The notes below the pieces were generated by a model. It was given only the letters and a program-made list of their open reading frames with translations. It did no database searches and was not told the origin of the DNA. From Cyclobacteriaceae bacterium (lineage in GTDB: Bacteria; Bacteroidota; Bacteroidia; Cytophagales; Cyclobacteriaceae), in NCBI GenBank assembly GCA_019638395.1, contig JAHBTX010000001.1, positions 558,001-622,000 on the forward strand: DNA of 64,000 bases, written 5' to 3'. Shown here piece by piece: positions 1 to 64,000 of this stretch (its first letter is position 1; each line of letters starts with the position of its first letter). Position numbers and translations under genes: made by a program.

Positions 1-12
1 TCGGTAATTCGA

Positions 13-420
13 TTACTTAACAGTCCAAACCACTTGCTGCTGATCGGCACCAACATTTAGAATAACCCGCATCGGATTCGGTACGATCACCAGTTTTGTA
101 TCCTTGCCGGGAATTGAATCTACTTCCACAAACACACCTTCTTTGTTGGTTACAGCGTATTCATTCTTTTCGTTGATAGAATATGTTTTTGCCAGGTAAG
201 CAATGGGATATAGCACATCCGTATCGGGACAATACTTATCGTGTACATCTTGCAATACCTCCTCCAGGTAATCACCGTACTTAACTTGTAATGAGTCTTC
301 CAAATCGTGCAGTTCCTCCTCCAGATCATCATACTTGGGATTGTTATAATCAATTTTAGAAAGTGCATTTCTGCGCTTGGCTATTTCCTGAATTGCTTTA
401 TCAAGTTCCTTTACATCCAT
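13..420 (-). CDS. Conserved hypothetical protein, 135 aa
   Basis: Function not recognised. The protein opens with an acidic, charged helical stretch (about residues 1-60, rich in Glu, Asp, Lys and Leu, probably coiled coil) followed by a more mixed C-terminal half ending in VVWTVK. There is no signal peptide or membrane segment, so it is probably cytoplasmic. The ATG at 418-420 is preferred; an in-frame TTG 21 bases upstream would add seven residues but TTG starts are uncommon. It is divergent from the hppD gene with about 90 bases between them, so the two promoters share this gap. The frame is open, with no sign of damage. Confidence 0.7.
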   Translation of the reverse strand: MDVKELDKAIQEIAKRRNALSKIDYNNPKYDDLEEELHDLEDSLQVKYGDYLEEVLQDVHDKYCPDTDVLYPIAYLAKTYSINEKNEYAVTNKEGVFVEVDSIPGKDTKLVIVPNPMRVILNVGADQQQVVWTVK

Positions 421-482
421 GATTATTGAAAATTTTGTCAAGATTATGGAAACGGAGCCTAAATTAAAACTGGCCGATTGAT

Positions 483-490
483 TAATTTTG
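483..490 (+). promoter_or_regulatory. Putative -7 box (TAATTTTG) of hppD
   Basis: TAATTTTG fits the Bacteroidota -7 consensus TAnnTTTG and lies 22 bases before the hppD ATG. No good TTG element is seen at the expected distance upstream, so this is a half-supported promoter. Confidence 0.4.
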
Positions 491-512
491 AAACATCAGC
501 AATTAATTAAGT

Positions 513-1607
513 ATGAATCAGGATTTTCTACCCATCCTTGGTACCGACCACATTGAGTTTTATGTGGGCAACGCCAAACAAGCCGCATTGTTTTATCAAC
601 ATTGTATGGGCTTTGAGCTTACTGCCTATGCTGGGCCCGAAACAGGCGTGCGCGACCGAGCTTCGTATGTACTAACACAAGGAAAAATAAAATTTGTTTT
701 AACTACCAGTTTACAACCCGATACACCCATTGCACAGCATGTTGCCAAACATGGCGATGGAGTAAAAGTGCTGGCACTTTGGGTAGATGATGCCGAAAAA
801 TCATTTCGGGAAACAGTAGCGCGTGGTGGTGCTCCGGCCATAGCACCAGCAACTTTAAAAGACACACATGGTGAAGTTGTTGTCTCATCCATCCATACCT
901 ATGGTGATACCCTGCACACCTTCGTAGAAAGAAAGAATTATAAAGGTGCTTTTTTGCCCGGTTATCAACCTGTAAAAACCAATTGGAAACCCGAACCCAT
1001 CGGATTAAAGTATGTAGATCATTGTGTGGGGAATGTAGAGTTGGGTAAAATGAACCATTGGGTTGAGTTCTACGAAAAAGTAATGGGTTTCAACCTGCTT
1101 ATCACATTCGATGACAAGGACATCTCTACCGAGTACAGTGCCTTAATGTCCAAAGTTGTTTCCAATGGAAATGGTTATATCAAGTTTCCGATCAATGAGC
1201 CGGCATCGGGAAAAAAGAAATCGCAAATAGAAGAATACCTTGATTTTTATAAAGGCCCGGGTGTGCAACATATTGCCATCGCTACCGATGATATTATTCA
1301 CACAGTAGCCGAACTAAGGCGCAGAGGTGTTGAGTTTTTACGAGTGCCCGATGTGTATTATGATGATGTATTGGATCGTGTAGGGCACATCAACGAAGAT
1401 ATTCAGGCATTAAAGAAATTAAATATCCTGATCGATCGAGATGAAGAAGGTTACCTGTTGCAGATATTCACCAAGCCGATTCAAGATCGTCCTACCCTAT
1501 TCTTTGAAATAATCGAGCGAAATGGTGCCAAATCTTTTGGCAAAGGAAACTTTAAAGCTTTATTCGAAGCCATTGAAATGGAGCAAGGCTTACGCGGAAA
1601 TCTATAA
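513..1607 (+). CDS. hppD: 4-hydroxyphenylpyruvate dioxygenase
   Basis: Converts 4-hydroxyphenylpyruvate and O2 to homogentisate and CO2 in tyrosine breakdown; a cytoplasmic non-haem iron enzyme. The 364 residues show the two vicinal-oxygen-chelate halves of the family, starting at about residues 10 and 165. The three iron ligands are visible as His170 (YVDHCVGN), His253 (VQHIAIAT) and Glu332 (LFFEIIER), and the C-terminal family signature SFGKGNFKALFEAIE is intact. Length is normal. Homogentisate dioxygenase, the next step, is not in the window. It ends before a hairpin that may terminate it. Confidence 0.97.
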   Translation: MNQDFLPILGTDHIEFYVGNAKQAALFYQHCMGFELTAYAGPETGVRDRASYVLTQGKIKFVLTTSLQPDTPIAQHVAKHGDGVKVLALWVDDAEKSFRETVARGGAPAIAPATLKDTHGEVVVSSIHTYGDTLHTFVERKNYKGAFLPGYQPVKTNWKPEPIGLKYVDHCVGNVELGKMNHWVEFYEKVMGFNLLITFDDKDISTEYSALMSKVVSNGNGYIKFPINEPASGKKKSQIEEYLDFYKGPGVQHIAIATDDIIHTVAELRRRGVEFLRVPDVYYDDVLDRVGHINEDIQALKKLNILIDRDEEGYLLQIFTKPIQDRPTLFFEIIERNGAKSFGKGNFKALFEAIEMEQGLRGNL

Positions 1608-1613
1608 ACGAGA

Positions 1614-1643
1614 GAAAGCTGCCCGAATTACCGGACAGCTTTC
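1614..1643 (+). terminator. Hairpin after hppD
   Basis: GAAAGCTG at 1614-1621 pairs perfectly with CAGCTTTC at 1636-1643, with a short inner CCG/CGG stem and a small loop. Only a weak T-run follows. It lies between the convergent hppD and the 147-residue gene, so it may serve both strands. Confidence 0.45.
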
Positions 1644-1657
1644 TTAACTTTACAAAG

Positions 1658-2101
1658 TTACTTTTTGAAATATAATCGGGTAATAAAAATACCCACGCCA
1701 TCACTTTTACCGGCATCACTTTCTACTGCACTGGAAACAAACACTAAATTCCAACCTTCCTTCACCATATCGTTTATCTTAGAAGAAATCACTGCATCGT
1801 TGGATGCAATGTTCTGAAAATTAATACCGGCAATGCTGTAAAAGTTCAGCAATTTGGTTTCGCTGAATTTATCAATTTTAATATCAGACCGTTTAATATC
1901 GCCCTGATCACTCTTACTCCCATCGGTGCGCTCGGTAGTTAGATCTTGATAATTGATGTCTTGCTTTTCCTCAATCATTCGTGAACGGCCAACACCCCCT
2001 GGCACGATTGATTCAACCACGGTTACAACTTTAAACTCCTGAGCCATGGCAAAGGTGGATGCAAAACTTAGCATTACACCCATAATAATTTTCATTTTCA
2101 T
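1658..2101 (-). CDS. Secreted hypothetical protein, 147 aa
   Basis: Function not recognised. Residues 1-21 form a clear Sec signal peptide (basic start, hydrophobic core, cleavage after AMA before Gln), so the mature protein of about 126 residues is periplasmic or exported. The mature part has a polar middle and a C-terminal motif of the type VKEGWNLVFVSS followed by a predicted strand ITRLYFKK. The start could be the ATG two codons later. It is convergent with hppD and divergent from the phosphohexomutase gene. Confidence 0.7.
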   Translation of the reverse strand: MKMKIIMGVMLSFASTFAMAQEFKVVTVVESIVPGGVGRSRMIEEKQDINYQDLTTERTDGSKSDQGDIKRSDIKIDKFSETKLLNFYSIAGINFQNIASNDAVISSKINDMVKEGWNLVFVSSAVESDAGKSDGVGIFITRLYFKK

Positions 2102-2115
2102 CAGACAATAGATTT

Positions 2116-2123
2116 TATATTTG
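2116..2123 (+). promoter_or_regulatory. Putative -7 box (TATATTTG) of the phosphohexomutase gene
   Basis: TATATTTG followed by C matches TAnnTTTG exactly and lies 51 bases upstream of the ATG. No TTG element was found at the usual distance. Confidence 0.45.
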
Positions 2124-2174
2124 CTCCGATAAACGAACCTCGTACTACAAAGTTTTTAATCTGGCATAAATACC

Positions 2175-3902
2175 ATGAACGAATTATTGAATATTGCTAC
2201 GCAACGTGCTAACATCTGGCTTCAAAGCGAAATAATTGATGACGCATCCAAAACCGAAATCAGGAATCTGCTTACCCAAGACAATCCGAAAGTGTTGATT
2301 GACAGCTTTTATAAAGACCTGGAGTTTGGCACGGGTGGTTTAAGGGGTGTAATGGGTGTAGGTTCTAACTGCATGAACCGTTACACCGTAGGGGCAGCCA
2401 CCCAGGGGCTTGCCAATTATTTAAAAAAATCTTTTGCCGGCCAAATCAAGGTTGCAATTGCTTACGACAATCGAAACAACAGCGCTGTGTTTGCACAGGT
2501 AACAGCCGATGTGTTTTCGGCTAACGGAATTGAAGCGTTTTTGTTTCCAGAACTTCGCCCTACCCCGCTGCTATCATTTGCTATTCGCTACTTAAAATGC
2601 CAGTCCGGAGTGGTGATTACGGCCTCTCACAACCCGAAGGAATACAATGGGTACAAAGCCTACTGGCAAGATGGAGCTCAGTTGGTACCACCACATGATA
2701 AAAATGTAATTGCAGAGGTTAATGCCATTGGTGGCTTTGAGAATATTAAGTTTAAGGCAAACCCCACTTTGATCAAAACGATATCAGGCGAAGTAGAAGA
2801 TGCCTACTACAAGGCATTAGCTGAACGAATTCCCCATAAGGACAGCATTCAGAAGCAACGAAACATTTCGTTGGTTTATTCGAGCATACACGGTGCTGGT
2901 ATTACCATGGTACCCGAATGCTTGCGCAGATTAGGGTTTGAAAACCTCACCGTTATTGAGGAACAAGCAAAGCCCGATGGAAATTTCCCTACCGTACATT
3001 CGCCTAACCCGGAAGAGCAATCGGCCATGCAGATGGCACTCGAAAGAGCGAAAGCTATTAATGCCGAGTTGGTTATGGCAACCGATCCGGATACGGATCG
3101 GGTTGGAATAGGAATAAAAAATCATGCGGGAGAATTCTTTTTGCTGAATGGCAATCAGGCTTTCAGTTTAATGATGTGGTTTATTATGCAAAACCTAACC
3201 GATGATGAGCGCAAAAGCGGATACATCGCTAAAACGATTGTAACAACCGAGTTGGTTGATACCATTGCCGCTAAAATGAATATAGCTTGTTATAATACCC
3301 TTACAGGATTTAAGTACATAGCAGAATTGATGGGCGAAATGGAAGGCAAGAAAACTTTCATTGCTGCCGGTGAAGAAAGTTACGGTTACATGGTTGGCGA
3401 TTTTGTTCGCGATAAAGATGCGGTTTCGGCCTGTGCCTTTTTTGCGGCCCTGGCTGCTGCGGCTAAAGACAAAGGGGCAACCCTGTATGATTGGTTATTG
3501 AAAATGTATATTGACTTTGGCTATTACAAAGAAGGGTTGGTAAACGTGGTAAAAAAAGGAGCTACCGGGGAGCAGGAAATTAAAGATATGATGGCCCGGT
3601 TTAGAACTACACCACCCAGGCAACTTGGCGGCAATGCCGTAACGTTAGTACTGGATTATAAAACGGGTATCCAAAAAGATCTTGTAACCGGTAAGGAAAC
3701 AGCACTAACCCTTCCCAAATCGGATGTGTTACAATTTTATACTGAAGATGGTAGTAAAATTTCAGTGAGGCCATCGGGTACTGAGCCCAAGATCAAATTT
3801 TACGTAAGTGTTAAAGCAACCCTCAAATCGAAAGCTGATTTTCTAACTGTAACAAGTTTGTTGGATACCCGGATTAAAGCCATTGAGAAAGAACTTGTAT
3901 AG
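2175..3902 (+). CDS. Phospho-sugar mutase (phosphoglucomutase/phosphomannomutase family)
   Basis: Alpha-D-phosphohexomutase that moves phosphate between C1 and C6 of hexoses, supplying sugar 1-phosphates for nucleotide-sugar synthesis. All four family landmarks are present: the phospho-serine loop TASHNP with Ser151, the magnesium loop DPDTDR with Asp304, Asp306 and Asp308, the sugar loop GEESYG near residue 398, and the C-terminal phosphate loop RPSGTEPK near residue 535. At 575 residues it belongs to the long PGM2-like group common in Bacteroidota. Whether glucose or mannose is the main substrate cannot be read from sequence. Its stop codon abuts that of the convergent HTTM-like gene with no spacer. 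Confidence 0.93.
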   Translation: MNELLNIATQRANIWLQSEIIDDASKTEIRNLLTQDNPKVLIDSFYKDLEFGTGGLRGVMGVGSNCMNRYTVGAATQGLANYLKKSFAGQIKVAIAYDNRNNSAVFAQVTADVFSANGIEAFLFPELRPTPLLSFAIRYLKCQSGVVITASHNPKEYNGYKAYWQDGAQLVPPHDKNVIAEVNAIGGFENIKFKANPTLIKTISGEVEDAYYKALAERIPHKDSIQKQRNISLVYSSIHGAGITMVPECLRRLGFENLTVIEEQAKPDGNFPTVHSPNPEEQSAMQMALERAKAINAELVMATDPDTDRVGIGIKNHAGEFFLLNGNQAFSLMMWFIMQNLTDDERKSGYIAKTIVTTELVDTIAAKMNIACYNTLTGFKYIAELMGEMEGKKTFIAAGEESYGYMVGDFVRDKDAVSACAFFAALAAAAKDKGATLYDWLLKMYIDFGYYKEGLVNVVKKGATGEQEIKDMMARFRTTPPRQLGGNAVTLVLDYKTGIQKDLVTGKETALTLPKSDVLQFYTEDGSKISVRPSGTEPKIKFYVSVKATLKSKADFLTVTSLLDTRIKAIEKELV

Positions 3903-4730
3903 TTATACCTGATATTCGTACTTACGGGGAATTAAAATCAGGTAGGACAAAATCATCATCACGCCAAAATCGAGTAGGCCCATAAAAATGATTATCGCCA
4001 GGTGAAATAGTACCCCGGCCACCAACCAGTATTTTTTCACACGTTCAAACCAAATAAAGAATGCAAACGATAGTTCAAAGAGTATTACCAGCCAGGCAAT
4101 TACAAGCGCACCCACCCCACTCAGTTGTATTGAAAGGTTAGGGTTCGAAAAAAAATCAAGGTTATTTATCGAGAATATTGCATTACCATTTCGCCACGAA
4201 TCGGTAATCAATTTATCATAGCCCGATAAGAAATAGATCAAAGCTATTTCAACTTTGATAAACAAGACCCCGAACGCAGCAATCATTTTTTGATATTTCT
4301 CTAAACCACGCCACTTTAAAACCGGAAACGTTGGAGTAACCAATCCAATGAGTAGAAATAAATTCAGCACAAGGTCTGCCCCATTTAAAACAGGAAACAA
4401 AAATTTACTCAAGCATACTGAAAACCAAAAAATAAGAAACGAACCAATGTAGTTTATCCGGACAACAAGACTTGTTAGCAGAATTAAACTAAACACCACC
4501 ACGAAAGCGCTTAGACCAAAATTTAAAAGTTGTAGTGGTGCATGTAACACCAAACCCACCAAACTATATTCTCGTGCGGGAAAAAATTCCACTATCGATT
4601 CCAGTGTAGCCCAACTTACCCAGAGTTTAATCAGTACAAATAAATAGAGCACTTTAAAGAAAAGTTCCTTTCGGGAATCTTCCAGCAACACACGCTTAAC
4701 ACCAATATCAACCTGATTAATCAACTCCAT
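3903..4730 (-). CDS. HTTM-domain-like integral membrane protein
   Basis: About six to seven hydrophobic segments are spread over 275 residues. The stretch around YFLSGYDKLITDSWRNGNAI, near residues 165-185, resembles the loop of HTTM proteins (the transmembrane domain related to vitamin-K-dependent gamma-carboxylase), though the full carboxylase is not present. The substrate is unknown. The start overlaps the end of the upstream 167-residue gene by 14 bases, so the two are probably co-translated partners. Family placement is by motif resemblance only. Confidence 0.65.
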   Translation of the reverse strand: MELINQVDIGVKRVLLEDSRKELFFKVLYLFVLIKLWVSWATLESIVEFFPAREYSLVGLVLHAPLQLLNFGLSAFVVVFSLILLTSLVVRINYIGSFLIFWFSVCLSKFLFPVLNGADLVLNLFLLIGLVTPTFPVLKWRGLEKYQKMIAAFGVLFIKVEIALIYFLSGYDKLITDSWRNGNAIFSINNLDFFSNPNLSIQLSGVGALVIAWLVILFELSFAFFIWFERVKKYWLVAGVLFHLAIIIFMGLLDFGVMMILSYLILIPRKYEYQV

Positions 4731-5220
4731 GTTTAATCGTGTAAAGGGTATCCACTGTAATTGCTAAGTCACTGGTTCCTTTTTTCACAAATATCAACTT
4801 CACCGAATCTGTACCGACAGGGAAATAGTTTTGATAATAGTTTAGCATTTGTTCAAATTCCATGTTGATTTGGACATCAGGATTTTTATGCTTTGCAATA
4901 AGATATTGATAATAAAAATATCGATCCAATCGGGTTTGAAGCATAGCCTTCGGATTACCCGTTGCCATTAATCTATGATAGTTTTCCAACGCTGGTTGCG
5001 AAACCGGGAGCCAGGTGTTTCCCACTTTGCAGGAAACCAGCATAGAATAAGATTGTTCAATCCGGTCTTTGGTAAAAAACGGCCCCGGCAAGAGATATTT
5101 CCGATATACCGAAGTTAGCAATCCGGCATTAAAAGTTGGACTAACAATCAGGAATAGCGAAAACACAGTGTGGAAAATGAAAAGCAGGGCTACTATTCGG
5201 GTGAATTTCAACAACTTCAT
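4717..5220 (-). CDS. Hypothetical membrane-anchored protein, 167 aa
   Basis: Function not recognised. One N-terminal hydrophobic segment (about residues 6-26) acts as a signal anchor or uncleaved signal; the remaining 140 residues are soluble and probably outside the membrane, and contain repeated Tyr-rich stretches (YYQYL, LNYYQNY). The ATG at 5218-5220 is preferred over an in-frame TTG 21 bases earlier. It overlaps the HTTM-like gene by 14 bases and probably works with it. Divergent from mtaB, 49 bases away. Confidence 0.65.
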   Translation of the reverse strand: MKLLKFTRIVALLFIFHTVFSLFLIVSPTFNAGLLTSVYRKYLLPGPFFTKDRIEQSYSMLVSCKVGNTWLPVSQPALENYHRLMATGNPKAMLQTRLDRYFYYQYLIAKHKNPDVQINMEFEQMLNYYQNYFPVGTDSVKLIFVKKGTSDLAITVDTLYTIKHGVD

Positions 5221-5253
5221 TGTGGTAATGATAGTAGCCAAATCTTAACATAT

Positions 5254-5261
5254 TATCTTTG
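5254..5261 (+). promoter_or_regulatory. Putative -7 box (TATCTTTG) of mtaB
   Basis: TATCTTTG followed by CCC fits TAnnTTTG. It lies only 8 bases before the mtaB ATG, so the transcript would be nearly leaderless if the box is used. No TTG element is visible at the standard spacing. Confidence 0.4.
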
Positions 5262-5269
5262 CCCAAAAT

Positions 5270-6589
5270 ATGAAGAAAGTAGCATTCTATACGCTTGGGT
5301 GTAAACTTAACTATTCCGAGACTTCTACCATCTCGCGCAAGATGGAGGAAGCTGGCTACCGGAAAGTAGAATTTACCGAACAACCTGATATTTTTATCAT
5401 TAACACCTGCTCGGTTACAGAGAATGCCGATAAGAAATGCCGTAAAGTAGTACGCGAAGCGCGCAACATCTCGCCCGATGCCTATGTAGCTATTATTGGT
5501 TGCTACGCACAATTGAAACCTAAAGAAATTTCGGAGATACCTGGCGTTGACGCAGTATTAGGAGCTGCAGAAAAATTCAGATTGGTTGAGTTATTGGATG
5601 GTTTTGTCCGGCCAAACAAACCACAGGTACTTGCCTCGGCTATTGACTCTGTGAATACGTTCAATACTTCCTTTTCACTTCATGATCGTACCCGCACTTT
5701 CTTAAAAGTTCAGGATGGATGCGATTACTCGTGTACATTTTGTACAATACCATTGGCCCGTGGCTTCAGCCGCAGCGACACCATTCCTAACATTGTGGAA
5801 CAAGCAAAAAAAATTGTGGCTACCGGTGTAAAGGAAATAGTGTTAACCGGTGTTAACACAGGCGACTTTGGAATTCGCGATGGTGAACGAAAAGATCGCT
5901 TTATAGATTTATTGAAAGAACTGGAAAAAATTGAAGGACTTGAACGCTTACGCATTTCTTCTATAGAACCCAATTTACTTACCGATGAAATCATTGATCT
6001 TGTCGCAAGCTCTTCCAAATTAGTTCCGCACTTTCATATTCCGTTACAATCAGGTTCTAACACAATTTTGAAATTAATGCGCAGGCGTTATCAGCGCGAA
6101 CTTTATACCAGTCGTGTAGAGAAAATAAAGGCTATAATGCCCCATTGCTGTATTGGTGTAGATGTGATTGTGGGTTTTCCTGGTGAAACCGATGATCACT
6201 TTATGGAAACGTATCGGTTTTTGAACGAGCTCGATATCTCCTACCTGCATGTTTTTACTTATTCCGAAAGAGAAAACACAGTTGCTGCCGAACTTCCGGG
6301 AGTTGTGCCTATAAAAATCCGGAACGAACGTTCACGCATGCTACACATCCTTTCTGATAAAAAGCGCAGAAGTTTTTATGAAGAAAACCTCGGCAAAACC
6401 TTTCATGTACTTTTTGAGAATGATGTAGAAGACGGATTAATGCATGGCTTCACCGGGAATTATATTCGGGTAGCCGCCAAATTCGATCCACTGCTTATCA
6501 ATGAAACTAAAGCGGTTATTCTTACCGGAATTAATGCCAAAGGACACGCAGAAGTTAGTGAGTTGGATGAGGTTATTAGTCACCCTTAA
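5270..6589 (+). CDS. mtaB: tRNA t6A37 methylthiotransferase MtaB
   Basis: Radical-SAM enzyme that adds a methylthio group to t6A at position 37 of ANN-decoding tRNAs. The N-terminal cluster-binding domain begins with TLGCKLNYSE, with Cys11, Cys47 and Cys78 as ligands of the auxiliary cluster. The radical-SAM motif is CDYSCTFC with Cys151, Cys155 and Cys158. A C-terminal TRAM-like region follows. The TLGCKLN start is typical of MtaB rather than MiaB or RimO. Its stop codon overlaps that of the convergent lolD-like gene by 4 bases (6586-6589). Confidence 0.93.
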   Translation: MKKVAFYTLGCKLNYSETSTISRKMEEAGYRKVEFTEQPDIFIINTCSVTENADKKCRKVVREARNISPDAYVAIIGCYAQLKPKEISEIPGVDAVLGAAEKFRLVELLDGFVRPNKPQVLASAIDSVNTFNTSFSLHDRTRTFLKVQDGCDYSCTFCTIPLARGFSRSDTIPNIVEQAKKIVATGVKEIVLTGVNTGDFGIRDGERKDRFIDLLKELEKIEGLERLRISSIEPNLLTDEIIDLVASSSKLVPHFHIPLQSGSNTILKLMRRRYQRELYTSRVEKIKAIMPHCCIGVDVIVGFPGETDDHFMETYRFLNELDISYLHVFTYSERENTVAAELPGVVPIKIRNERSRMLHILSDKKRRSFYEENLGKTFHVLFENDVEDGLMHGFTGNYIRVAAKFDPLLINETKAVILTGINAKGHAEVSELDEVISHP

Positions 6590-7236
6590 ACCATCCTGCC
6601 ATCTTTTATTTCCAACCTCCGGTCGGTCATGCCCGCAAACTCCTGATTATGGGTTACAATAACAAAAGTTTGGCCCAACTCATCGCGTAAACGAAAAAAC
6701 AGATCATGAAGTTCTTTTGCGTTTTTGGAATCAAGATTACCACTTGGCTCATCAGCAAAAACAAGGGCCGGATTATTGATTAACGCTCGCGCAACTGCCA
6801 CCCGTTGTTGTTCGCCACCCGAAAGTTGAGCGGGCTTATGTTCTGCCCGGGCACCCACATCTAATGTTTCAAGTAATTTTATGGCTCTTTCCTTAACCCC
6901 TTTCATTTCCTTACGCGCTATTAAAGCCGGTATCATCACGTTTTCTACAGCGGTAAACTCGGGTAGCAGATTATGAAATTGAAAGACAAAACCCAGCCGG
7001 GTATTTCTGAATGTTGCAAGCTCGTTTGGCGACTGGGTAAATATATTTAGATCATTCAGCCACACTTTCCCGTTGTCAGGCTCATCCAGGGTTCCCAGAA
7101 TGTGTAACAATGTACTCTTGCCTGCACCCGAGGCTCCTACAATACTCACTACCTCGCCCTGGTTTATAAGCACATCCACACCTTTCAACACCTCCAAGTC
7201 GCCATACGTTTTTCTTACGCCTTCAGCTTTTAACAT
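6586..7236 (-). CDS. lolD: ABC transporter ATP-binding protein, LolD-like
   Basis: ATPase subunit of a MacB/LolD-type ABC exporter; in the Lol system it powers release of lipoproteins from the inner membrane. Visible motifs are Walker [10 protein letters not shown] (34-42), Q-loop [10 protein letters not shown] (84-93), signature LSGGEQQR (138-145) and Walker B LVFADEP (158-164), followed by the H-loop VIVTHN. The length (216) and the phrase [11 protein letters not shown] are typical of LolD. No permease gene is next to it, so the assignment to Lol rather than another MacB-like exporter rests on similarity alone. Confidence 0.85.
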
Positions 7237-7298
7237 TGCTCTTTTATTTGTTGAATTAAAGGTTTAAAAAAAGTAGCTTGCCTCCAAAACTTATTTTT

Positions 7299-8510
7299 AT
7301 GAACATTCACGAATACCAGGCTAAAGACATACTAAAAAAATTTGGAGTAGCTGTACAACGTGGCATTGTTGCCGACACACCCGATAAAGCAGTAGCTGCG
7401 GCCAAAGAGTTAGGAGCTGAAACTGGTTCAAAGTGGTTTGTTGTTAAATCACAGATTCATGCCGGTGGTCGTGGTAAAGGAACGATTAAAGAAACTGGAT
7501 CGCGCGGTGTAGTATTGGCCAAAAGTGTAGATGAAGTATTTGAAAAGTCAAAGGCCATTTTAGGTGGCACATTGGTTACCATTCAAACCGGGCCGGCCGG
7601 GAAAAAGGTAAATAAAGTTCTGATTGCCGAAGACGTATATTATCCGGGCGAATCGGAGCCCAAAGAATATTACATGAGTATTTTGTTGGATCGGGCTACC
7701 AGCAAACCGGTAATTATGGCATCTACCGAGGGCGGTATGAACATAGAAGAAGTAGCAGAAACGCACCCCGAAAAAATTGTAAAAGAATGGGTTGACCCAA
7801 CAATTGGCTTACAGCCCTTTCAGGCCCGCAAAGTTGCCTTTAAACTGGGCCTTGAAGGAAATGCCTATAAAGAGATGGTTAAGTTTATACATGCTTTGTA
7901 CAGTGCCTATATTGGTTTGGATGCATCCATGTTTGAAATAAACCCTGTATTAAAGACCTCCGATAGTAAAATACTGGCAGTAGATGGTAAAGTTAATTTA
8001 GATGACAATGCATTGTTTCGCCATAAAGACTTAGAAGAGCTACGCGATATTTCCGAAGAAGACCCATTGGAGGTTGAGGCTGGAAAATCAGGCCTTAACT
8101 ATGTAAAATTAGACGGCAATGTTGGCTGCATGGTAAATGGAGCAGGATTGGCGATGGCCACCATGGATATCATTAAACTTTCGGGTGGCGAACCCGCCAA
8201 TTTTCTGGATGTAGGTGGTGGAGCCAATGCTGAAACGGTGGAAGCTGGATTCAGGATTATCTTGAAGGATCCCAATGTAAAGGCCATATTAATAAACATT
8301 TTTGGGGGTATTGTTCGCTGCGACCGGGTGGCGAATGGGGTTGTTGAAGCCTATAAAAAAGTAGGGAATATCCCTGTGCCTATTATCGTTCGCCTGCAGG
8401 GCACCAATGCGGAGGAAGGCGCTAAAATCATCCAGGAATCCGGATTAAAGGTGTTTTCAGCTATTTTGTTAAAAGATGCAGCTCAGAAAATAAAGGAAGT
8501 GCTGGCATAA
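7299..8510 (+). CDS. sucC: Succinyl-CoA ligase (ADP-forming), beta subunit
   Basis: TCA-cycle enzyme subunit that converts succinyl-CoA to succinate with formation of ATP. The protein starts with the family hallmark [12 protein letters not shown] and has an ATP-grasp domain (first ~240 residues, with HAGGRGKG), then the ligase domain with GGIVRCD and the ending of the form [17 protein letters not shown]. The ATG at 7299 is chosen because it gives the conserved N-terminus; an in-frame TTG further upstream is not needed. Length 403. The alpha subunit gene (sucD) is not nearby, which is common in Bacteroidota. Confidence 0.97.
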
Positions 8511-8565
8511 ACCGGTTTCCTGTTTGGATAAAAAAGCATAAATTCGTGGTTTAAAGATAGTTATT

Positions 8566-9447
8566 ATGCGTAAACTATTGGTTTTGGTGGTATTGCTTAC
8601 AGTAGCTGAAGCTGCTATAGCCCAAAGTTTCTATGCGATTCGTAAAAACAGATCACTCATTGCCATCTTTGGGGCTGGTACCTCTACTTATTTTGGAGAG
8701 TTGTCTAATCCGGGCAATTATTTGGATGCTAAGCCCAATATCAATTTTGGGTTGCAATATTACTTAGCCCCTAGAATAAGTGCGCGTGCGGAAGTAACCT
8801 GGTTTTCAATTGAAGGAAATGATGCTGAAGCCGATCATGGGGGAAGGGTAAAAAGAAATTTATCCTTTAAATCGAATAATATTGAACTTAATCTTGTAGG
8901 CCAAATAAACTTTTTTCCAAATGGAAATAGGTATTACAGAAGGCCTCAGATTAACGCATACGCTTTTGGTGGTTTAGCAGCTGTGTATTTTAATCCTAAA
9001 GCTGAACTCAATGGAGAAACATATGCCCTACAACCATTACGAACTGAAGGTGTATCATATAGTCGAGTTGCATTTGCTTTACCATTTGGGTTCGGAGTTC
9101 GTAAGAAATTAGGACCAAACCTCAACCTATCAGTTGAATGGGGATACCGGAAAGTTTTTACAGATTATCTTGATGACGTCAGCTCAAGCTATCCTGATTT
9201 ATCAACCTACACAGGACCAGCCTTAGCCCTTTCATTCAGAGGTCAAGAGAACGGCTTAGATCAACCATTTCCATCTGCTGGACACCAACGAGGAAACTCT
9301 TCTACCGATGATGGGTATATGCTCCTAAGCTTAAAGGCAGAGTACTACCTGCCATTGGATTTACGAGATCAGGGAAATGGCAGGATGTACAGCAAAAAGC
9401 GTAGCGCTTCTTACCGGTATAATAAGCGCGGAGGACTTAGAAGATAA
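8566..9447 (+). CDS. Outer-membrane beta-barrel protein, DUF6089-like
   Basis: Signal peptide in residues 1-19 (cleavage after AIA before Gln), then alternating strands typical of a small outer-membrane barrel. The early phrase FGAGTSTYFGELSNPG and the later YRKVFTDYLDDVS resemble the DUF6089 group of Bacteroidota, which often lies near cell-envelope genes. The last ~25 residues are strongly basic (KKRSASYRYNKRGG), which is odd for a barrel end. Function is unknown. It is convergent with the capD-like gene. Confidence 0.75.
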   Translation: MRKLLVLVVLLTVAEAAIAQSFYAIRKNRSLIAIFGAGTSTYFGELSNPGNYLDAKPNINFGLQYYLAPRISARAEVTWFSIEGNDAEADHGGRVKRNLSFKSNNIELNLVGQINFFPNGNRYYRRPQINAYAFGGLAAVYFNPKAELNGETYALQPLRTEGVSYSRVAFALPFGFGVRKKLGPNLNLSVEWGYRKVFTDYLDDVSSSYPDLSTYTGPALALSFRGQENGLDQPFPSAGHQRGNSSTDDGYMLLSLKAEYYLPLDLRDQGNGRMYSKKRSASYRYNKRGGLRR

Positions 9448-9461
9448 GGTGTTTTCTTACT

Positions 9462-11360
9462 TTAATTATCCAGTACCTCATATCGTGAATAATTACTGAT
9501 AAAATTGGGGATTAATTCCTTCATTAAGGCAACCATCTTCAGTTCATTCTTATCATTGACTAAATCATAGAATAGCTCAACATATCTATTTATCTCATCA
9601 TAAGGTTGAGATTCAACTTTTCCAATCAGTATTTTTTCGTGATGGGTAGGAATCGTATCTTCCGATTTATTGAGCAACTCCTCATAAAGTTTCTCGCCTT
9701 CTCTTAACCCTGTAAACACAATTTCAATATCTTTTCCAGGTTGCATTCCAGAAAGCAGGATCATTTTCTTAGCTAGATCAGAAATTTTTACTGGCTTACC
9801 CATATCGAAGATAAAAATCTCTCCCCCTTTACCCATTGTACCTGCCTCCAAAACCAATTGGCAAGCCTCGGGAATAGTCATAAAGAATCTGGTAACTTCC
9901 GGATGTGTAACCGTGACCGGACCACCTTCCTGGATTTGCTTTTTGAATAAGGGTATTACTGATCCGTTAGAGCCTAGTACATTTCCAAATCGTGTTGTTA
10001 CAAATGCAATCGAAAAATTGCCCTCTGAATTTAATTTTTCATTTAGCGCCTGCACATAAATCTCTGCTATGCGTTTGGAGCACCCCATTACATTTGTAGG
10101 GTTTACTGCTTTGTCTGTAGAAATCATAACAAATTTTCGCACCCGGAACTTAACTGCCAAGTCAGCTATATTCTTGGTTCCAAGGATATTGCAATGAATA
10201 GCCTCACTGGGATTACTCTCCATCATGGGCACATGTTTGTAGGCTGCTGCATGATATATGATGTCAGGTCGGTTACTTTCAAGGATAGAGGCAATTCTTG
10301 CCCTGTTTGTTATATCCGCTATAAACGGAATTACCAACCCTGAATAGGTCGATTTAATCTCGCGCTCAATCTCATAAAGGGGAGACTCAGCCTGATCAAT
10401 CAAAATTATTCTCTCTGGGCTATATACTGCAATTTGTCGAACAATTTCACTTCCGATGGAACCTGCCGCACCCGTTATACAAATCCTTTTCCCTTTGATA
10501 TCATTAACAATAACCAGGTTATTTAACTGAATGGCTTCCCTTCCCAATAGTTCCTCGATATTAACTTCCCGAATTTGACTAATACTCAACTCACCTCCCA
10601 CCCACTTCTCAACCGGTGGTACGGATCTTACCTTAACCTGATTTCGTATACCCGAGTCTACAATTTCATTCTTTCTATCCAGCTGTAAATCCCGAACTGT
10701 GATCACTAGTTCATCAATATTCAATTCATCAAACAGGTGATCCAAGTTGTCTCCTCTTCCATCATAAATCTTAGTGCCATCCACTACTTTACCAATCTTA
10801 TTTGGGTTATCTTCGATGAAGCCTACAATTTGCATTCTCGGGGTAGACTCAATGACATGTCTCGTAATAATTCCAGTCTGCCCGGCCCCGTAAATCAAAA
10901 CTCTAGATTTTGACAGTATAGAACTCCGGTAGTACGTGAAAATATACTTTACCAAGAGTCTATAATTATACAGAAACAGAAAGGAAGATAATAGGCCAAT
11001 AAACACCACTGAAAATGGAACAATGAACGTCCCCACCAAGACTCGCGAAAGAGCATTAACCAAAGTAACCAAAATAACATTCAGAATAAGCATGAAGAAA
11101 ATCCTGACACCATCCTGAAGACCTGTATATCGGATAATTCCTTTGTAACTTCCCGTGATCAGAATCGAAATTAGTCCGCAAATGGCATAAACGATTACGC
11201 CTTGTTCAAACCGGCTGTTTATAAGTTCTGATACGGAGAAATTAAATCTAAGCAAGTAACCAATTAGGGCCGAAAAAAAGATTACCCCACAGTCTATTAA
11301 TATGATGACCCACCTAGGAAGGATTTTTAGTTTCCTAATTAGTACTGGAATATTTTTCAC
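9462..11360 (-). CDS. Nucleoside-diphosphate-sugar 4,6-dehydratase, CapD/WbpM/PglF type
   Basis: Membrane-anchored SDR that converts UDP-GlcNAc to a 4-keto-6-deoxy sugar, the entry to QuiNAc, FucNAc or bacillosamine. Four N-terminal membrane segments lie in residues 15-140, then a CoA-binding-like Rossmann domain with GAGQTG (158-163), then the dehydratase domain with TGAAGSIGSE (296-305). The catalytic region is STDKAVNPTNVMGCSKR (414-430), with Met in place of the usual SDR Tyr, as is normal for WbpM. The start is a GTG that overlaps the stop of the preceding 67-residue gene (GTGA). It is the last gene of the long minus-strand locus. Confidence 0.92.
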   Translation of the reverse strand: MKNIPVLIRKLKILPRWVIILIDCGVIFFSALIGYLLRFNFSVSELINSRFEQGVIVYAICGLISILITGSYKGIIRYTGLQDGVRIFFMLILNVILVTLVNALSRVLVGTFIVPFSVVFIGLLSSFLFLYNYRLLVKYIFTYYRSSILSKSRVLIYGAGQTGIITRHVIESTPRMQIVGFIEDNPNKIGKVVDGTKIYDGRGDNLDHLFDELNIDELVITVRDLQLDRKNEIVDSGIRNQVKVRSVPPVEKWVGGELSISQIREVNIEELLGREAIQLNNLVIVNDIKGKRICITGAAGSIGSEIVRQIAVYSPERIILIDQAESPLYEIEREIKSTYSGLVIPFIADITNRARIASILESNRPDIIYHAAAYKHVPMMESNPSEAIHCNILGTKNIADLAVKFRVRKFVMISTDKAVNPTNVMGCSKRIAEIYVQALNEKLNSEGNFSIAFVTTRFGNVLGSNGSVIPLFKKQIQEGGPVTVTHPEVTRFFMTIPEACQLVLEAGTMGKGGEIFIFDMGKPVKISDLAKKMILLSGMQPGKDIEIVFTGLREGEKLYEELLNKSEDTIPTHHEKILIGKVESQPYDEINRYVELFYDLVNDKNELKMVALMKELIPNFISNYSRYEVLDN

Positions 11361-11560
11361 TGATTATCTATCCTTGTTTTTTTAGACGTGAAAGACCTTT
11401 TGATTCCCAAGATACCTCCTATAGCAAGCAGAATCTCAATACCCGTAATAGGAACATCAGGATCTCCACTTGGATCACCTGGTTGAGCCGTTGCCACAAA
11501 TACCACCAAACACAATATTGTGCTAAGAAGAAGTCGTTGGATGAACAAATTCAATTTCAT
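11357..11560 (-). CDS. 67-aa protein with exosortase-type C-terminal sorting tail (PID-CTERM-like)
   Basis: A minute exported protein. Residues 1-25 are a signal peptide (cleavage after ATA before Gln). Only about ten polar residues rich in Pro, Gly and Asp follow. Then comes PITG (37-40), a short hydrophobic segment (41-53, ILLAIGGILGI) and a basic tail starting KRS. This order (motif, membrane helix, Arg/Lys cluster) is that of exosortase substrates, and the form resembles the tails named PID-CTERM in Bacteroidota. The XrtF-like exosortase is 6.6 kb away in the same locus. The start ATG overlaps the stop of the giant gene (ATGA) and the stop overlaps the capD GTG, so it is translated with both. 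That it is an XrtF substrate is inference. Confidence 0.75.
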   Translation of the reverse strand: MKLNLFIQRLLLSTILCLVVFVATAQPGDPSGDPDVPITGIEILLAIGGILGIKRSFTSKKTRIDNQ

Positions 11561-14500
11561 TTCTTGATAATCTTGAAGGTGGAAACTACGTTTAATTTAT
11601 TGCTTAATCTGATTAGGTACAATCCAGTAGGCATATTTGCAAAATCGACCTCGGCCACCTTGTCGTTCTTATTGACATTTACCTGTGCCACCAACTGACC
11701 CGTATTTGAAATTACATTAATAAGGCTAACGTCTTTATCAGCAACATCTATTACAAGTTTATCAACAACAGGATTTGGATAAAATGAAATGTTTCGCAAC
11801 TGATCTTCTACTCCTGTTACTACAAATTCAAATTCATCCATGGTCGTGCAAGAGCCAACTGAAACCTCCACCCTGTATAATCCTGACTCAGTCACTGAGA
11901 GATTCTGACCTGTTGCATCGGGTATCAATTCATCATTAAAATACCATCTGTTACCTGAAGTGTAATTAGAAGTCAATACTCCATAAGATGTTTCAGATAT
12001 TTCCGCATTATCAAAATTTTCAACGACTGCCAATACTTCTACTTTGGCTCCTTCACAACCTAATGAATTTATAGCAGCCACATAATATGTCTTTGATTTA
12101 TCTAATACTGGTGTTATATAATTTGATGTAAGGGCACCAGGAATTGTCTCTGTCGCTTCGGCCGATTCATACCAATGATAATATCCGGAGGCAGGTGCTC
12201 CGGAAGCCATGAGTGTAACTGCACCCGAATTACACGCTACTCCATTCGTTGTTGATGAAATCTGATAAATACCTTCCATTGAAACCCTTACTGCTTGAGC
12301 CAATGGCAATGAAGCGCATCCAGCTCTTTGGGCATAAATAAGTATTTCGTTTTCACCAATTACCATATTACTCTTATCAATGTCCAATGAAAGAGAACCT
12401 CCTGTACCATTTGTAAGTGGAGAAACCGCAACACCTTCCTGGGAAGCATAATATGTAACACCCAGCTCGGAAACTGGTAGGTTAATCGTGAATGTATTAT
12501 CAATACAAATACTCGATTCGCTTTCAGGTATAATATTTAGATCAATCGCTTCCTGAGCGATGATTAATCTAAAACGCTGACCATTTGATTCCGCTTCTGT
12601 AGTAACTTCAAACTGGTAGAATGGTCCATTATTAAGATTAATTGATTGATTGAGAAAATCATCTATTAACGTTACCTGATAAGCCTTTTCAAAGCTATCC
12701 AACCCGGTAAAATCAAGGGAGTAGACTCCTACGGTAAATTTATCCATTCCTATCAAAACTTCGCGCGAACACCCAATATCCTTTAATGCATTGATTGCAT
12801 ATCTATCCGATAATTCTCCCGTTTCTGAATAGGTGTATAGATTGAGGAAAGTATTTTCTCGTTTCCTGGCATCATACATTATATCAAACTGATCAGTAGC
12901 TTCATCTCGAAAGTAAACAACCGCTTCATCTTTGCGGCCATTGCCTGTAACACTGATTCGCAACATGTCAGAAATTGCTTGCTCACGTAGAATTACCGGG
13001 TTTATCGCAGAAGCTTTATGTGATTCACTAAATGTTAGTGTAGTATTGGAAGAAGTCTGCACCCAGAAAGCCTGGCCACTTCCGATAACACCATCAAAAG
13101 TACCCACTGTAGGTCCTCCTTGAATATAATATATGAACTGGCCTGCTCCTAACCCACCATTCGACACATTATCAATGAGCGAAATTGTGGGGCTAACTCC
13201 TCCTGGTAATGAAACCAAATCCCAGTCAATTGGAGCCGGATAGGGATTCCCAATTAAATTAAATCCAGCAGCATCTGGCTCCGAGCCCGTACTAGTTAAT
13301 GAAATACCTACATCGCCAAAACGCAATGTTCCTCGTGAGGTAACAGTCGGTGTACCCGTATCGCGCACAAATACTGAATAACCTCTACCGTTGGTCAAGT
13401 CAAAAGACGTAGCTGTCAAAGAGATATTATTGGGCCATACTTCGTACCTATTGCTTGCCGCACCTCCATTCGTTTCAGTCCACCGATATAATGATGGAGT
13501 ATTGGGATTTGTAATTCCTGCTCCGGAAGATGGATTTGAGAATTGACCCGTGATTTGAATTTCACCCAACCAATCTGCTACAGTTGCACCCACTACAGAA
13601 GGAGCGAAATAGCGATAAGCTCTCACTGCATCTTCATTCTGAATAAAGCGTTCTACTGTTAAGTTACCAATAATCTGTGCCCCTGCAGGAACCGAAGTTA
13701 TTTTTGCTGTGCGACTGCTTGTAGATGCCAACACAAATGTTCCAGCATTTGTTAACCCATCGAAGTCAACATCCGGACTGGAGCTTCCTGCTTGCGCCAG
13801 GGTAAATTCATTTTCAAGTCGAAATATGGTACTGGCAATGGTTGAACGAACTAAAAATGTACCACTGGTCTTATTAACAGTAATGTCGAACAAAGAAATG
13901 GTCCCTGCGGAACCCGTTGTGCGATTAATTTCCTGATTAGCCGTTCCATTGAATGTAATGCGGCCTGAATTATGAGTAAAAGTTCCGTTAACAATAAAAT
14001 TACCAGCCAGACTCAGGTTGCCAGGTCCAGTTAAGGTTGCTCCACTTGAAATAGAAATTGTATTGAATTGAGGTGTACCAGTGATTGAAGAGTTACCATT
14101 AAACACAACCGTTCCATTACCGTGCGTAAAAGTGCCACCACTTAATGCAAAGTTACCTGCTACATTCATGGAAGCCGGAGCAACCAAAGAGCCGGTAATT
14201 GTAACATTGTTAAAGGAATGCGCACTTGACCCACTGATTGTTGTGCTTCCACCAAATGTGGTAGTTTGGGCACCTGTTCCCGCACTCAAAGTGCCATTAT
14301 TTACAAGATTACCATCGATTCGAACATTGACTGTAGGCGTAACACTTCCTGTTATGGTAACATCTCCAAATCGGATGATTGAGCCTCCACTTATGCTTGA
14401 AATTCCACTAAACGTAAACGGACTTGCGTTAAGTATTGATGTTGAATTTGCTATGAGATTACCCTTAATATCAATAGCATTCGAACCTGCATCAAAAATT

Positions 14501-16554
14501 CCATTTGTAAAAGTCAGATTGCCATTTATGGTAACAGGCTGCGTAAGCGTTACGGTTGCTGCTCCGGTTTTTGTAACATGTCTGAGTTCAGTCGCCAGTG
14601 AAGGAATCTCTGAACCCGTTGAGATATTGGTTGCAACATTGTAAACAATATCATACGCAGTAACAGCCTGTGGTGTATTATTAATTATACTTCCTTCCGT
14701 GCGAGTTAGTACCCCATTTGTGGCCATGGTAATTGTACCCGTATTATTAAACGTACCTGATAACAAATTAAGGTTGGTTACCGTAAAGCTAGAACTCGTT
14801 CCAACGGTAGACGAAGATCTATTTATTATGAGAGTATTTAACTCCTGACTTCCACTAAATGCAATTTCCGAAGGTAAAGCACCAGATCCATCAATAGTTA
14901 CATTAGATGCCGCATCAATTGAGAAACTTCCATTTGTTCTGGCATATGGGCCACTGATTGTTAGGGTTCTGCTGTTGAGTATTATATCACCCTGAGTTTG
15001 CGTAAACGTCCCTGCAATTGTGAGGTTCGAACCAAGAGTCACGGTTCCGCCAGATTGCCTGTTCAGTGTAAAGTTATTGATTGTAGTACTTCCTGTAGTG
15101 GTTAGGGTTCCAAACGCACCAGTACCTCCAATAGAAAGACTGGACGTACTAAGGACATTTATTGAATTGGTGTTCGGTGTGAAATTACCATTAAGTGTTA
15201 AAACGCGGTTCGACACAGATAAATTACCAGCTGTTAGGATAAGATTTCCGCCAACTGTGGCATCTGCTGCTAATGTAACCCCAGCTGCATTATTAATCTC
15301 TGTAATTACTCCAGTTGCACTTGGCTGCGCGGTTCCCATAAACTGAGCTGCAAGTCCATTATATACAATCCTGCTTCCAGAATTAAAAACTCTATTTGAG
15401 ATCGGAACATTTCCTTGAACGGCACCAGAAGCATTTAATGATCCTACTTCCACAGTTCCGTTATTTATAAACTGGCCCGCTGTACCACTTGTTACAATTG
15501 GCGAAATACCTAAATTCAGAACGGCACCAGATGCGACCGTAAACGAAAGAACTGCATTGGCTGTCAATGCATTGATTGAATAATTTTGATCGACTCCAGA
15601 ACCGTTAAAAATAATATTCCTTTGACCACTGCCGGAACCAGCAGTCAATCCCCCAGCCGACTTGGAAAAATCACCAGCAATTTCTAAGCTAAGCGATTGG
15701 TTATTTGAAATACCCAAACTGAGATTGCCACCAGACATATTGAAATTACCTACAACCTCAATAACAGAAGGTGTACTCAAGTTCTCAGCGAGGAAAATGG
15801 TACCTCCAGAAATGATAAAATCTCCACCAATAACCAAATTATAGCCTGTTCCATTTCTGCCTAAGCGCAATGTCCTGACTGGTGATCCTGTTGAAACAAA
15901 TGTTAAATCTCCAACTACATTTTGCAATTGGCCATCAAGTGAAAAAGTTGTCGTAGACCCCATAGCTGGGGTGTTCCAAATGAAATTACCAAATGTCTGA
16001 TTCAGATTTCCCGGTGCTGTCGGACTAGCAGCTGTTAATCCTGAAATTTCAACGGTAGAATTAGGGTCCCATGATACAACGGGTACATCTCCACCCGTTG
16101 CAAAATTATGTCTGTAAAGAGAGCCGCTATGAAAAACTAAAATAGAAGGATCAACAACAAGAATATCAGAAGAACTCTGAAGGGTGCCAAATACGTTGCA
16201 AGGCGTAAAAAACAATAATGAACTTAAATCCAAAGTTCCATTATTTACTAACGCACCACCAGCGTCAATGGTTAGCGGAGTGTTTGTAAAATCTTCTTCA
16301 ATGATAACTGTTACCCCTGCATTTATAGTAACTGTTGAACCACTGGTTATGGTAACTAAGTTTAGGTTGATATCATTTGTTATAGTTACGTTATGATTAA
16401 CAATTATGTTATCAAACGAGGTTACATCTGGTACACAACCACAATCCCATGTATTAATGTCATCCCAATCACCCGGTTGAACTGAATTAATCTGTGCAAA
16501 CAGACCTGTTCCCAAAAGAGATAAAACAAATGCGCCAAGTAATGATCTTATCAT
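11557..16554 (-). CDS. Giant repetitive T9SS-exported surface protein, 1665 aa
   Basis: Sec signal peptide in residues 1-20. A long region to about residue 1000 is made of imperfect Asn/Gly/Thr-rich repeats of the form nGnltlsgGtft...vtFnG, which suggests a right-handed beta-helix as in adhesins. A non-repetitive domain follows, then Ig-like segments with paired Cys (about 1370-1590), and finally a type A T9SS C-terminal domain (1591-1665) starting FYPNPV and ending FKIIKK. It is therefore expected to be exported by the type IX system and fixed to or released from the surface. The role is probably adhesion or matrix building, but this is not proven. Translationally coupled to the 67-residue gene. 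Confidence 0.88.
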   Translation of the reverse strand: MIRSLLGAFVLSLLGTGLFAQINSVQPGDWDDINTWDCGCVPDVTSFDNIIVNHNVTITNDINLNLVTITSGSTVTINAGVTVIIEEDFTNTPLTIDAGGALVNNGTLDLSSLLFFTPCNVFGTLQSSSDILVVDPSILVFHSGSLYRHNFATGGDVPVVSWDPNSTVEISGLTAASPTAPGNLNQTFGNFIWNTPAMGSTTTFSLDGQLQNVVGDLTFVSTGSPVRTLRLGRNGTGYNLVIGGDFIISGGTIFLAENLSTPSVIEVVGNFNMSGGNLSLGISNNQSLSLEIAGDFSKSAGGLTAGSGSGQRNIIFNGSGVDQNYSINALTANAVLSFTVASGAVLNLGISPIVTSGTAGQFINNGTVEVGSLNASGAVQGNVPISNRVFNSGSRIVYNGLAAQFMGTAQPSATGVITEINNAAGVTLAADATVGGNLILTAGNLSVSNRVLTLNGNFTPNTNSINVLSTSSLSIGGTGAFGTLTTTGSTTINNFTLNRQSGGTVTLGSNLTIAGTFTQTQGDIILNSRTLTISGPYARTNGSFSIDAASNVTIDGSGALPSEIAFSGSQELNTLIINRSSSTVGTSSSFTVTNLNLLSGTFNNTGTITMATNGVLTRTEGSIINNTPQAVTAYDIVYNVATNISTGSEIPSLATELRHVTKTGAATVTLTQPVTINGNLTFTNGIFDAGSNAIDIKGNLIANSTSILNASPFTFSGISSISGGSIIRFGDVTITGSVTPTVNVRIDGNLVNNGTLSAGTGAQTTTFGGSTTISGSSAHSFNNVTITGSLVAPASMNVAGNFALSGGTFTHGNGTVVFNGNSSITGTPQFNTISISSGATLTGPGNLSLAGNFIVNGTFTHNSGRITFNGTANQEINRTTGSAGTISLFDITVNKTSGTFLVRSTIASTIFRLENEFTLAQAGSSSPDVDFDGLTNAGTFVLASTSSRTAKITSVPAGAQIIGNLTVERFIQNEDAVRAYRYFAPSVVGATVADWLGEIQITGQFSNPSSGAGITNPNTPSLYRWTETNGGAASNRYEVWPNNISLTATSFDLTNGRGYSVFVRDTGTPTVTSRGTLRFGDVGISLTSTGSEPDAAGFNLIGNPYPAPIDWDLVSLPGGVSPTISLIDNVSNGGLGAGQFIYYIQGGPTVGTFDGVIGSGQAFWVQTSSNTTLTFSESHKASAINPVILREQAISDMLRISVTGNGRKDEAVVYFRDEATDQFDIMYDARKRENTFLNLYTYSETGELSDRYAINALKDIGCSREVLIGMDKFTVGVYSLDFTGLDSFEKAYQVTLIDDFLNQSINLNNGPFYQFEVTTEAESNGQRFRLIIAQEAIDLNIIPESESSICIDNTFTINLPVSELGVTYYASQEGVAVSPLTNGTGGSLSLDIDKSNMVIGENEILIYAQRAGCASLPLAQAVRVSMEGIYQISSTTNGVACNSGAVTLMASGAPASGYYHWYESAEATETIPGALTSNYITPVLDKSKTYYVAAINSLGCEGAKVEVLAVVENFDNAEISETSYGVLTSNYTSGNRWYFNDELIPDATGQNLSVTESGLYRVEVSVGSCTTMDEFEFVVTGVEDQLRNISFYPNPVVDKLVIDVADKDVSLINVISNTGQLVAQVNVNKNDKVAEVDFANMPTGLYLIRLSNKLNVVSTFKIIKK

Positions 16555-16579
16555 AGCTACAGGAGTATAGTAAGTACTG

Positions 16580-16587
16580 CAAAAGTA
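16580..16587 (-). promoter_or_regulatory. Putative -7 box (TACTTTTG) of the giant-protein gene
   Basis: On the minus strand TACTTTTG, followed by CAGTA, fits TAnnTTTG and lies 25 bases before the ATG. The same TTTTGCAGTA string occurs in the promoter candidate at 33642-33649. It marks a likely internal transcription start for the last three genes of the locus. Confidence 0.5.
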
Positions 16588-16664
16588 ATGAAAAATGCTG
16601 ATTTAAAGTCTTTTATTACATGCTCAATGCTTAAATAACCACAGGTTGTAACCTCTCTATTTTG

Positions 16665-17753
16665 CTAAATCAATTCCTTAACAGAAGCAACACGCTGATG
16701 AGACCCAGATCCACTGGGTAAGCAAATGACCTCCTGAAACAACTGTTCGGATATATTTGATTGTATCATCGGAAAGGCTGACAGGTGCTTCATGGTATGC
16801 AACGGATTCCATCCTCTCCGAACTTCAAAGCCCTTTTTTTCGAGGTTTTGAGCTATTTTTTGTGGTTTTAGCGAAGTGTTAAATCTAAAGGCTGACAACC
16901 AGCGGCTGGCTACATCTCCTTTAAGCGGTTCGGCCCAACTGATCTGAGGATTACCCTTAAAAGCCTCGCAATAGCGGGTAAAAATTTCCTGACGTTGCGC
17001 TACCAAGTGTTGGGACTGCTTCATTTGCATTAGCCCGTAAGCTGCTGTTAACGGACTCATCCGGTAGTTAAATCCAGTCTCATCAAATAAGTAGAATGAT
17101 TTAGGCAACCGCGCCTGAGACGCCAGAAAGCGGGTTCGCTTTTCCCATTTCGAGTTTGAGGTAGTTAATAATCCACCACCAAAGGCCGTTACCGTTTTAT
17201 TACTGTTAAACGAAAAGACGCCAATATCGCCTACCGAGCCACACGGCCTGGTGTTTATTGAGGCACCCCAGGCTTCCGCTGCATCTTCTATTACCGGCAC
17301 TGCATACCGTTTAGCCAGTGCCATGATCTCCTTCATATTGGCCGGCACACCGTAATTATGCACCACGATGATGGCTTTAATACGTTTTGATTTAGTGTTA
17401 AACTTTTTGAGTGCCTTTGCCAACAACTCCGGGCAAATGTTCCAGGTTGCCTCCTCACTATCTATCCACACCGGCTTTGCACCTGTATAAAGTACCGGGT
17501 TAACGGATGCCACATACGAGAATGTTGGTACTGCTACCAAGTCACCCGCACCGATGTTGAGCGCGGCCAAGGCAAGATGTAGTGCTGCTGTTCCAGATGA
17601 AACCGCTACCACAGGTCTGTTTAAAAGCTGTGATGAAGTTGCTTTTTCAAAATCAAAAACAATTTCCTCATGATTCCGATGCTGATAGTTCAACAATACC
17701 TCATGTAAACCCTGTACATCAATTTGGTTATAAGACAATGGATGTTTATGCAC
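16665..17753 (-). CDS. DegT/DnrJ/EryC1-family sugar aminotransferase
   Basis: PLP enzyme that normally aminates a keto-sugar nucleotide using glutamate. With the GTG start used here (362 residues) the fold-type I landmarks are SSGTAAL (52-58), the ring-nitrogen Asp157 in VIEDAAEAWGA, and the Schiff-base Lys186 in FSFNSNK. There is no ATG near the N-terminus; the alternatives are this GTG, with an 8-base overlap with the upstream gene, or a TTG at 17787-17789 that adds 12 residues. Its likely substrate is the 4-keto sugar made by the CapD-type enzyme. The N-terminal HKHPLSYNQIDVQG is not the usual IPLSSP form of PglE, so the exact sugar is open. Confidence 0.85.
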   Translation of the reverse strand: MHKHPLSYNQIDVQGLHEVLLNYQHRNHEEIVFDFEKATSSQLLNRPVVAVSSGTAALHLALAALNIGAGDLVAVPTFSYVASVNPVLYTGAKPVWIDSEEATWNICPELLAKALKKFNTKSKRIKAIIVVHNYGVPANMKEIMALAKRYAVPVIEDAAEAWGASINTRPCGSVGDIGVFSFNSNKTVTAFGGGLLTTSNSKWEKRTRFLASQARLPKSFYLFDETGFNYRMSPLTAAYGLMQMKQSQHLVAQRQEIFTRYCEAFKGNPQISWAEPLKGDVASRWLSAFRFNTSLKPQKIAQNLEKKGFEVRRGWNPLHTMKHLSAFPMIQSNISEQLFQEVICLPSGSGSHQRVASVKELI

Positions 17754-18174
17754 GTATATCAGCGGTAATTTTTTGATAATAAAAACCAACTATCAAGATA
17801 ATCATCAACAACGGATTTACAATGATACGATGGATCTGCGACAGCAAAGGTGAAGAAATTTCTGAGGCTCCCTCCAGGTTTAACTTGATAATAAAATAGA
17901 TCGGAAGCATTATTAATAGTTCGATGAGGAAAACCACGAAAGCTGCTCGCAGATACTTCATTTGGCCAAACAAACTCCAAATTAACAACATGCACGCACC
18001 ATCATTTATGATTAATCTGATAGTACGATTGAAAATAAAAACTTTATAAGGATGACTAATTGAAAGACTCTCCGGAAGTACAACATTCGCTAAACCCGCA
18101 TAACTAACTTTTTGAAATACATATACGAGCAGTAGTATAAGTATGGCTGTAACCATGCCAGTCAGGCGTTTCAT
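17746..18174 (-). CDS. Exosortase F-associated membrane protein
   Basis: 142 residues with four hydrophobic segments (about 7-24, 50-68, 77-95 and 115-132). In Bacteroidota a small protein of this kind follows the XrtF exosortase, and both size and topology fit. Here its ATG overlaps the exosortase stop codon (ATGA), and its own end overlaps the aminotransferase start. It has no catalytic motif visible; a helper role for the exosortase is inferred from conserved pairing. Confidence 0.8.
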   Translation of the reverse strand: MKRLTGMVTAILILLLVYVFQKVSYAGLANVVLPESLSISHPYKVFIFNRTIRLIINDGACMLLIWSLFGQMKYLRAAFVVFLIELLIMLPIYFIIKLNLEGASEISSPLLSQIHRIIVNPLLMIILIVGFYYQKITADIRA

Positions 18175-18719
18175 GATTGCCGGGATTTAAGTATTCCTTT
18201 CACGGAAACTCCGCTTACTTTTTCAATCCACCACCACCAGAGAATGAAAACAATTAAATAAATAACAGCTGTGAACATGTACTTATGTATGTAATAAAAA
18301 TATTGTCGCCAATATTCAGCAACATAATAGAGTGCAACAATTCGAAATAGATTAGCGATGTATATTAACCCCAGACCCACAGGAAGAAACCATGCTAATT
18401 TTTTCCAACTACCTCTAAAGGCAAATAAGAACGAAATAAAAACAATCATCACGTTGATGCTGTTGCAACCTTCAAAAACACTTAGCACAACACGCATGTC
18501 TTTAAAAATAGCAACTGTTGGTGTGTTGGGTTTGGGTTGAGTGTAAGTACTTTCGCCAATCAGATTCAGTATCCAGGAGGTTTGTTGCGTTATTAAAATC
18601 GTGGCCGGATCAGCTTGTTTACCAAATGATGAAATCCACATCCCATAAACGACATTAAGGCCCACGTAAAGTCCAAGGAAAATTATTAGAAACCGAAAGG
18701 CTGGAGCAAATTCTTTCAT
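18171..18719 (-). CDS. xrtF: Exosortase, XrtF type
   Basis: Integral membrane cysteine transpeptidase-like enzyme that cleaves C-terminal sorting tails of exported proteins. The 182 residues show four to five membrane helices and the exosortase triad: Cys85 in EGCNSINV, Arg126 in ANLFRIVALYY, and His145 in YYIHKYMF. The short length and the C-terminal WWWW stretch fit the Bacteroidota XrtF group. It is followed by the XrtF-associated gene and preceded by sugar genes. The best local substrate candidate is the 67-residue protein at 11357-11560. Confidence 0.9.
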   Translation of the reverse strand: MKEFAPAFRFLIIFLGLYVGLNVVYGMWISSFGKQADPATILITQQTSWILNLIGESTYTQPKPNTPTVAIFKDMRVVLSVFEGCNSINVMIVFISFLFAFRGSWKKLAWFLPVGLGLIYIANLFRIVALYYVAEYWRQYFYYIHKYMFTAVIYLIVFILWWWWIEKVSGVSVKGILKSRQS

Positions 18720-18720
18720 A

Positions 18721-19353
18721 TTAATCTTTTACGCGGGCAGGAACACCCATAACCGTACTATGTTGTGCCACCGGTTTTGTTACAATGGCACCGGCACCTA
18801 TCCGGGCACCCTCACCAATTTGTATATTTTGTAATATGGAAGCGCCCGTTCCAACCAGCACCAACTTTTCAATTTCGACAAATCCAGAAATATGAACACC
18901 AGGCATAATTGATGAATAACTTCCGATAAATGCATCATGCCCGATGGTTGAGCTTAAGTTAACCAGCACATGCTCACCAATCTTAATATCAATTGTTAAA
19001 TGGCAGCCTGCTGTGATGACGGAGCCAACGCCAAGCTGAACATTCATACCGATTGTTGCTGTGGGATGAATTAAAGTTGGAAAGCTGATGTTTACATTAT
19101 TAATTTGACTAACCACCCGGGACTTTATTACCGGATCAGCAATTGCAACAACTACGTGAAGCGGGAAGTCAACTTTGTTTAACTCAGACACCTTCCCTAT
19201 TACCAAATGTGCAGCTATACTTTTGCCGACAGGATGCCAGTCATCATAAAAACCAACCACGTTCCACATCGGCTTTAAGGTATTGATTTGGTGTATCAGT
19301 ACCAATATTTCCTTTCCTAATCCACCGGCACCAATTATGGCAATTTTATTCAT
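18721..19353 (-). CDS. NeuD/PglD-like sugar O- or N-acyltransferase
   Basis: 210 residues. An N-terminal Rossmann-like domain begins IAIIGAGGLGKEI, followed by a left-handed beta-helix of hexapeptide repeats (about 90-205), the typical two-domain build of PglD, PerB and NeuD. It uses acetyl-CoA to acetylate an amino sugar. The ATG overlaps the stop of the PglC-like gene (ATGA), so the pair mirrors pglC-pglD. With the aminotransferase and CapD it could finish a bacillosamine-like sugar; this is inferred from context. Confidence 0.87.
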   Translation of the reverse strand: MNKIAIIGAGGLGKEILVLIHQINTLKPMWNVVGFYDDWHPVGKSIAAHLVIGKVSELNKVDFPLHVVVAIADPVIKSRVVSQINNVNISFPTLIHPTATIGMNVQLGVGSVITAGCHLTIDIKIGEHVLVNLSSTIGHDAFIGSYSSIMPGVHISGFVEIEKLVLVGTGASILQNIQIGEGARIGAGAIVTKPVAQHSTVMGVPARVKD

Positions 19354-19928
19354 TTCGACAATTTCGCTTCTTCTAAAGATATATCCTTCTTAAAACTTAT
19401 TAAGAGGACTAAAGTTCTTACCAAAATTTTCATATCCAATAAAAATGAAATGTTGTTCACATACTCTATATCCAACCTGAATTTATCAGTCCACGGCAAA
19501 TTATTTTTACCATTGACTTGAGCTAACCCGGTGATTCCAGGACGCACGGTGTGTCGAATGTTCTGTTCTGCTGTAATATAGGAAACATACTCAACCGGCA
19601 AAGGTCTTGGTCCTACCCAAGACATTTCGCCTTTTAGAATATTCAAAATTTGCGGTAACTCATCAAGATTGGTATTTCTCAAAAAATTACCCCAACAAAA
19701 TTTTCGATCTTTTAAAGGCCTTGTATAATTAGGGTGGAGTGATCTAAATTTATACAAAATAAAGGTCTTGTTATTAAGACCCATTCTTTTTTGAGAGAAA
19801 AAAATTGAACCTTGTGCCTGAACCAGGTAACCTATAACTATTAAAATTACTACTGTTATAACAGGAGCCAATACCAGTAGAATTATACTGTAATCAACAA
19901 CAGGTTTGATTTTAGAATACCTCATCAT
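19350..19928 (-). CDS. Undecaprenyl-phosphate phosphoglycosyltransferase, PglC type
   Basis: Monotopic bacterial sugar transferase that moves a sugar 1-phosphate from its nucleotide to undecaprenyl phosphate, starting a repeat unit. One N-terminal hydrophobic segment (about 12-33) is followed by the family core: KFRSL, then the catalytic NLDELPQ with the Asp-Glu pair, and GEMSWVGPRPLP. At 192 residues it is the short PglC form without the WbaP extension. It is one of two different priming enzymes in this locus, the other being the gene just upstream. Confidence 0.92.
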   Translation of the reverse strand: MMRYSKIKPVVDYSIILLVLAPVITVVILIVIGYLVQAQGSIFFSQKRMGLNNKTFILYKFRSLHPNYTRPLKDRKFCWGNFLRNTNLDELPQILNILKGEMSWVGPRPLPVEYVSYITAEQNIRHTVRPGITGLAQVNGKNNLPWTDKFRLDIEYVNNISFLLDMKILVRTLVLLISFKKDISLEEAKLSK

Positions 19929-19943
19929 ACTTCAAATGACAAC

Positions 19944-20897
19944 TCAAGATTTTACTGCATGGCTAACGTAAACGCGCGCCCATGTGTACCCAACTGTAAT
20001 AAGCGCTACCGGAATCAAAATCCATATCGGTTGCGAAGTTTGTATAAAGTAAACTAAAAAAATATTAAGGAGTAGTTGTACTAATGCATAACCTGAAGAA
20101 ACTATAAGCTGATTAACCTTCATCTCATTAGCCAAGTATTGGTACAGATGCGACCGATGTGGTTTAAATATATTCTGCCGTTTTGCAATTCTAATCAAAA
20201 TTGTAACAACAGCGTCAATCCCAAAAACGAAAAACAATAGTACCCACCACAAATTCTGTGTTAAATCAATAAGGCGCATGAGCATAAAGATTTGAATGAA
20301 TGCCAGGCTGACACTACCAATATCGCCAGCAAAACAGCGGGCTTTTATCCTGAAGTTATAAAAAAGAAAAACCAACACCGAAAGAATTACTGTAACCAGT
20401 AAGTATTCATCCATAAAGGAAATCTCGCCCGACAAATATAAAAACGTACCCACGGTAGTCAATGCATACATCCCTGTGATTCCGTTAATGCCATCCATAA
20501 AATTGAATGCACTTAAAGAGCCTACGCATACTACAAAGGCCAGTATCACTATCCACTCAGGCCAGTCAAAAAAAGTAACCTCATAGAATAACAACCCTAT
20601 TGCCAACATGTGCATTACTACCCTAACTATTGCTGAGCTTGATCGAATATCATCCCAAAAACTTATACCTGCCAACATTACCACTCCGGCAATGAAATAG
20701 CAGAGTTGGAGTTTCCAACAAAAAAAAAATAAAATCGAAAGCGGGAATAGAATACCTCCCCCTCGAATAGTTGGAAGTGTATGAGAACTCCTCTGATTTG
20801 GTTTATCCAGTATTCTAAATTTAACAGCAATAGTGAAATACACTTGTGCTGCTACAACCAGAAAAATAACCAATGAGATGTAATAAGTCCAATTCAT
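19944..20897 (-). CDS. Polyprenyl-phosphate sugar-1-phosphate transferase, MraY/WecA/WbpL-like
   Basis: Polytopic membrane enzyme (about ten helices in 317 residues) that transfers an N-acetylaminosugar 1-phosphate to the lipid carrier. Family motifs are KPNQRSSH (32-39), the metal-binding pair Asp82-Asp83, NFMDGINGITG (132-142) and AGDIGS (190-195). The ATG overlaps the stop of the reductase gene (ATGA), reproducing the wbpV-wbpL order seen in O-antigen loci that use QuiNAc or FucNAc. Confidence 0.92.
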   Translation of the reverse strand: MNWTYYISLVIFLVVAAQVYFTIAVKFRILDKPNQRSSHTLPTIRGGGILFPLSILFFFCWKLQLCYFIAGVVMLAGISFWDDIRSSSAIVRVVMHMLAIGLLFYEVTFFDWPEWIVILAFVVCVGSLSAFNFMDGINGITGMYALTTVGTFLYLSGEISFMDEYLLVTVILSVLVFLFYNFRIKARCFAGDIGSVSLAFIQIFMLMRLIDLTQNLWWVLLFFVFGIDAVVTILIRIAKRQNIFKPHRSHLYQYLANEMKVNQLIVSSGYALVQLLLNIFLVYFIQTSQPIWILIPVALITVGYTWARVYVSHAVKS

Positions 20898-21805
20898 ATC
20901 AACTCATTCAAGTGCTCAATAACCTTACGCGATTTCCAACCCATTGTACGGGCACGGGCATCGGCAAAAGTAAGTGAACTTGTAAGTTTCTGGAGCCGGT
21001 AGGTGTTTAACGGAAACCAGCTTCCAACCAAGTCTCCAACCCGTGCCATTACCTTCAATAATTTAAAATTTACTTTAAACCTTATTTTTTTTCTTATAAT
21101 AGAACACAGTTCGAACTCAAGTTCCTTTATCGTAGGGTGATGCCCATCTGTGAGGTTGTAAATGCCCCCCACTCCACTTATTGTTGGAATAAATCGCGCT
21201 ACATCCGTTGCTAACACCATACTTTTTCGAGTTTCATTGTTTATAATACTTACATACAAACCTCTTTTTATCAATTTGATCATAGCACCCAGATTTCCGG
21301 GTGCTGAATGTCCAACTACAAGCGGAAGGCGAAGTATAGTCAACACCACACCATTTTCATCAGACCAGTTTTTTAAATATCTCTCAGCTTGAATTTTACT
21401 TAGCGCATAAGGCGTTTGTCCTTCTGTTTCTGCTTCCTCCGAAATATTCAAACCTTCATCTTTTCCGTAAACTGCAACCGTAGAAATGAACACAAAGTAT
21501 TTCGGCAGTATTTGAATTTGTTGAAGGCCCCTTATCAGGTTAACAGTGCCTGTGTAATTCACATTAAAAAAGGCATCTTCCTCTCGTTTAGTTTTGGGTA
21601 CCATATGCGCCTTACCAGCCACATGAATTACACAATCAAAGCTTTCATTAAATGCAGGAACTGTTTCAGATAGATCAAGAATGTAGTCATTTGTTAGGGC
21701 TTGACCTAAGGTGCACACTGTGCCTAAGGATGTTATTTCTTTGCAAATATATTTCCCCAGGAATCCGTTTGCTCCTGTAAGCAATACAGCATTATGTTTT
21801 TTCAT
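20894..21805 (-). CDS. NAD-dependent sugar epimerase/reductase, WbpV-like
   Basis: Extended SDR of 303 residues. The cofactor loop is TGANGFLG (10-17) and the catalytic pair is Tyr133 and Lys137 in TPYALSK, with the Ser in FISTVAVYG. Placed directly before a WbpL-like transferase, and with a WbpM-like dehydratase in the same locus, it most likely reduces the 4-keto group to give UDP-QuiNAc or UDP-FucNAc. A simple 4-epimerase role is the alternative. It overlaps the upstream transferase gene by 14 bases. Confidence 0.85.
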   Translation of the reverse strand: MKKHNAVLLTGANGFLGKYICKEITSLGTVCTLGQALTNDYILDLSETVPAFNESFDCVIHVAGKAHMVPKTKREEDAFFNVNYTGTVNLIRGLQQIQILPKYFVFISTVAVYGKDEGLNISEEAETEGQTPYALSKIQAERYLKNWSDENGVVLTILRLPLVVGHSAPGNLGAMIKLIKRGLYVSIINNETRKSMVLATDVARFIPTISGVGGIYNLTDGHHPTIKELEFELCSIIRKKIRFKVNFKLLKVMARVGDLVGSWFPLNTYRLQKLTSSLTFADARARTMGWKSRKVIEHLNELI

Positions 21806-22988
21806 ATACTGATGTAATAATTGCTAACATTTCAGCAGCCAACTTATTTTTATCAAAATATACCTTCGCCACCTGCTGCGCCTTATACCCCATATTTTCT
21901 GTTAAAGATGGATTATCCTTCAACTGAATTAATTTTCGCATCACTTGATCAGGAGCATTTCCATCTACCGTAAACCCAACCTGATGCTGATCAATAAATT
22001 CTTTAATCCAGCCCTGCGTGGTTTGAATTACTGGCACACCGGCAGCCATCGACTCAAACAACTTATTGGGTGAGGAGGTATCAAAAACAGGGATCGGTTT
22101 GAGTGGTATGACTGAAGCCAGCGCATGTTGCAGGTAAGCTACCAGAGCCGACTTGGGCATCAAATCCAGAAACAATACATTGGTAATTTTTTCATGAAGC
22201 ACCTGCGTCTTCAGTGCTTGTTTCAATTGACCCTCTCCAATAAATAAAATTTGAATATCAGAACGTCCTGCTTGCATCAGCAGTTTGGCAGCTTCCAACA
22301 AATAGGTGGAGTGATTAACCTGACCGATGTTACCAAAATAGATTGCATAAGATTTGGCAGGTAACGTACCTGCATACGGCTGTGGAGAAGAAAACAATGG
22401 AATATTAGCTGCATTTGTAACGCTAAAAACGGAGGCCTTTGAAAATCTAAAAGAAATATCTCTTTGAATACCAGGTGAAAGACCAATGATTGCAGATGAG
22501 TTCCGATAGCACAGCTTCTCAAACCAGTATGCCAGCCTGATCATCATCGGATTTTTAAGCAGTCCCATTTTCACCGCACCTTCCGGCCATAAATCGCGGG
22601 CTTCAAAAATAAGTTTGCGGCCCCGAAACCATCGAGCCACTAAACCAGGAATACCCACTGTTATAGGCCCAGAAGAGGCAATCACCACATCAGCCTTTAG
22701 TGTGAGCGCATACCATGAAGAGATGACTGCATACTGCAAAAAAGTGAACATACGTTTGAGAGCCGATTGCCGATTATCAATCAAGACATTGATCACCTTT
22801 ACATGAATGCCATCAATGACTTGATGCGACACTAATCCCTTTGCTTTAAGATCGGACTTGGCATAGATGGACGATATGACCGTAACCTCATGGCCTTGCT
22901 CCACCCAGTTTCTGGCAAACTCGTACACGCGTGTGCCCCAGGATCCTTCGGAAGTTGAGAAGTATTGATAGAAATAAACGATCTTCAT
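21792..22988 (-). CDS. Glycosyltransferase family 4, WcaI/WbuB-like
   Basis: GT-B retaining transferase of 398 residues. The N-terminal domain begins MKIVYFYQYFSTSEGSWGTR, as in WbuB-like enzymes, and the C-terminal domain holds FGNIGQVNH and the nucleotide-binding region KLFESMAAGVPVI with the conserved E-x7-E spacing. It adds a sugar to the lipid-linked unit on the cytoplasmic side. WbuB relatives often act on FucNAc or QuiNAc acceptors, consistent with the neighbouring pair. Confidence 0.88.
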   Translation of the reverse strand: MKIVYFYQYFSTSEGSWGTRVYEFARNWVEQGHEVTVISSIYAKSDLKAKGLVSHQVIDGIHVKVINVLIDNRQSALKRMFTFLQYAVISSWYALTLKADVVIASSGPITVGIPGLVARWFRGRKLIFEARDLWPEGAVKMGLLKNPMMIRLAYWFEKLCYRNSSAIIGLSPGIQRDISFRFSKASVFSVTNAANIPLFSSPQPYAGTLPAKSYAIYFGNIGQVNHSTYLLEAAKLLMQAGRSDIQILFIGEGQLKQALKTQVLHEKITNVLFLDLMPKSALVAYLQHALASVIPLKPIPVFDTSSPNKLFESMAAGVPVIQTTQGWIKEFIDQHQVGFTVDGNAPDQVMRKLIQLKDNPSLTENMGYKAQQVAKVYFDKNKLAAEMLAIITSVYEKT

Positions 22989-22992
22989 AAGG

Positions 22993-24153
22993 TTAAGTAA
23001 AGATAGTTTTCAGGCGGTTATAGAGTTGAGAAGGCCAGTCCTTATCCATACACGGCCGCTCAATTACTGCAAAGAAGATAGCACTCACCCCCAACACTAC
23101 GGGAACAATCACTAAAAACTGTAACCCGAAATTAGCTGCATAGCTCCACTCAGTAAAAAACCATATTTTTGTATGCGTAGCTAAAAATGCAATTAATGCA
23201 TAGTGCAACAAATAGATGGAATAACACATTCCGCCAATAATAACCACCCAGCGTTGTGTAAAAAAAGTATTAATAAGTCGGCCCTTAAATAAACACACCA
23301 GAGACAGAAATAAACACACACTAAAGACTAAATCGTCCAAAACATGAAAGGGAGCATTGAAAATCAATAGACCTGTCAACGAACTAACACCCACTATATC
23401 AAACCTATACGAACGGTTCTTGAGTATCTCATTCCAGTCGGTCAGGAAAAAATCAGCAAACAAAAATCCAATCAGGAATTGATGTAAGTGCATAAAAATT
23501 GACTTGCGCAGGTTTAAAGTTTCAATCATCTCATAATTCAAATTATAATGCAGTATACTAATTAGTATCACACCAATAAGCAAACCTCTTCGCCATACCA
23601 CATCAGTAATACGAAAGCATGCTGCCAAAAAGGGAGCCAAAAGGTAAAACTGAACTTCTACCTCAAGACTCCAGGTCACCGGGTTAATTGTACTCCACGA
23701 ATCATACACTATGCTGTGTATATAGAACAAACTGGCGAGAAAATGCGGCAGCACTTCGCCCCATGCGAATTTCAATAAAATTACATGCACCAGTAAGAAC
23801 ACAATAAGTGAAATGACATAAGGTGGTTCCAGCCGGGTGATTCTGCGTAGGTAATACGACTTTAATGAAATAGGTTGTTTGGCGAATAAATGCTGATGGG
23901 CAAAAGGTAATGCCAAAATAAATCCACTTATGGCAAAGAATACATCGACCCCAACGCTGCCGCGACTAATTATCTTATGCAAAATTGAATTCGAAAAATC
24001 TGACGAACCATAAAATACGCGGGATAGGTGTGTATTCAAATGATAAAGTAAAACAGTGGCTATCGCAAAAAAACGGAAGCCATCAATTTCGGGAAGGAAG
24101 AAATTACCCGAGGTTTTTCTAGAAAGCAACTGACCAATAGAATTCTCCCTCAC
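22993..24153 (-). CDS. Acyltransferase 3 family membrane protein (OafA-like)
   Basis: 386 residues with about ten membrane helices. The first helix contains the family motif EIDGFRFFAIATVLLYH, which includes the catalytic-type His, and FFAISGFILALPF and WSLEVEVQFYLL follow, as in O-acetyltransferases of surface sugars. It probably acylates the polysaccharide from the periplasmic face. The start is a GTG overlapping the stop of the hexapeptide acyltransferase (GTGA). Confidence 0.88.
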   Translation of the reverse strand: MRENSIGQLLSRKTSGNFFLPEIDGFRFFAIATVLLYHLNTHLSRVFYGSSDFSNSILHKIISRGSVGVDVFFAISGFILALPFAHQHLFAKQPISLKSYYLRRITRLEPPYVISLIVFLLVHVILLKFAWGEVLPHFLASLFYIHSIVYDSWSTINPVTWSLEVEVQFYLLAPFLAACFRITDVVWRRGLLIGVILISILHYNLNYEMIETLNLRKSIFMHLHQFLIGFLFADFFLTDWNEILKNRSYRFDIVGVSSLTGLLIFNAPFHVLDDLVFSVCLFLSLVCLFKGRLINTFFTQRWVVIIGGMCYSIYLLHYALIAFLATHTKIWFFTEWSYAANFGLQFLVIVPVVLGVSAIFFAVIERPCMDKDWPSQLYNRLKTIFT

Positions 24154-24662
24154 AACGCGAGACGTTTGATAACTGTAGCAGGCATACCTCCGATTAAAAC
24201 CCCTGAATCAATATAATCACGATTGCATACGGAGCCTGCTCCTACAACAGATGAAGAATGAATATGTGTACCCATTATAAGTGTAGCGTGTCCCCCAATC
24301 CAACAGCCTTCCTCAATAACAATTTCGCCATGCTCATAACCTCCTAGAAAATTCTTTTTATGAAAGACATGTTTACTGGAAGCTAAAAGTACATAAGGGC
24401 CAATAAGCGTATCAGTTCCAACAAAAACATTTCCACCTCCCGTTACTACTGTGCCACAGGCAAAGTACACATTGTCACCTACACTAAGAGTTTCTAAATG
24501 ATTTATCATAACATTATATGATACCCGAAAACGTTTGCCACATTGCTTCATACCAAAGGAATAGAGCCACCCGCGAAACGATTGCACAATTGGGACTTCA
24601 GGAAGAAAAAAAGTGATGGTTCTTACCCACCAGGAATACAGAATCAGAAATTTAACTTTCAT
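24150..24662 (-). CDS. Hexapeptide-repeat O-acyltransferase
   Basis: 170 residues. A short hydrophobic/basic N-terminus is followed by left-handed beta-helix repeats (about 50-165) with the catalytic-type His in LLASSKHVFHKK and the loop CWIGGHATLIMG, as in maltose/galactoside acetyltransferases. It likely acetylates a sugar of the repeat unit. Overlaps both neighbours by 4 bases. Confidence 0.85.
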   Translation of the reverse strand: MKVKFLILYSWWVRTITFFLPEVPIVQSFRGWLYSFGMKQCGKRFRVSYNVMINHLETLSVGDNVYFACGTVVTGGGNVFVGTDTLIGPYVLLASSKHVFHKKNFLGGYEHGEIVIEEGCWIGGHATLIMGTHIHSSSVVGAGSVCNRDYIDSGVLIGGMPATVIKRLAL

Positions 24663-25840
24663 TGACAGTTTAAGTTATTCAATGCCTGAACAAAAGTTTC
24701 AGTAAATTTTTCAAGGGTAAAACCTCTCACACGAACAAGGGCTTGATGGATAATCTGCTGTCGAAGCGTTTCATCTACCTGCAAAGATATAATGGAATCC
24801 GTTAAAGATATTACATCCTCCGGCTCAAATAAAAGCCCAGTAACTCCGTGTTCAACTATACTTGGCATCCCTCCCACCCGAGTGGCAATAACGGGACATC
24901 CTAATGCCATCGCTTCTACCACAACACGTGGTGTACCTTCGCTTACTGAACACATTAAAAGGCAATGTGAGTATTTAACAAGTTGTTTAAATTGAGTTCC
25001 CCAAGATAAAAACCCATGAAATTGAATTCTGTCCATAAGCGAATCGGGAAGTGGGAAATCAATAATTTGAAGCAACTCTGCTTTCGTTACTCCAACGAGG
25101 GAGAGTGTAACATTTTGGTTGGAGTTGATTAAATGCATAAACGCAGCGAGTAGGGTTGGGAATCCTTTCTCCAGACTAGGCCGACCAATGAAAAGCATAC
25201 AAAAAGGTTCATTTGAGTTCCGTATCACAACGTCCTTGTTTGTAATAATCTCATACCCGAATATGCTACTTGATACGACAACCAAAGGATTAAATTCACG
25301 ATATAGAAGACCCAACTCATCTCCATTTACAATCACTTGGTTACGATTTTTCTTGAACAGAAATACTAACCATCGATGAATTCCGGCCGCAACCGTTTTA
25401 GCAATCAGCAACTTTACTCCAGAATATTTAAACGGGTTTCTTGCCGCTGTAAGAACATTAGCACATACATGATATATTGTGGGCTTTCGGATGAATGGCA
25501 GTGTTAAAAATCCAATAAAAGGTAATTGGATAATTAAAAAGTCATGATCTTGTTCGATACGTTTAAGTACGTTATAGATTTTGTATGTATTTCTGATACC
25601 TCCAGCCATGGTAAAGGGAGTAGGTAATTGATATACTTCACCTATACTGATGACAAAGTCGTGCTGCTTTTTCTTAGTTGGTTCAGTGAAAATTGCCAGG
25701 TGCAGGCCGGGGATTCTTTTAGTAAGTTGGTCAATCACGCGTCCATTTGCCCAGTCCATATAAAGTATCCCTGCTTCATCCATAAACCCACTCCGGGAAG
25801 AAATAAAGCAAACTCTTTTCGGGTTAGAGGCTTGGCGCAT
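24659..25840 (-). CDS. Glycosyltransferase family 4
   Basis: GT-B transferase, 393 residues. The C-terminal donor domain shows MLFIGRPSLEKGFPTLLAA and the pair SVSEGTPRVVVEAMALGCPVIA, followed by GGMPSIVEHGVTGLLFEPED, which is the complete signature of family 4. The donor sugar cannot be told. It overlaps the Wzy-like gene by 17 bases. Confidence 0.9.
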   Translation of the reverse strand: MRQASNPKRVCFISSRSGFMDEAGILYMDWANGRVIDQLTKRIPGLHLAIFTEPTKKKQHDFVISIGEVYQLPTPFTMAGGIRNTYKIYNVLKRIEQDHDFLIIQLPFIGFLTLPFIRKPTIYHVCANVLTAARNPFKYSGVKLLIAKTVAAGIHRWLVFLFKKNRNQVIVNGDELGLLYREFNPLVVVSSSIFGYEIITNKDVVIRNSNEPFCMLFIGRPSLEKGFPTLLAAFMHLINSNQNVTLSLVGVTKAELLQIIDFPLPDSLMDRIQFHGFLSWGTQFKQLVKYSHCLLMCSVSEGTPRVVVEAMALGCPVIATRVGGMPSIVEHGVTGLLFEPEDVISLTDSIISLQVDETLRQQIIHQALVRVRGFTLEKFTETFVQALNNLNCQ

Positions 25841-27065
25841 GTTTTGACCTAATCAAAAATAAATAGTATCCAAAAATCAATCCCAAACCTCCCATAAAAG
25901 TAGGACTGTATAGAATCTCTCTGCTGAATAAAGACCTAACCACAAATAATATTACAAATCCGATAACAAGAATACGCGTTCGGTGTAAAGGTTTTGTTTC
26001 AACCAGGCCATGATAAAATCTCTGTTTCGTAAAGGAAAGCAAAAAAAACAGGAAGGAGAGCAAAGAAAAAATACCGGTCGCCCCGAAAAGATAGCCCCAC
26101 AAAATATGTGTGTCTGTTTTTTCAACACCTAGACGATTTAGACCTAGCTGATATGCCATTTGCCGATGTAATTCATCCATACCTACCCCGATAATAGGAT
26201 TCTCGAATCCAATTTTAAACGCGAGGGTGGCCAAGCGCTGACGACCAACATCGGAAGAGTATCCTTCCAGAGTTTGTTCACTTTTATGTTCGACAATATC
26301 ACTCGCATACCGTCCAATAATAAAATAGCTTAACATGCTAAACATGCAGACAAGTAAAATTGAACGTACTCCAACTCCGATATAGAACACAAAAGAAATT
26401 AGAATAATAAAAAGGCCCAACCACCCTGACCGATTTGCAGATAAAAAAACACTTACCAAGATAAAAAAGATTGCTATAGAGACTATTCCAATTACCATGA
26501 ATTTGCGTTTTTTTATGGATCGCTGTATTAAAAGCATTCCAAAAAAAATTCCTGGTAATGTGTACAATGACTGTGCATTTTTATTACCCAAACCTTCAAG
26601 TGCATTAATCCCTTCTAGTCGTCCGCCACCCTTGATTTCTTCGCCTAGCAAAAAGCCTTGAATACCAATCGCAAACGCACAAATCATAAACGCCCAGCAT
26701 AGGTAATGAAAATCTTTTTCAGACCTAACAGAAATCGCAAAGAATACAAGGGTTAACAAGGCAGAAATTACTTTGAATATTTCAGTGAATGGATTTGAAT
26801 TTTGAAGGCAACCCACAGAAAAAAAAAATACGAAAAAATACAAAGGAACTTTAACATTGTTAGGCAAATAATAATACCGAAGTTCTCCAAAAAAAACAGC
26901 GATGGGGAGCAACAATAAATAAGGATGCACCAACAACCCAAATAAACTCAGACGAAATTCAGCACTTATTGAAAAAGCAAAAAGCAACGCAACGGCAAAC
27001 GCCCACTTACCTGTTACGGTAAGTCTGTCTGATCGATGATTGGTCATATTTATTGGTGATGTCAT
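25824..27065 (-). CDS. O-antigen polymerase/ligase-like membrane protein (Wzy candidate)
   Basis: 413 residues with roughly eleven hydrophobic segments and one large periplasmic loop (about 245-300) that contains GIGFENPIIGVGMDEL-like sequence, the hallmark of the Wzy_C/O-antigen ligase family. In a locus with Wzx, Wza and Wzc it is the only candidate polymerase. Such proteins diverge fast, so the call relies on topology, loop motif and context. The protein is read through without damage and overlaps both neighbours. Confidence 0.82.
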   Translation of the reverse strand: MTSPINMTNHRSDRLTVTGKWAFAVALLFAFSISAEFRLSLFGLLVHPYLLLLPIAVFFGELRYYYLPNNVKVPLYFFVFFFSVGCLQNSNPFTEIFKVISALLTLVFFAISVRSEKDFHYLCWAFMICAFAIGIQGFLLGEEIKGGGRLEGINALEGLGNKNAQSLYTLPGIFFGMLLIQRSIKKRKFMVIGIVSIAIFFILVSVFLSANRSGWLGLFIILISFVFYIGVGVRSILLVCMFSMLSYFIIGRYASDIVEHKSEQTLEGYSSDVGRQRLATLAFKIGFENPIIGVGMDELHRQMAYQLGLNRLGVEKTDTHILWGYLFGATGIFSLLSFLFFLLSFTKQRFYHGLVETKPLHRTRILVIGFVILFVVRSLFSREILYSPTFMGGLGLIFGYYLFLIRSKHAPSL

Positions 27066-28081
27066 TGCTTAAGCTTAGATACAAGCCAGGAGCCTATTGG
27101 CGTAGTGAAAAGTACAATTATATAGAAAATAAAAAATCGGTTCCAGACCATCTTACCAGGATAGGTGCTTAATCCAAAGAAAAAAACTCTGCAGGATTTA
27201 AGCCACCTTCCTCTCGAAAATTCCCCCAAACCATGGCGATACACATCACACTTAACAAATGCCTCAATAAACTCTTCTCGATTAATAGCAGCATGAGACA
27301 ACATGGCAGGGGTAATCTCTATAGTATTCCGGTATTCGTCTACCATATACTTTAGGTAGCCCGTATTAAGTTGTTGAGCGGTTTGATTTTGATTATGCCA
27401 GCGGTATTGAAAGAGAGCTTTATCAACATAAATAGCTTCTTCAGCGTGTGTTAATAATTTCCAATGAAACCATTTATCCGGATTAATAAGCCGCGTTCCT
27501 TCATATCCGCCAACTCGGACATACAATTTTTTATTATAAGCAACTGTGCAAAAATTAAAAGGTGTTGACATTTGCTGAAAGCAACGTTTCAGAAGCAGGT
27601 TACTTTTCATTCTGTACACCGCACATCCAATCTCTTTTGAAAGATCAGCATCAATATCTTCTTTTGTCCAAATCTTGGAGTTAGGTCCCGTTCTACCGGT
27701 TACAGTACCCTCACTGTCTATAATATCCCATGCAGAAGACAAGATTGCATTAGGTTTTACAGTAGCAAGTTTGTAATAGGTAGCCAGTGCATCCTTTTCC
27801 ATAATATCATCGGATGACAGCATGATTATATAATCACCAGTTGCTAATGAAGCAGCCTTATCCAAGTTAGGCGCAAACCCGAGATTAACAGGGTTTACTT
27901 GAAAAGTAAAATATTGAAACTTCTTTTTTTCGGTTAATAAAACCTCCAAAGAATTATCGGTACTGGCATTATCTGAAACCACAACCTCAATATTCTGGTA
28001 GGTAGAATTCCGTATACTGGCAAACGTTAAGGGCAGGTAATGCGCGTAATTATAATTTGGAATACAAATTGAAAATTTCAT
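27062..28081 (-). CDS. Glycosyltransferase family 2
   Basis: GT-A inverting transferase, 339 residues. It begins FSICIPNYNYAHYLPLTF, then SDNASTDNS and the metal site LSSDD at about residue 90, and ends in a hydrophobic segment (about 308-332) that may tether it to the membrane. Overlaps the formyltransferase-like gene by 4 bases. Confidence 0.9.
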   Translation of the reverse strand: MKFSICIPNYNYAHYLPLTFASIRNSTYQNIEVVVSDNASTDNSLEVLLTEKKKFQYFTFQVNPVNLGFAPNLDKAASLATGDYIIMLSSDDIMEKDALATYYKLATVKPNAILSSAWDIIDSEGTVTGRTGPNSKIWTKEDIDADLSKEIGCAVYRMKSNLLLKRCFQQMSTPFNFCTVAYNKKLYVRVGGYEGTRLINPDKWFHWKLLTHAEEAIYVDKALFQYRWHNQNQTAQQLNTGYLKYMVDEYRNTIEITPAMLSHAAINREEFIEAFVKCDVYRHGLGEFSRGRWLKSCRVFFFGLSTYPGKMVWNRFFIFYIIVLFTTPIGSWLVSKLKQ

Positions 28082-28833
28082 CTCAAAACACTTCTAAATG
28101 CAATTTTAGCTTGCAATCCAAGCCATTGCCTTAGGTTTGGCAAGGTAAGCAGTTTTCCGCGGGTGCCAATCGGATTTCTGAACGGGTTCATTTTTTTTAG
28201 CATTAGCAGTGCTTCGGCTGCCATTGGTTCACTTTCAAGATATGCTTTCCTTTTTAAAGAAGACCATGTATCGTTCTTTATCGGCACAAATTTCTGTAAA
28301 ACAATAGTACCGGTGTCGAGCCCTTCATCCAATATCTGAAGTGTGATGCCCGCTTCCTTTTCGTTATAAAACAGTTCCCAAAATAGCGGAGGTCCGCCCC
28401 GGTATTTTGTTATATCTGCATGATGATATGAAAGCACACCATAAGGTGCTATATTCAGAATAGGATCTTTGATTACACCAAATCCCCTCAAAAAAAGTAT
28501 CTCCGGATTAAGCTTACTAATCCATTGAAATACTCCGGGAGTATAGAGTGTTTGTGTTTCAAAGTATGGAATGCTTAATCTATTGGAATAATCGACAGCA
28601 TGAATTGAATCATTCTTTTTAAACTTCGATAAAACAGCTCGTGCACTTTGAACCACCACGTAGCCACCTCTACCCTTGCGCAATTCTCGCTTAAGTCGTT
28701 GCAAAATACCAGGCTTTGGTTTTGTATTGATCACTATGCCGACAATGCGTAGTTCTGCATATTTATTGATGTGATTCAGCACTTTTTGATCAAACGCTGA
28801 AAGGTGACTATTGCAGAGTAAAATTATTCTCAT
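28078..28833 (-). CDS. Formyltransferase-family protein
   Basis: 251 residues with the formyltransferase core. The active-site segment reads GVLSYHHADITKYRGG: the catalytic His and the YRG are kept, but the Asn of the usual N-x-H motif is Ser. The downstream Asp lies in LDEGLDTGTIV as in Fmt and ArnA. By context it would formylate an amino sugar from 10-formyl-tetrahydrofolate. The Ser for Asn change makes activity or substrate uncertain, though it may mark a subfamily. No tRNA-binding C-terminal domain is present, so it is not Fmt. Confidence 0.8.
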   Translation of the reverse strand: MRIILLCNSHLSAFDQKVLNHINKYAELRIVGIVINTKPKPGILQRLKRELRKGRGGYVVVQSARAVLSKFKKNDSIHAVDYSNRLSIPYFETQTLYTPGVFQWISKLNPEILFLRGFGVIKDPILNIAPYGVLSYHHADITKYRGGPPLFWELFYNEKEAGITLQILDEGLDTGTIVLQKFVPIKNDTWSSLKRKAYLESEPMAAEALLMLKKMNPFRNPIGTRGKLLTLPNLRQWLGLQAKIAFRSVLR

Positions 28834-29747
28834 GTTGGATTTCGTTCAGGTTCATGAAGACCTCTAATTGAACGCAGGGAAATTCCGCTTTTATAGAGAT
28901 TATAAAAATAACCGGGTATTCCGGTAAGTTCTGCCTTGAGCATCCAAAGCGGAGCGCGGTCACTTACACCAGTAATCTTTAGCCTGAACGGATCGGTTGA
29001 TTTAACGTTCCACCCCACATCCGTTGTGCGTGCCGACTGATAGCCGGCTTGCTTCAGCAGTGCGATTTCTCGTTTAGAATAATCGCCATTCGGATACGCA
29101 AAATGAAGTACCGGGTTTGAAACAATTTTTGAAAGTTCCGAACGCGACCTCACAATTTCTGCGTTTGCCGTTGCCTCATCGCAGGTTGTAAGAATTGGAT
29201 GAAAATGTGTATGCGATTGAAAATCAATATATTGATTCAGTTGCCTTATCTCTTCCTGCGATAATGCATCACGGTCGTTAATTGAAAACTCCATTTCAGG
29301 CGAAAAATCTATGAGCTGTTTAAGCTGCTCTAACCTTTCCTGATTGTTGAGTTTTTTCATTGACCCAACTGGAATACCCGATAACTTAAACCAGAATTTA
29401 CGATTGGTTGTTACGATACCAGTACAAACATAGACAGTGGGCTTTATATTGAACGTAGCCAGTGTTTCCAGCAATTGAAAATTACCTTTATGTCCATCAT
29501 CAAAAGTTATTACCATCGAATAATCAGGCAGCTTGGCATTCGGTTTTTTTTGGTACGTCAGAAAATCATCCAAGGAAATAATCGAATAGCGTTTCGACAG
29601 ATACGCTATATGCTTCCTGAATATAATCGGATCCGGATCGTGGTAGAGAATAAAACTTGTTTTATGACGTTTTAAAAAACGTACAAAATGATGAATGCCA
29701 AGCATAGCAATTACCTTTGACATTCCTCTAAATACAAACCGCATCAT
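28830..29747 (-). CDS. Polysaccharide deacetylase (NodB-like)
   Basis: 305 residues. Motif 1 TFDDGHKGN (Asp-Asp), motif 2 SHTHFHP (H-x3-H metal ligands), and a later FAYPNGDYS are all present, so it should be an active carbohydrate esterase family 4 enzyme that removes N-acetyl groups. No signal peptide is obvious, only a weakly hydrophobic start, so it may act on lipid-linked precursor in the cytoplasm. A free amine made this way could be the acceptor for the neighbouring formyltransferase. Confidence 0.88.
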   Translation of the reverse strand: MMRFVFRGMSKVIAMLGIHHFVRFLKRHKTSFILYHDPDPIIFRKHIAYLSKRYSIISLDDFLTYQKKPNAKLPDYSMVITFDDGHKGNFQLLETLATFNIKPTVYVCTGIVTTNRKFWFKLSGIPVGSMKKLNNQERLEQLKQLIDFSPEMEFSINDRDALSQEEIRQLNQYIDFQSHTHFHPILTTCDEATANAEIVRSRSELSKIVSNPVLHFAYPNGDYSKREIALLKQAGYQSARTTDVGWNVKSTDPFRLKITGVSDRAPLWMLKAELTGIPGYFYNLYKSGISLRSIRGLHEPERNPT

Positions 29748-30925
29748 GCTGTATTTCTTCTGGTATCCAATAGCTGCTTATAAAGTTCCATTACCTGATC
29801 ACCAACCCGGTTTACAGTGTACTTCTCTTCCACCCTTAATCGTCCGTTTCTTCCCATTTCATTTCTAAGATCTGCCGACTGCGCCAACTTTTTCAGTTTT
29901 AAACTAGCTTCTTTAGCATCAGGGTTAACTAAATACCCGTTAAAATCATCCTGAATCATTTCGAGTGCTCCGCCCTGATTAATACCAACTACCGGGATGC
30001 CTGCAGCCATTGCCTCAATGAAAATTCTGCCAAACGATTCGTTGGGTGTAGGATGAAATAGAATATCAATCTCTTTCATAATCTCAAAGGGGCTTGCATA
30101 ATGCCCTTTAAATTGCAAATTATCCTTTAATCCGTGTTCATTTACTCTTTCAAGCAAGCTCAAATAGTATGGATCATCCGGAGATGGCAATTCTCCATAG
30201 ATTTTAAACTGATAATTTTCTGACGCAAGCATATTGGCTGTTTCAATAAACAACTCATGATTCTTCAGACGACTCGTTACATTACCAACCATACCAATAA
30301 CTATGGGCTTATCGGATCGATGTTCTTTGACTGAAAAAAGCTCTGGATTAATACCATTGGGAATGGTGAGCAATTTAGTTGGATGAAAGAAATGTTCAAG
30401 ATTTTTATAGGTTACAGAAGAGTTTGCTACCAGACAATCAGCATGCTTTGTAACAAAATCTATCCATGCAGCAAATTTTGGAAACTGAAAATAAGTTTTC
30501 GGGCCAATTAATTCACGTACATGCCAAACATGAGGAAGTTTATTTCTTTTGGCCGCTATAGCACCTTCAGGATTAAGGATTGTGCTGGTATGAATCACGT
30601 TTATACCCTCTCGATTGACAAGCTCAGTAATCCGCGCCTGATGTTTATGCCCGCGACCCGTGCGCCAAACACTAAGCATCTCCATGATCGGGCGCTTCCA
30701 CCAAACCGCACGGATTTTTTTATTCATCCAGTATAAAGGAATAAACAATACCCGGCCTGCAACTTTTTCGCTTATCGATTTGGATAACGCTGGCGATGCA
30801 TTATTGAAGCATATCAGCGAAGATTTTATACCACGTGCTTTTAATTCATCAATCAACTCAAACGTTGATAATGCTGATCCTCCATGAGCGCTATTCAATA
30901 CATGTAATACATGAATATTTTCCAT
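29744..30925 (-). CDS. Glycosyltransferase family 4
   Basis: GT-B transferase, 393 residues. The acceptor domain begins VLHVLNSAHGGSALSTFELI and the donor domain has GMVGNVTSRLKNHELFIE and FHPTPNESFGRIFIEAMAAGIPVV with the paired Glu residues. It abuts the nucleotidyltransferase gene upstream without a spacer and overlaps the deacetylase by 4 bases. Confidence 0.9.
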   Translation of the reverse strand: MENIHVLHVLNSAHGGSALSTFELIDELKARGIKSSLICFNNASPALSKSISEKVAGRVLFIPLYWMNKKIRAVWWKRPIMEMLSVWRTGRGHKHQARITELVNREGINVIHTSTILNPEGAIAAKRNKLPHVWHVRELIGPKTYFQFPKFAAWIDFVTKHADCLVANSSVTYKNLEHFFHPTKLLTIPNGINPELFSVKEHRSDKPIVIGMVGNVTSRLKNHELFIETANMLASENYQFKIYGELPSPDDPYYLSLLERVNEHGLKDNLQFKGHYASPFEIMKEIDILFHPTPNESFGRIFIEAMAAGIPVVGINQGGALEMIQDDFNGYLVNPDAKEASLKLKKLAQSADLRNEMGRNGRLRVEEKYTVNRVGDQVMELYKQLLDTRRNTA

Positions 30926-31642
30926 TTACTGACTGGCCAAGTATTTTTCAAAATTAGCTTTTGCTTCCGGTGTACCCATGTCCCACATGGCAGTTGCCTT
31001 GGATATACCAATAGAATACCCGGCTTCAATCATTTTCTGGTAAACCGGAATGACATAATATTCGCCACGGGTTTTCTCCTGGTTGTTGATCATACGTTCG
31101 CCATGCTCAATTAATACACTTGCGTTCCGGAAATAATAAAGACCGGTACTGGCGTGATCGGAGATTCTCTTTTTTTCAGCAACTTCCACTACCTTGCCGC
31201 TTTTATCCGTTCGCGCAAAACTCCACTGTTCACCGGGTAAATTGGCTACTGAGATAATTCCATCTCGGTTATTGTTTGCTAAATCTTCTCCAAGATTGCC
31301 ATGAACTAATGTATCTGAAGAAGCGATGAGTACATCTTCATTTACATCAAGCAGTTCCTTAGCTGCCAAAACGGTGCAAAGTTGTCCTTCTGTTACCTGC
31401 TCCAACCAGACAAACTCAACTTTTTCCGAAACATGATTTGTAATCAGTTTCTGAATACCGAAATGTTCTTCATGCTCCTTTAGTGCTACAATAATGTATT
31501 TGGAAACGGTTATTCCTTTCAGACTTTCCAACGCCCACAATACCATAGGCTTCCCGGCAACTTCAATTAACGGCTTGGGTGTTTCATACCCCTGAGTCGC
31601 ATACCGGCTGCCTCTGCCTGCCATAGGAACGATCACAATCAT
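30926..31642 (-). CDS. Sugar-phosphate nucleotidyltransferase
   Basis: 238 residues with an intact GT-A nucleotidyltransferase core: MAGRGSRY (7-14) and the Lys in TPKPLIEV (21-28), followed by IASSDTLVHG for metal binding. It would join a nucleotide to a sugar or alditol phosphate. It is part of an overlapping trio with a HAD protein and a nucleotidyltransferase/kinase fusion, which suggests a dedicated activated building block. The substrate is unknown. Confidence 0.82.
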   Translation of the reverse strand: MIVIVPMAGRGSRYATQGYETPKPLIEVAGKPMVLWALESLKGITVSKYIIVALKEHEEHFGIQKLITNHVSEKVEFVWLEQVTEGQLCTVLAAKELLDVNEDVLIASSDTLVHGNLGEDLANNNRDGIISVANLPGEQWSFARTDKSGKVVEVAEKKRISDHASTGLYYFRNASVLIEHGERMINNQEKTRGEYYVIPVYQKMIEAGYSIGISKATAMWDMGTPEAKANFEKYLASQ

Positions 31643-32001
31643 CTTTCTCGGTTCAGGTCATTCAATAGATCAGGCGTCACCTCCTTCCAGGAGGAAAATC
31701 GAAATGCACGGTCATCGATATAAAGTTGTGCATTGGGTTTGCCGAAATAAATTTCATCATATGGCACCTCGTACCGTTCAAGCCAGTCGAGCGTAACCTT
31801 ACCAATATTCTTTAACACCTTACCCAGGTTAGCTTCCTGCGTAGCCATGTTGCGGGCGGTTTGAATGATCAAGTAATGACCTTCCGCACGCATTTCTTTC
31901 AGTTTCTCAATCGCACCCGGCAGAGGTTTCAAGTCGGCATAGCTTTCATGCTTTTCCTTTATCGGGCAAATAGTTCCATCGAGGTCAATTACGATCCGCA
32001 T
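31639..32001 (-). CDS. Small HAD-superfamily protein, capsule biosynthesis type
   Basis: 120 residues. HAD motif I is IDLDGT (5-10), motif II lies in IIQTAR, and the C-terminal motif is YIDDRAFRF. Proteins of this size and motif set occur beside nucleotidyltransferases in capsule loci and are thought to be sugar or polyol phosphate phosphatases. It lies between the two nucleotidyltransferase genes and overlaps both. Confidence 0.8.
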   Translation of the reverse strand: MRIVIDLDGTICPIKEKHESYADLKPLPGAIEKLKEMRAEGHYLIIQTARNMATQEANLGKVLKNIGKVTLDWLERYEVPYDEIYFGKPNAQLYIDDRAFRFSSWKEVTPDLLNDLNRER

Positions 32002-33622
32002 TAATCACGTTGTTTAAAATTTGAATTCCGGTGAGATACATTGCCAACTGCCGGTTAGGGCTGTCGCGATGCAACGGCACCATCGATATAAAAAGTAATC
32101 CTTCAATCAATCTGATCTCTTCCGGAGCATAGCCATATACTTGAATCAGTGTATCAAAATGCTTCACAAGCGGTGAATAAACTTCCGGCTCTACAACTTC
32201 AAAAGTATATTCAGCATTCTCTTCTTCTACTTTGAACAAGTCGGCAATAATAAAATCATACCGACCGGCAATACTGTGTCTTAGTTTGGCAATATCGTAA
32301 CGTGGATCGCCATACAACTTCTGTTTTCCGAAAGAGCCGCGCGGATCAATTAAACGCACAACCTGGGTATTGAGATCGTATAAAATATTCGAGAAACAAT
32401 AATCGCCATGGATAATACTTCCGGAACATAATTCACGGAGCTTAATCAAAAGCGATTCGATTGATTTTGAAAGCTGGCCAAAGTTTTTGTACGACATACC
32501 ATTAATGACCAGTGTTTCATGTGAAAGGCGTTCTTTCCAGCCTGGCTGTTTACTTAATTCATCAAGCCGCTGATTGGTTTTAACATGATACATATCCCAG
32601 ACATCTTCGGCCTGCACATTTCCTGTTTCCTGTTTGAATAACTTCTGAATCTCCATTAACCGCTGTAAGGCATTCTTCCAAACCGTTAACGCAAGATCAC
32701 CAAAAACATAAAGCTCAGCGAGATTCGGATATCCATAATACTCCTGTGTGATCGTAACTTTATCTCCGGTTTCAACCTCTTCCAGTCTGGGAGAAAATAT
32801 CCTCAAGTTCTGCGGCAAGGCCCTGTACCAGTTCAACTCATCTGCAAGCTTCTCTGATTTTTCACTTGTCTTGGTGATTGTTCCGCGCAACGGATCGATG
32901 TTGAGTGAATTGAAGTACCGCGACTGCAATAACTTCTGCTTCGCGAGATTGAAATAATCGATGTGCCCGAAATCATACCATTGCTTGGCGGGCTCCACAT
33001 AAATCGGATTTTGTTTTCCATATCCGGTGAGCACGCTGCTGATCTCTTTTAAGCCGCTCTGAATTTTTTCCATCACCACCCGTTTGAGCAAACCGACATC
33101 TGACAAACTATACACACCTGCTAAAGCCTGCCAGTCCGGTTCGGCTTTTCCCTGTTTATCGTAATAGCCAACAGCCCGACCTTGCTTATCGGTTTCAACC
33201 AAACACCAATCTTCCGGACTTTTGAACGGGCCTGAGAAAACAAAATCTTTGTGATCCGGCAATGAATCCTGAATTAGGGTATCGCCCAATACAATATGAA
33301 CACCGTATTCAGGTTTTACTACTTCAAGGCCTGATAATAAAGAATGTAAAATGGTACCGCCCGGCTGCACAAATGCGCAATGAACCTGAATACGCTGGCC
33401 GAACGCCCATGTCACATAGTTAAACAGGCGCGTATTGTCGAACCGGAGCACGAGCACAACTTCAACAAAGCCCTTCTTCAACAAATCTTCCAGTATCCAG
33501 CCGATTACCGGCCTGCTGTTAACCGGAATCATCGCATTGCTGCGGTTGGTAACGATAGGAAGATCGCTGAAATTGATATCACCCCCACAAAGGATAAGCG
33601 CTACTTTATTGTGAGACTTCAC
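31985..33622 (-). CDS. Nucleotidyltransferase-like / kinase-like fusion protein
   Basis: 545 residues in two parts. Residues 5-235 have the GT-A nucleotidyltransferase fold pattern, but the usual GxGxR loop reads LCGGDINFSD and the usual Pro-Lys is replaced (NAMIPVNSRPVIG), so catalysis in this half is doubtful. Residues 260-545 resemble aminoglycoside/choline kinases: HGDYCFSN (His405, Asp407, Asn412) and the metal Asp426 in RLIDPRG. It probably phosphorylates a small alcohol or sugar for the neighbouring intact nucleotidyltransferase. The start is GTG. It follows an 84-base gap holding a promoter candidate. Confidence 0.82.
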   Translation of the reverse strand: MKSHNKVALILCGGDINFSDLPIVTNRSNAMIPVNSRPVIGWILEDLLKKGFVEVVLVLRFDNTRLFNYVTWAFGQRIQVHCAFVQPGGTILHSLLSGLEVVKPEYGVHIVLGDTLIQDSLPDHKDFVFSGPFKSPEDWCLVETDKQGRAVGYYDKQGKAEPDWQALAGVYSLSDVGLLKRVVMEKIQSGLKEISSVLTGYGKQNPIYVEPAKQWYDFGHIDYFNLAKQKLLQSRYFNSLNIDPLRGTITKTSEKSEKLADELNWYRALPQNLRIFSPRLEEVETGDKVTITQEYYGYPNLAELYVFGDLALTVWKNALQRLMEIQKLFKQETGNVQAEDVWDMYHVKTNQRLDELSKQPGWKERLSHETLVINGMSYKNFGQLSKSIESLLIKLRELCSGSIIHGDYCFSNILYDLNTQVVRLIDPRGSFGKQKLYGDPRYDIAKLRHSIAGRYDFIIADLFKVEEENAEYTFEVVEPEVYSPLVKHFDTLIQVYGYAPEEIRLIEGLLFISMVPLHRDSPNRQLAMYLTGIQILNNVINADRN

Positions 33623-33641
33623 GAATTCTTTAGTAATACTG

Positions 33642-33649
33642 CAAAATTA
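33642..33649 (-). promoter_or_regulatory. Putative -7 box (TAATTTTG) inside the polysaccharide locus
   Basis: On the minus strand TAATTTTG followed by CAGTA fits TAnnTTTG and lies 20 bases before the GTG of the fusion gene, in one of the few gaps of the locus. No TTG element is seen at the usual distance. Confidence 0.45.
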
Positions 33650-33706
33650 GGAATATTATTCACTCCTGCACAGCCAGTAATACGACTTAAAATATAAGAC
33701 TATAAG

Positions 33707-34762
33707 CTATTGAATGTGTGGCTGCAGCAGTTCTAGCGTGCCGTTATAAAACCCCTGATTTGTATAAATCATGAATTCTTTCTTTGCCCGGTCATTCCGC
33801 AAAGACTCTATTGAGTGAAGCATCGCATCAAGATTATTTGCTTCAACTAAATGATTGGCCAAATTAAATGACGAGTCGAAATCTACATAAAGCTTTTCCG
33901 AAACAACAGGCATACCCAACCAGATATATTCTCCAAGCTTCCACGAAAGGCAATTATTCGGGCCATTCGAATAAATGCAAATATCAGAACGCTTACATTC
34001 CTCCAGATAACGTGTGTGAGGAAGATAGTCTTGAAAGATTAGCTCCGGGCATTGGTTGCGCGACAACTCTGAGTTTATAATACCGCCATAAAAATGTTTT
34101 CCATACTCCCGTTTCAATAGACCCACCAGATTTATTCTGCGGGTATTTACTTCTTTCAATTGATCACTGCTATCGTGGTATAAGCTCGCAATAAAAAAAA
34201 TTCTATTCTGAATAGGTTTTATAGAGGCGTACTTTTCATTATTGCCAAACTTTACAAAGGTTCTGTAGCGTTTTAAACGGGCCGGACCTGACTGATAAAG
34301 CACTTTCCGAAGATTAAAATTTTTTAGTTTGAGCAGTGAATAGTAATTGATACGCTCAGTCCATGATCCTACTAATCTTGGGAGTATTGAAATATCCTGT
34401 TCACCCGAAACCGTAAAGTGCGGAATAAAAGGTTTTATTTTTTCACAGTATGAGTTGTTTACTGTCTGAATATATTCAGTTCGATAGTTTACCTTGTAAT
34501 ATACATCACACTGCTGTAGGTTATCTTGCGAGATGAAATCATAATTATCATGAAAGTCGACAACAATCCTTTTTACTGAATCATTACTGAAGATTTCTGT
34601 ATAGGTTGTAAAGAGTCTTGATATGGATTTACCATACGCTCTTTTTTTAAACTGCAGCGTTATCGATCCTTTTACAGCTTCGCGAATCATCAAGCTATCC
34701 CAAAAAGAATTGTGAGCCAGGTCGTGATCGGTATAGATGATTACGTGTGGAATTTTCTTCAT
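33707..34762 (-). CDS. Glycosyltransferase-like protein (GT-B type), 351 aa
   Basis: No family could be named with certainty. The C-terminal half has the look of a GT-B donor domain, with ICIYSNGPNNCLSWKLGEYIWLG followed by MPVV, where the Glu and the glycine-proline turn match glycosyltransferase nucleotide sites. The N-terminal half is basic and Tyr-rich with no signal peptide. Overlap with the FkbM gene (4 bases) places it in the same transcript. It is most likely a glycosyltransferase of the cluster. Confidence 0.7.
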   Translation of the reverse strand: MKKIPHVIIYTDHDLAHNSFWDSLMIREAVKGSITLQFKKRAYGKSISRLFTTYTEIFSNDSVKRIVVDFHDNYDFISQDNLQQCDVYYKVNYRTEYIQTVNNSYCEKIKPFIPHFTVSGEQDISILPRLVGSWTERINYYSLLKLKNFNLRKVLYQSGPARLKRYRTFVKFGNNEKYASIKPIQNRIFFIASLYHDSSDQLKEVNTRRINLVGLLKREYGKHFYGGIINSELSRNQCPELIFQDYLPHTRYLEECKRSDICIYSNGPNNCLSWKLGEYIWLGMPVVSEKLYVDFDSSFNLANHLVEANNLDAMLHSIESLRNDRAKKEFMIYTNQGFYNGTLELLQPHIQ

Positions 34763-35463
34763 TGAAGGCGATGGGCCAATGTATCTTGTTCGCCAATTAT
34801 TAACTCAAAGCCAAGATTTTTCAAATGCGCGTAGCACACATCAAGTTGTTGTCCCAAATGAATATGTTCAAACAAAATTATCTCGGTTTGATATTTATTA
34901 AAATCAATTTGCTTCAGTATTTCAAAATCATAGCCTTCCGTATCCGTGTGGATTAACTGAATTTTTTCAAGTCCGTGTTTCTTCACCAATGTTTCAAACG
35001 GAAGCAAGCGCACCTGTATTTTCTCATACCCTGATTGTGGAATAAGACTGCTTCGCTGGGAAGAACCATAATGATCCCAGAATATTTTCGCGGGTGTTGT
35101 ATAGAAACCAACGGTTCCTTCTTCCCTGCCCACGGCACAATTTTCAAATTTTAAAAGCTTATTCCTGCGATAATTGAATCGTAACAATTCAAACACAGCC
35201 GGGATAGGTTCAACTAACAAACCTATCCAGCGGTCGCGTTCAATATAGGTATGGATTGGGTCGCCAAATATACCATCACTAGCCCCGATCTGAACAAAAT
35301 GAAAAGGTGATTTTGACCGGGAATAAGAATCTAAAAACTGATCGATCGGATCACGTCCGGTCTTACGTCTGCGCTGTTTGCGCCTTTTAATTTCAATACG
35401 AAGCTTGATATAGTTTTTATTACCTAAAAACCATTTCAATCCCTGCTTCACGAATCGGAACAT
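34759..35463 (-). CDS. FkbM-family methyltransferase
   Basis: SAM-dependent O-methyltransferase, 234 residues. The SAM site is HFVQIGASDGIFGDP (about 55-70), followed by VEPIPAVFELL and the FkbM C-terminal segment IQLIHTDTEGYDFEIL. The first ~35 residues are strongly basic. It probably methylates a sugar hydroxyl. It is one of two FkbM genes flanking the amidotransferase gene. Confidence 0.88.
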   Translation of the reverse strand: MFRFVKQGLKWFLGNKNYIKLRIEIKRRKQRRRKTGRDPIDQFLDSYSRSKSPFHFVQIGASDGIFGDPIHTYIERDRWIGLLVEPIPAVFELLRFNYRRNKLLKFENCAVGREEGTVGFYTTPAKIFWDHYGSSQRSSLIPQSGYEKIQVRLLPFETLVKKHGLEKIQLIHTDTEGYDFEILKQIDFNKYQTEIILFEHIHLGQQLDVCYAHLKNLGFELIIGEQDTLAHRLQ

Positions 35464-35481
35464 AAAAAATACTTTCAGAAG

Positions 35482-37404
35482 TTACTTGCCGGTATCAGCC
35501 GCGCGTTTTAAGCTAGCCAAAACCGACACAAAAGTAAGGATTTTCCACCATGAAAGCGGACGTGAGCCGGACTGTACGGATTCAGTGTAAAGTTTTTGAA
35601 CTTGTTTTTCATCAATCCATTGACTCCACTGCCGTTGAGAATCAAAAATCCGGCTTTTGAATTCTCCTTCCGGAATCTGGTTGATGATTGAACGAAGCGG
35701 TACTTTGAATCCGTTTTTCTTACGCGACAGGAAAGATTCAGGAAGATATGGTAATAAGGTGTCCAGCAGAATGCGTTTGGATGTGCTGGACAGGTACGTA
35801 TCTTCTTTCTCGCGACCGCGTTTCAGCGTTTGCACTTTAAATTTATCGGGCAGTGCAACGGCAAACTCAAATAACTCATGGTCAATGAGCGGAAATCTTA
35901 CCTCGATGGAGTGTGCCATTGAAGCTGCATCCATATCGCGCAGAAGTTGAGAAGACATGAAAGATTTTGACGTGAGGTATGATGCCTCCACAAAAGCACC
36001 TGGCTTACCGGGGGAAGTTAAAACATGATTTATCGATTTATATACATCACTAAAACTTATGCTCCGCTTAACCTCATCCGACAACAATTTATAATTGGTA
36101 TGCAGACCGCCCTGTGCACTTAGCGCAAGGTTAATGTAATCTGATCGCAAATCTTTGTATCCATACTTACTCCGGATGCGCATCAGCGTATCAACTCCAG
36201 GCACCGTAAGCAACGTATTAAACAAAGTCGGATTTAATACACCTGATACCAGTTTGTTTCCTATACCCGCATTTTGCTGACGGTGCAGAAGGTTACGTTG
36301 CCAGGTATAGCCGAGAAACAACTCATCTCCCCCCAATCCGCTTAACGCGACAGTGATCTCACGGGCAGCAACTTTAGAAACAAGAAACGTGTTAAACCCG
36401 TCAAGCGAAGGTTGATCCAGTGTATTAAAATAATGATCCAGATTTCCCAGCGCTTCCCGTACATCAAGTGTTACCGGGTGATGCTCTGCCCCGAAATGAT
36501 TCGCGAGTTCACGCGCATCATCCCCTTCGTTTTTAACAGACTGATCTTCAAAAGCAAGCGAGAATGATTTAATGCTGGCGTTATTCATTGCCATGGAAGC
36601 CAGCACCGAGGCAGAATCAAGGCCGCCACTTAAAAACAACCCCAGTGGACGATCACTGATCATTTGTCGCTTCACGGCTGTTTTCAAATGTTCCAGTACA
36701 CCCGCTTTAGCTTCTTCATACTCCATCGCCACCGGAGTAATGGTTGAAAAATCCCAATACCGGTGTGTTGCAATTGTATTATTCTGCCACATGAGGTAAT
36801 GCGCAGGCTGTAATGCATATACATCGCTGATGATCGTGGCAGGCTGCTGAATGTATCCGGTTGTAAAGTATTGAAATACCGATGCAGTATCTACATCAAA
36901 ATCAACATAGCCGGAAGCAAGCAGTGATTTGATTTCAGAACTGAACAAAAAGGGGCCTTTGCTCGTAGTGTAATAAAATGGTTTGATACCGAAACGATCC
37001 CGGGCTGCAAATAATGTTTTCTTCTGTGTATCCCAGATGGCAAACGCATACATGCCATTCATCATCTGAAGGCACGCTGCACCCCAACGAACATAGGCCT
37101 GCAACACAACTTCCGTATCAGAGTTTGATATGAACCGGTCACCCTCCACCTCAAGTTTATTACGAATGGATTGATAGTTATAACATTCACCATTATACAC
37201 AATCCAGTATCGTTTGCAATGCGATTGCATCGGCTGATGCCCGAGAGGCGATAAATCCAGGATGGCCAGGCGTGCCATTCCGATGGCCAAATCGTCAGTT
37301 GAAAAAATACCTGAATCATCGGGGCCACGGTGATGCAGGCAACGCACCATTACTTCTGCCGCACTGCGATCCCCCTTTCCAACAATTCCCGCTATTCCGC
37401 ACAT
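35482..37404 (-). CDS. asnB: Asparagine synthase-type amidotransferase (glutamine-hydrolysing)
   Basis: 640 residues. The protein starts MCGIAGI, so Cys2 is free as the class II glutaminase nucleophile; the synthase half has the ATP loop LSGGLDSASVLA (near 260). In sugar loci such enzymes amidate uronic acids (WbpS-like), which is the more likely role here than free asparagine synthesis. It sits between two FkbM methyltransferase genes and overlaps one by 13 bases. Confidence 0.9.
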   Translation of the reverse strand: MCGIAGIVGKGDRSAAEVMVRCLHHRGPDDSGIFSTDDLAIGMARLAILDLSPLGHQPMQSHCKRYWIVYNGECYNYQSIRNKLEVEGDRFISNSDTEVVLQAYVRWGAACLQMMNGMYAFAIWDTQKKTLFAARDRFGIKPFYYTTSKGPFLFSSEIKSLLASGYVDFDVDTASVFQYFTTGYIQQPATIISDVYALQPAHYLMWQNNTIATHRYWDFSTITPVAMEYEEAKAGVLEHLKTAVKRQMISDRPLGLFLSGGLDSASVLASMAMNNASIKSFSLAFEDQSVKNEGDDARELANHFGAEHHPVTLDVREALGNLDHYFNTLDQPSLDGFNTFLVSKVAAREITVALSGLGGDELFLGYTWQRNLLHRQQNAGIGNKLVSGVLNPTLFNTLLTVPGVDTLMRIRSKYGYKDLRSDYINLALSAQGGLHTNYKLLSDEVKRSISFSDVYKSINHVLTSPGKPGAFVEASYLTSKSFMSSQLLRDMDAASMAHSIEVRFPLIDHELFEFAVALPDKFKVQTLKRGREKEDTYLSSTSKRILLDTLLPYLPESFLSRKKNGFKVPLRSIINQIPEGEFKSRIFDSQRQWSQWIDEKQVQKLYTESVQSGSRPLSWWKILTFVSVLASLKRAADTGK

Positions 37405-38228
37405 TCGTTGAGCAGGGTATTGTTAAAACCAATCAATGATTCACCCACATAGGTGAAGCGGAAATTCGCCTGCTTCAAAATGTTTTCGAAATCATGTTTA
37501 AACTCAACTTCATCATGAAGCTCGATCACCAGAAACTTGACGTTTCTTAAAACTTCTATGGAATCCTGCGTGTTCGCGAACACCTCTTTCTCAGCACCTT
37601 CAATGTCAATCTTTAGAACATCAATCTGATCAGTTCCGGTTACATGAAACAGATCACGCAACGGAATTCCTTCAAGTTTGTTTGCCGAAGTTTCCGGTGT
37701 ATCGGTTACCTGGCGAGACCACTCGCGATGATCACGAAAGGAATTTTGAATGCTTACCGTATCGGAGTTTTTCCAAAGCGCTCTTTTCAATAGCACATGT
37801 TGGTTGGGTGCATTTCGGGTAAGATTATCCGTTAACAATTCATAATTCTGATCATCCGGTTCAATGGCAACGATAGACGCTTCCGGAAAATTGGCAAGAA
37901 AGAACAGCGATGTAAAACCAACGTTAGCTCCTGCGTCCACAATACTTCTGATCGTAACTCCCGGGAAACTTTTAATCAAGTCGACAAAATTCTGATACTC
38001 CCCTATCCCGAAGACCTGGTAAAACACCGCTGCATCACTGGCCCCTTTTCGCACGAGTACTGAAAGATCACGCGATTCCTGCTTAAACCTGAATTCAATA
38101 ACTTTATCACCCGGTATAGTTTTACCTTTTCGCACCGAAACGTGATGAACAGCTTTATAAAGCTCAACCGGGTACGTATGCTGAATGTGAAGCTGCTTGC
38201 GCAAAAAACGGAAGTAGCTGACTTTCAT
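37392..38228 (-). CDS. FkbM-family methyltransferase
   Basis: SAM-dependent methyltransferase, 278 residues with the ATG start. The SAM loop reads IVDAGANVGFTSLFF (about 95-110), then IEPDDQNYELL and the FkbM signature IDVLKIDIEGAEKEVF. An in-frame TTG at 38265-38267 overlaps the stop of the upstream gene (TTGA) and would add 13 residues; given the overlap habit of this locus it may be the true start. Not close in sequence to the other FkbM protein, so the two probably have different targets. Confidence 0.87.
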   Translation of the reverse strand: MKVSYFRFLRKQLHIQHTYPVELYKAVHHVSVRKGKTIPGDKVIEFRFKQESRDLSVLVRKGASDAAVFYQVFGIGEYQNFVDLIKSFPGVTIRSIVDAGANVGFTSLFFLANFPEASIVAIEPDDQNYELLTDNLTRNAPNQHVLLKRALWKNSDTVSIQNSFRDHREWSRQVTDTPETSANKLEGIPLRDLFHVTGTDQIDVLKIDIEGAEKEVFANTQDSIEVLRNVKFLVIELHDEVEFKHDFENILKQANFRFTYVGESLIGFNNTLLNECAE

Positions 38229-38263
38229 GGTTTGCCAGAATCCCAGAATGGAAATAAGGTTTT

Positions 38264-39190
38264 TCAATGCGTACGTGCGTTAAGATACTTTCGCAAAATT
38301 GAAGGATTAACCACGGATAACAAGTACCAGACACTCTTTTTTATTGACGGGTCCAGTTGCAGGGCTTTTCTGAAATGATTTCTGAACTGTACGTTCTTCT
38401 GACCAAGCATCTGGATGGCAATTTTTAAATGATTGTTCGAAAGGTACTGATGGATTACAGATTTGTACTTGCTATGAATCTCAGGGAAAGATTTTCGGAT
38501 GTTTTCGTAAACCTTGAAGTTAGAGTCGAGATACTCCAGCGTTTTAGAAGAGAACAACCCCGACTTTCGCACGCGGTATTGCAACAAAGGTTCCGATAAA
38601 TACCCAACAGAATGTCCACTCGCAGTAAGTCGTAGCCAGAGATCGATGTCTTCACAGCGATTCATCTCATCCCGAAATCCGTTCACATCAAAAAAAGCCG
38701 TCTTTCGAATCACTACGCTTGAAATAGTTACATAATTCCGGAAGGCAAGTTGTGCGAATGCCTGCTCAGCCTCCAGAAATTCTGCTGCTCCGGGCGGTTT
38801 ACTATGTGGCGTTAACACTCCGGTTTCATCCTGCAAAATTCTGACGTTTGTATGATTCCACTGCATACGGGGTTGGCGCGTAAACTGTTCAAGTTGAAGT
38901 TCAAGTTTACGCGGCTCCATAATATCATCGCCATCCAGGAATGCAAAAAAATCTCCATGGGCTTCACGCGCAGCGCGGTTACGCAGCACAGCGAGGTTAC
39001 CCACATGTTCCGATTCAATCAACCGGATTCTTTTATCAGAAAAGTTTTTGATGATCGTTCGGGTATTATCCGTTGAGGCATCATCCACGATAATCCATTC
39101 CCAATCGGTATGTGTTTGAGTACGCAGCGAATGCCATGTCGCCTCGATATATTTTTCGAGATTATAGCAAGGGGTAATAATGGAGATCAT
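38264..39190 (-). CDS. Glycosyltransferase family 2
   Basis: 308 residues. Clear GT-A start ISIITPCYNLEKYIEAT, then VDDASTDNT and the metal motif FLDGDD near residue 90, followed by RCEDIDLWLR, the ED motif of inverting transferases. Its stop overlaps the start of the acyltransferase-side gene by one base. Acceptor and donor unknown. Confidence 0.92.
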   Translation of the reverse strand: MISIITPCYNLEKYIEATWHSLRTQTHTDWEWIIVDDASTDNTRTIIKNFSDKRIRLIESEHVGNLAVLRNRAAREAHGDFFAFLDGDDIMEPRKLELQLEQFTRQPRMQWNHTNVRILQDETGVLTPHSKPPGAAEFLEAEQAFAQLAFRNYVTISSVVIRKTAFFDVNGFRDEMNRCEDIDLWLRLTASGHSVGYLSEPLLQYRVRKSGLFSSKTLEYLDSNFKVYENIRKSFPEIHSKYKSVIHQYLSNNHLKIAIQMLGQKNVQFRNHFRKALQLDPSIKKSVWYLLSVVNPSILRKYLNARTH

Positions 39191-39735
39191 CAGGCATCAC
39201 GTTTAGAGATAATCTTTGCCGGCACACCCACACATACCGAAAACGGGGGAATACTTTTGGTTACAACTGATCCCGCGCCAATTACCGATCCCCTGCCGAT
39301 CGTTACACCATCCAGGATACTGCAGCCGTGAGAGATTAAAACATCGTCTTCAATTACAATACCCTGGCAGGTTACACCCTGAGCATTGATTGTTTTTTGA
39401 ATATCTGAGAAAACATGGCCACTGGGCACGATCATACATTGACCTGCTATCAACACGTTATTGCCTATATGTGTATTTCCGTGACCGTAAATAATTGTGT
39501 AGGGATTAATACTGCATTTCTGACCTATTGTAATCTTCCCTCCGTAAGTCATTAACAAAGCACCATGCAGGATCTCTGTTTTATCGCCAATGGAGATACT
39601 TCCTCCATTGATTACTTCTAATTTTGCTGATCCTGAAATTCTTACCTGCTTACCAATATGCACGGAGTGCTTAAGCAGGAATCTTAGTCTGCGCATTTCA
39701 ATAAGGAGATAATTGAATAGCTTTCTTATCATCAT
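39190..39735 (-). CDS. Hexapeptide-repeat acyltransferase
   Basis: 181 residues of left-handed beta-helix repeats (about 30-175), with VPSGHVFSD supplying the catalytic-type His and VLISHGCSILDGVTIG typical of WbbJ-like sugar O-acetyltransferases. A short basic N-terminus precedes the helix. Co-translated with its neighbours. Confidence 0.85.
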   Translation of the reverse strand: MMIRKLFNYLLIEMRRLRFLLKHSVHIGKQVRISGSAKLEVINGGSISIGDKTEILHGALLMTYGGKITIGQKCSINPYTIIYGHGNTHIGNNVLIAGQCMIVPSGHVFSDIQKTINAQGVTCQGIVIEDDVLISHGCSILDGVTIGRGSVIGAGSVVTKSIPPFSVCVGVPAKIISKRDA

Positions 39736-41366
39736 TTTAAAATTATATCAACAGTCTTATTCACTGCCATACCATCGCTGTAAACAAAATAAGATTTTTT
39801 ATCATTAGTCATATCAGGTGGTTTCTGCCTGAATGCATGAATAGCATTTCCAATACCCTTTGCAGAATCCACGCGTGTGGCGAGGTTGAAATTACTGAAA
39901 GGCAGCCACTTTTCGCTGTTCTCAATGGCGTAGGTAATAATCTTTTTGTTGAATAACAACGCTTCATAACCTACCGTAGAGGTAACAACCATCACAATTT
40001 CCGCATGATATAAAAGCTCATACACATCCTTTTCCTGTTCAATTACCAGGTTTTCAGGAAATCCAAAATCCGTACATGCTTCGGCAACTTTTACCTTGTT
40101 CTCAGTAGGGTGAAGTTTTATAACAAATATCATATTCGGGTCTTCCTGAGCAGCAATAACAAAGTCTTTAAGGATACTTAAATACGTAGTCCATGTTATG
40201 CTGTTACTGTTTCCCGGAGTAGTAGCAAAGAGCAGGTAAGGTTTTTCAAAATAGTTTACAGGAGGTGTTCTCTTAAACTTGTCAAGAAGTTCGTCATGTT
40301 TGGGATTACCTACGAGCACACACTCAACATTTTCTTTGAACCGCTTCATAAGATCAGCCTGAAACTGATTCCAAACCAGTTTAACCGGTACATTCTGAAA
40401 TTTAAGAATAGGTGTCTCCTGAAATATACCGTGTGTTATCTCAACAACTTTAATTCTTCGGACAGACGCTAAATGAATCATGATTTGTGCATCAATCGGA
40501 GAACTCGAGCTTAACACCACAGCATCGGGTTTATACTCATTAAAGATCTTCAGCAAAGGAGCATACAGCGAGACAGCAAAATCCAGCTTAATAATAAGCT
40601 TCTGATAGAAGATAGATTTAAAATGAGTCGTAGCATTGCCAAACGGAAACTTCTTCTCAAAGAAGGTTCTGACGAAGTCTTTCAAGACCGAAGTTTTAAT
40701 ATGATATCGTTCAGTCTCATCAACACTCCAGGCACTGAGTACATTTTTATAGCCCAGCTTATTCAGCTTAAGATGAGTTTCATAGCGGTTGGCGATATAC
40801 AACTGGTGAATATTCTCCCTCTCATCCAGTTTCTTTTGAATCGGAATTAACGTAGAAACCGTACCCGGATGAAACGTTGACATTAGAACTCTGAATTTCT
40901 CAGCAGTTGAAGGTATTTTATTATCCCCCACTGCCCTTCTTAACTTTTGAATCTTGTGCTGATACAACGAGCGGATTAAGGATTTTTTAGCATTTTCAAG
41001 AGCATAGCGGATTCCAAAAAAAAGACCGGCATTAAAGTTAACCGATGAAATTCCTGCTTGCCTCGCATGTATTGCTGTTTCAGCGATGGCGTTTATATCA
41101 TGCTCGTTCCCGAGAATGCTGGCTTTATGAACTCCTGCTGTTCTCGCAACATGAACAGCATGATACGCAATGAAATCTATTTTTATTTCAGAAATGAATT
41201 CAATAATCACGCACTGGATAAAATCACAGTCCTTTACTCCAATGCATTTTTCCGAGAAATTATATTCCCGTGCATGAGAAAGCAACGCCAGACCCAACTC
41301 CGTTAGCAGGCTTTCCAGTTCATAAGAATTGACAGGTAATAAGGAAATCTCCCCAGTCTTGGTCAT
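39732..41366 (-). CDS. GT-B transferase-like protein, nonulosonate or polyol-phosphate transferase candidate
   Basis: 544 residues. From about 160 onward it looks like the GT-B fold of polysialyltransferase/CDP-glycerol-type enzymes: VVEITHGIFQETP (acceptor cleft), then FVIKLHPTENK, VTSTVGYEALLFNKKIITY with the Ser-Thr-Glu cluster. The His in KLHP and the TSTVGYE are features of transferases that use CMP-activated donors. An N-terminal ~150-residue part resembles nothing I recognise. It lies directly after the flippase and near NeuA, so it may attach the nonulosonic acid. Inference from motif and context. Confidence 0.65.
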   Translation of the reverse strand: MTKTGEISLLPVNSYELESLLTELGLALLSHAREYNFSEKCIGVKDCDFIQCVIIEFISEIKIDFIAYHAVHVARTAGVHKASILGNEHDINAIAETAIHARQAGISSVNFNAGLFFGIRYALENAKKSLIRSLYQHKIQKLRRAVGDNKIPSTAEKFRVLMSTFHPGTVSTLIPIQKKLDERENIHQLYIANRYETHLKLNKLGYKNVLSAWSVDETERYHIKTSVLKDFVRTFFEKKFPFGNATTHFKSIFYQKLIIKLDFAVSLYAPLLKIFNEYKPDAVVLSSSSPIDAQIMIHLASVRRIKVVEITHGIFQETPILKFQNVPVKLVWNQFQADLMKRFKENVECVLVGNPKHDELLDKFKRTPPVNYFEKPYLLFATTPGNSNSITWTTYLSILKDFVIAAQEDPNMIFVIKLHPTENKVKVAEACTDFGFPENLVIEQEKDVYELLYHAEIVMVVTSTVGYEALLFNKKIITYAIENSEKWLPFSNFNLATRVDSAKGIGNAIHAFRQKPPDMTNDKKSYFVYSDGMAVNKTVDIILK

Positions 41367-42811
41367 TACTTTTTCCTTATTTTGTTTATAAATACCGAAA
41401 CAATCTCAAATATTTTCGGGTCGGTCTTAAAGCATCCTAATACAAAGGCAGCAGTCATCGCTGCTTTAAGTAATAACCCCACGTAATAGGGTCTGATATC
41501 CTGAATCAAAAAAAAGTCAACACTCACGATAATCATACTCAGTGCAAAGCATGTAAAAATAAATATCCAGGGTGGATGAAACGTTATCTTCTTGCGGGTA
41601 AACCAGAACATCAGCACGGCTCCAACAAATGAAGGTGTTATAATGGCCATGGCCGCACCCTGTTCATGATAACTTCGCACCAGCAGCCAGCTTAACACCA
41701 AGCTGAGGGAAATGCCAATCATATTAATAAGCAGAAGTGTTTTATTCTCTTTCCGGAAGAAAAGTTCGTTACTGAAAATGATATAAAACATTTGCGGCAG
41801 AAAGCCAAGTGATAATAGTTTTGTAATGGTTATCGCATCGTGATAGGTGGCTGGCGTCATTACAATAACAATCCAGTCAATAAAAAGAAAGAACCCCACA
41901 AACAGCAACGTTGAACCAAACCATATCCTCTTAATAAGCAGGCTAAGATTATGGTAATCGCTCTCTAGATTATTAGTCCGCGAAGCAAGGTATTGAGGTG
42001 TAAAAGCCGCTCCAAAAGCATTAATAATTATTGTAAACGGCTGCGTGAATTTAGTAGCAATAGCCAATACCCCTACGGCAGCCAGCGACCCGAATGTGGA
42101 GAGAATACTTTTGGTTACCAGGGTTGACACGTGCCCATACAGATGGTACGGAAATAAAACCAGGCTGAACCGCAGCGACTCCCGAATCATAGGCATACTG
42201 ACACTTCCACCCAGATCGTTACGGAGATAGTACTGCGCCTGAATAAACAGGATGAACGATGTGATTACCGTAGCCATCACAAGGCCCAATGCACTTAGCT
42301 TAAAGTATACAACAAAGCTGATGGACAGTAGAATAGTGAGCAATGCAGTGGCAATATTAAGCTTAGCCGTATAAGCCGATTGCTGACGGACCTGCAGTAA
42401 CCTGCGTTGAATATCTGATCCGGAGTTTAAAAAGGCTGATATAACTATCAGTACAATAAATGGATAATAGGGCAATCCCGGAACCAATACATCAGCAAAG
42501 AAATATCCGCCTAGCAGGAACAAGATGCACGTTAAAAAACTTAAAGCAAGCACAAACCAGAAGATAGAGCTGATGTATATCTTCTCCTGTTCACCTTTAT
42601 AATCGTAATAAAAACGAGTAATTGCACCCGGCACACTCAGGCGCATAACCACCAGCAGGAAAGCGCTAAGCGTGATAGCAAGATCGAAAATACCAAAGTC
42701 GGCCGGTGAAAGATAGGCTGTATACAATGGAATCAACAGGAAGCCAATCACCTTCGGCAATACCTGGCCCATTCCATAATTAAACGTATCCTTGATTAAT
42801 TTAATGCTCAT
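41366..42811 (-). CDS. Polysaccharide repeat-unit flippase (Wzx-like)
   Basis: 481 residues with about 13-14 hydrophobic segments, starting KDTFNYGMGQVLPKVIGFLLIPLY, the usual opening of MOP-superfamily polysaccharide flippases. It would move the lipid-linked unit to the periplasmic side for polymerisation. Only one flippase is seen in the locus. Its start is 52 bases from the KdsC-like gene and its stop overlaps the next start by one base. Confidence 0.93.
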   Translation of the reverse strand: MSIKLIKDTFNYGMGQVLPKVIGFLLIPLYTAYLSPADFGIFDLAITLSAFLLVVMRLSVPGAITRFYYDYKGEQEKIYISSIFWFVLALSFLTCILFLLGGYFFADVLVPGLPYYPFIVLIVISAFLNSGSDIQRRLLQVRQQSAYTAKLNIATALLTILLSISFVVYFKLSALGLVMATVITSFILFIQAQYYLRNDLGGSVSMPMIRESLRFSLVLFPYHLYGHVSTLVTKSILSTFGSLAAVGVLAIATKFTQPFTIIINAFGAAFTPQYLASRTNNLESDYHNLSLLIKRIWFGSTLLFVGFFLFIDWIVIVMTPATYHDAITITKLLSLGFLPQMFYIIFSNELFFRKENKTLLLINMIGISLSLVLSWLLVRSYHEQGAAMAIITPSFVGAVLMFWFTRKKITFHPPWIFIFTCFALSMIIVSVDFFLIQDIRPYYVGLLLKAAMTAAFVLGCFKTDPKIFEIVSVFINKIRKK

Positions 42812-42863
42812 CGTGACGCCTGTGTCTTTCGATATTTTTTATCTCGGGAGGCCAGGTTGTTAC

Positions 42864-43361
42864 TTAAACCGACAGGATCATTTCAACAAACTCCCGAACT
42901 GCACCGTCACCACCCTTCGTTTGAAGGTGAATAATACCCGGGATTTCTTTTACAAGTTTCACTGCATTGGCCGGGCACGCTGAAACACCCGCAGCTTTTA
43001 ATAAAGGTATGCAGTTAATATCATCACCGATATATGAAATCTGGTTCAGTGCAATACCTTCTTTTTCACAAATCTCCTGAGCCGCCTTTAGCTTGCCTTC
43101 ATGCTTAACTCCTTGATAGAGATAATCGACTTTTAATTTCTTTGCACGGTTCTCTACGATCTTCGTCTGTTCCGAAGTAATCATAGCCGTCTTAATTCCG
43201 TGTTCACGCAAGATGGAAAATGCCATACCATCATGCGTATTAAATTTTTTGAATTCGTCACCGCTTTCCGTGTAATACATGCCCGCATCGGTGAGCACAC
43301 CATCTACATCGGTAATAAAAACTTTTATGTTATGCTTCATAAATTTTACCAGGCTGTCCAT
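42864..43361 (-). CDS. KdsC-like HAD phosphatase (nonulosonate 9-phosphate phosphatase candidate)
   Basis: 165 residues, the C0-type HAD fold. Motif I is TDVDGVLTD (17-25), motif II ITSEQ, and motif IV YIGDDIN near residue 118. It is a paralogue of the KdsC at 50662-51207, but sits with NeuB and NeuA. In Bacteroides thetaiotaomicron such a phosphatase acts on KDN 9-phosphate beside a NeuB-like synthase and a CMP-transferase. A role on nonulosonate 9-phosphate is therefore likely. A second ATG at 43338-43340 would avoid the 16-base overlap with the SDR gene. Confidence 0.82.
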   Translation of the reverse strand: MDSLVKFMKHNIKVFITDVDGVLTDAGMYYTESGDEFKKFNTHDGMAFSILREHGIKTAMITSEQTKIVENRAKKLKVDYLYQGVKHEGKLKAAQEICEKEGIALNQISYIGDDINCIPLLKAAGVSACPANAVKLVKEIPGIIHLQTKGGDGAVREFVEMILSV

Positions 43362-44167
43362 CCCCCATCCACTACCAGTACCGAACCTGTCATATAACTG
43401 GACGCATCTGAAGCGAGAAAAGTAAACGGTCCATTCAATTCTTCACGCTCACACATTCTCCCCAAGGGTGACATTTTTGAAAAGTTCACCAGGAATTCCT
43501 CCGGATGATCGTTGAATATTCCATGCGGAACGATAGCATTGCACCGGATATTTTCTTTTGAATAAAAGGTAGCGATGTACCGAGTAAAGTTCGGGATAAA
43601 CGATTTCGATGCGATATAATCAACCGGTTTGAAGTTTTTAATCCCTTCGCCAAAATCATACAGGTTTTGATTCGGTGAAACCAGTGAATAGGTCGATGCG
43701 ACATTAATAATATTACCGCTTTTCTGTTTCAGCATCTGCCGACAGGCCGCCTGGGTCATAATCACGGTGCCGGTAAGGTTTACCTCCACCGACTTGCGCA
43801 ATAAATCAATTGGATAGTTTTCAAACCGGCTATGATTCACTTTATCCTGGTTCTCTTTATCAAACTTGGCATCGATCGCAGCATTATTAACCAACACATC
43901 CAGTCTTCCGAAGGCTTCCACAGTTTTTTTTACCGCATCTTCCGCGCTTTCCTCACGCGTAATATCGAGCATCACAATCAAAAATCGGGATGAATCTGCA
44001 AGTGCCGAAAATTCAACGCGTTTTTTCGCTGCCAGCGCTTCGTTATTATCAGCCAGCACTACACGCGCACCCTCCTGCAAAAAATGCTTGCTGATTTCGG
44101 AGCCGATAAGGCCGAACGCACCGGTTACCAGGATCACCTTGTCGGTTAGATTTATCGCCTTACTCAT
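43346..44167 (-). CDS. SDR-family oxidoreductase, PtmA-like
   Basis: 273 residues. Cofactor loop TGAFGLIG (about 14-21), NNAA, Ser in NVASTYS, and the catalytic Tyr/Lys in DYIASKS; the end SVLVVDGGWTAW is typical of the classical SDR family. The ATG at 44165-44167 is used; a TTG upstream is unlikely. Together with the Gfo/Idh, NeuA and NeuB genes it resembles the ptm-type gene set of nonulosonate loci. Substrate unknown. Confidence 0.87.
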   Translation of the reverse strand: MSKAINLTDKVILVTGAFGLIGSEISKHFLQEGARVVLADNNEALAAKKRVEFSALADSSRFLIVMLDITREESAEDAVKKTVEAFGRLDVLVNNAAIDAKFDKENQDKVNHSRFENYPIDLLRKSVEVNLTGTVIMTQAACRQMLKQKSGNIINVASTYSLVSPNQNLYDFGEGIKNFKPVDYIASKSFIPNFTRYIATFYSKENIRCNAIVPHGIFNDHPEEFLVNFSKMSPLGRMCEREELNGPFTFLASDASSYMTGSVLVVDGGWTAW

Positions 44168-45119
44168 GCGCGCACAAGTTAATGATCTGTTTACTCTCAG
44201 CAATGCTCACGGCTGATTTTTCAGGCCGATTCAGGGATGTAAAGAAATACTGGATCTGATCAAGAAAGAGATCGTTCCGGTCGAAATGATTCAACCGCTC
44301 CGTTCGCTCTCCCTGGCCATCGCGGATGATCATTTCATTCCGGAAGAAGTCAATGAAAACAACTGCCCTGTCGAATAAATATTTATACCATCTTTCTTTT
44401 GATCGCTGGAAAAAATTAAGATGGACATTTGCGGTAACACCTGTGTCGAACCGTAATAAAAAATCAGCACCCGACTCAACATCTACTTCCAGCGATGAAC
44501 TGAAATTAAAAATTCGTTTTGATTCTGTGAGCTCACCTCCGGCTATCCAACAAGCAAGATCAAGATCATGACTTAACGTTAGCGCTACACCTCCACCGAG
44601 GTCCCGTTTGGCCGCATACGAAGTGCGATAATCTTCCCATGGATGCCAGTCTGGAAGATACTCGCCCCAATGCGATTGAAGCTGGATCAAATTCCCCCAT
44701 TCGTTCGAAGAAACCATCTCATAAACCCGTTTCAACAATGGATGATGACGCATCATATACCCCACATGAACCAGCACGCTGTTCTCAATAGCTGCATGAC
44801 CCAGCGTATCCAATCCTGCTACAGTGTGCGATAACGGTTTCTCTACCAGCACGTGAATACCACGCGTTACGCATTCCATCGCACTGTTCAGATGCAACGC
44901 TGTGGGATTACAGATAAATGCTGCAACCGGCTTAAACTGTTCAACTTCTTCCCACGAGGTGATAATGTTTACGGTAGCCGGGCCAATATCCCGAAACGGA
45001 AGATTTCGGGTTCGCAGAACAACAATGTTGATATACCCTAGTGCGCATAGGTTGCGGATATACCGCTCACCGATTGAGCCTGCGCCAACAATCAAACAAT
45101 AATCGGTTTTTTGTATCAT
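44160..45119 (-). CDS. Gfo/Idh/MocA-family oxidoreductase
   Basis: 319 residues. N-terminal NAD(P) loop IVGAGSIGERYIRNL (10-24), then the motif LVEKPLS (around 91-97) with the catalytic Lys, and the GGGVALTLSHDLDLACW stretch with the His typical of the family. It oxidises or reduces a sugar nucleotide or free sugar. It is between the SDR and NeuA genes; such enzymes accompany nonulosonate loci (PtmF-like). The start overlaps the NeuA stop (ATGA). Confidence 0.88.
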   Translation of the reverse strand: MIQKTDYCLIVGAGSIGERYIRNLCALGYINIVVLRTRNLPFRDIGPATVNIITSWEEVEQFKPVAAFICNPTALHLNSAMECVTRGIHVLVEKPLSHTVAGLDTLGHAAIENSVLVHVGYMMRHHPLLKRVYEMVSSNEWGNLIQLQSHWGEYLPDWHPWEDYRTSYAAKRDLGGGVALTLSHDLDLACWIAGGELTESKRIFNFSSSLEVDVESGADFLLRFDTGVTANVHLNFFQRSKERWYKYLFDRAVVFIDFFRNEMIIRDGQGERTERLNHFDRNDLFLDQIQYFFTSLNRPEKSAVSIAESKQIINLCAHE

Positions 45120-45838
45120 GCTACGCGGGTACAGTTCTCTTGTGCAATAACGGTTTCAGCTTTTTTAAAGCTTTCGAGGTCATCGATATCCACAGCAAAT
45201 TGATACGGAACGATGTACGGCAAAATCCTTTTGCCCGACATGGAGTGCTGTTCACTAATCACGCTTGTCCTGATCACATCCAAACAACCGATCTGCCAAA
45301 AAACCTCCGGTAATTTTTGACGGGGCTGATTAAACGGCTCATGCACGCCCGGAAGTTCAAGAAGCGGGATCATAGCTTCGTGTTCATTCTCAATACGCCA
45401 CATTTTATAAGGTGTAACCGGAGCTTTGGTAACAACCCGGATCGAGTCAGCATCCGACTCCATCAACCTTTTAATGCAGGCATCAACAATGCCGATCGGC
45501 CTGACGGGTGAAGTTGGACGAAGTTGAACAACATAATCCGGAATGTAGTTCTCATTCGCCTTCAGCCATTGCAACGCGTGAATAAATACTTCTAGATCGG
45601 TAGTGAAATCACCTGCCAGTTCAACAGGCCGCATGAATGGAATTTCAGCGTTGTATTCGCTCGCTGCCGTGGCGATGTATTCAGCATCCGTATTAACAAT
45701 CGTGCGGGTCACTAGCTTCGCATCGTGTGCCGCCTGAATACTGTAGGCAATCAACGGATGGCCTGCTAGCGGAAGTGTATTCTTCTTAACAAGGCCTTTG
45801 CTCCCGCCACGTGCCGGAATAACAGCCAAGACCTCCAT
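45116..45838 (-). CDS. neuA: CMP-nonulosonate cytidylyltransferase (NeuA-type)
   Basis: 240 residues. The nucleotide-binding motif is IPARGGSKGL (7-16), followed by QLRPTSPVRP and the Asp residues of FAVDIDDLESF near the end, all typical of acylneuraminate/legionaminate/pseudaminate cytidylyltransferases. It joins CMP to the product of the neighbouring NeuB-type synthase. The exact nonulosonic acid cannot be told from this protein. Directly follows NeuB, with a one-base stop/start overlap. Confidence 0.9.
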   Translation of the reverse strand: MEVLAVIPARGGSKGLVKKNTLPLAGHPLIAYSIQAAHDAKLVTRTIVNTDAEYIATAASEYNAEIPFMRPVELAGDFTTDLEVFIHALQWLKANENYIPDYVVQLRPTSPVRPIGIVDACIKRLMESDADSIRVVTKAPVTPYKMWRIENEHEAMIPLLELPGVHEPFNQPRQKLPEVFWQIGCLDVIRTSVISEQHSMSGKRILPYIVPYQFAVDIDDLESFKKAETVIAQENCTRVA

Positions 45839-46716
45839 TATGCTTTTTTGTATTTCAGTTTTTCGCGCTGAACAGATTCAATCGGAAGAATCTCCTGCGA
45901 CTTATATGCCATAGCCTCATGTGTTTGATGAAGATTTCTGACCAATTTCTGCAAGCCCGGAGGTTCAAGCGAAGCAGCGTGATCCGTTCCTTTCCAGGTA
46001 CGGTCTTTTGTAAAGTGGCGTTCAATCCAGGTTGCCCCCAATGCATAGGCTGCGATATCAATACTAATACCTAAATGATGTCCTGAAAATCCAATTTCTT
46101 TTACACGATTCGCATAATTTTCTTTAAGAGAAACAATTTCGAGTAAACAGATATCTTTAAATGGAACAGGATACCCCGAAGTACAGTTGTAAATAACAAG
46201 TCTTTCTTTAGCCTGATCTTTTTCCTCAAAAAAATTTACAATGGATTTAATTTCATCTTTAGTAGTCATACCAGTCGATACATGAATATCACCCGTGTAT
46301 GAATCTCGTAGAAGTGCAAGCAATTCAAAGTGATTATTACAGGCTGACGGAACTTTAATGAAGTCAGGGTTTAGCTCAATAATTTCGCGGGCCGAAGTTA
46401 CATCCCACACAGAGGTGGTGTATCGGATGCCGATTGATTCAGCATACTTCTTAAGCTCGGCATGCTGTTTCTGGTTGAACTCCAGAAATTCGCGGTGTGC
46501 GCCATAAGTAGCACCATAGGAGTTATAAGCGACAGGATGAGGCGCATTATATTGTTCGCTGGTAAGAAGTTCACGATTATTTCTTTTTTGAAATTTTGCG
46601 TAATCGGCATTACAATCTTTAGATAACTTAATGAGTTCAAGTGCTATCTCAAACTGCCCCATATGATTGCAGCCAATCTCAGAGATAATGTATGGCCTGC
46701 TCCAGTCCTTATTCAT
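45838..46716 (-). CDS. neuB: NeuB-type nonulosonate synthase without the SAF domain
   Basis: Condenses phosphoenolpyruvate with a hexose-type aldehyde to give a nine-carbon sugar acid. TIM barrel: ISEIGCNHMGQ (11-21), KFQKR near 42, and IERHFTKDRTWKGTDHAAS (about 235-252). The barrel is complete but the protein stops at 292 residues, where relatives of about 340-360 residues have an antifreeze-like SAF domain; that domain is absent and no frameshift is seen. The ATG at 46714-46716 is used rather than a TTG nine bases before. No NeuC-type epimerase is in the window. Confidence 0.88.
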   Translation of the reverse strand: MNKDWSRPYIISEIGCNHMGQFEIALELIKLSKDCNADYAKFQKRNNRELLTSEQYNAPHPVAYNSYGATYGAHREFLEFNQKQHAELKKYAESIGIRYTTSVWDVTSAREIIELNPDFIKVPSACNNHFELLALLRDSYTGDIHVSTGMTTKDEIKSIVNFFEEKDQAKERLVIYNCTSGYPVPFKDICLLEIVSLKENYANRVKEIGFSGHHLGISIDIAAYALGATWIERHFTKDRTWKGTDHAASLEPPGLQKLVRNLHQTHEAMAYKSQEILPIESVQREKLKYKKA

Positions 46717-46725
46717 ACCTTTCAA

Positions 46726-49050
46726 TTAATCTTCGTAATAATTCTCATTTTTCTTCTCATAATACCCATAACCATAACCATAGCCATAGCCATAACCGTA
46801 GCCATAACCTGGTCCGGATTTATAAATATCGTTCAGTACAATACTAATATTTTTAATCCTACCATCTTGATGGTAATCCTGAATGATTTTTAATGTTTCC
46901 TTAGGCGTAAAATTCTGCCTTACCACGTAAAGTGTATGATCTGCAAATTTGGCCAACACAAAAGCATCGGTAATTAAGGCAACAGGAGGTGAGTCGATTA
47001 TGACAAAATCGTATTCTTCCCGCAGTTTATTAAAAGTTGAAAATACAGTCGGCTTAAGCAGTAGTTCGCTCGGATTAGGGGGCACTGGTCCACTGCTAAG
47101 CAGGAAGAGGTTATCTACCTGGGTTTTTTGTATTGCCTCCTCGAATGAAATTAACCCGGACAATGCACTACTTAATCCCAACGTGTTGGGGAGTTCAAAG
47201 TCATCAAATAATTTTGGTCTTCTCATGTCAGCCCCAATTATAAGTGTCTTTTTTCCAGACATAGCCAAAACTGTAGCAAGGTTAATGGTGGTAAAAGTTT
47301 TTCCTTCTCCGCTGATAGAACTTGTAACCAAAATGATTTTATGATCATCATAACCCGTAAAGTAGTTTATATTGGATCGTAAAGCGCGGAATGCTTCAGC
47401 AACTGTTGATTTAGGCTTTTTATGAGCTATAAGATTGCTTCCATATTTATTGTGTCCAACCCCACCTATTAATGGTATTCTCGTAATCTTTTCCACATCT
47501 TCTTTAGATTGAACCCGTGAGTTTAACAACTCCAACAGTATAAAAATGCCAAATGGGAGTGCTAATCCGATCATTAAGGCAATTGAATAATTTTGTGATC
47601 GTTTGGGAGAAATAGGTCCAGAAGCTAACGGAGGATTTACGACCATAATTGCACTTGCATTTGAAGCTTTAGATATTTCTGCCTCCGATTTTTTTTGCAT
47701 CAGATAAACAAAAAGATTTTCAAGCAGACCGTAATTGCGTTGAATACCAATCAACTGCCGTTCGGCTACCGGTAAATACGCAAGTTGTTTTTCTGCATCA
47801 TTTATTTGTTTTTCTATCTGGTCAAGTTTAATCTTATCTGTTTGTTGTAAAGTCTTTACCGATCCGATAATATCATTTTTCAGCGCAGCTAATCTTTTCT
47901 GCTTATCAACAACAATGGGATTTTGACCTCGTTCTGTTGAAAGAAACAACCGAAGTTCCAACTGAAGGTTCATCATATCACTAACCAGTTTTGTTAACAC
48001 CCCATCTGTAATCCCCACAGAAGATGGCACTATTACCTGATCAAGGGTTGTGTTGTTGTTAGTATAATCTTCCAGGTATTTGTAATAGTTCTTATTAACC
48101 AATAGAGTTGTTTTAGATGCTTCCAGGTTTTCAATTTTTTGAAAAACCCTTAACGCTTCGCCATTCAAATCAGTTACAATATTCTTATCCTTGAATTTTT
48201 GGAGCTGGAGTTCGAAAAACCTAAGCGAATCTCGGATGGACTGAAGTTGGTTTCCAATAAACTCAATCGATTTTGTTGCCGCTTGATTTTTGCGCTCTAA
48301 ATCATAATCACTATATTCAGAAATTATCGCTTCTAAAAAATCAATTTCTCGGGCAGTATTTTCACCTTTTATTTTTAAATTAACTACAGAGGCACCAAGT
48401 TCTGCCCAACTTGCGTCTAACCTTCCGGCATAAGACCGCGCAGCACTCAACGAGTTATGAATTTCAAGTAAGTACTCTTCTCCTATTTTCCCCTGCAAGC
48501 TTAATCCACTTTGTTTAGTCAATACAATTTTTTTACCCTCCAAACTAATTGTATCACCAAATAATGCTTTTCGGTCAACATCATCCTTTTTTAAAGTATA
48601 TTGATTTTCACCCACTATTTTTAGAGTAAATTGAACACTATTGATATCCTTATCCAGAACATTAACTTCAATCGGTAAATACTTATATGCATCCAAAGTA
48701 AGTATCTTACCTTGCCTGAAAATTCTAGCATTAAAATTATTGTCTTCAACTACTCTCTTTATAAGGGGTATTGATCTCAATACATACAACTCATTGAAAT
48801 AGTTGCGGGAGGGATTAACCAACGCATTGTTATACACCATTTGACCTTCAGTCATTTCCTGGCTCTCTCTAATAATAATTGAGGCATTAACCTCATATAC
48901 CGGAATTGTGTATCGATTAAATAGGAATGCGATTGTTAAGCTTAATGAAACCGAGCCAATAATTAAGTACCAATACCGGAGACTCCGGTAGAGGATACGT
49001 TTAAAATCAATTACTGAACCTTCCTGGGTATTTATAAATGGATGTTCCAC
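46726..49050 (-). CDS. wzc: Polysaccharide copolymerase with tyrosine autokinase domain (Wzc-like)
   Basis: 774 residues. A Wzz domain with membrane segments near 30-50 and 500-520 brackets a coiled-coil periplasmic region. The cytoplasmic kinase has Walker A SGEGKTFTT, Walker A' IIGADMRRP and Walker B FVIIDSPP. The tail holds eight Gly-Tyr pairs followed by YYEKKNENYYED, so it carries the tyrosine cluster used for autophosphorylation, but in a very regular form. It controls chain length and export with Wza. Directly downstream of wza and upstream of neuB. Confidence 0.95.
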   Translation of the reverse strand: MEHPFINTQEGSVIDFKRILYRSLRYWYLIIGSVSLSLTIAFLFNRYTIPVYEVNASIIIRESQEMTEGQMVYNNALVNPSRNYFNELYVLRSIPLIKRVVEDNNFNARIFRQGKILTLDAYKYLPIEVNVLDKDINSVQFTLKIVGENQYTLKKDDVDRKALFGDTISLEGKKIVLTKQSGLSLQGKIGEEYLLEIHNSLSAARSYAGRLDASWAELGASVVNLKIKGENTAREIDFLEAIISEYSDYDLERKNQAATKSIEFIGNQLQSIRDSLRFFELQLQKFKDKNIVTDLNGEALRVFQKIENLEASKTTLLVNKNYYKYLEDYTNNNTTLDQVIVPSSVGITDGVLTKLVSDMMNLQLELRLFLSTERGQNPIVVDKQKRLAALKNDIIGSVKTLQQTDKIKLDQIEKQINDAEKQLAYLPVAERQLIGIQRNYGLLENLFVYLMQKKSEAEISKASNASAIMVVNPPLASGPISPKRSQNYSIALMIGLALPFGIFILLELLNSRVQSKEDVEKITRIPLIGGVGHNKYGSNLIAHKKPKSTVAEAFRALRSNINYFTGYDDHKIILVTSSISGEGKTFTTINLATVLAMSGKKTLIIGADMRRPKLFDDFELPNTLGLSSALSGLISFEEAIQKTQVDNLFLLSSGPVPPNPSELLLKPTVFSTFNKLREEYDFVIIDSPPVALITDAFVLAKFADHTLYVVRQNFTPKETLKIIQDYHQDGRIKNISIVLNDIYKSGPGYGYGYGYGYGYGYGYYEKKNENYYED
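46762..46809 (-). repeat. 48-bp hexanucleotide repeat coding (Gly-Tyr)8 in Wzc
   Basis: Eight consecutive GGN-TAY codon pairs with few silent changes (GGTTAT, GGCTAC, GGCTAT, GGGTAT). Because the unit is 6 bases, slippage would change the number of Tyr residues without breaking the frame. The kinase's autophosphorylation tail lies here. Confidence 0.9.
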
Positions 49051-49051
49051 G

Positions 49052-49828
49052 TTAATTTCTCAGATTTATTGCAAGTAATATCAATGATAAGGTAGAAACG
49101 AATAAGCCCAGGTTTTGCCCGAAGTATCTGCGAAAAGGCCTCTGCTTTAATGGTGGAACAATTAAAACATCATTCTGATGAATATAATAATAGGGTGATG
49201 AAATTATATTTTCATCCAATAGATTTACATATGAAACCTCTACATCCTTACCTGTTTGTCGAATCACTTTTATATTTGATCGGTCAGCAAACTCACTAAG
49301 CCCTCCTGCCAAACCTATTGCTTCTGCTATTGTTATCCGGTTATTAGCCGATGAAGATGTCCCCTCCCGATTTACCTCACCTAAAAAGGTAAATCGAAAA
49401 TTTACAAGCCTAACCCGTACGTGTACCGACTCAAGATATTGATTAGCTAAATTTTGAAGTTTTTCTTCAATTTCAAATATGGATAACCCTGCAACATGAA
49501 TCTTGCCTAAAACGGGCAAGTTAATAAAGCCATTATCATCCACTAGTTCACTTACCAGATTTGCAGCCTGCGCTACATTAATTGCCGATTGTTGACCAGA
49601 AGAAAGAAAATCAAAATCCTCATTCGACTTACTTTCAAATCTTACAAAAATGGCATCCTGTGGTTGAATCAGGTACTGTGGTGCTTCGGTTTTATACTTA
49701 CGTACTGCAGTATCAAGCAGATGAATTTCAGATTCATTTTTTGCTTTTTGAAAGTATTGTATTTTCTTATTTGTTACACAAGCACTCAGCAACAATGAAA
49801 GGCCAACCAAACTCAATAAATATCGCAT
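49052..49828 (-). CDS. wza: Polysaccharide export lipoprotein (Wza-like)
   Basis: 258 residues with the ATG start. Lipoprotein signal peptide ending LLSAC, lipid on Cys17. The poly-export domain (about 50-130) and an SLBB domain (about 130-230) with TFLGEVNREG are seen, and a C-terminal hydrophobic stretch of the kind that spans the outer membrane (about 235-255). It forms the export channel for the polymer handled by Wzc. The ATG overlaps the stop of kdsA by one base (TAATG). Confidence 0.92.
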   Translation of the reverse strand: MRYLLSLVGLSLLLSACVTNKKIQYFQKAKNESEIHLLDTAVRKYKTEAPQYLIQPQDAIFVRFESKSNEDFDFLSSGQQSAINVAQAANLVSELVDDNGFINLPVLGKIHVAGLSIFEIEEKLQNLANQYLESVHVRVRLVNFRFTFLGEVNREGTSSSANNRITIAEAIGLAGGLSEFADRSNIKVIRQTGKDVEVSYVNLLDENIISSPYYYIHQNDVLIVPPLKQRPFRRYFGQNLGLFVSTLSLILLAINLRN

Positions 49829-50658
49829 TAATTTAATTTTTGCAACCTCCAAAAGTCAATAATTTTTTCAACAAACCCTCGCATCTCCGCCAGCGGCACC
49901 ATGTTGGGGCCATCGCTCAAGGCTTTTTCGGGTTGGGGGTGTGTTTCGATAAAGAAACCATCTACACCGGCTGCAGCCGCTGCTTTTGCCAAGTAAGGAG
50001 CAAATTGCCGGTCGCCCCCACTTTTGCCTCCCAGGCCACCGGGTCGTTGAATGCTGTGCGTAACATCAAATACTACCGGAGCATACTGCCGCATAATGGG
50101 AAGTGACCGTATATCGACCACCAGGTTATGATATCCAAAACTGGAACCGCGCTCCGTTAAAAACACATTGTTGTTTCCTTCACCGCGCACCTTATCCAAG
50201 GCATAGCGCATGTCTTCGGGGGCCATAAACTGCCCTTTTTTTACCTTCACCGGCTTACCGGTTTTGGCTGCCGCCACCAGCAAATCCGTTTGCCTGCACA
50301 GAAAGGCTGGTATCTGCAATACATCTACTACTGCTGCAACTTCTTCACACTGGCCCGACTCATGCACATCGGTAACTACCGGTACTTTTAAGTCGTTGCG
50401 TACCATCGCTAAAATTTCCAATCCCATATCCATCGAAGGGCCCCGGTATGAACCTGAAGAAGTTCGGTTAGCTTTATCGTATGAGGCTTTGAATACGTAG
50501 TCGATATCCAGCTCTTGGCAAATCTTTTTTAGTTCCGTGCCGGTTTCCATACAAATATCATAGCTCTCGGCAGCACAGGGGCCGGCAAACAATACCATGC
50601 GGTCTCCGCCCAATGTAATTTTATCGGTTATTGAAACCTTATCTTTAAACAACTCCAC
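49828..50658 (-). CDS. kdsA: 3-deoxy-8-phosphooctulonate synthase (KDO-8-P synthase)
   Basis: Condenses arabinose 5-phosphate with phosphoenolpyruvate in KDO synthesis for lipid A core. 276 residues of TIM barrel, with FAGPCAAES (24-32), KASYDKANRTS and GTPhosphate-type motif GPSMDMG, and HPQPEKALSDGPN near the end. The start is GTG. It follows kdsC with no gap to speak of and is followed by wza, so lipopolysaccharide and exopolysaccharide genes share a transcript. Confidence 0.96.
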   Translation of the reverse strand: MELFKDKVSITDKITLGGDRMVLFAGPCAAESYDICMETGTELKKICQELDIDYVFKASYDKANRTSSGSYRGPSMDMGLEILAMVRNDLKVPVVTDVHESGQCEEVAAVVDVLQIPAFLCRQTDLLVAAAKTGKPVKVKKGQFMAPEDMRYALDKVRGEGNNNVFLTERGSSFGYHNLVVDIRSLPIMRQYAPVVFDVTHSIQRPGGLGGKSGGDRQFAPYLAKAAAAAGVDGFFIETHPQPEKALSDGPNMVPLAEMRGFVEKIIDFWRLQKLN

Positions 50659-50661
50659 TTA

Positions 50662-51207
50662 TTACTGCTTTAAAATTTTTTCCAAAAAACCCTGGGCAGC
50701 CAAAATCAAATCGCTTACCTCGCGTGCCACGCCTGCGCCACCACGCGCTTCTGTAACCACGTCCACCCGTGTCTTTATATAACTTACCGCATCAGCCGGG
50801 CAGGCTGAAAGACCGCAGTTCTGCAGTACTTTCAAGTCATTAATATCATCACCAATATAGGCCACCTGCTTGCGTTTTAATTTGTGAAATTCTACCAGTT
50901 TTTCAAACACACTGTATTTATCCATAATACCCTGGTGACAAAAATCCAGCTTAAGTTCGGCAGCACGGTTGCTCACCAGTTTCGATTCACGCCCGGTGAT
51001 AATACCTACCAGTATCCCTGCTTTTTTCAAATGGCTGATGATGTAACCATCCTTTACATTAAAGCGCTTGGTTTCGGTGCCGGTTTCATCGTATATAATA
51101 CCACCATCGGTTAGCACGCCATCCACATCAAAAAAAAGGGCCTTAATCTGGGCCGCCTTCTTAACTTGCTCTTTGGTGTATTTGCCAAGCACTTCTTTTA
51201 CTGCCAT
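50662..51207 (-). CDS. kdsC: 3-deoxy-D-manno-octulosonate 8-phosphate phosphatase
   Basis: Removes phosphate from KDO 8-phosphate. 181 residues; HAD motif I FFDVDGVLTDGG (25-36), motif II IITGRES, and motif IV YIGDDINDL near 120. It lies 3 bases before kdsA, giving the normal KDO gene pair, so this copy is the true KdsC, while the one at 42864-43361 has been recruited to the nonulosonate block. First gene of the long minus-strand locus. Confidence 0.94.
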   Translation of the reverse strand: MAVKEVLGKYTKEQVKKAAQIKALFFDVDGVLTDGGIIYDETGTETKRFNVKDGYIISHLKKAGILVGIITGRESKLVSNRAAELKLDFCHQGIMDKYSVFEKLVEFHKLKRKQVAYIGDDINDLKVLQNCGLSACPADAVSYIKTRVDVVTEARGGAGVAREVSDLILAAQGFLEKILKQ

Positions 51208-51318
51208 TTCAACGCGAAAATTCTAAATAAAAGCCTAAAATTAAGCAAAAACAATTGACTTAGGTTAATTGACAATTCACTTTGAATTACTGATTATTAC
51301 CAGATTACCCCAGTAAAA

Positions 51319-53751
51319 ATGAAACACGCCAAAGCCAGTATTGCGCTCATCATTACCGTGGCCCTGATTTATGCCCTTAACAGGAGTTGGAATTTTGGTT
51401 CACCCATACCCCCACTAGGAAAATTCTTAGACCCTTTCGGAGGATTCTGGCAGAATGCCGAAACCAAATCCCGGCACAACCAGGTGTTGAAGCTTGCAGG
51501 CTTAAAAGATGAAGTAATAATCCACTACGATAGCCTGCTCATCCCTCATGTGTTTGCCAACAATGATGACGACCTATACCTGGCACAAGGCTACATTACA
51601 GCAGCTAACCGTTTGTGGCAAATGGAGTTTCAGACCCATGCAGCCGCGGGCAGAATTTCTGAAATAATAGGCGATGCCGCTTTAGATTACGATCGCACCC
51701 AGCGCAGGCGCGGCATGGTTTACGCTGCCGAAAATGCCCTACAAACCATGTTAGCCGACCCCGTTGCAGCAGCGATGGTGAACAGTTATACACAGGGCAT
51801 TAACCAATACATACAGTCGCTTGCCTACAAAGATTTACCGCTTGAGTATAAACTATTAGGCTACGAGCCCGAAAACTGGAGCCCCCTTAAATGTGGCTTG
51901 CTCTTAAAGAACATGGCGCTTACACTAAATAGTGGCGATAAAGATCTGGAAATGACAAACGCCCTAAAACTTTTCGATAAGGCATTGATTGATCTGGTTT
52001 GGCCTGATAACGAAAACGTGGACGACCCGATTGTGGACAACTCGGGTAAATGGAATTTCACCCCCATCAAGATTGACAGTGTACCCCTTGCGCTGCCCAA
52101 TGAGTTGGTAAATGTTACACCTTTGGAAAAATCGCCCCCTGATGTGGGCAGCAACAACTGGGCTATAAGCGGAGCAAAAACACATACCGGGGCTCCCATT
52201 TTATGTAACGATCCGCACCTGGGTTTATCATTGCCTTCTATCTGGTACGTCATTCATTTGCAGGCACCGGGTGTAAATGTAATGGGTGCCTCGTTGCCAG
52301 GTTCGCCTGCAGTTATAAGTGGCTTTAACGATTCCATTGCGTGGGGTGTAACCAACGCCCAGCGCGATTTGGTGGATTGGTATAAAATTGAATTCAAGGA
52401 CAAATCGAAACGTGAGTATAAAAGTGATAACACCTGGAAGCCCACCCGACAAGTAGTTGAAAAATTTAAGATAAAAGGTGGAAAGGATTTTTATGATACC
52501 ATTGCCTTCACCCATCAGGGGCCGGTGTTATTCGATGATAGCTTTCATGGCAATGATGAGCTGAAACATTTTTCCATGCGGTGGATTGCACACGATCCTT
52601 CTGAAGAAATCATCACCTTTTTTAAGCTAAACCGTGCAAAAAATCATTCGGAATACATGGATGCATTAAACCACTATGCATCGCCCGCGCAAAACTTTGT
52701 GTTTGCCAGTGTAAGTGGCGATATCGCCATGCGCATTCAGGGGCGGTTTCCGGTTCGCAGAAAGGAAGAGGGCAAATACATATTAGACGGAACGCTTACC
52801 CGCACCGAGTGGCAGGCATTTATTCCCAACGAACAGAATATAATGTATAAAAACCCCGTGCGCGGTTTTGTAAGTTCGGCCAATCAATACCCGGTAGATA
52901 ACACCTACCCCTACTACATTAATAGCACCAGCTTTGAGGCTTATCGCAATCGCAGAATTAATAAACTATTGAGCCAGATGACGGAAATTACACCGCGCGA
53001 TATGATGGAACTTCAGTTTGATAATTACAACCTGAAGGCGGAAGAAAGTCTGCCATATTTTTTTAAACAATTAGACACTACCAACTTTACGCAGGCACAA
53101 AAAAATGCCTATAAAATTCTGGCAGCCTGGGATTACGAAAACTCTGCTGATTCGGAAGGAGCTTCGTATTACGAAGCCTGGTGGAATGCGCTCTTTCCTT
53201 TGGTGTGGGATGAAGTGAAGACCTCAAACGTAACACTGGCCTACCCTACTGCTTATACTACAATCAAATTGCTGAAAGAAAATCCCGACCTCTTATTTTT
53301 TGATGTTATCGGAACTCCCGAAAAAGAAACTGCACGCGATGTAATTCAGCAAGCATTTATACAAGGTGTTGAAAGTATAGAGAAATGGAAATCTGAAAAG
53401 AATAAAGATCCGCGTTGGGCCGATTACAAAGATACTTTTGTAGGACATTTGCTAAGGGGCTTACCAGCCTTCAGTTATCATGTGGAGCATGGGGGTAATC
53501 GCAATATTGTTAATGCCTCATCGCGCACGCATGGCCCAAGTTGGCGAATGGTTGTGAGCTTAGAAAAAACCGGTGTGCGGGCCTGGGGTGTTTATCCGGG
53601 TGGGCAATCGGGTAATCCGGGCAGTCCGTATTACAATAATATGTTGAACACCTGGGCTACAGGTAATCATTATCTTTTTCAATTCAATGGCGATCCTGCT
53701 CAATACAAAACCAATGTTGCAACCCTTACTTTAAAACCTGAAGCACCATGA
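51319..53751 (+). CDS. Penicillin acylase family protein (Ntn hydrolase)
   Basis: 810 residues. A signal anchor lies in residues 6-22. The precursor layout fits the family: alpha part, linker, then the autocatalytic site GSNNW with Ser278 as the new N-terminal nucleophile of the beta part, followed by NDPHLGLSLPSIW. It cleaves amide bonds of acylated substrates in the periplasm; quorum-signal (acyl-homoserine lactone) acylases belong here but the substrate is not certain. The stop overlaps the start of the next gene (ATGA). Confidence 0.92.
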   Translation: MKHAKASIALIITVALIYALNRSWNFGSPIPPLGKFLDPFGGFWQNAETKSRHNQVLKLAGLKDEVIIHYDSLLIPHVFANNDDDLYLAQGYITAANRLWQMEFQTHAAAGRISEIIGDAALDYDRTQRRRGMVYAAENALQTMLADPVAAAMVNSYTQGINQYIQSLAYKDLPLEYKLLGYEPENWSPLKCGLLLKNMALTLNSGDKDLEMTNALKLFDKALIDLVWPDNENVDDPIVDNSGKWNFTPIKIDSVPLALPNELVNVTPLEKSPPDVGSNNWAISGAKTHTGAPILCNDPHLGLSLPSIWYVIHLQAPGVNVMGASLPGSPAVISGFNDSIAWGVTNAQRDLVDWYKIEFKDKSKREYKSDNTWKPTRQVVEKFKIKGGKDFYDTIAFTHQGPVLFDDSFHGNDELKHFSMRWIAHDPSEEIITFFKLNRAKNHSEYMDALNHYASPAQNFVFASVSGDIAMRIQGRFPVRRKEEGKYILDGTLTRTEWQAFIPNEQNIMYKNPVRGFVSSANQYPVDNTYPYYINSTSFEAYRNRRINKLLSQMTEITPRDMMELQFDNYNLKAEESLPYFFKQLDTTNFTQAQKNAYKILAAWDYENSADSEGASYYEAWWNALFPLVWDEVKTSNVTLAYPTAYTTIKLLKENPDLLFFDVIGTPEKETARDVIQQAFIQGVESIEKWKSEKNKDPRWADYKDTFVGHLLRGLPAFSYHVEHGGNRNIVNASSRTHGPSWRMVVSLEKTGVRAWGVYPGGQSGNPGSPYYNNMLNTWATGNHYLFQFNGDPAQYKTNVATLTLKPEAP

Positions 53752-54074
53752 AATTTATTATTCAGTTAGTCGCTACTATGCTGATATGCCTGGTTCTGCA
53801 ATTGTTTTTACCGTGGTGGAGCATTGCCATTGGGGCAGCAGGTGTGGCATATGTTGCTGGAAATAAAAGCCTCCATTCTTTTATGGCTGGATTTGCGGCC
53901 ATCGCACTTTTGTGGGTTGGGTATGCTTTAATTATTGATTTGAAAACCAATTCAATCCTTACTGAAAAGATAAACCAACTACTACCACTCAATTCATTTA
54001 TACTTACCATGTTGGTAGGTGGGTTGGTGGGCGGTTTTGCAGCATTAACAGGGTCACTGGCCAAGTCCCGTTAA
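53748..54074 (+). CDS. Small membrane protein, 108 aa
   Basis: Function not recognised. Three to four hydrophobic segments (about 4-24, 26-40, 43-62, 84-103) span nearly the whole protein. It overlaps the acylase gene by 4 bases, so it is co-translated with it and may help it, but nothing more can be said. Confidence 0.72.
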   Translation: MKFIIQLVATMLICLVLQLFLPWWSIAIGAAGVAYVAGNKSLHSFMAGFAAIALLWVGYALIIDLKTNSILTEKINQLLPLNSFILTMLVGGLVGGFAALTGSLAKSR

Positions 54075-54129
54075 ATTGCTTCTGGATTAAAAATCAAGAA
54101 AAATGAGTTTATCAAGTGCAATTGAACGT

Positions 54130-54137
54130 TATATTTG
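54130..54137 (+). promoter_or_regulatory. Putative -7 box (TATATTTG) before the tRNA cluster
   Basis: TATATTTG followed by C fits TAnnTTTG exactly and lies 60 bases before tRNA-Ser. A TTT rather than TTG is seen about 20 bases further upstream. Confidence 0.5.
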
Positions 54138-54141
54138 CACT

Positions 54142-54176
54142 CCTTTTAGTAAAAGGTAACTACCATGCGGGTAGTT
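54142..54176 (+). other. Two adjacent hairpins in the tRNA leader
   Basis: CCTTTT (142-147) pairs with AAAAGG (151-156) across a 3-base loop, and AACTACC (158-164) pairs with GGTAGTT (170-176) across a 5-base loop (positions in 54xxx). Both stems are perfect. They lie between the promoter candidate and tRNA-Ser and would be in the primary transcript; a role in processing is possible. Confidence 0.5.
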
Positions 54177-54197
54177 CTAAACAAAAAACAACTTACT

Positions 54198-54286
54198 GGA
54201 GAGGTGGGTGAGAGGCTTAAACCAGCAGTTTGCTAAACTGTCGTACGGGTTAAACCGTACCGGGGGTTCGAATCCCCCCCCCTCCG
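54198..54286 (+). tRNA. tRNA-Ser (anticodon GCT)
   Basis: 89 bases, class II with long variable arm. Anticodon stem GCAGT/ACTGT around loop TTGCTAA, so the anticodon GCT reads AGC and AGU. T stem GGGGG/CCCCC with loop TTCGAAT. The acceptor stem pairs except for one A-C mismatch at position 5. The CCA is not encoded. Confidence 0.92.
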
Positions 54287-54289
54287 CTC

Positions 54290-54363
54290 GGTCTCGTAGC
54301 TCAACTGGATAGAGCAGCTGCCTTCTAAGCAGCAGGTTGCTGGTTCGAGTCCAGCCGGGATCA
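54290..54363 (+). tRNA. tRNA-Arg (anticodon TCT)
   Basis: 74 bases. Acceptor stem GGTCTCG/CGGGATC with G-U pairs, D arm with GCTC/GAGC, anticodon stem GCTGC/GCAGC with loop CTTCTAA (anticodon TCT, reads AGA), and T arm GCTGG-TTCGAGT-CCAGC. Only 3 bases after tRNA-Ser, so co-transcribed. CCA not encoded. Confidence 0.94.
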
Positions 54364-54368
54364 CAAAA

Positions 54369-54398
54369 TTGGTTGTTGAAGATGTTTTTATATCTTCG
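54369..54398 (+). promoter_or_regulatory. Putative promoter of tRNA-Pro (TTG-N19-TATCTTCG)
   Basis: TTG at 54369-54371, then 19 bases, then TATCTTCG (one change from TAnnTTTG) followed by CGCC. This is the best-spaced -33/-7 pair in the window and would start transcription just before tRNA-Pro. Confidence 0.5.
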
Positions 54399-54414
54399 CG
54401 CCTCCTTTTAAGAT

Positions 54415-54489
54415 CGGGGTGTAGCGTAGCCCGGTATCGCGCTTGGTTTGGGACCAAGAGGTCGTCAGTTCGAATCTGGCCACCCCGAC
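54415..54489 (+). tRNA. tRNA-Pro (anticodon TGG)
   Basis: 75 bases. Acceptor stem CGGGGTG/CACCCCG, anticodon stem CTTGG/CCAAG around loop TTTGGGA (anticodon TGG, reads CCA and other proline codons by wobble), T arm with TTCGAAT loop. A terminator hairpin follows at once. Confidence 0.95.
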
Positions 54490-54493
54490 AAAA

Positions 54494-54519
54494 GCTCCAC
54501 AATAGTGGGGCTTTTTTTG
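54494..54519 (+). terminator. Rho-independent terminator after tRNA-Pro
   Basis: AGCTCCAC pairs with GTGGGGCT over a 4-base loop AATA (one G-T pair), followed by at least six T. It ends the tRNA transcript before the convergent galK. Confidence 0.85.
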
Positions 54520-54544
54520 TTATTACCTACGGGCGTTTTCAAAA

Positions 54545-55699
54545 TCAGTCAATAACTACTGAAACTCCTTTACCTGGTTTTACAATATAAGAGCTCATTT
54601 CAATTCCAAACTTTGTACGATAAGCTGCCCTGGCTGATTCGAGGAAAGTTCCTACCGAATTTTGATGAATCAGATTAAGTGTACATCCACCAAAGCCACC
54701 ACCAATCATGCGCGCGCCTAAAATATCAGCGGAAGCTGTTGCTAATTGAACCAAATAATCCAACTCCGCACAACTCACTTCATACAGTTTCGAAAGTCCA
54801 TCGTGTGCAGCAAACATTTTTTTTCCAAACGAAGCCAAATCGCCTTTCTTTAAATCGCGACTGGCTTCTACTACCCGATTGTTTTCTTCTACCACAAACC
54901 GACATCGGTTATAAATAACAGGCGGCATGTCTTGCTGGCAAGCGGTTAACATAACCGGAGTAACATCGCGCAACGTTTTCACCTCGGGAAACTTCTTACT
55001 GATTATTGTAACTCCTTGCTGGCATTCATTCCGCCTCGTGTTATATTCCGAAGACGCTAACGAGTGCTTTACATTTGTATCGCACAGCAATAAAGTGTAG
55101 TTACCCAAATCCAACGGCAGGTATTCGTACTCCAACGAGCGGCAATCCAGCATAAAGGCATGATTATCTTTTCCCATCATGCTGCTGAACTGATCCATAA
55201 TGCCGCACTTTACACCGGCATAATTATGCTCGGCCCATTGCGCCATGTGAATCATGTCGAACTGCGTAAGTCCCAATTGAAACATTTCATTCAATCCAAA
55301 AATAAAACCACACTCCATAGCTGCTGAAGAGGATAAGCCCGCTCCGGTTGGTAAATCACCATCAAACACACAATTAAAATTTTCTAACCTTAAACCCTTG
55401 GCATTTAATTGATGAACAATACCCAGAAAGTAATTGGCCCATGCAGGATTCTCTACCTTATCAGGCGCGTTAAGATCAAGGGTATAAAACTGATCGTACT
55501 TCAAGGAATAAATAAGCGAATGCGTGTGGTGCGATGTGGCAAATGCAAACTGAACACCCATGTGAATGGCAGCGGGCATTACATAACCGTTGTTGTAATC
55601 GGTATGTTCGCCAATCAGGTTAATGCGACCAGGTGCATGAATGATAAGAGGCTCTGAATTATATAATTCAATAAACTTAGACTTGACAGATAGTTTCAC
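54545..55699 (-). CDS. galK: Galactokinase
   Basis: Phosphorylates galactose at C1 with ATP, the first committed Leloir step. 384 residues of the GHMP kinase family: signature GRINLIGEHTDYNNG (25-39), ATP motif PTGAGLSSSAA (118-128), and the C-terminal MIGGGFGGCTL near 333. Start is GTG. galT and mutarotase are not adjacent; glycosidase genes follow upstream on the same strand, so it fits a plant- or host-glycan sugar region. Confidence 0.95.
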   Translation of the reverse strand: MKLSVKSKFIELYNSEPLIIHAPGRINLIGEHTDYNNGYVMPAAIHMGVQFAFATSHHTHSLIYSLKYDQFYTLDLNAPDKVENPAWANYFLGIVHQLNAKGLRLENFNCVFDGDLPTGAGLSSSAAMECGFIFGLNEMFQLGLTQFDMIHMAQWAEHNYAGVKCGIMDQFSSMMGKDNHAFMLDCRSLEYEYLPLDLGNYTLLLCDTNVKHSLASSEYNTRRNECQQGVTIISKKFPEVKTLRDVTPVMLTACQQDMPPVIYNRCRFVVEENNRVVEASRDLKKGDLASFGKKMFAAHDGLSKLYEVSCAELDYLVQLATASADILGARMIGGGFGGCTLNLIHQNSVGTFLESARAAYRTKFGIEMSSYIVKPGKGVSVVID

Positions 55700-55764
55700 G
55701 ATAAGGTTTTCAATTTTGGCCGAATCTAACTTTATTTTTCTGAGCTTACATTTTAATTGAAATT

Positions 55765-56820
55765 CTATTTTTCACCAGAAGGGATAACCAAATTTGTACT
55801 TAGTGAAGCGGCCACACCAAATTCAGGTTCACCGGCTGCATTCCAGGTAAAGCGTTGCATCCGGGTTGATCGTTTATCACCACAACCCTGCCCTGCTTCC
55901 GGATTGGCATGGTAAATAATCCAATCTTCTGTACCATCTGGCGATTTGAAAAAACTGTTATGGCCAGGCCCAAACACATTGCCTTCCGGATTTTTAGTAA
56001 ACACCGGTTTAAAAGATTTAACCCATGATGCCGGATTCATCAAATCAGCATCTTTGTTTGCTGTAAGCATCCCAAGTGTATAATCATCTGTCCAGCAACC
56101 ACTGGCTGAATAGATAATAAACAACTTATCGCCTTTGCTTAAAAACTGCGGACCTTCGTTAACCGTTGGTAATTCAGCGGAAGTACCTTTTGTCTCCCAC
56201 TCCAACTCCGGTTTTGAAAGCAACACGCGAGGGCCTTCGGCCGTCCACGGGTTGCTTAGCTTAGAGAGGTAGATATCCTGCCTTCCATTTTTATCACCAG
56301 CCCACCCAGACCATAAATAATAAAGTATGTTGTTGTGTTTAAAAATTGTTCCATCAATAGCCCAGCGATCGCCTGCCAGGTTGAGTTTACCTTTATCGAT
56401 CCACTCCCCCTCAAATGGATCAGGCGATTCATTCTCCAGTACCCACATGCGGTGATTATCATTCTTTCCATCATCAGCAGCATAGTAGATATACCACTTG
56501 CCTTCTACAAAATGCAGTTCAGGAGCCCAGATTTCTTTGCTGTTCATTCCGGTTGGCGGAGGAGCCCATACTGTTTTTGATTCAGCTGTGGCCAACTTAC
56601 TCATACTTTTAGTGCGATAGATTTTTAAGCTATTGCCTGTGCTGTGCATCAGGTAATACACATCGTCTTTCTGAAATACCCATGGATCAGGGCCATGTTC
56701 GAGTAATGGGTTTTGAAAAGTTGATTCGACAAAAGGAATTTCAACTGGCTCTTCTTTCTTTTTACAGGAACCCAAAGTCGCTGCCAATAAAATAGCAAGA
56801 GTTAAAAATTTTAAGTGCAT
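55765..56820 (-). CDS. Glycoside hydrolase family 43-like lipoprotein
   Basis: 351 residues. Signal peptide with lipobox ending LGSC (Cys19), then an acidic/lysine linker. A five-bladed propeller start is seen in GPDPWVFQKDDVYYLMHS with the likely catalytic Asp, and the acid Glu lies in KGTSAELPTVNEGPQ. Family 43 enzymes cleave arabinose- or xylose-containing chains. As a lipoprotein it faces the cell surface or periplasm. Substrate is not determined. Confidence 0.85.
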   Translation of the reverse strand: MHLKFLTLAILLAATLGSCKKKEEPVEIPFVESTFQNPLLEHGPDPWVFQKDDVYYLMHSTGNSLKIYRTKSMSKLATAESKTVWAPPPTGMNSKEIWAPELHFVEGKWYIYYAADDGKNDNHRMWVLENESPDPFEGEWIDKGKLNLAGDRWAIDGTIFKHNNILYYLWSGWAGDKNGRQDIYLSKLSNPWTAEGPRVLLSKPELEWETKGTSAELPTVNEGPQFLSKGDKLFIIYSASGCWTDDYTLGMLTANKDADLMNPASWVKSFKPVFTKNPEGNVFGPGHNSFFKSPDGTEDWIIYHANPEAGQGCGDKRSTRMQRFTWNAAGEPEFGVAASLSTNLVIPSGEK

Positions 56821-56857
56821 AAGAATTGATTCTGAGAAGATTTAGATGATTAACGGC

Positions 56858-57925
56858 TTACTTAGATTTACCGGTAAGCTTTTTTATAACGGTTATCTCA
56901 TCTTCGCTAAAGGCAGTACCATCTTTCCTAAAAATATCGTGAAACCATAACTCAGGTTCAACTCCTGATGGAACCGGTGTATTCCACGCATAGATGGTAT
57001 TCGTTTTTCCGGAAACAAAGCCCCAGTTGATGGCACCTATTTTTCTTTCTTTCAGCAATGGCAATATGGTTTGAAAAACACTCGCATTGGTTCTGGCCAT
57101 GTATTCGGTGCAGATCATGGGCCGGTTACGCTTTGCTAATGAATCAATAGTTGCTTTATGTTTGTCGATGTACTGGTATTGATGATAGGTTATTACATCG
57201 GAGTTTTCCAACTGAAATTTGTTCAGGTCAGCAAACTCTTTGCCCCCATGCCAAACCCCTACAGAAACAGGTTGCGAAGGATTTACCTGCCGGGCCCACG
57301 CAAACACATTTTTTAGCAGGGGCATGCTTTTATTCAGTTGCCCGCTGTTGCCGGGTTCGTTGTACAAGTCCCATAACAAAACCCGATCATCCTTAGCAAA
57401 GGAAGTCATAATATCTTTTACATACGCTTCCAAAACTTTCATCGTATCCGGATGGGAATAGATCATGGTGCCAGGATCGCGCACCCAACCACTGTTATGA
57501 ATACCCGGTTTTGGATCGGGTTGTTTGCCCGGAGCGTAGGAATCATTCCAACAATCATCAAAAAAAACGAAAATGGTTTTGATTTTATGCCTATACGAAA
57601 CCGCGAGGTATTCATTTAATCGCTTTTTAAAACCTTCTTTGTCGGCTGTCCACAAAAGATGATGTAGGTAAACCCGCATGGCGTTAAAGCCCAGGCCTTC
57701 GGCCCATCTCAACTCACGATCAATAGTTGCAATATCAAATGTTTCCTTCTGAAACATCTCCAATTGATTTATGGCGGTGCTCGGTTGAAAGTTAGCACCA
57801 GTAATCCAACCTTGCTTAGCGTACCATCCATTAGCCTGCTTTTCAGACCAACGTGCCTGACCATTCAGCACTGAAAAACTAGCTACTAACAGAACAACGA
57901 ATAACATCTTAAACATCTCTAGCAT
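56858..57925 (-). CDS. Glycoside hydrolase, GH5-like (cellulase-superfamily fold)
   Basis: 355 residues using the ATG at 57923-57925, which places a clean signal peptide (cleavage after NGQ-type site) at the N-terminus; an earlier ATG would overlap the next gene by 20 bases and spoil the signal. TIM-barrel motifs: GFNAMRVYLHHLLW, the acid/base Glu in LYNEPGN and the nucleophile Glu in CTEYMAR. The family acts on beta-linked glucans, mannans or xylans. The next gene and the GH43-like gene lie on the same strand. Confidence 0.83.
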   Translation of the reverse strand: MLEMFKMLFVVLLVASFSVLNGQARWSEKQANGWYAKQGWITGANFQPSTAINQLEMFQKETFDIATIDRELRWAEGLGFNAMRVYLHHLLWTADKEGFKKRLNEYLAVSYRHKIKTIFVFFDDCWNDSYAPGKQPDPKPGIHNSGWVRDPGTMIYSHPDTMKVLEAYVKDIMTSFAKDDRVLLWDLYNEPGNSGQLNKSMPLLKNVFAWARQVNPSQPVSVGVWHGGKEFADLNKFQLENSDVITYHQYQYIDKHKATIDSLAKRNRPMICTEYMARTNASVFQTILPLLKERKIGAINWGFVSGKTNTIYAWNTPVPSGVEPELWFHDIFRKDGTAFSEDEITVIKKLTGKSK

Positions 57926-57947
57926 AATACAATTTTTAATAATGACT

Positions 57948-58961
57948 TTAATTTTTTTCTTCCACATCCTTCACACACCTGAACCCAACATTCGACATAC
58001 CGCTATCAAATGCCGTACCTTGCCGCGCAGTGGTGCGGTAATTGGAGCAATAGTTGGAAGCACATAAAAAAGATCCACCCTTGGTAACATATTTTAATAC
58101 ACCAGGCTCGTTCGGATCGTACGATTGTTCCGGGCCTTTTGGATTATGGATTGGTTTGTTGGTAGGTAAAGTAGCAAAATAGTTAACGTTGTACAGATCG
58201 CTTGTCCACTCCCACACATTACCTATCATATCGTACAACCCCAGGTTGTTTGCTTCAAAGCTTCCTACCGGTGCCGTTCTTTCAAAACCATCTTCCAACA
58301 AATTACGTGTTGGAAAACTACCTTGAAAATAATTTGCTTTTACTGGTACCTTTTCATTTTGCTTATTGGTGTTCGCTCCGAGTTGCGCTGCAAACTCCCA
58401 TTCGGCTTCGGTTGGCAATCGCTTACCGGCCCAATGGCAATAGGCCTGTGCATCTTCATAGGCTATATGTACAACCGGGTGATCCCACCGCGCTTCAATT
58501 GTGCTGGCTGCACCTTCGGGATTTTTCCAATTTGCACCTTTGGTCCATTTCCACCATTGAGAGTAATCGTGTAAGGAAACAAAACCAGTAGGTGGATTAA
58601 AAACCAAAGAACCTGCAACTAAAATACTATCAGCAGGTTTGGGTGTACCTTCTGGCAACTGCTTTTTTAATTCCTCCCAATCGGGTTTGCGTTCGGCAAT
58701 GGTAATGTACCCGGTGGCTTCTATAAACTTTTTAAATTCTTTATTAGTTACCTCAGTAGTATCCATCCAGCATGCATTTACCCTAACGGGATGCGCGGGC
58801 CGCTCGTGTTCATACGATTCTTTGCTGTTGGTACCCATCACAAATTCGCCCCCTCTTAGCTTAACCATATTATCTTGCCTGGTTTGAGGCTCGTGCTCAG
58901 GGGTACAACGCGCCAGCACACACAACACTCCAATCGTCAAAAATCCAATCAAGGTTTTCAT
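57948..58961 (-). CDS. Formylglycine-generating enzyme-like (SUMF1) lipoprotein
   Basis: 337 residues. Lipoprotein signal with Cys19 (VLARC). The FGE-sulfatase domain fills residues 35-330, with FVMGTN, WMDTTEVTNKEF, RLPTEAEWEFAA, MIGNVWEWTSD. The active-site cysteine pair is kept: Cys300 and Cys305 in GGSFLCASNYCSNYR, as in true formylglycine generators, and GFRCVKD ends the domain. It would convert a Cys to formylglycine in sulfatases, or be a non-catalytic relative. No sulfatase gene is in the window. Confidence 0.85.
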   Translation of the reverse strand: MKTLIGFLTIGVLCVLARCTPEHEPQTRQDNMVKLRGGEFVMGTNSKESYEHERPAHPVRVNACWMDTTEVTNKEFKKFIEATGYITIAERKPDWEELKKQLPEGTPKPADSILVAGSLVFNPPTGFVSLHDYSQWWKWTKGANWKNPEGAASTIEARWDHPVVHIAYEDAQAYCHWAGKRLPTEAEWEFAAQLGANTNKQNEKVPVKANYFQGSFPTRNLLEDGFERTAPVGSFEANNLGLYDMIGNVWEWTSDLYNVNYFATLPTNKPIHNPKGPEQSYDPNEPGVLKYVTKGGSFLCASNYCSNYRTTARQGTAFDSGMSNVGFRCVKDVEEKN

Positions 58962-59043
58962 TCGCCATCAAATTAGGAATAAATAGCAAACACAATTATT
59001 CTAAATTGCCGTTCGGAAAATATTAAATTCAACTGGTTATAAC

Positions 59044-59766
59044 ATGCACTTGAAAATTTATGCTGATTACGAACTACTATCGGCACATACTGCGGAGTTA
59101 ATCATTCAGTATGTAAACCAAAAGCCGGATGCACTCATCTGTATTGCATCCGGTCATACACCCATCGGAGTTTTTCAACACTTGAAACGAGCACTTGAAC
59201 AAAAGAAAGTAAGCTTAACCAACTGTACATTTCTTAGCCTGGATGAGTGGTTAGGCATTGATCCTGCTGATTCTGGCTCATGCTTGTCGATGTTACAACG
59301 CGATTGTTTCGAACCCTTGAATATCAGGCCTGATAAAATTCATTTTTTTAATGTACAGGCTTCCGATCTTAATCTGGAATGTGCGCGCATAAACAATCTG
59401 ATCAGCAATAATGGCGGACTTGATGTTATGCTGGTTGGCGTTGGTACAAACGGACACATCGGTATGAACGAACCGGGTACTCCATTCCATTCGGTAGCGC
59501 ATGTGGGCGAACTTGCCGAAGAAACTAAAACGGTAGGTCAAAAATATTTTAATACGGCAACCACCTTATCGCGGGGCATAACGCTGGGGTTAAGCCATCT
59601 GCAGGAAGCCCGGCTTCCTATTATTATGGCAAATGGCTCGCGTAAGGCCGCAATTATTGCACAAGCATTAAAAGGAAAAGCTATTGAACAAATACCGGTA
59701 AGTATTGTGCACCAGATTCCTCATGCCTGGGTTATGCTTGATAAAGAAGCTGCAAGTTTACTTTAA
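59044..59766 (+). CDS. nagB: Glucosamine-6-phosphate deaminase (NagB family)
   Basis: 240 residues. Motifs ASGHTPIGVF, SLDEW with Asp67, and GVGTNGHIGMNEPG with the catalytic His138 are those of the NagB/6-phosphogluconolactonase family. It turns glucosamine 6-phosphate to fructose 6-phosphate and ammonia. The match to 6-phosphogluconolactonase is less good. It stands alone, 82 bases from the divergent FGE-like gene. Confidence 0.88.
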   Translation: MHLKIYADYELLSAHTAELIIQYVNQKPDALICIASGHTPIGVFQHLKRALEQKKVSLTNCTFLSLDEWLGIDPADSGSCLSMLQRDCFEPLNIRPDKIHFFNVQASDLNLECARINNLISNNGGLDVMLVGVGTNGHIGMNEPGTPFHSVAHVGELAEETKTVGQKYFNTATTLSRGITLGLSHLQEARLPIIMANGSRKAAIIAQALKGKAIEQIPVSIVHQIPHAWVMLDKEAASLL

Positions 59767-59833
59767 CCTCTGGTAAACCTGTAAAGTCACAAATCGATTG
59801 ATTTAGTAAATTGCACCTTAATTTTTTGAATTC

Positions 59834-60796
59834 ATGATTCGGAATTTTAGTTGGATTGAGGCGACACTCGTGATTTTATTTATAGTAGCCTACGGAATTT
59901 ACCTATGGCGTATTGTTCGCATCAGCAAAGCCCTGCATTCGCCAGCCTATACCATCGTTTTTAAACTTGTAACCCGGTCGCTGGTGGTAGCATTGGTTAT
60001 CATTTCGATACTTGGCCCCACGTTTGGCGATTCCAAAAAAGAAATCAAATCGGTTGGCAAAGATATTATGATGTGTGTTGACCTTTCAAAATCGATGGAT
60101 GCCTTCGACATTCAGCCAACGCGATTGGAAAAAATTAAGTTTGAGCTGAAGAAGATTGTAGCTGCCTTCAATTCCGATCGGCTTGGCCTTGTTATTTTTT
60201 CGTCCGAAGCCTTTATGCAATGTCCATTAACCTACGATCAAAATGCACTTAATCTTTTTATTGAAACCATGAATACCAATCTGGTACCAGCCAGCGGAAC
60301 TGATTTTGGACCACCTTTAAAAATGGCACTTTCAAAAATGAAGGATGATACCCGGCCGGATAGAAACCAAAAGTCGAAAGTAATTGTATTGATAAGCGAT
60401 GGTGAAGATTTTGGTGACGAAACTGATAAAATAGCCCGCGAAGTGGAAGATGAAGGCATTCGGTTGTTTACACTGGGTGTTGGTACCGAACAAGGAAGCC
60501 AGATAGCAGCCTCAAAGGGATTTAAAACCGACTCGAAGGGTAATGTTGTGATTTCAAAACTTAATCCTACATCGCTAAAGGAGCTGGCAAATAAAACAGA
60601 TGGGCAGTATTTCGAAATTAACGAATCGCGAAATGATGTAAACCGTTTGATTAGTGCAATAAACAAAATAGAAGGTCAGATGCGCGATGCACGGCTGGTA
60701 GATGTTTCTGCGAATCGTTATTTTTACTTTCTATTGGCTGCGTTGATTTTATTGGTTTTGGATGTAATGATAAGTGTGCGAACGGTGAGGATTTAA
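59834..60796 (+). CDS. batB: VWA-domain membrane protein BatB
   Basis: 320 residues. Two N-terminal membrane segments (8-26, 49-66), a VWA domain (about 75-270) with intact MIDAS motif DLSKS (83-87) and the Thr of SGTDFG, and a C-terminal membrane helix (about 292-312). This is the BatA/BatB layout of the aerotolerance operon of Bacteroidota. The next gene is BatC-like; batA is not seen here. Confidence 0.9.
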   Translation: MIRNFSWIEATLVILFIVAYGIYLWRIVRISKALHSPAYTIVFKLVTRSLVVALVIISILGPTFGDSKKEIKSVGKDIMMCVDLSKSMDAFDIQPTRLEKIKFELKKIVAAFNSDRLGLVIFSSEAFMQCPLTYDQNALNLFIETMNTNLVPASGTDFGPPLKMALSKMKDDTRPDRNQKSKVIVLISDGEDFGDETDKIAREVEDEGIRLFTLGVGTEQGSQIAASKGFKTDSKGNVVISKLNPTSLKELANKTDGQYFEINESRNDVNRLISAINKIEGQMRDARLVDVSANRYFYFLLAALILLVLDVMISVRTVRI

Positions 60797-60933
60797 GATT
60801 GAGTATTTGGAATTAAGAAATTGGGCATTTGGAGGTTGGGGTAATCGGTATTCAGTAAATCAGTTGAGTAGGTTGTCGAAAAAACCAGAAGCCAGTAACG
60901 AGTAACCAGAAACAATTTTTAGACTAAACGAAA
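60797..60933 (+). other. Gap between batB and batC with degenerate repeats
   Basis: The string AACCAGAA occurs twice (60883-60890 and 60904-60911) and CAGTAA twice. No reading frame, hairpin with T-run or promoter box is convincing here. Such text-like AGTAACCAG motifs are common in intergenic DNA of this phylum. Confidence 0.3.
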
Positions 60934-61752
60934 ATGAAACTTGGATTGTTGATATTACTTGCTTTGTTAGTTGATCCGGGAAAGATTGGTCAGGTTAATT
61001 CACTCAAGTCGCAGGCAAAAGAAGCTTACCTGAAGGGTGATTACAAAACTGCTATTTCAAAGTACCGTACACTGGTAGATTCGCTGGGTGTAGCCGAAGA
61101 TGAAGTGAAACTGAACCTGGCCCATGCCTATTTTGAAGCAAGGGATACAGCCAATACGGCTATGAGTTACCAACCATTAACCCAAAGCCAGAATCCGAAA
61201 ATACGGTCGGTTGCGCATCAGCAATTAGGCGTACTTTCCAATCGCGCTAATAAGTACGAGGAAGCGTTGGCCAGTTTTAAACAAGCATTGAAGGCCGACC
61301 CATCCAACGAAGATGCGCGCTATAACTATGAAATGGTGAAGAAGAAATTAGAGGAGCAGAAAAAGAAAGAAGAAGAACAAAAGAAAAACGACCCCAATCA
61401 AAAGGAAGAAAATAAAGACAAGAAAGATCAAAACAAAGATCAACAAGATCAGAAGGACAAGCAGGATCAAAAAGATCAGCAGGACAAGAAGGATCAACAA
61501 AATAAAGATCAACAGGATAAACAAAAGCAGGACGAGCAGCAAAAGCAGGAAGAACAACAGAGCGATGAGAAAAAAGAACAAGACAAAAAAGAAACGCCAC
61601 AATCTGTAAAAGACAAGTTAAAAGAAATGGAGATGAGTGAAGAGAAAGCACAGATGATTTTAGAGGCCATGAAAAATCAGGAGATTCAATACTTGCAACA
61701 GAACAAACGCAAGGCAACCAAACCGAAAGACAGAAGTAAACCGGATTGGTAG
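60934..61752 (+). CDS. batC: TPR protein BatC
   Basis: 272 residues. N-terminal signal or anchor, then two to three TPR-like repeats (about 25-130), then a very low-complexity stretch of Lys, Asp, Glu and Gln (about 135-225) and a short C-terminal part. Works with BatB in the aerotolerance system. The charged stretch is typical of the group but unusually regular here (KDQ/QDK units). Confidence 0.85.
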   Translation: MKLGLLILLALLVDPGKIGQVNSLKSQAKEAYLKGDYKTAISKYRTLVDSLGVAEDEVKLNLAHAYFEARDTANTAMSYQPLTQSQNPKIRSVAHQQLGVLSNRANKYEEALASFKQALKADPSNEDARYNYEMVKKKLEEQKKKEEEQKKNDPNQKEENKDKKDQNKDQQDQKDKQDQKDQQDKKDQQNKDQQDKQKQDEQQKQEEQQSDEKKEQDKKETPQSVKDKLKEMEMSEEKAQMILEAMKNQEIQYLQQNKRKATKPKDRSKPDW

Positions 61753-61802
61753 AAGAAATTAAAATTGTACCTCTTAAATCGCACATCGTAATTTTTATAC
61801 AC

Positions 61803-62981
61803 ATGAAAGAAGTATATATCGTATCAGCAGTGCGTACACCTATTGGAAGTTTTGGTGGCTCATTGGCTTCATTATCGGCTACTCAGTTAGGCTCACTGGC
61901 TGTAAAGGGTGCTATCCAAAAAATCGGACTTGATCCGAAACAAGTTCAGGAGTTATTTTTTGGGAATGTAATTTCTGCTGCATTAGGCCAGGCACCCGCA
62001 ACACAAGTAGCTGTTGGTGCAGGTTTAGGTTATGAAATTCCAACTACACTTGTAAATAAAGTCTGCGCTTCGGGTATGAAGGCCATTATGCTGGGAGCGC
62101 AATCAATCATGTTGGGGCACAATGATGTGGTGGTTGCTACCGGAGCTGAAAGCATGTCCAATATTCCTTATTACCTCACCAAAGCCCGTTATGGCTATAA
62201 GTATGGTAATGGCGAAGTGTTGGATGGCTTAACATTCGATGGTCTTACCGATGTGTATAATCGTTGCGCCATGGGCGTGTGTGCCGATAATACTGCCAAA
62301 GAAATGAACATCAGCCGTGCTGATCAGGATGCATATGCCATTAACTCCTATAAACGTGCAGCCGCGGCATGGGCAGCCGGTAAATTTAAAGACGAAGTTA
62401 TTCCGGTTGAACTTACGGGGCGCAAAGGCGAAGTAACCGTTTTCGTTGAAGATGAAGAATACAAAAATGTAAACTTCGATAAGATACCCGGATTAAAACC
62501 GGTGTTTACAAAAGAGGGAACTGTCACCGCTGCTAATGCATCTACCATCAATGATGGAGCTGCAGCTGTCATCCTGATGAGCAAAGAAAAAGCAAAAGAA
62601 CTGGGCCTTACTCCTATTGCAAAAATCAGAGGCTTTGCAGATGCATCACAAGATCCGATGTGGTTTACAACTACCCCATCGCTGGCAATACCCAAAGCAT
62701 TAAAAGCAGCCGGTGTTGATGCCAAAGCCGTTGATTACTACGAAATCAATGAAGCCTTCTCAGCCGTGGCAATAGCCAACAATATTAAATTAGGACTTGA
62801 TGCAGCCAACGTTAACGTGAATGGTGGTGCCGTAGCACTGGGGCACCCACTGGGGGCATCGGGTGCACGTATTACCATTACCCTCGCCAATGTGTTGAAA
62901 CAAAACAACGCTACAATTGGAGTGGCCGGTATTTGTAATGGTGGCGGAGGTGCTTCAGCCATTGTAATTGAACGCTTGTAA
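61803..62981 (+). CDS. Acetyl-CoA C-acetyltransferase (thiolase)
   Basis: 392 residues with the ATG at 61803; a TTG upstream that overlaps batC is less likely. The catalytic residues are Cys88 (NKVCASGMK), His348 (LGHPLGASGAR) and Cys378 (GICNGGGGAS). It condenses two acetyl-CoA or cleaves acetoacetyl-CoA; the exact chain length use is not certain. A hairpin follows its stop. Confidence 0.95.
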   Translation: MKEVYIVSAVRTPIGSFGGSLASLSATQLGSLAVKGAIQKIGLDPKQVQELFFGNVISAALGQAPATQVAVGAGLGYEIPTTLVNKVCASGMKAIMLGAQSIMLGHNDVVVATGAESMSNIPYYLTKARYGYKYGNGEVLDGLTFDGLTDVYNRCAMGVCADNTAKEMNISRADQDAYAINSYKRAAAAWAAGKFKDEVIPVELTGRKGEVTVFVEDEEYKNVNFDKIPGLKPVFTKEGTVTAANASTINDGAAAVILMSKEKAKELGLTPIAKIRGFADASQDPMWFTTTPSLAIPKALKAAGVDAKAVDYYEINEAFSAVAIANNIKLGLDAANVNVNGGAVALGHPLGASGARITITLANVLKQNNATIGVAGICNGGGGASAIVIERL

Positions 62982-62985
62982 AAAC

Positions 62986-63009
62986 AACATCCGGGCTACC
63001 CGGGCGTTT
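62986..63009 (+). terminator. Hairpin after the thiolase gene
   Basis: CCGGG (62991-62995) pairs with CCCGG (62999-63003) over a 3-base loop; AAC and GTT extend it across a small bulge. The T content downstream is moderate, so termination is plausible but not certain. Confidence 0.4.
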
Positions 63010-63032
63010 GAGATTTTTATAACCTGTATTCT

Positions 63033-64000
63033 ATGTTCCGTTTTGTATTGATAATTGGTCTTTTCAGTGCAGTTCCGGTGGCTGCCCAAAAGATTATCAA
63101 AACGTATCACGATCCCATGCAACTAAAAGTTGATGAGGAGATAACTGTTTCGGCTGCTGATGGAAAAACGATGGAAGGCCGGTATCGCAGGTACTTCCCC
63201 AGTGGCAAGCTATCCATTGAAGGTAATTTTAAAAACGGAGTTCGCTGGGGTACCTTTTTTGAGTATCATCCCAACGGAACACTGATTCGCAAAATTGATT
63301 ACGAAGATGGCATGCGCCATGGCTCCGTTGAAGTGTACGATGAGCAAGGACACAACATTCAAACAGCGTTTTATCAGAATAATAAACTCATCGACAGTAT
63401 CAAGTCTTACTTTCCCACAGGAATTATCAAGCAAGAAGGTGTATTTGTAAAGGGTAAACCCGATGGTTTGGTAAAGGAATATTATCCTTCGGGTAAGGTG
63501 CAGAAAGAAATTATGTACGCCAATCAGAAACCAAATGGTGTTACCAAAACATTTTACGAAACCGGAGTGTTGGAAAGCGAAGCCAACTACCGCGATGGTT
63601 TCATCTCCGGCTTCTATAAGCTGTATTATCCAAATGCCCAACTGGAGTTGGTATATATTATTAAGGATGGTGAAAAGATTGGTGATTTTTTACATTACGA
63701 TAAGCAAGGAAGCAAATTATTAGAAGGTCACTTTATGAATGCCCGCCTGCATGGCGAAAATATTGGCTATTATCCCGATGGCACGGTTCGTCATAAATAT
63801 CAATTTAAAGAAGGGAGCAAAACAGGTACCAACACCGATTATTACCCCAACGGAAAAATCAAAGCCAAAGAGCAGTTTGCCATTAATGGCCGCGATAGTA
63901 AGTTGACTGAATACACAGTGGATGAAAAATTGATTTCAGAAAAATCTTTCCGCGAAGGCAAGCCACACGGCACCTGGCAATTTTATGCAGCCGATGGTAA
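63033..64000 (+). CDS. YwqK-like MORN-repeat protein, 3' end outside the window
   Basis: Open from the ATG at 63033 to the window edge, 322 codons without a stop. Signal peptide in residues 1-19 (cleavage after VAA before Gln). The rest is a string of MORN-type repeats of the form yypnGklk.E.nfknGk.hG, at least ten copies, as in the YwqK-type proteins of Bacteroidota. Function unknown; such proteins have been called antitoxin-like on weak grounds. The C-terminus cannot be described. Confidence 0.87.
   Translation, partial: MFRFVLIIGLFSAVPVAAQKIIKTYHDPMQLKVDEEITVSAADGKTMEGRYRRYFPSGKLSIEGNFKNGVRWGTFFEYHPNGTLIRKIDYEDGMRHGSVEVYDEQGHNIQTAFYQNNKLIDSIKSYFPTGIIKQEGVFVKGKPDGLVKEYYPSGKVQKEIMYANQKPNGVTKTFYETGVLESEANYRDGFISGFYKLYYPNAQLELVYIIKDGEKIGDFLHYDKQGSKLLEGHFMNARLHGENIGYYPDGTVRHKYQFKEGSKTGTNTDYYPNGKIKAKEQFAINGRDSKLTEYTVDEKLISEKSFREGKPHGTWQFYAADG

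Follow-up and report, generated by a model that had tools for sequence, protein, structure and literature searches.

In the PEP-CTERM/EpsH system, a membrane enzyme with conserved Cys, Arg, and His residues has been proposed to cut a C-terminal tail (PMC1569441, available portion). The archaeosortase ArtA has, in some species, the neighbors PssA and PssD, which help to make the acceptor (artA-pssA-pssD; PMC7157517, available portion). When xrtF or its partner gene is deleted in Flavobacterium johnsoniae, the cells form much less biofilm and no zorbs and colonize sand less; the available portion of that paper defers the substrates of XrtF to future research (PMC10936215). For the T9SS of Porphyromonas and Tannerella, it has been reported that an amino-sugar derivative is amide-bonded to the new C terminus as a linking sugar (PMC7468200, available portion). 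Our literature search, which left subscription papers mostly outside, found no report of an exosortase-linked tail paired with T9SS cargo, and nothing on PID-CTERM, on exosortases with bacillosamine, or on small exosortase proteins in Bacteroidota.

The window analyzed here, a stretch of 64,000 nucleotides from a Cyclobacteriaceae bacterium (contig JAHBTX010000001.1, positions 558,001 to 622,000), encodes a real and conserved companion of XrtF, made up almost entirely of an export signal and a tail for sorting at the membrane. The features of this module are as follows:

11357..11560, minus strand: 67-residue tail protein, candidate XrtF substrate (sequence, conservation, synteny, selection, hydropathy)
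11486..11560, minus strand: its predicted signal peptide, residues 1-25, with cleavage before Q26 (hydropathy; Bacteroidetes Q-rule)
11360..11452, minus strand: its C-terminal sorting-like tail, residues 37-67, with PITGIE, a hydrophobic helix, and basic residues (motif in alignment A1)
11557..16554, minus strand: T9SS type A cargo protein of 1665 residues, overlapping the tail gene by 4 bases (TIGR04183, 37.2 bits, cut-off 23; PF18962, 40.1 bits, cut-off 27)
17746..18174, minus strand: exosortase F system-associated membrane protein (TIGR04127, 33.6 bits, just under the cut-off of 35; syntenic)
18171..18719, minus strand: exosortase XrtF, with C85, R126, and H145 (TIGR04128, 133.9 bits, cut-off 90)

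The tail protein can be written as MKLNLFIQRLLLSTILCLVVFVATA, QPGDPSGDPDV, PITG, IEILLAIGGILGI, and KRSFTSKKTRIDNQ, where the boundaries are our own divisions and not those of a signal-peptide program; the order is that of a signal peptide, 11 residues rich in Pro, Gly, and Asp, the PITGIE motif, a hydrophobic helix, and a basic tail. Hydrophobicity in a 15-residue Kyte-Doolittle window peaks at residues 10-24 (2.73) and 38-53 (1.99). A small or aliphatic residue followed by Gln precedes the linker in all 27 rows of alignment A1, a pattern described for Bacteroidetes signal peptides as the Q-rule (PMC10653852, available portion), and PI[TS]G[ILV]E is present in 25 of the rows, with P[IL]DGG in the remaining 2. 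In some relatives the protein is extended at the N terminus by a CxxC-rich, possibly cytoplasmic segment.

It should be considered whether so short a reading frame, which overlaps the upstream T9SS gene through ATGA and the downstream dehydratase gene through GTGA (4 bases each) and whose product matched no NCBIfam or Pfam model, is a spurious ORF between two coding genes. Against this, homologues at E ≤ 1e-3 are found in 28 of 36 same-genus genomes, every one of them in place between ORFs matching the T9SS protein and the dehydratase, and the tail-protein core, with pN of 0.08-0.24 and pS of 0.45-0.99 (28 pairs, from 8 of 30 sequences, the window's own included), is on these values under purifying selection. 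It is the linker and the sorting-like tail that are most conserved. The window has 181 ORFs of 45-120 residues over its six frames, and of these the tail ORF alone satisfied an architecture rule written for this analysis. A chance ORF is strongly disfavored because of the conservation seen, and we rejected it as having practically no probability.

The XrtF gene lies 6.6 kb upstream of the tail gene on the same strand. The assignment of its product to XrtF follows from a TIGR04128 score above the cut-off together with the Cys, Arg, and His residues, which are kept in 36 of 36 distinct aligned sequences; since it also scores 126.9 with the XrtX model (cut-off 170), it is close to both XrtF and XrtX. 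The preliminary description, which had recognized a tiny protein with an exosortase-type tail, encoded between a giant T9SS protein and a dehydratase and overlapping both, with an exosortase in the same locus, was thus accurate on these points. Within the genus, the two genes share a contig in 19 of the 24 genomes that have both, always on the same strand and 4.2-7.8 kb apart. Mismatches are found in both directions, with 4 of 36 genomes having the tail without XrtF and 4 of 36 XrtF without the tail. In the tail-only genomes the expected place of XrtF is off the contig, yet XrtF was not found elsewhere in any of them, not even in G033, which is listed as 100% complete. Three of the XrtF-only genomes, all but G020, were checked at the locus: the end of the contig falls within the start of the tail gene in G012 and within the T9SS gene in G011, but G021 keeps xrtF and has neither the T9SS giant nor the tail at the locus, so that the latter two go together. 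No second exosortase and no second tail were found in the genome of the window in searches at E ≤ 1e-3 and E ≤ 0.1.

Across 296 Bacteroidota genomes, a TIGR04128 match, indicating an XrtF/XrtX-like exosortase, is present in 60 of 61 tail-bearing genomes as opposed to 30 of 235 without a tail signal, where tail-bearing denotes either a PID-CTERM match (NF046080) above its cut-off or a match to A1; where PID-CTERM is above the cut-off, the proportion is 47 of 47. Weak matches (A1 at E 0.01-0.1, and PID-CTERM below the cut-off) were rejected as members and left out of these counts because they do not follow the presence of the exosortase, which accompanies 6 of 41 and 14 of 40 of them, respectively. 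The tail family is therefore not as common in genomes that lack an exosortase, the outcome on which the substrate proposal had been made to depend. Three relatives from the window's own family (G132, G167, and G249) have neither XrtF nor a match to A1. No tail was found in 21 of 90 exosortase genomes, among which are the 6 genomes of family f24, without exception. For 13 of the 21 the check was limited to profiles, and these absences are soft because each genome search scored a limited share of its candidates, in the case of A1 usually 21 per genome. The p values for the co-occurrence take no account of relatedness among the genomes. Both marks of an exosortase substrate that we looked for, a family limited to genomes with an exosortase and a gene adjacent to or within an exosortase locus, were found: in the genus of the window, the tail and exosortase genes lie in one locus, and in 7 genomes of other families the tail gene immediately precedes the exosortase gene, at 8 places in all. 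For most of the remaining genomes in the phylum sample, the two genes occupy separate loci.

A further result comes from family f25, which we take to be Flavobacteriaceae and in which the tails adjoin the gene for riboflavin synthase. At this ribE slot, a tail is present in 7 of 9 XrtF genomes previously without a tail match and in 0 of 6 genomes without XrtF. The same slot in family f24 holds no credible tail, the one ORF of note, in G151, having passed on hydropathy only, without the motif. The prediction for Flavobacterium is that the candidate substrate is the tiny gene adjoining ribE. Co-occurrence, synteny, gene adjacency, and a prediction that held give good support to the proposal that the tail protein is a substrate of XrtF, and on this sequence evidence it very probably is one.

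The upstream partner in the window ends in the TIGR04183/PF18962 domain of type A T9SS cargo, and this pairing is the usual one. In loci sampled across the phylum, 52 of 60 tails are directly behind a gene for T9SS type A cargo, where ~1 would be expected; 8 of 60 are without such a partner, and a ninth locus (L139) gave no TIGR04183 match on a whole-protein scan. No T9SS partner was seen at the ten ribE-type loci of family f25, of which only L062 has identified neighbors. Several genomes encode more than one tail, as a rule with a single copy following each of a number of cargo genes, and between paralogues in the same genome the peptides have a median likeness of 82%, as against 22% for the bodies of the T9SS partners (32 pairs). 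It is quite likely that the tail is functionally paired with T9SS cargo. Such a pairing does not itself need cleavage, and the product might instead stay uncleaved in the membrane as, for example, a small chaperone or regulator of the upstream cargo, in which case its co-occurrence with the exosortase would be due to something else; the CxxC-rich extension, if cytoplasmic, would suit this role. The presence of an exosortase in all but one of the tail-bearing genomes, its direct adjacency, and the concentration of conservation in the linker and sorting-like tail make this improbable. Similarly, the mature peptides are short and similar within a genome, as might be expected of a secreted signaling peptide freed by XrtF and sensed by the same or neighboring cells, but multiple copies behind T9SS cargo genes fit a stoichiometric component better, and signaling is highly improbable.

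In the family to which the window belongs, the tail/XrtF module lies inside a set of PglC/D/E/F-like (diacetylbacillosamine) genes:

9462..11360, minus strand: PglF-like membrane UDP-GlcNAc 4,6-dehydratase (PF02719, 400.8 bits; best solved relative WlaL, 5bju, E 6.3e-93, which we take to be PglF)
16665..17789, minus strand: PglE-like aminotransferase, the true start probably inside the listed ORF (PF01041, 253.4 bits; 7b0m, E 2.2e-64; 4ztc, presumably PglE, E 7e-52)
18721..19353, minus strand: PglD/NeuD-like sugar N-acetyltransferase (TIGR03570, 182.9 bits, cut-off 160.8; 7txp VioB, E 1.1e-29; 3bss, E 1.9e-12)
19350..19928, minus strand: PglC-like phosphoglycosyl transferase (PF02397, 175 bits; diacetylbacillosaminyl-1-phosphate transferase 8e37, E 5.9e-41)

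The preliminary description had suggested that the product is a linker or primer attached to polysaccharide. A released peptide that served the surrounding cluster in this way, with no part played by the T9SS protein, would accord with the long polysaccharide cluster of the window, which has Wzx-, Wzy-, Wza-, and Wzc-like genes (names that are our reading of Pfam matches), with the position of the exosortase within the PglC/D/E/F-like set, and with the general proximity of exosortases to exopolysaccharide genes (PMC1569441, available portion). However, of the exosortase loci examined, those with the full Pgl-like set all belong to the window's family; the nearest exceptions, G328 and G174, have near the exosortase a pglC-like and a pglD-like gene, respectively. 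Polysaccharide was rejected as a general partner on this ground. Elsewhere the usual partner of the tail is a T9SS protein, as the 52 of 60 sampled loci indicate, or the neighbor is ribE (f25). Moreover, at this locus the three xrtF-less relatives retain pglE-pglC-pglF but show neither a T9SS match nor the partner gene nor the tail, so the sugar set does not need the tail, and a role in the Pgl-like pathway itself is unlikely. Thus, of the original proposal, the candidate substrate stands but the polysaccharide linker or primer is quite unlikely.

The observed conservation of the tail, its co-occurrence and adjacency with the exosortase, its pairing with T9SS cargo, and the conserved Cys, Arg, and His are best explained by a dedicated, bodiless XrtF substrate that acts with the upstream T9SS cargo, an explanation that we regard as probable in its entirety. 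The protein would be exported by Sec and cut before Q26 by signal peptidase I, the new N-terminal glutamine probably becoming pyroglutamate; XrtF, using Cys85, Arg126, and His145, would cut at or near PIT-G and hand a peptide of ~14 residues to an acceptor. The partner of this peptide would then be the T9SS type A cargo from the gene just upstream, which it would most likely tag or help to anchor at the surface; this role is plausible but tentative. A sugar acceptor is possible in the window's family, where the PglC/D/E/F-like set may make it; that it would be a sugar-lipid, perhaps of the bacillosamine type, is doubtful. PorU is not detectable in 15 of 90 exosortase genomes, all 15 of which have SprA, and 11 of 13 tails sampled in 9 of these genomes are paired with proteins bearing a T9SS signal. 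XrtF/XrtX-type exosortases and tiny tails might provide, across Bacteroidota, a second route of surface attachment for chosen T9SS cargo. The exosortase would release the copy of a nearly common peptide tag encoded behind each such cargo gene and couple it to a lipid or sugar-lipid, by which the cargo would be kept on the cell, and the PorU-negative genomes would mean that the T9SS sortase PorU is not needed; in this extended form the scheme is rather unlikely. The pairing of exosortase-linked tails with T9SS cargo across several families of Bacteroidota links two sorting pathways without a known connection and, if our explanation is true, two sorting systems that have been treated as separate act jointly.

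Among known tails, that of PID-CTERM (NF046080) is closest in layout, with a P-I-x-G motif, a short helix, a basic end, and mostly small ORFs, and the window's protein likewise combines motif, helix, and basic end in a small, predicted secreted protein from an exosortase genome, but with PITGIE in place of PIDGG. The window's protein gave no match to NF046080 up to E 10 (cut-off, 26 bits), and a search of the whole genome up to E 10 likewise has no match at its position. Of its relatives, four from the same genus score 8-14 bits, and the one in G041, which follows a gene matching the window's T9SS protein, scores 34.9 bits. Membership was rejected because the model cut-off is not reached; judged by sequence, the tail is a diverged cousin of PID-CTERM, a relative and not a member. 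It shares with PEP-CTERM/EpsH substrates the order of motif, transmembrane helix, and basic tail, but it has no Pro-Glu-Pro before the helix, its signal peptide is followed almost at once by the tail, and its gene is paired with one for T9SS cargo. C-terminal sorting is common to the tail and to type A cargo attachment in Porphyromonas and Tannerella, but the tail protein has no T9SS signal and would be processed by an exosortase at the inner membrane, and 15 genomes in which PorU is not detectable have XrtF/XrtX-like exosortases. ArtA with PssA/PssD, as far as described in the portion cited, is a precedent for neighbors of a sorting enzyme making the acceptor, although in that system a lipid is placed on surface proteins, whereas here a sugar-lipid might be placed on a peptide of ~14 residues. 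The XrtF system of F. johnsoniae has the same enzyme family and the same kind of partner gene as the window; to these the present analysis adds a concrete candidate substrate family with a predicted gene location, by which, if it is correct, the target of XrtF becomes directly testable.

The tail gene and XrtF belong to one locus of the window, whose features are as follows.

11357-11560, minus strand: tail protein (67 residues), with a signal peptide, the stretch QPGDPSGDPDV, PITG, a 13-residue hydrophobic run and a basic tail
Upstream neighbour of the tail gene: 1665-residue protein with a T9SS type A C-terminal domain (37.2 bits against a cut-off of 23)
Downstream neighbour of the tail gene: membrane UDP-sugar 4,6-dehydratase
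18171-18719: the exosortase XrtF (TIGR04128, 133.9 bits against a cut-off of 90)
Adjoining XrtF: its usual partner gene (33.6 bits, under the cut-off of 35)

Sequence and hydropathy confirm the architecture of the tail ORF given in the preliminary description. The ends of the ORF overlap both neighbors, by ATGA with the upstream gene and by GTGA with the downstream gene, and because of these overlaps its translation may be coupled to theirs. TIGR04128 and the tail profile each find a single match in the window genome, so tail and exosortase look like a one-to-one system there.

The tail ORF is a genuine gene. When 58 genomes were searched (E ≤ 1e-3), the protein was present in 28 of 36 genomes of the same genus and, beyond the genus, in G041 and G050, which belong to other families. 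Each of the 28 same-genus loci has an upstream ORF that matches the T9SS protein and a downstream ORF that matches the dehydratase; in G041 and G050 the upstream match is kept and the downstream match is not. Residues P27, P30, P34, P37, G40, G48, and G52 (window numbering) are invariant in the 27 tail proteins, out of 30, that were aligned, and in the core pN is 0.08-0.24 versus pS of 0.45-0.99 (8 sequences, 28 pairs). All 27 have a small or aliphatic residue and Q just before the linker, a predicted site that fits the Bacteroidetes Q-rule, in which cleavage by signal peptidase I uncovers a glutamine for cyclization (PMC10653852; see also PMC5837995). The 22 named loci with relatives come from metagenome assemblies of Cyclobacteriaceae, Flammeovirgaceae, and Cytophagales.

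At E ≤ 1e-3, 24 of the 36 same-genus genomes have both tail and XrtF, four the tail only (G004, G009, G028, and G033), four XrtF only (G011, G012, G020, and G021), and four neither (G015, G017, G018, and G022). Tail and XrtF share a contig in 19 of the 24, on the same strand with the tail downstream and 4.2-7.8 kb between them, and are on separate contigs in the other five. In all four tail-only genomes the tail lies less than 4 kb from a contig start, below the smallest tail-XrtF distance observed, so that the expected place of XrtF is off the contig; the profile search (E ≤ 1e-3) did not find it elsewhere in these genomes. Among the XrtF-only genomes, the G012 contig breaks off just inside the start of the tail gene (reading MKLNYLIIR, as in G023), the G011 contig breaks off inside the T9SS gene, and G020 has XrtF as fragments only. 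G021 is a true exception: behind its xrtF, partner, and pglE-like genes there is neither T9SS giant nor tail, and we read the ORFs in their place as one glycosyltransferase-like and one peptidase-like. G015, which has no XrtF, retains a broken pglF-like dehydratase gene adjoined by a tail-like ORF with the motif PVDD (locus L110, 9172-9375), which looks like decay following loss of XrtF. In three XrtF-less genomes of the same family (G132, G167, and G249), pglE, pglC, and pglF are kept side by side, and that locus yielded neither a T9SS match nor a partner gene nor a tail.

The proposal that the tail protein is an XrtF substrate was followed across the phylum by searching 296 Bacteroidota genomes with three profiles. 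TIGR04128 matched in 90 (E ≤ 1e-3), many matches being under the model cut-off, so that this set takes in XrtX- and XrtY-like enzymes. The related sorting tail PID-CTERM (NF046080) was over cut-off in 47 genomes, all with an exosortase, and the tail profile A1 matched at E ≤ 1e-3 in 55, of which 54 have one. An exosortase is thus present in 60 of 61 genomes with either tail signal versus 30 of 235 without (Fisher p ∼1e-38, uncorrected for relatedness); the searches score part of the first-look candidates, so absences are soft. In the sole tail-bearing genome without an exosortase, G248, the match is within a 436-residue frame. Weak tail matches, used as a control, have no positive link to exosortase presence. 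The tail gene directly precedes an exosortase gene on the same strand in G047, G328, G171, G102, G090, and G051 and twice in G050; for the G171 enzyme and both of those in G050 the best model is XrtX or XrtY, under cut-off, and the general exosortase model TIGR04178 is over cut-off.

Ten tail loci of family f25, which we read as Flavobacteriaceae because of its XrtF scores of 205-243 bits, have one gene order in common; the neighbors were identified as ribE, pdxA, and fabH in one (L062), and the other nine were assigned by size and order only. The ribE slot was then inspected, as a test of prediction, in genomes without a counted tail. The prediction worked: 7 of 9 f25 genomes with XrtF have a tail-like ORF carrying a P-I-D or A-I-D motif there (exceptions G114 and G257), and none of six without XrtF do. 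Where an f25 genome already had a tail at another place, the slot held one as well in three of four cases. Family f24 gave no credible ribE-slot tail (0/6); its genomes G069, G151, G265, G320, G332, and G336, with XrtF at 189-233 bits, also have none by profile. With the ribE-slot tails and those of G140 and G340 added, 69 of the 90 exosortase genomes have a tail; for 13 of the remaining 21 the check was by profile alone.

The stronger new finding is that the tail pairs with T9SS cargo. Sixty tail matches in 36 genomes were hand-picked from the PID-CTERM and A1 lists, mostly from family f41, with T9SS-paired cases also in f13, f22, f23, f39, f60, and f68. For 56 of them, an ORF of 120 residues or more ends on the same strand within 600 bases before the tail, and TIGR04183 matches the last 100 residues of 52 of these ORFs (E ≤ 1e-3). 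Thus 52 of the 60 tails, spread over 32 of the 36 genomes, stand behind a T9SS type A gene at a median gap of 69 bases, against a chance expectation of 0.99 (7-116 such genes per genome, assuming one gene per 1.1 kb). When seven doubtful partners were scanned whole, L138 and L165 were fumarase-like and L172 and L177 had no match; L139 had no TIGR04183 match, which makes the strict count 51. In a scan of ten partners, the PF18962 sorting domain was present in all ten and an LTD domain in five; fn3, FctA-like, and Calx-beta matches each occur in one or two. Within genomes (32 pairs), median identity is 82% for predicted mature peptides, a rough figure because several mature starts were misparsed, 53% for sorting domains, and 22% for partner bodies. 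As near-common peptides stand beside different cargo, the peptide resembles a consumable tag more than a specific partner. No T9SS partner was seen at the ribE-type tails of f25, however, which counts against a general pairing. The earlier suggestion that the product primes a polysaccharide is not supported as a general rule.

PorU was detected in 204 of the 296 genomes (NF033707, E ≤ 1e-10) and in 75 of the 90 with an exosortase. SprA is present in all 15 exosortase genomes with no detectable PorU (G136, G137, G155, G164, G175, G178, G194, G203, G207, G227, G258, G269, G305, G316, and G329) and in 5/5 others tested (20/20). The 60-locus sample includes nine of these 15, with 13 tails, 11 of which follow a gene with a T9SS signal.

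Some tail ORFs of family f41 (loci L126, L129, L131, L170, and L175, from G183, G103, G199, and G219) start with a similar CxxC...CxxC zinc-ribbon-like stretch of ∼50-60 residues, followed by a second Met and the signal-like segment; this stretch may represent an additional cytoplasmic domain, or the start may be miscalled.

The EpsH family is proposed to use Cys, Arg, and His as its catalytic triad (PMC1569441). Their counterparts in XrtF, C85, R126, and H145, are conserved in all 37 aligned exosortase rows (36 distinct; 38 loci tried, with no aligned row from L114 or L115). The window enzyme scores nearly equally with the XrtF model (over cut-off) and the XrtX model (126.9 bits, under cut-off), and far below the f25 enzymes, so it may belong to a separate subfamily. 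Short of experiment, the tail protein is a well supported candidate XrtF substrate, and we infer its cleavage, its transfer, and an acceptor.

Relatives of the set for UDP-diacetylbacillosamine synthesis and lipid transfer surround the module in the window: PglC-like (solved relative, E 5.9e-41), PglD-like (1.9e-12, nearer VioB at 1.1e-29), PglE-like (4ztc, presumably PglE, 7e-52), and PglF-like (WlaL, which we take to be PglF, 6.3e-93). Their predicted product would be of diacetylbacillosamine type, other amino sugars being possible. The sequence extends as far as xrtF in 15 of the 25 loci inspected (14 genomes; L079 and L089 are from one), and all 15 have the order pglD-xrtF-partner-pglE-T9SS-tail-pglF, preceded by pglC in 12. 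A long polysaccharide cluster lies at 19944-50658 on the minus strand, with genes that we read from Pfam matches as Wzx-, Wzy-, Wza-, and Wzc-like, together with matches to a NeuB-like synthase, a formyltransferase, and an asparagine-synthase-like gene. A precedent for a sorting enzyme whose acceptor is made by its gene neighbors is artA-pssA-pssD (PMC7157517).
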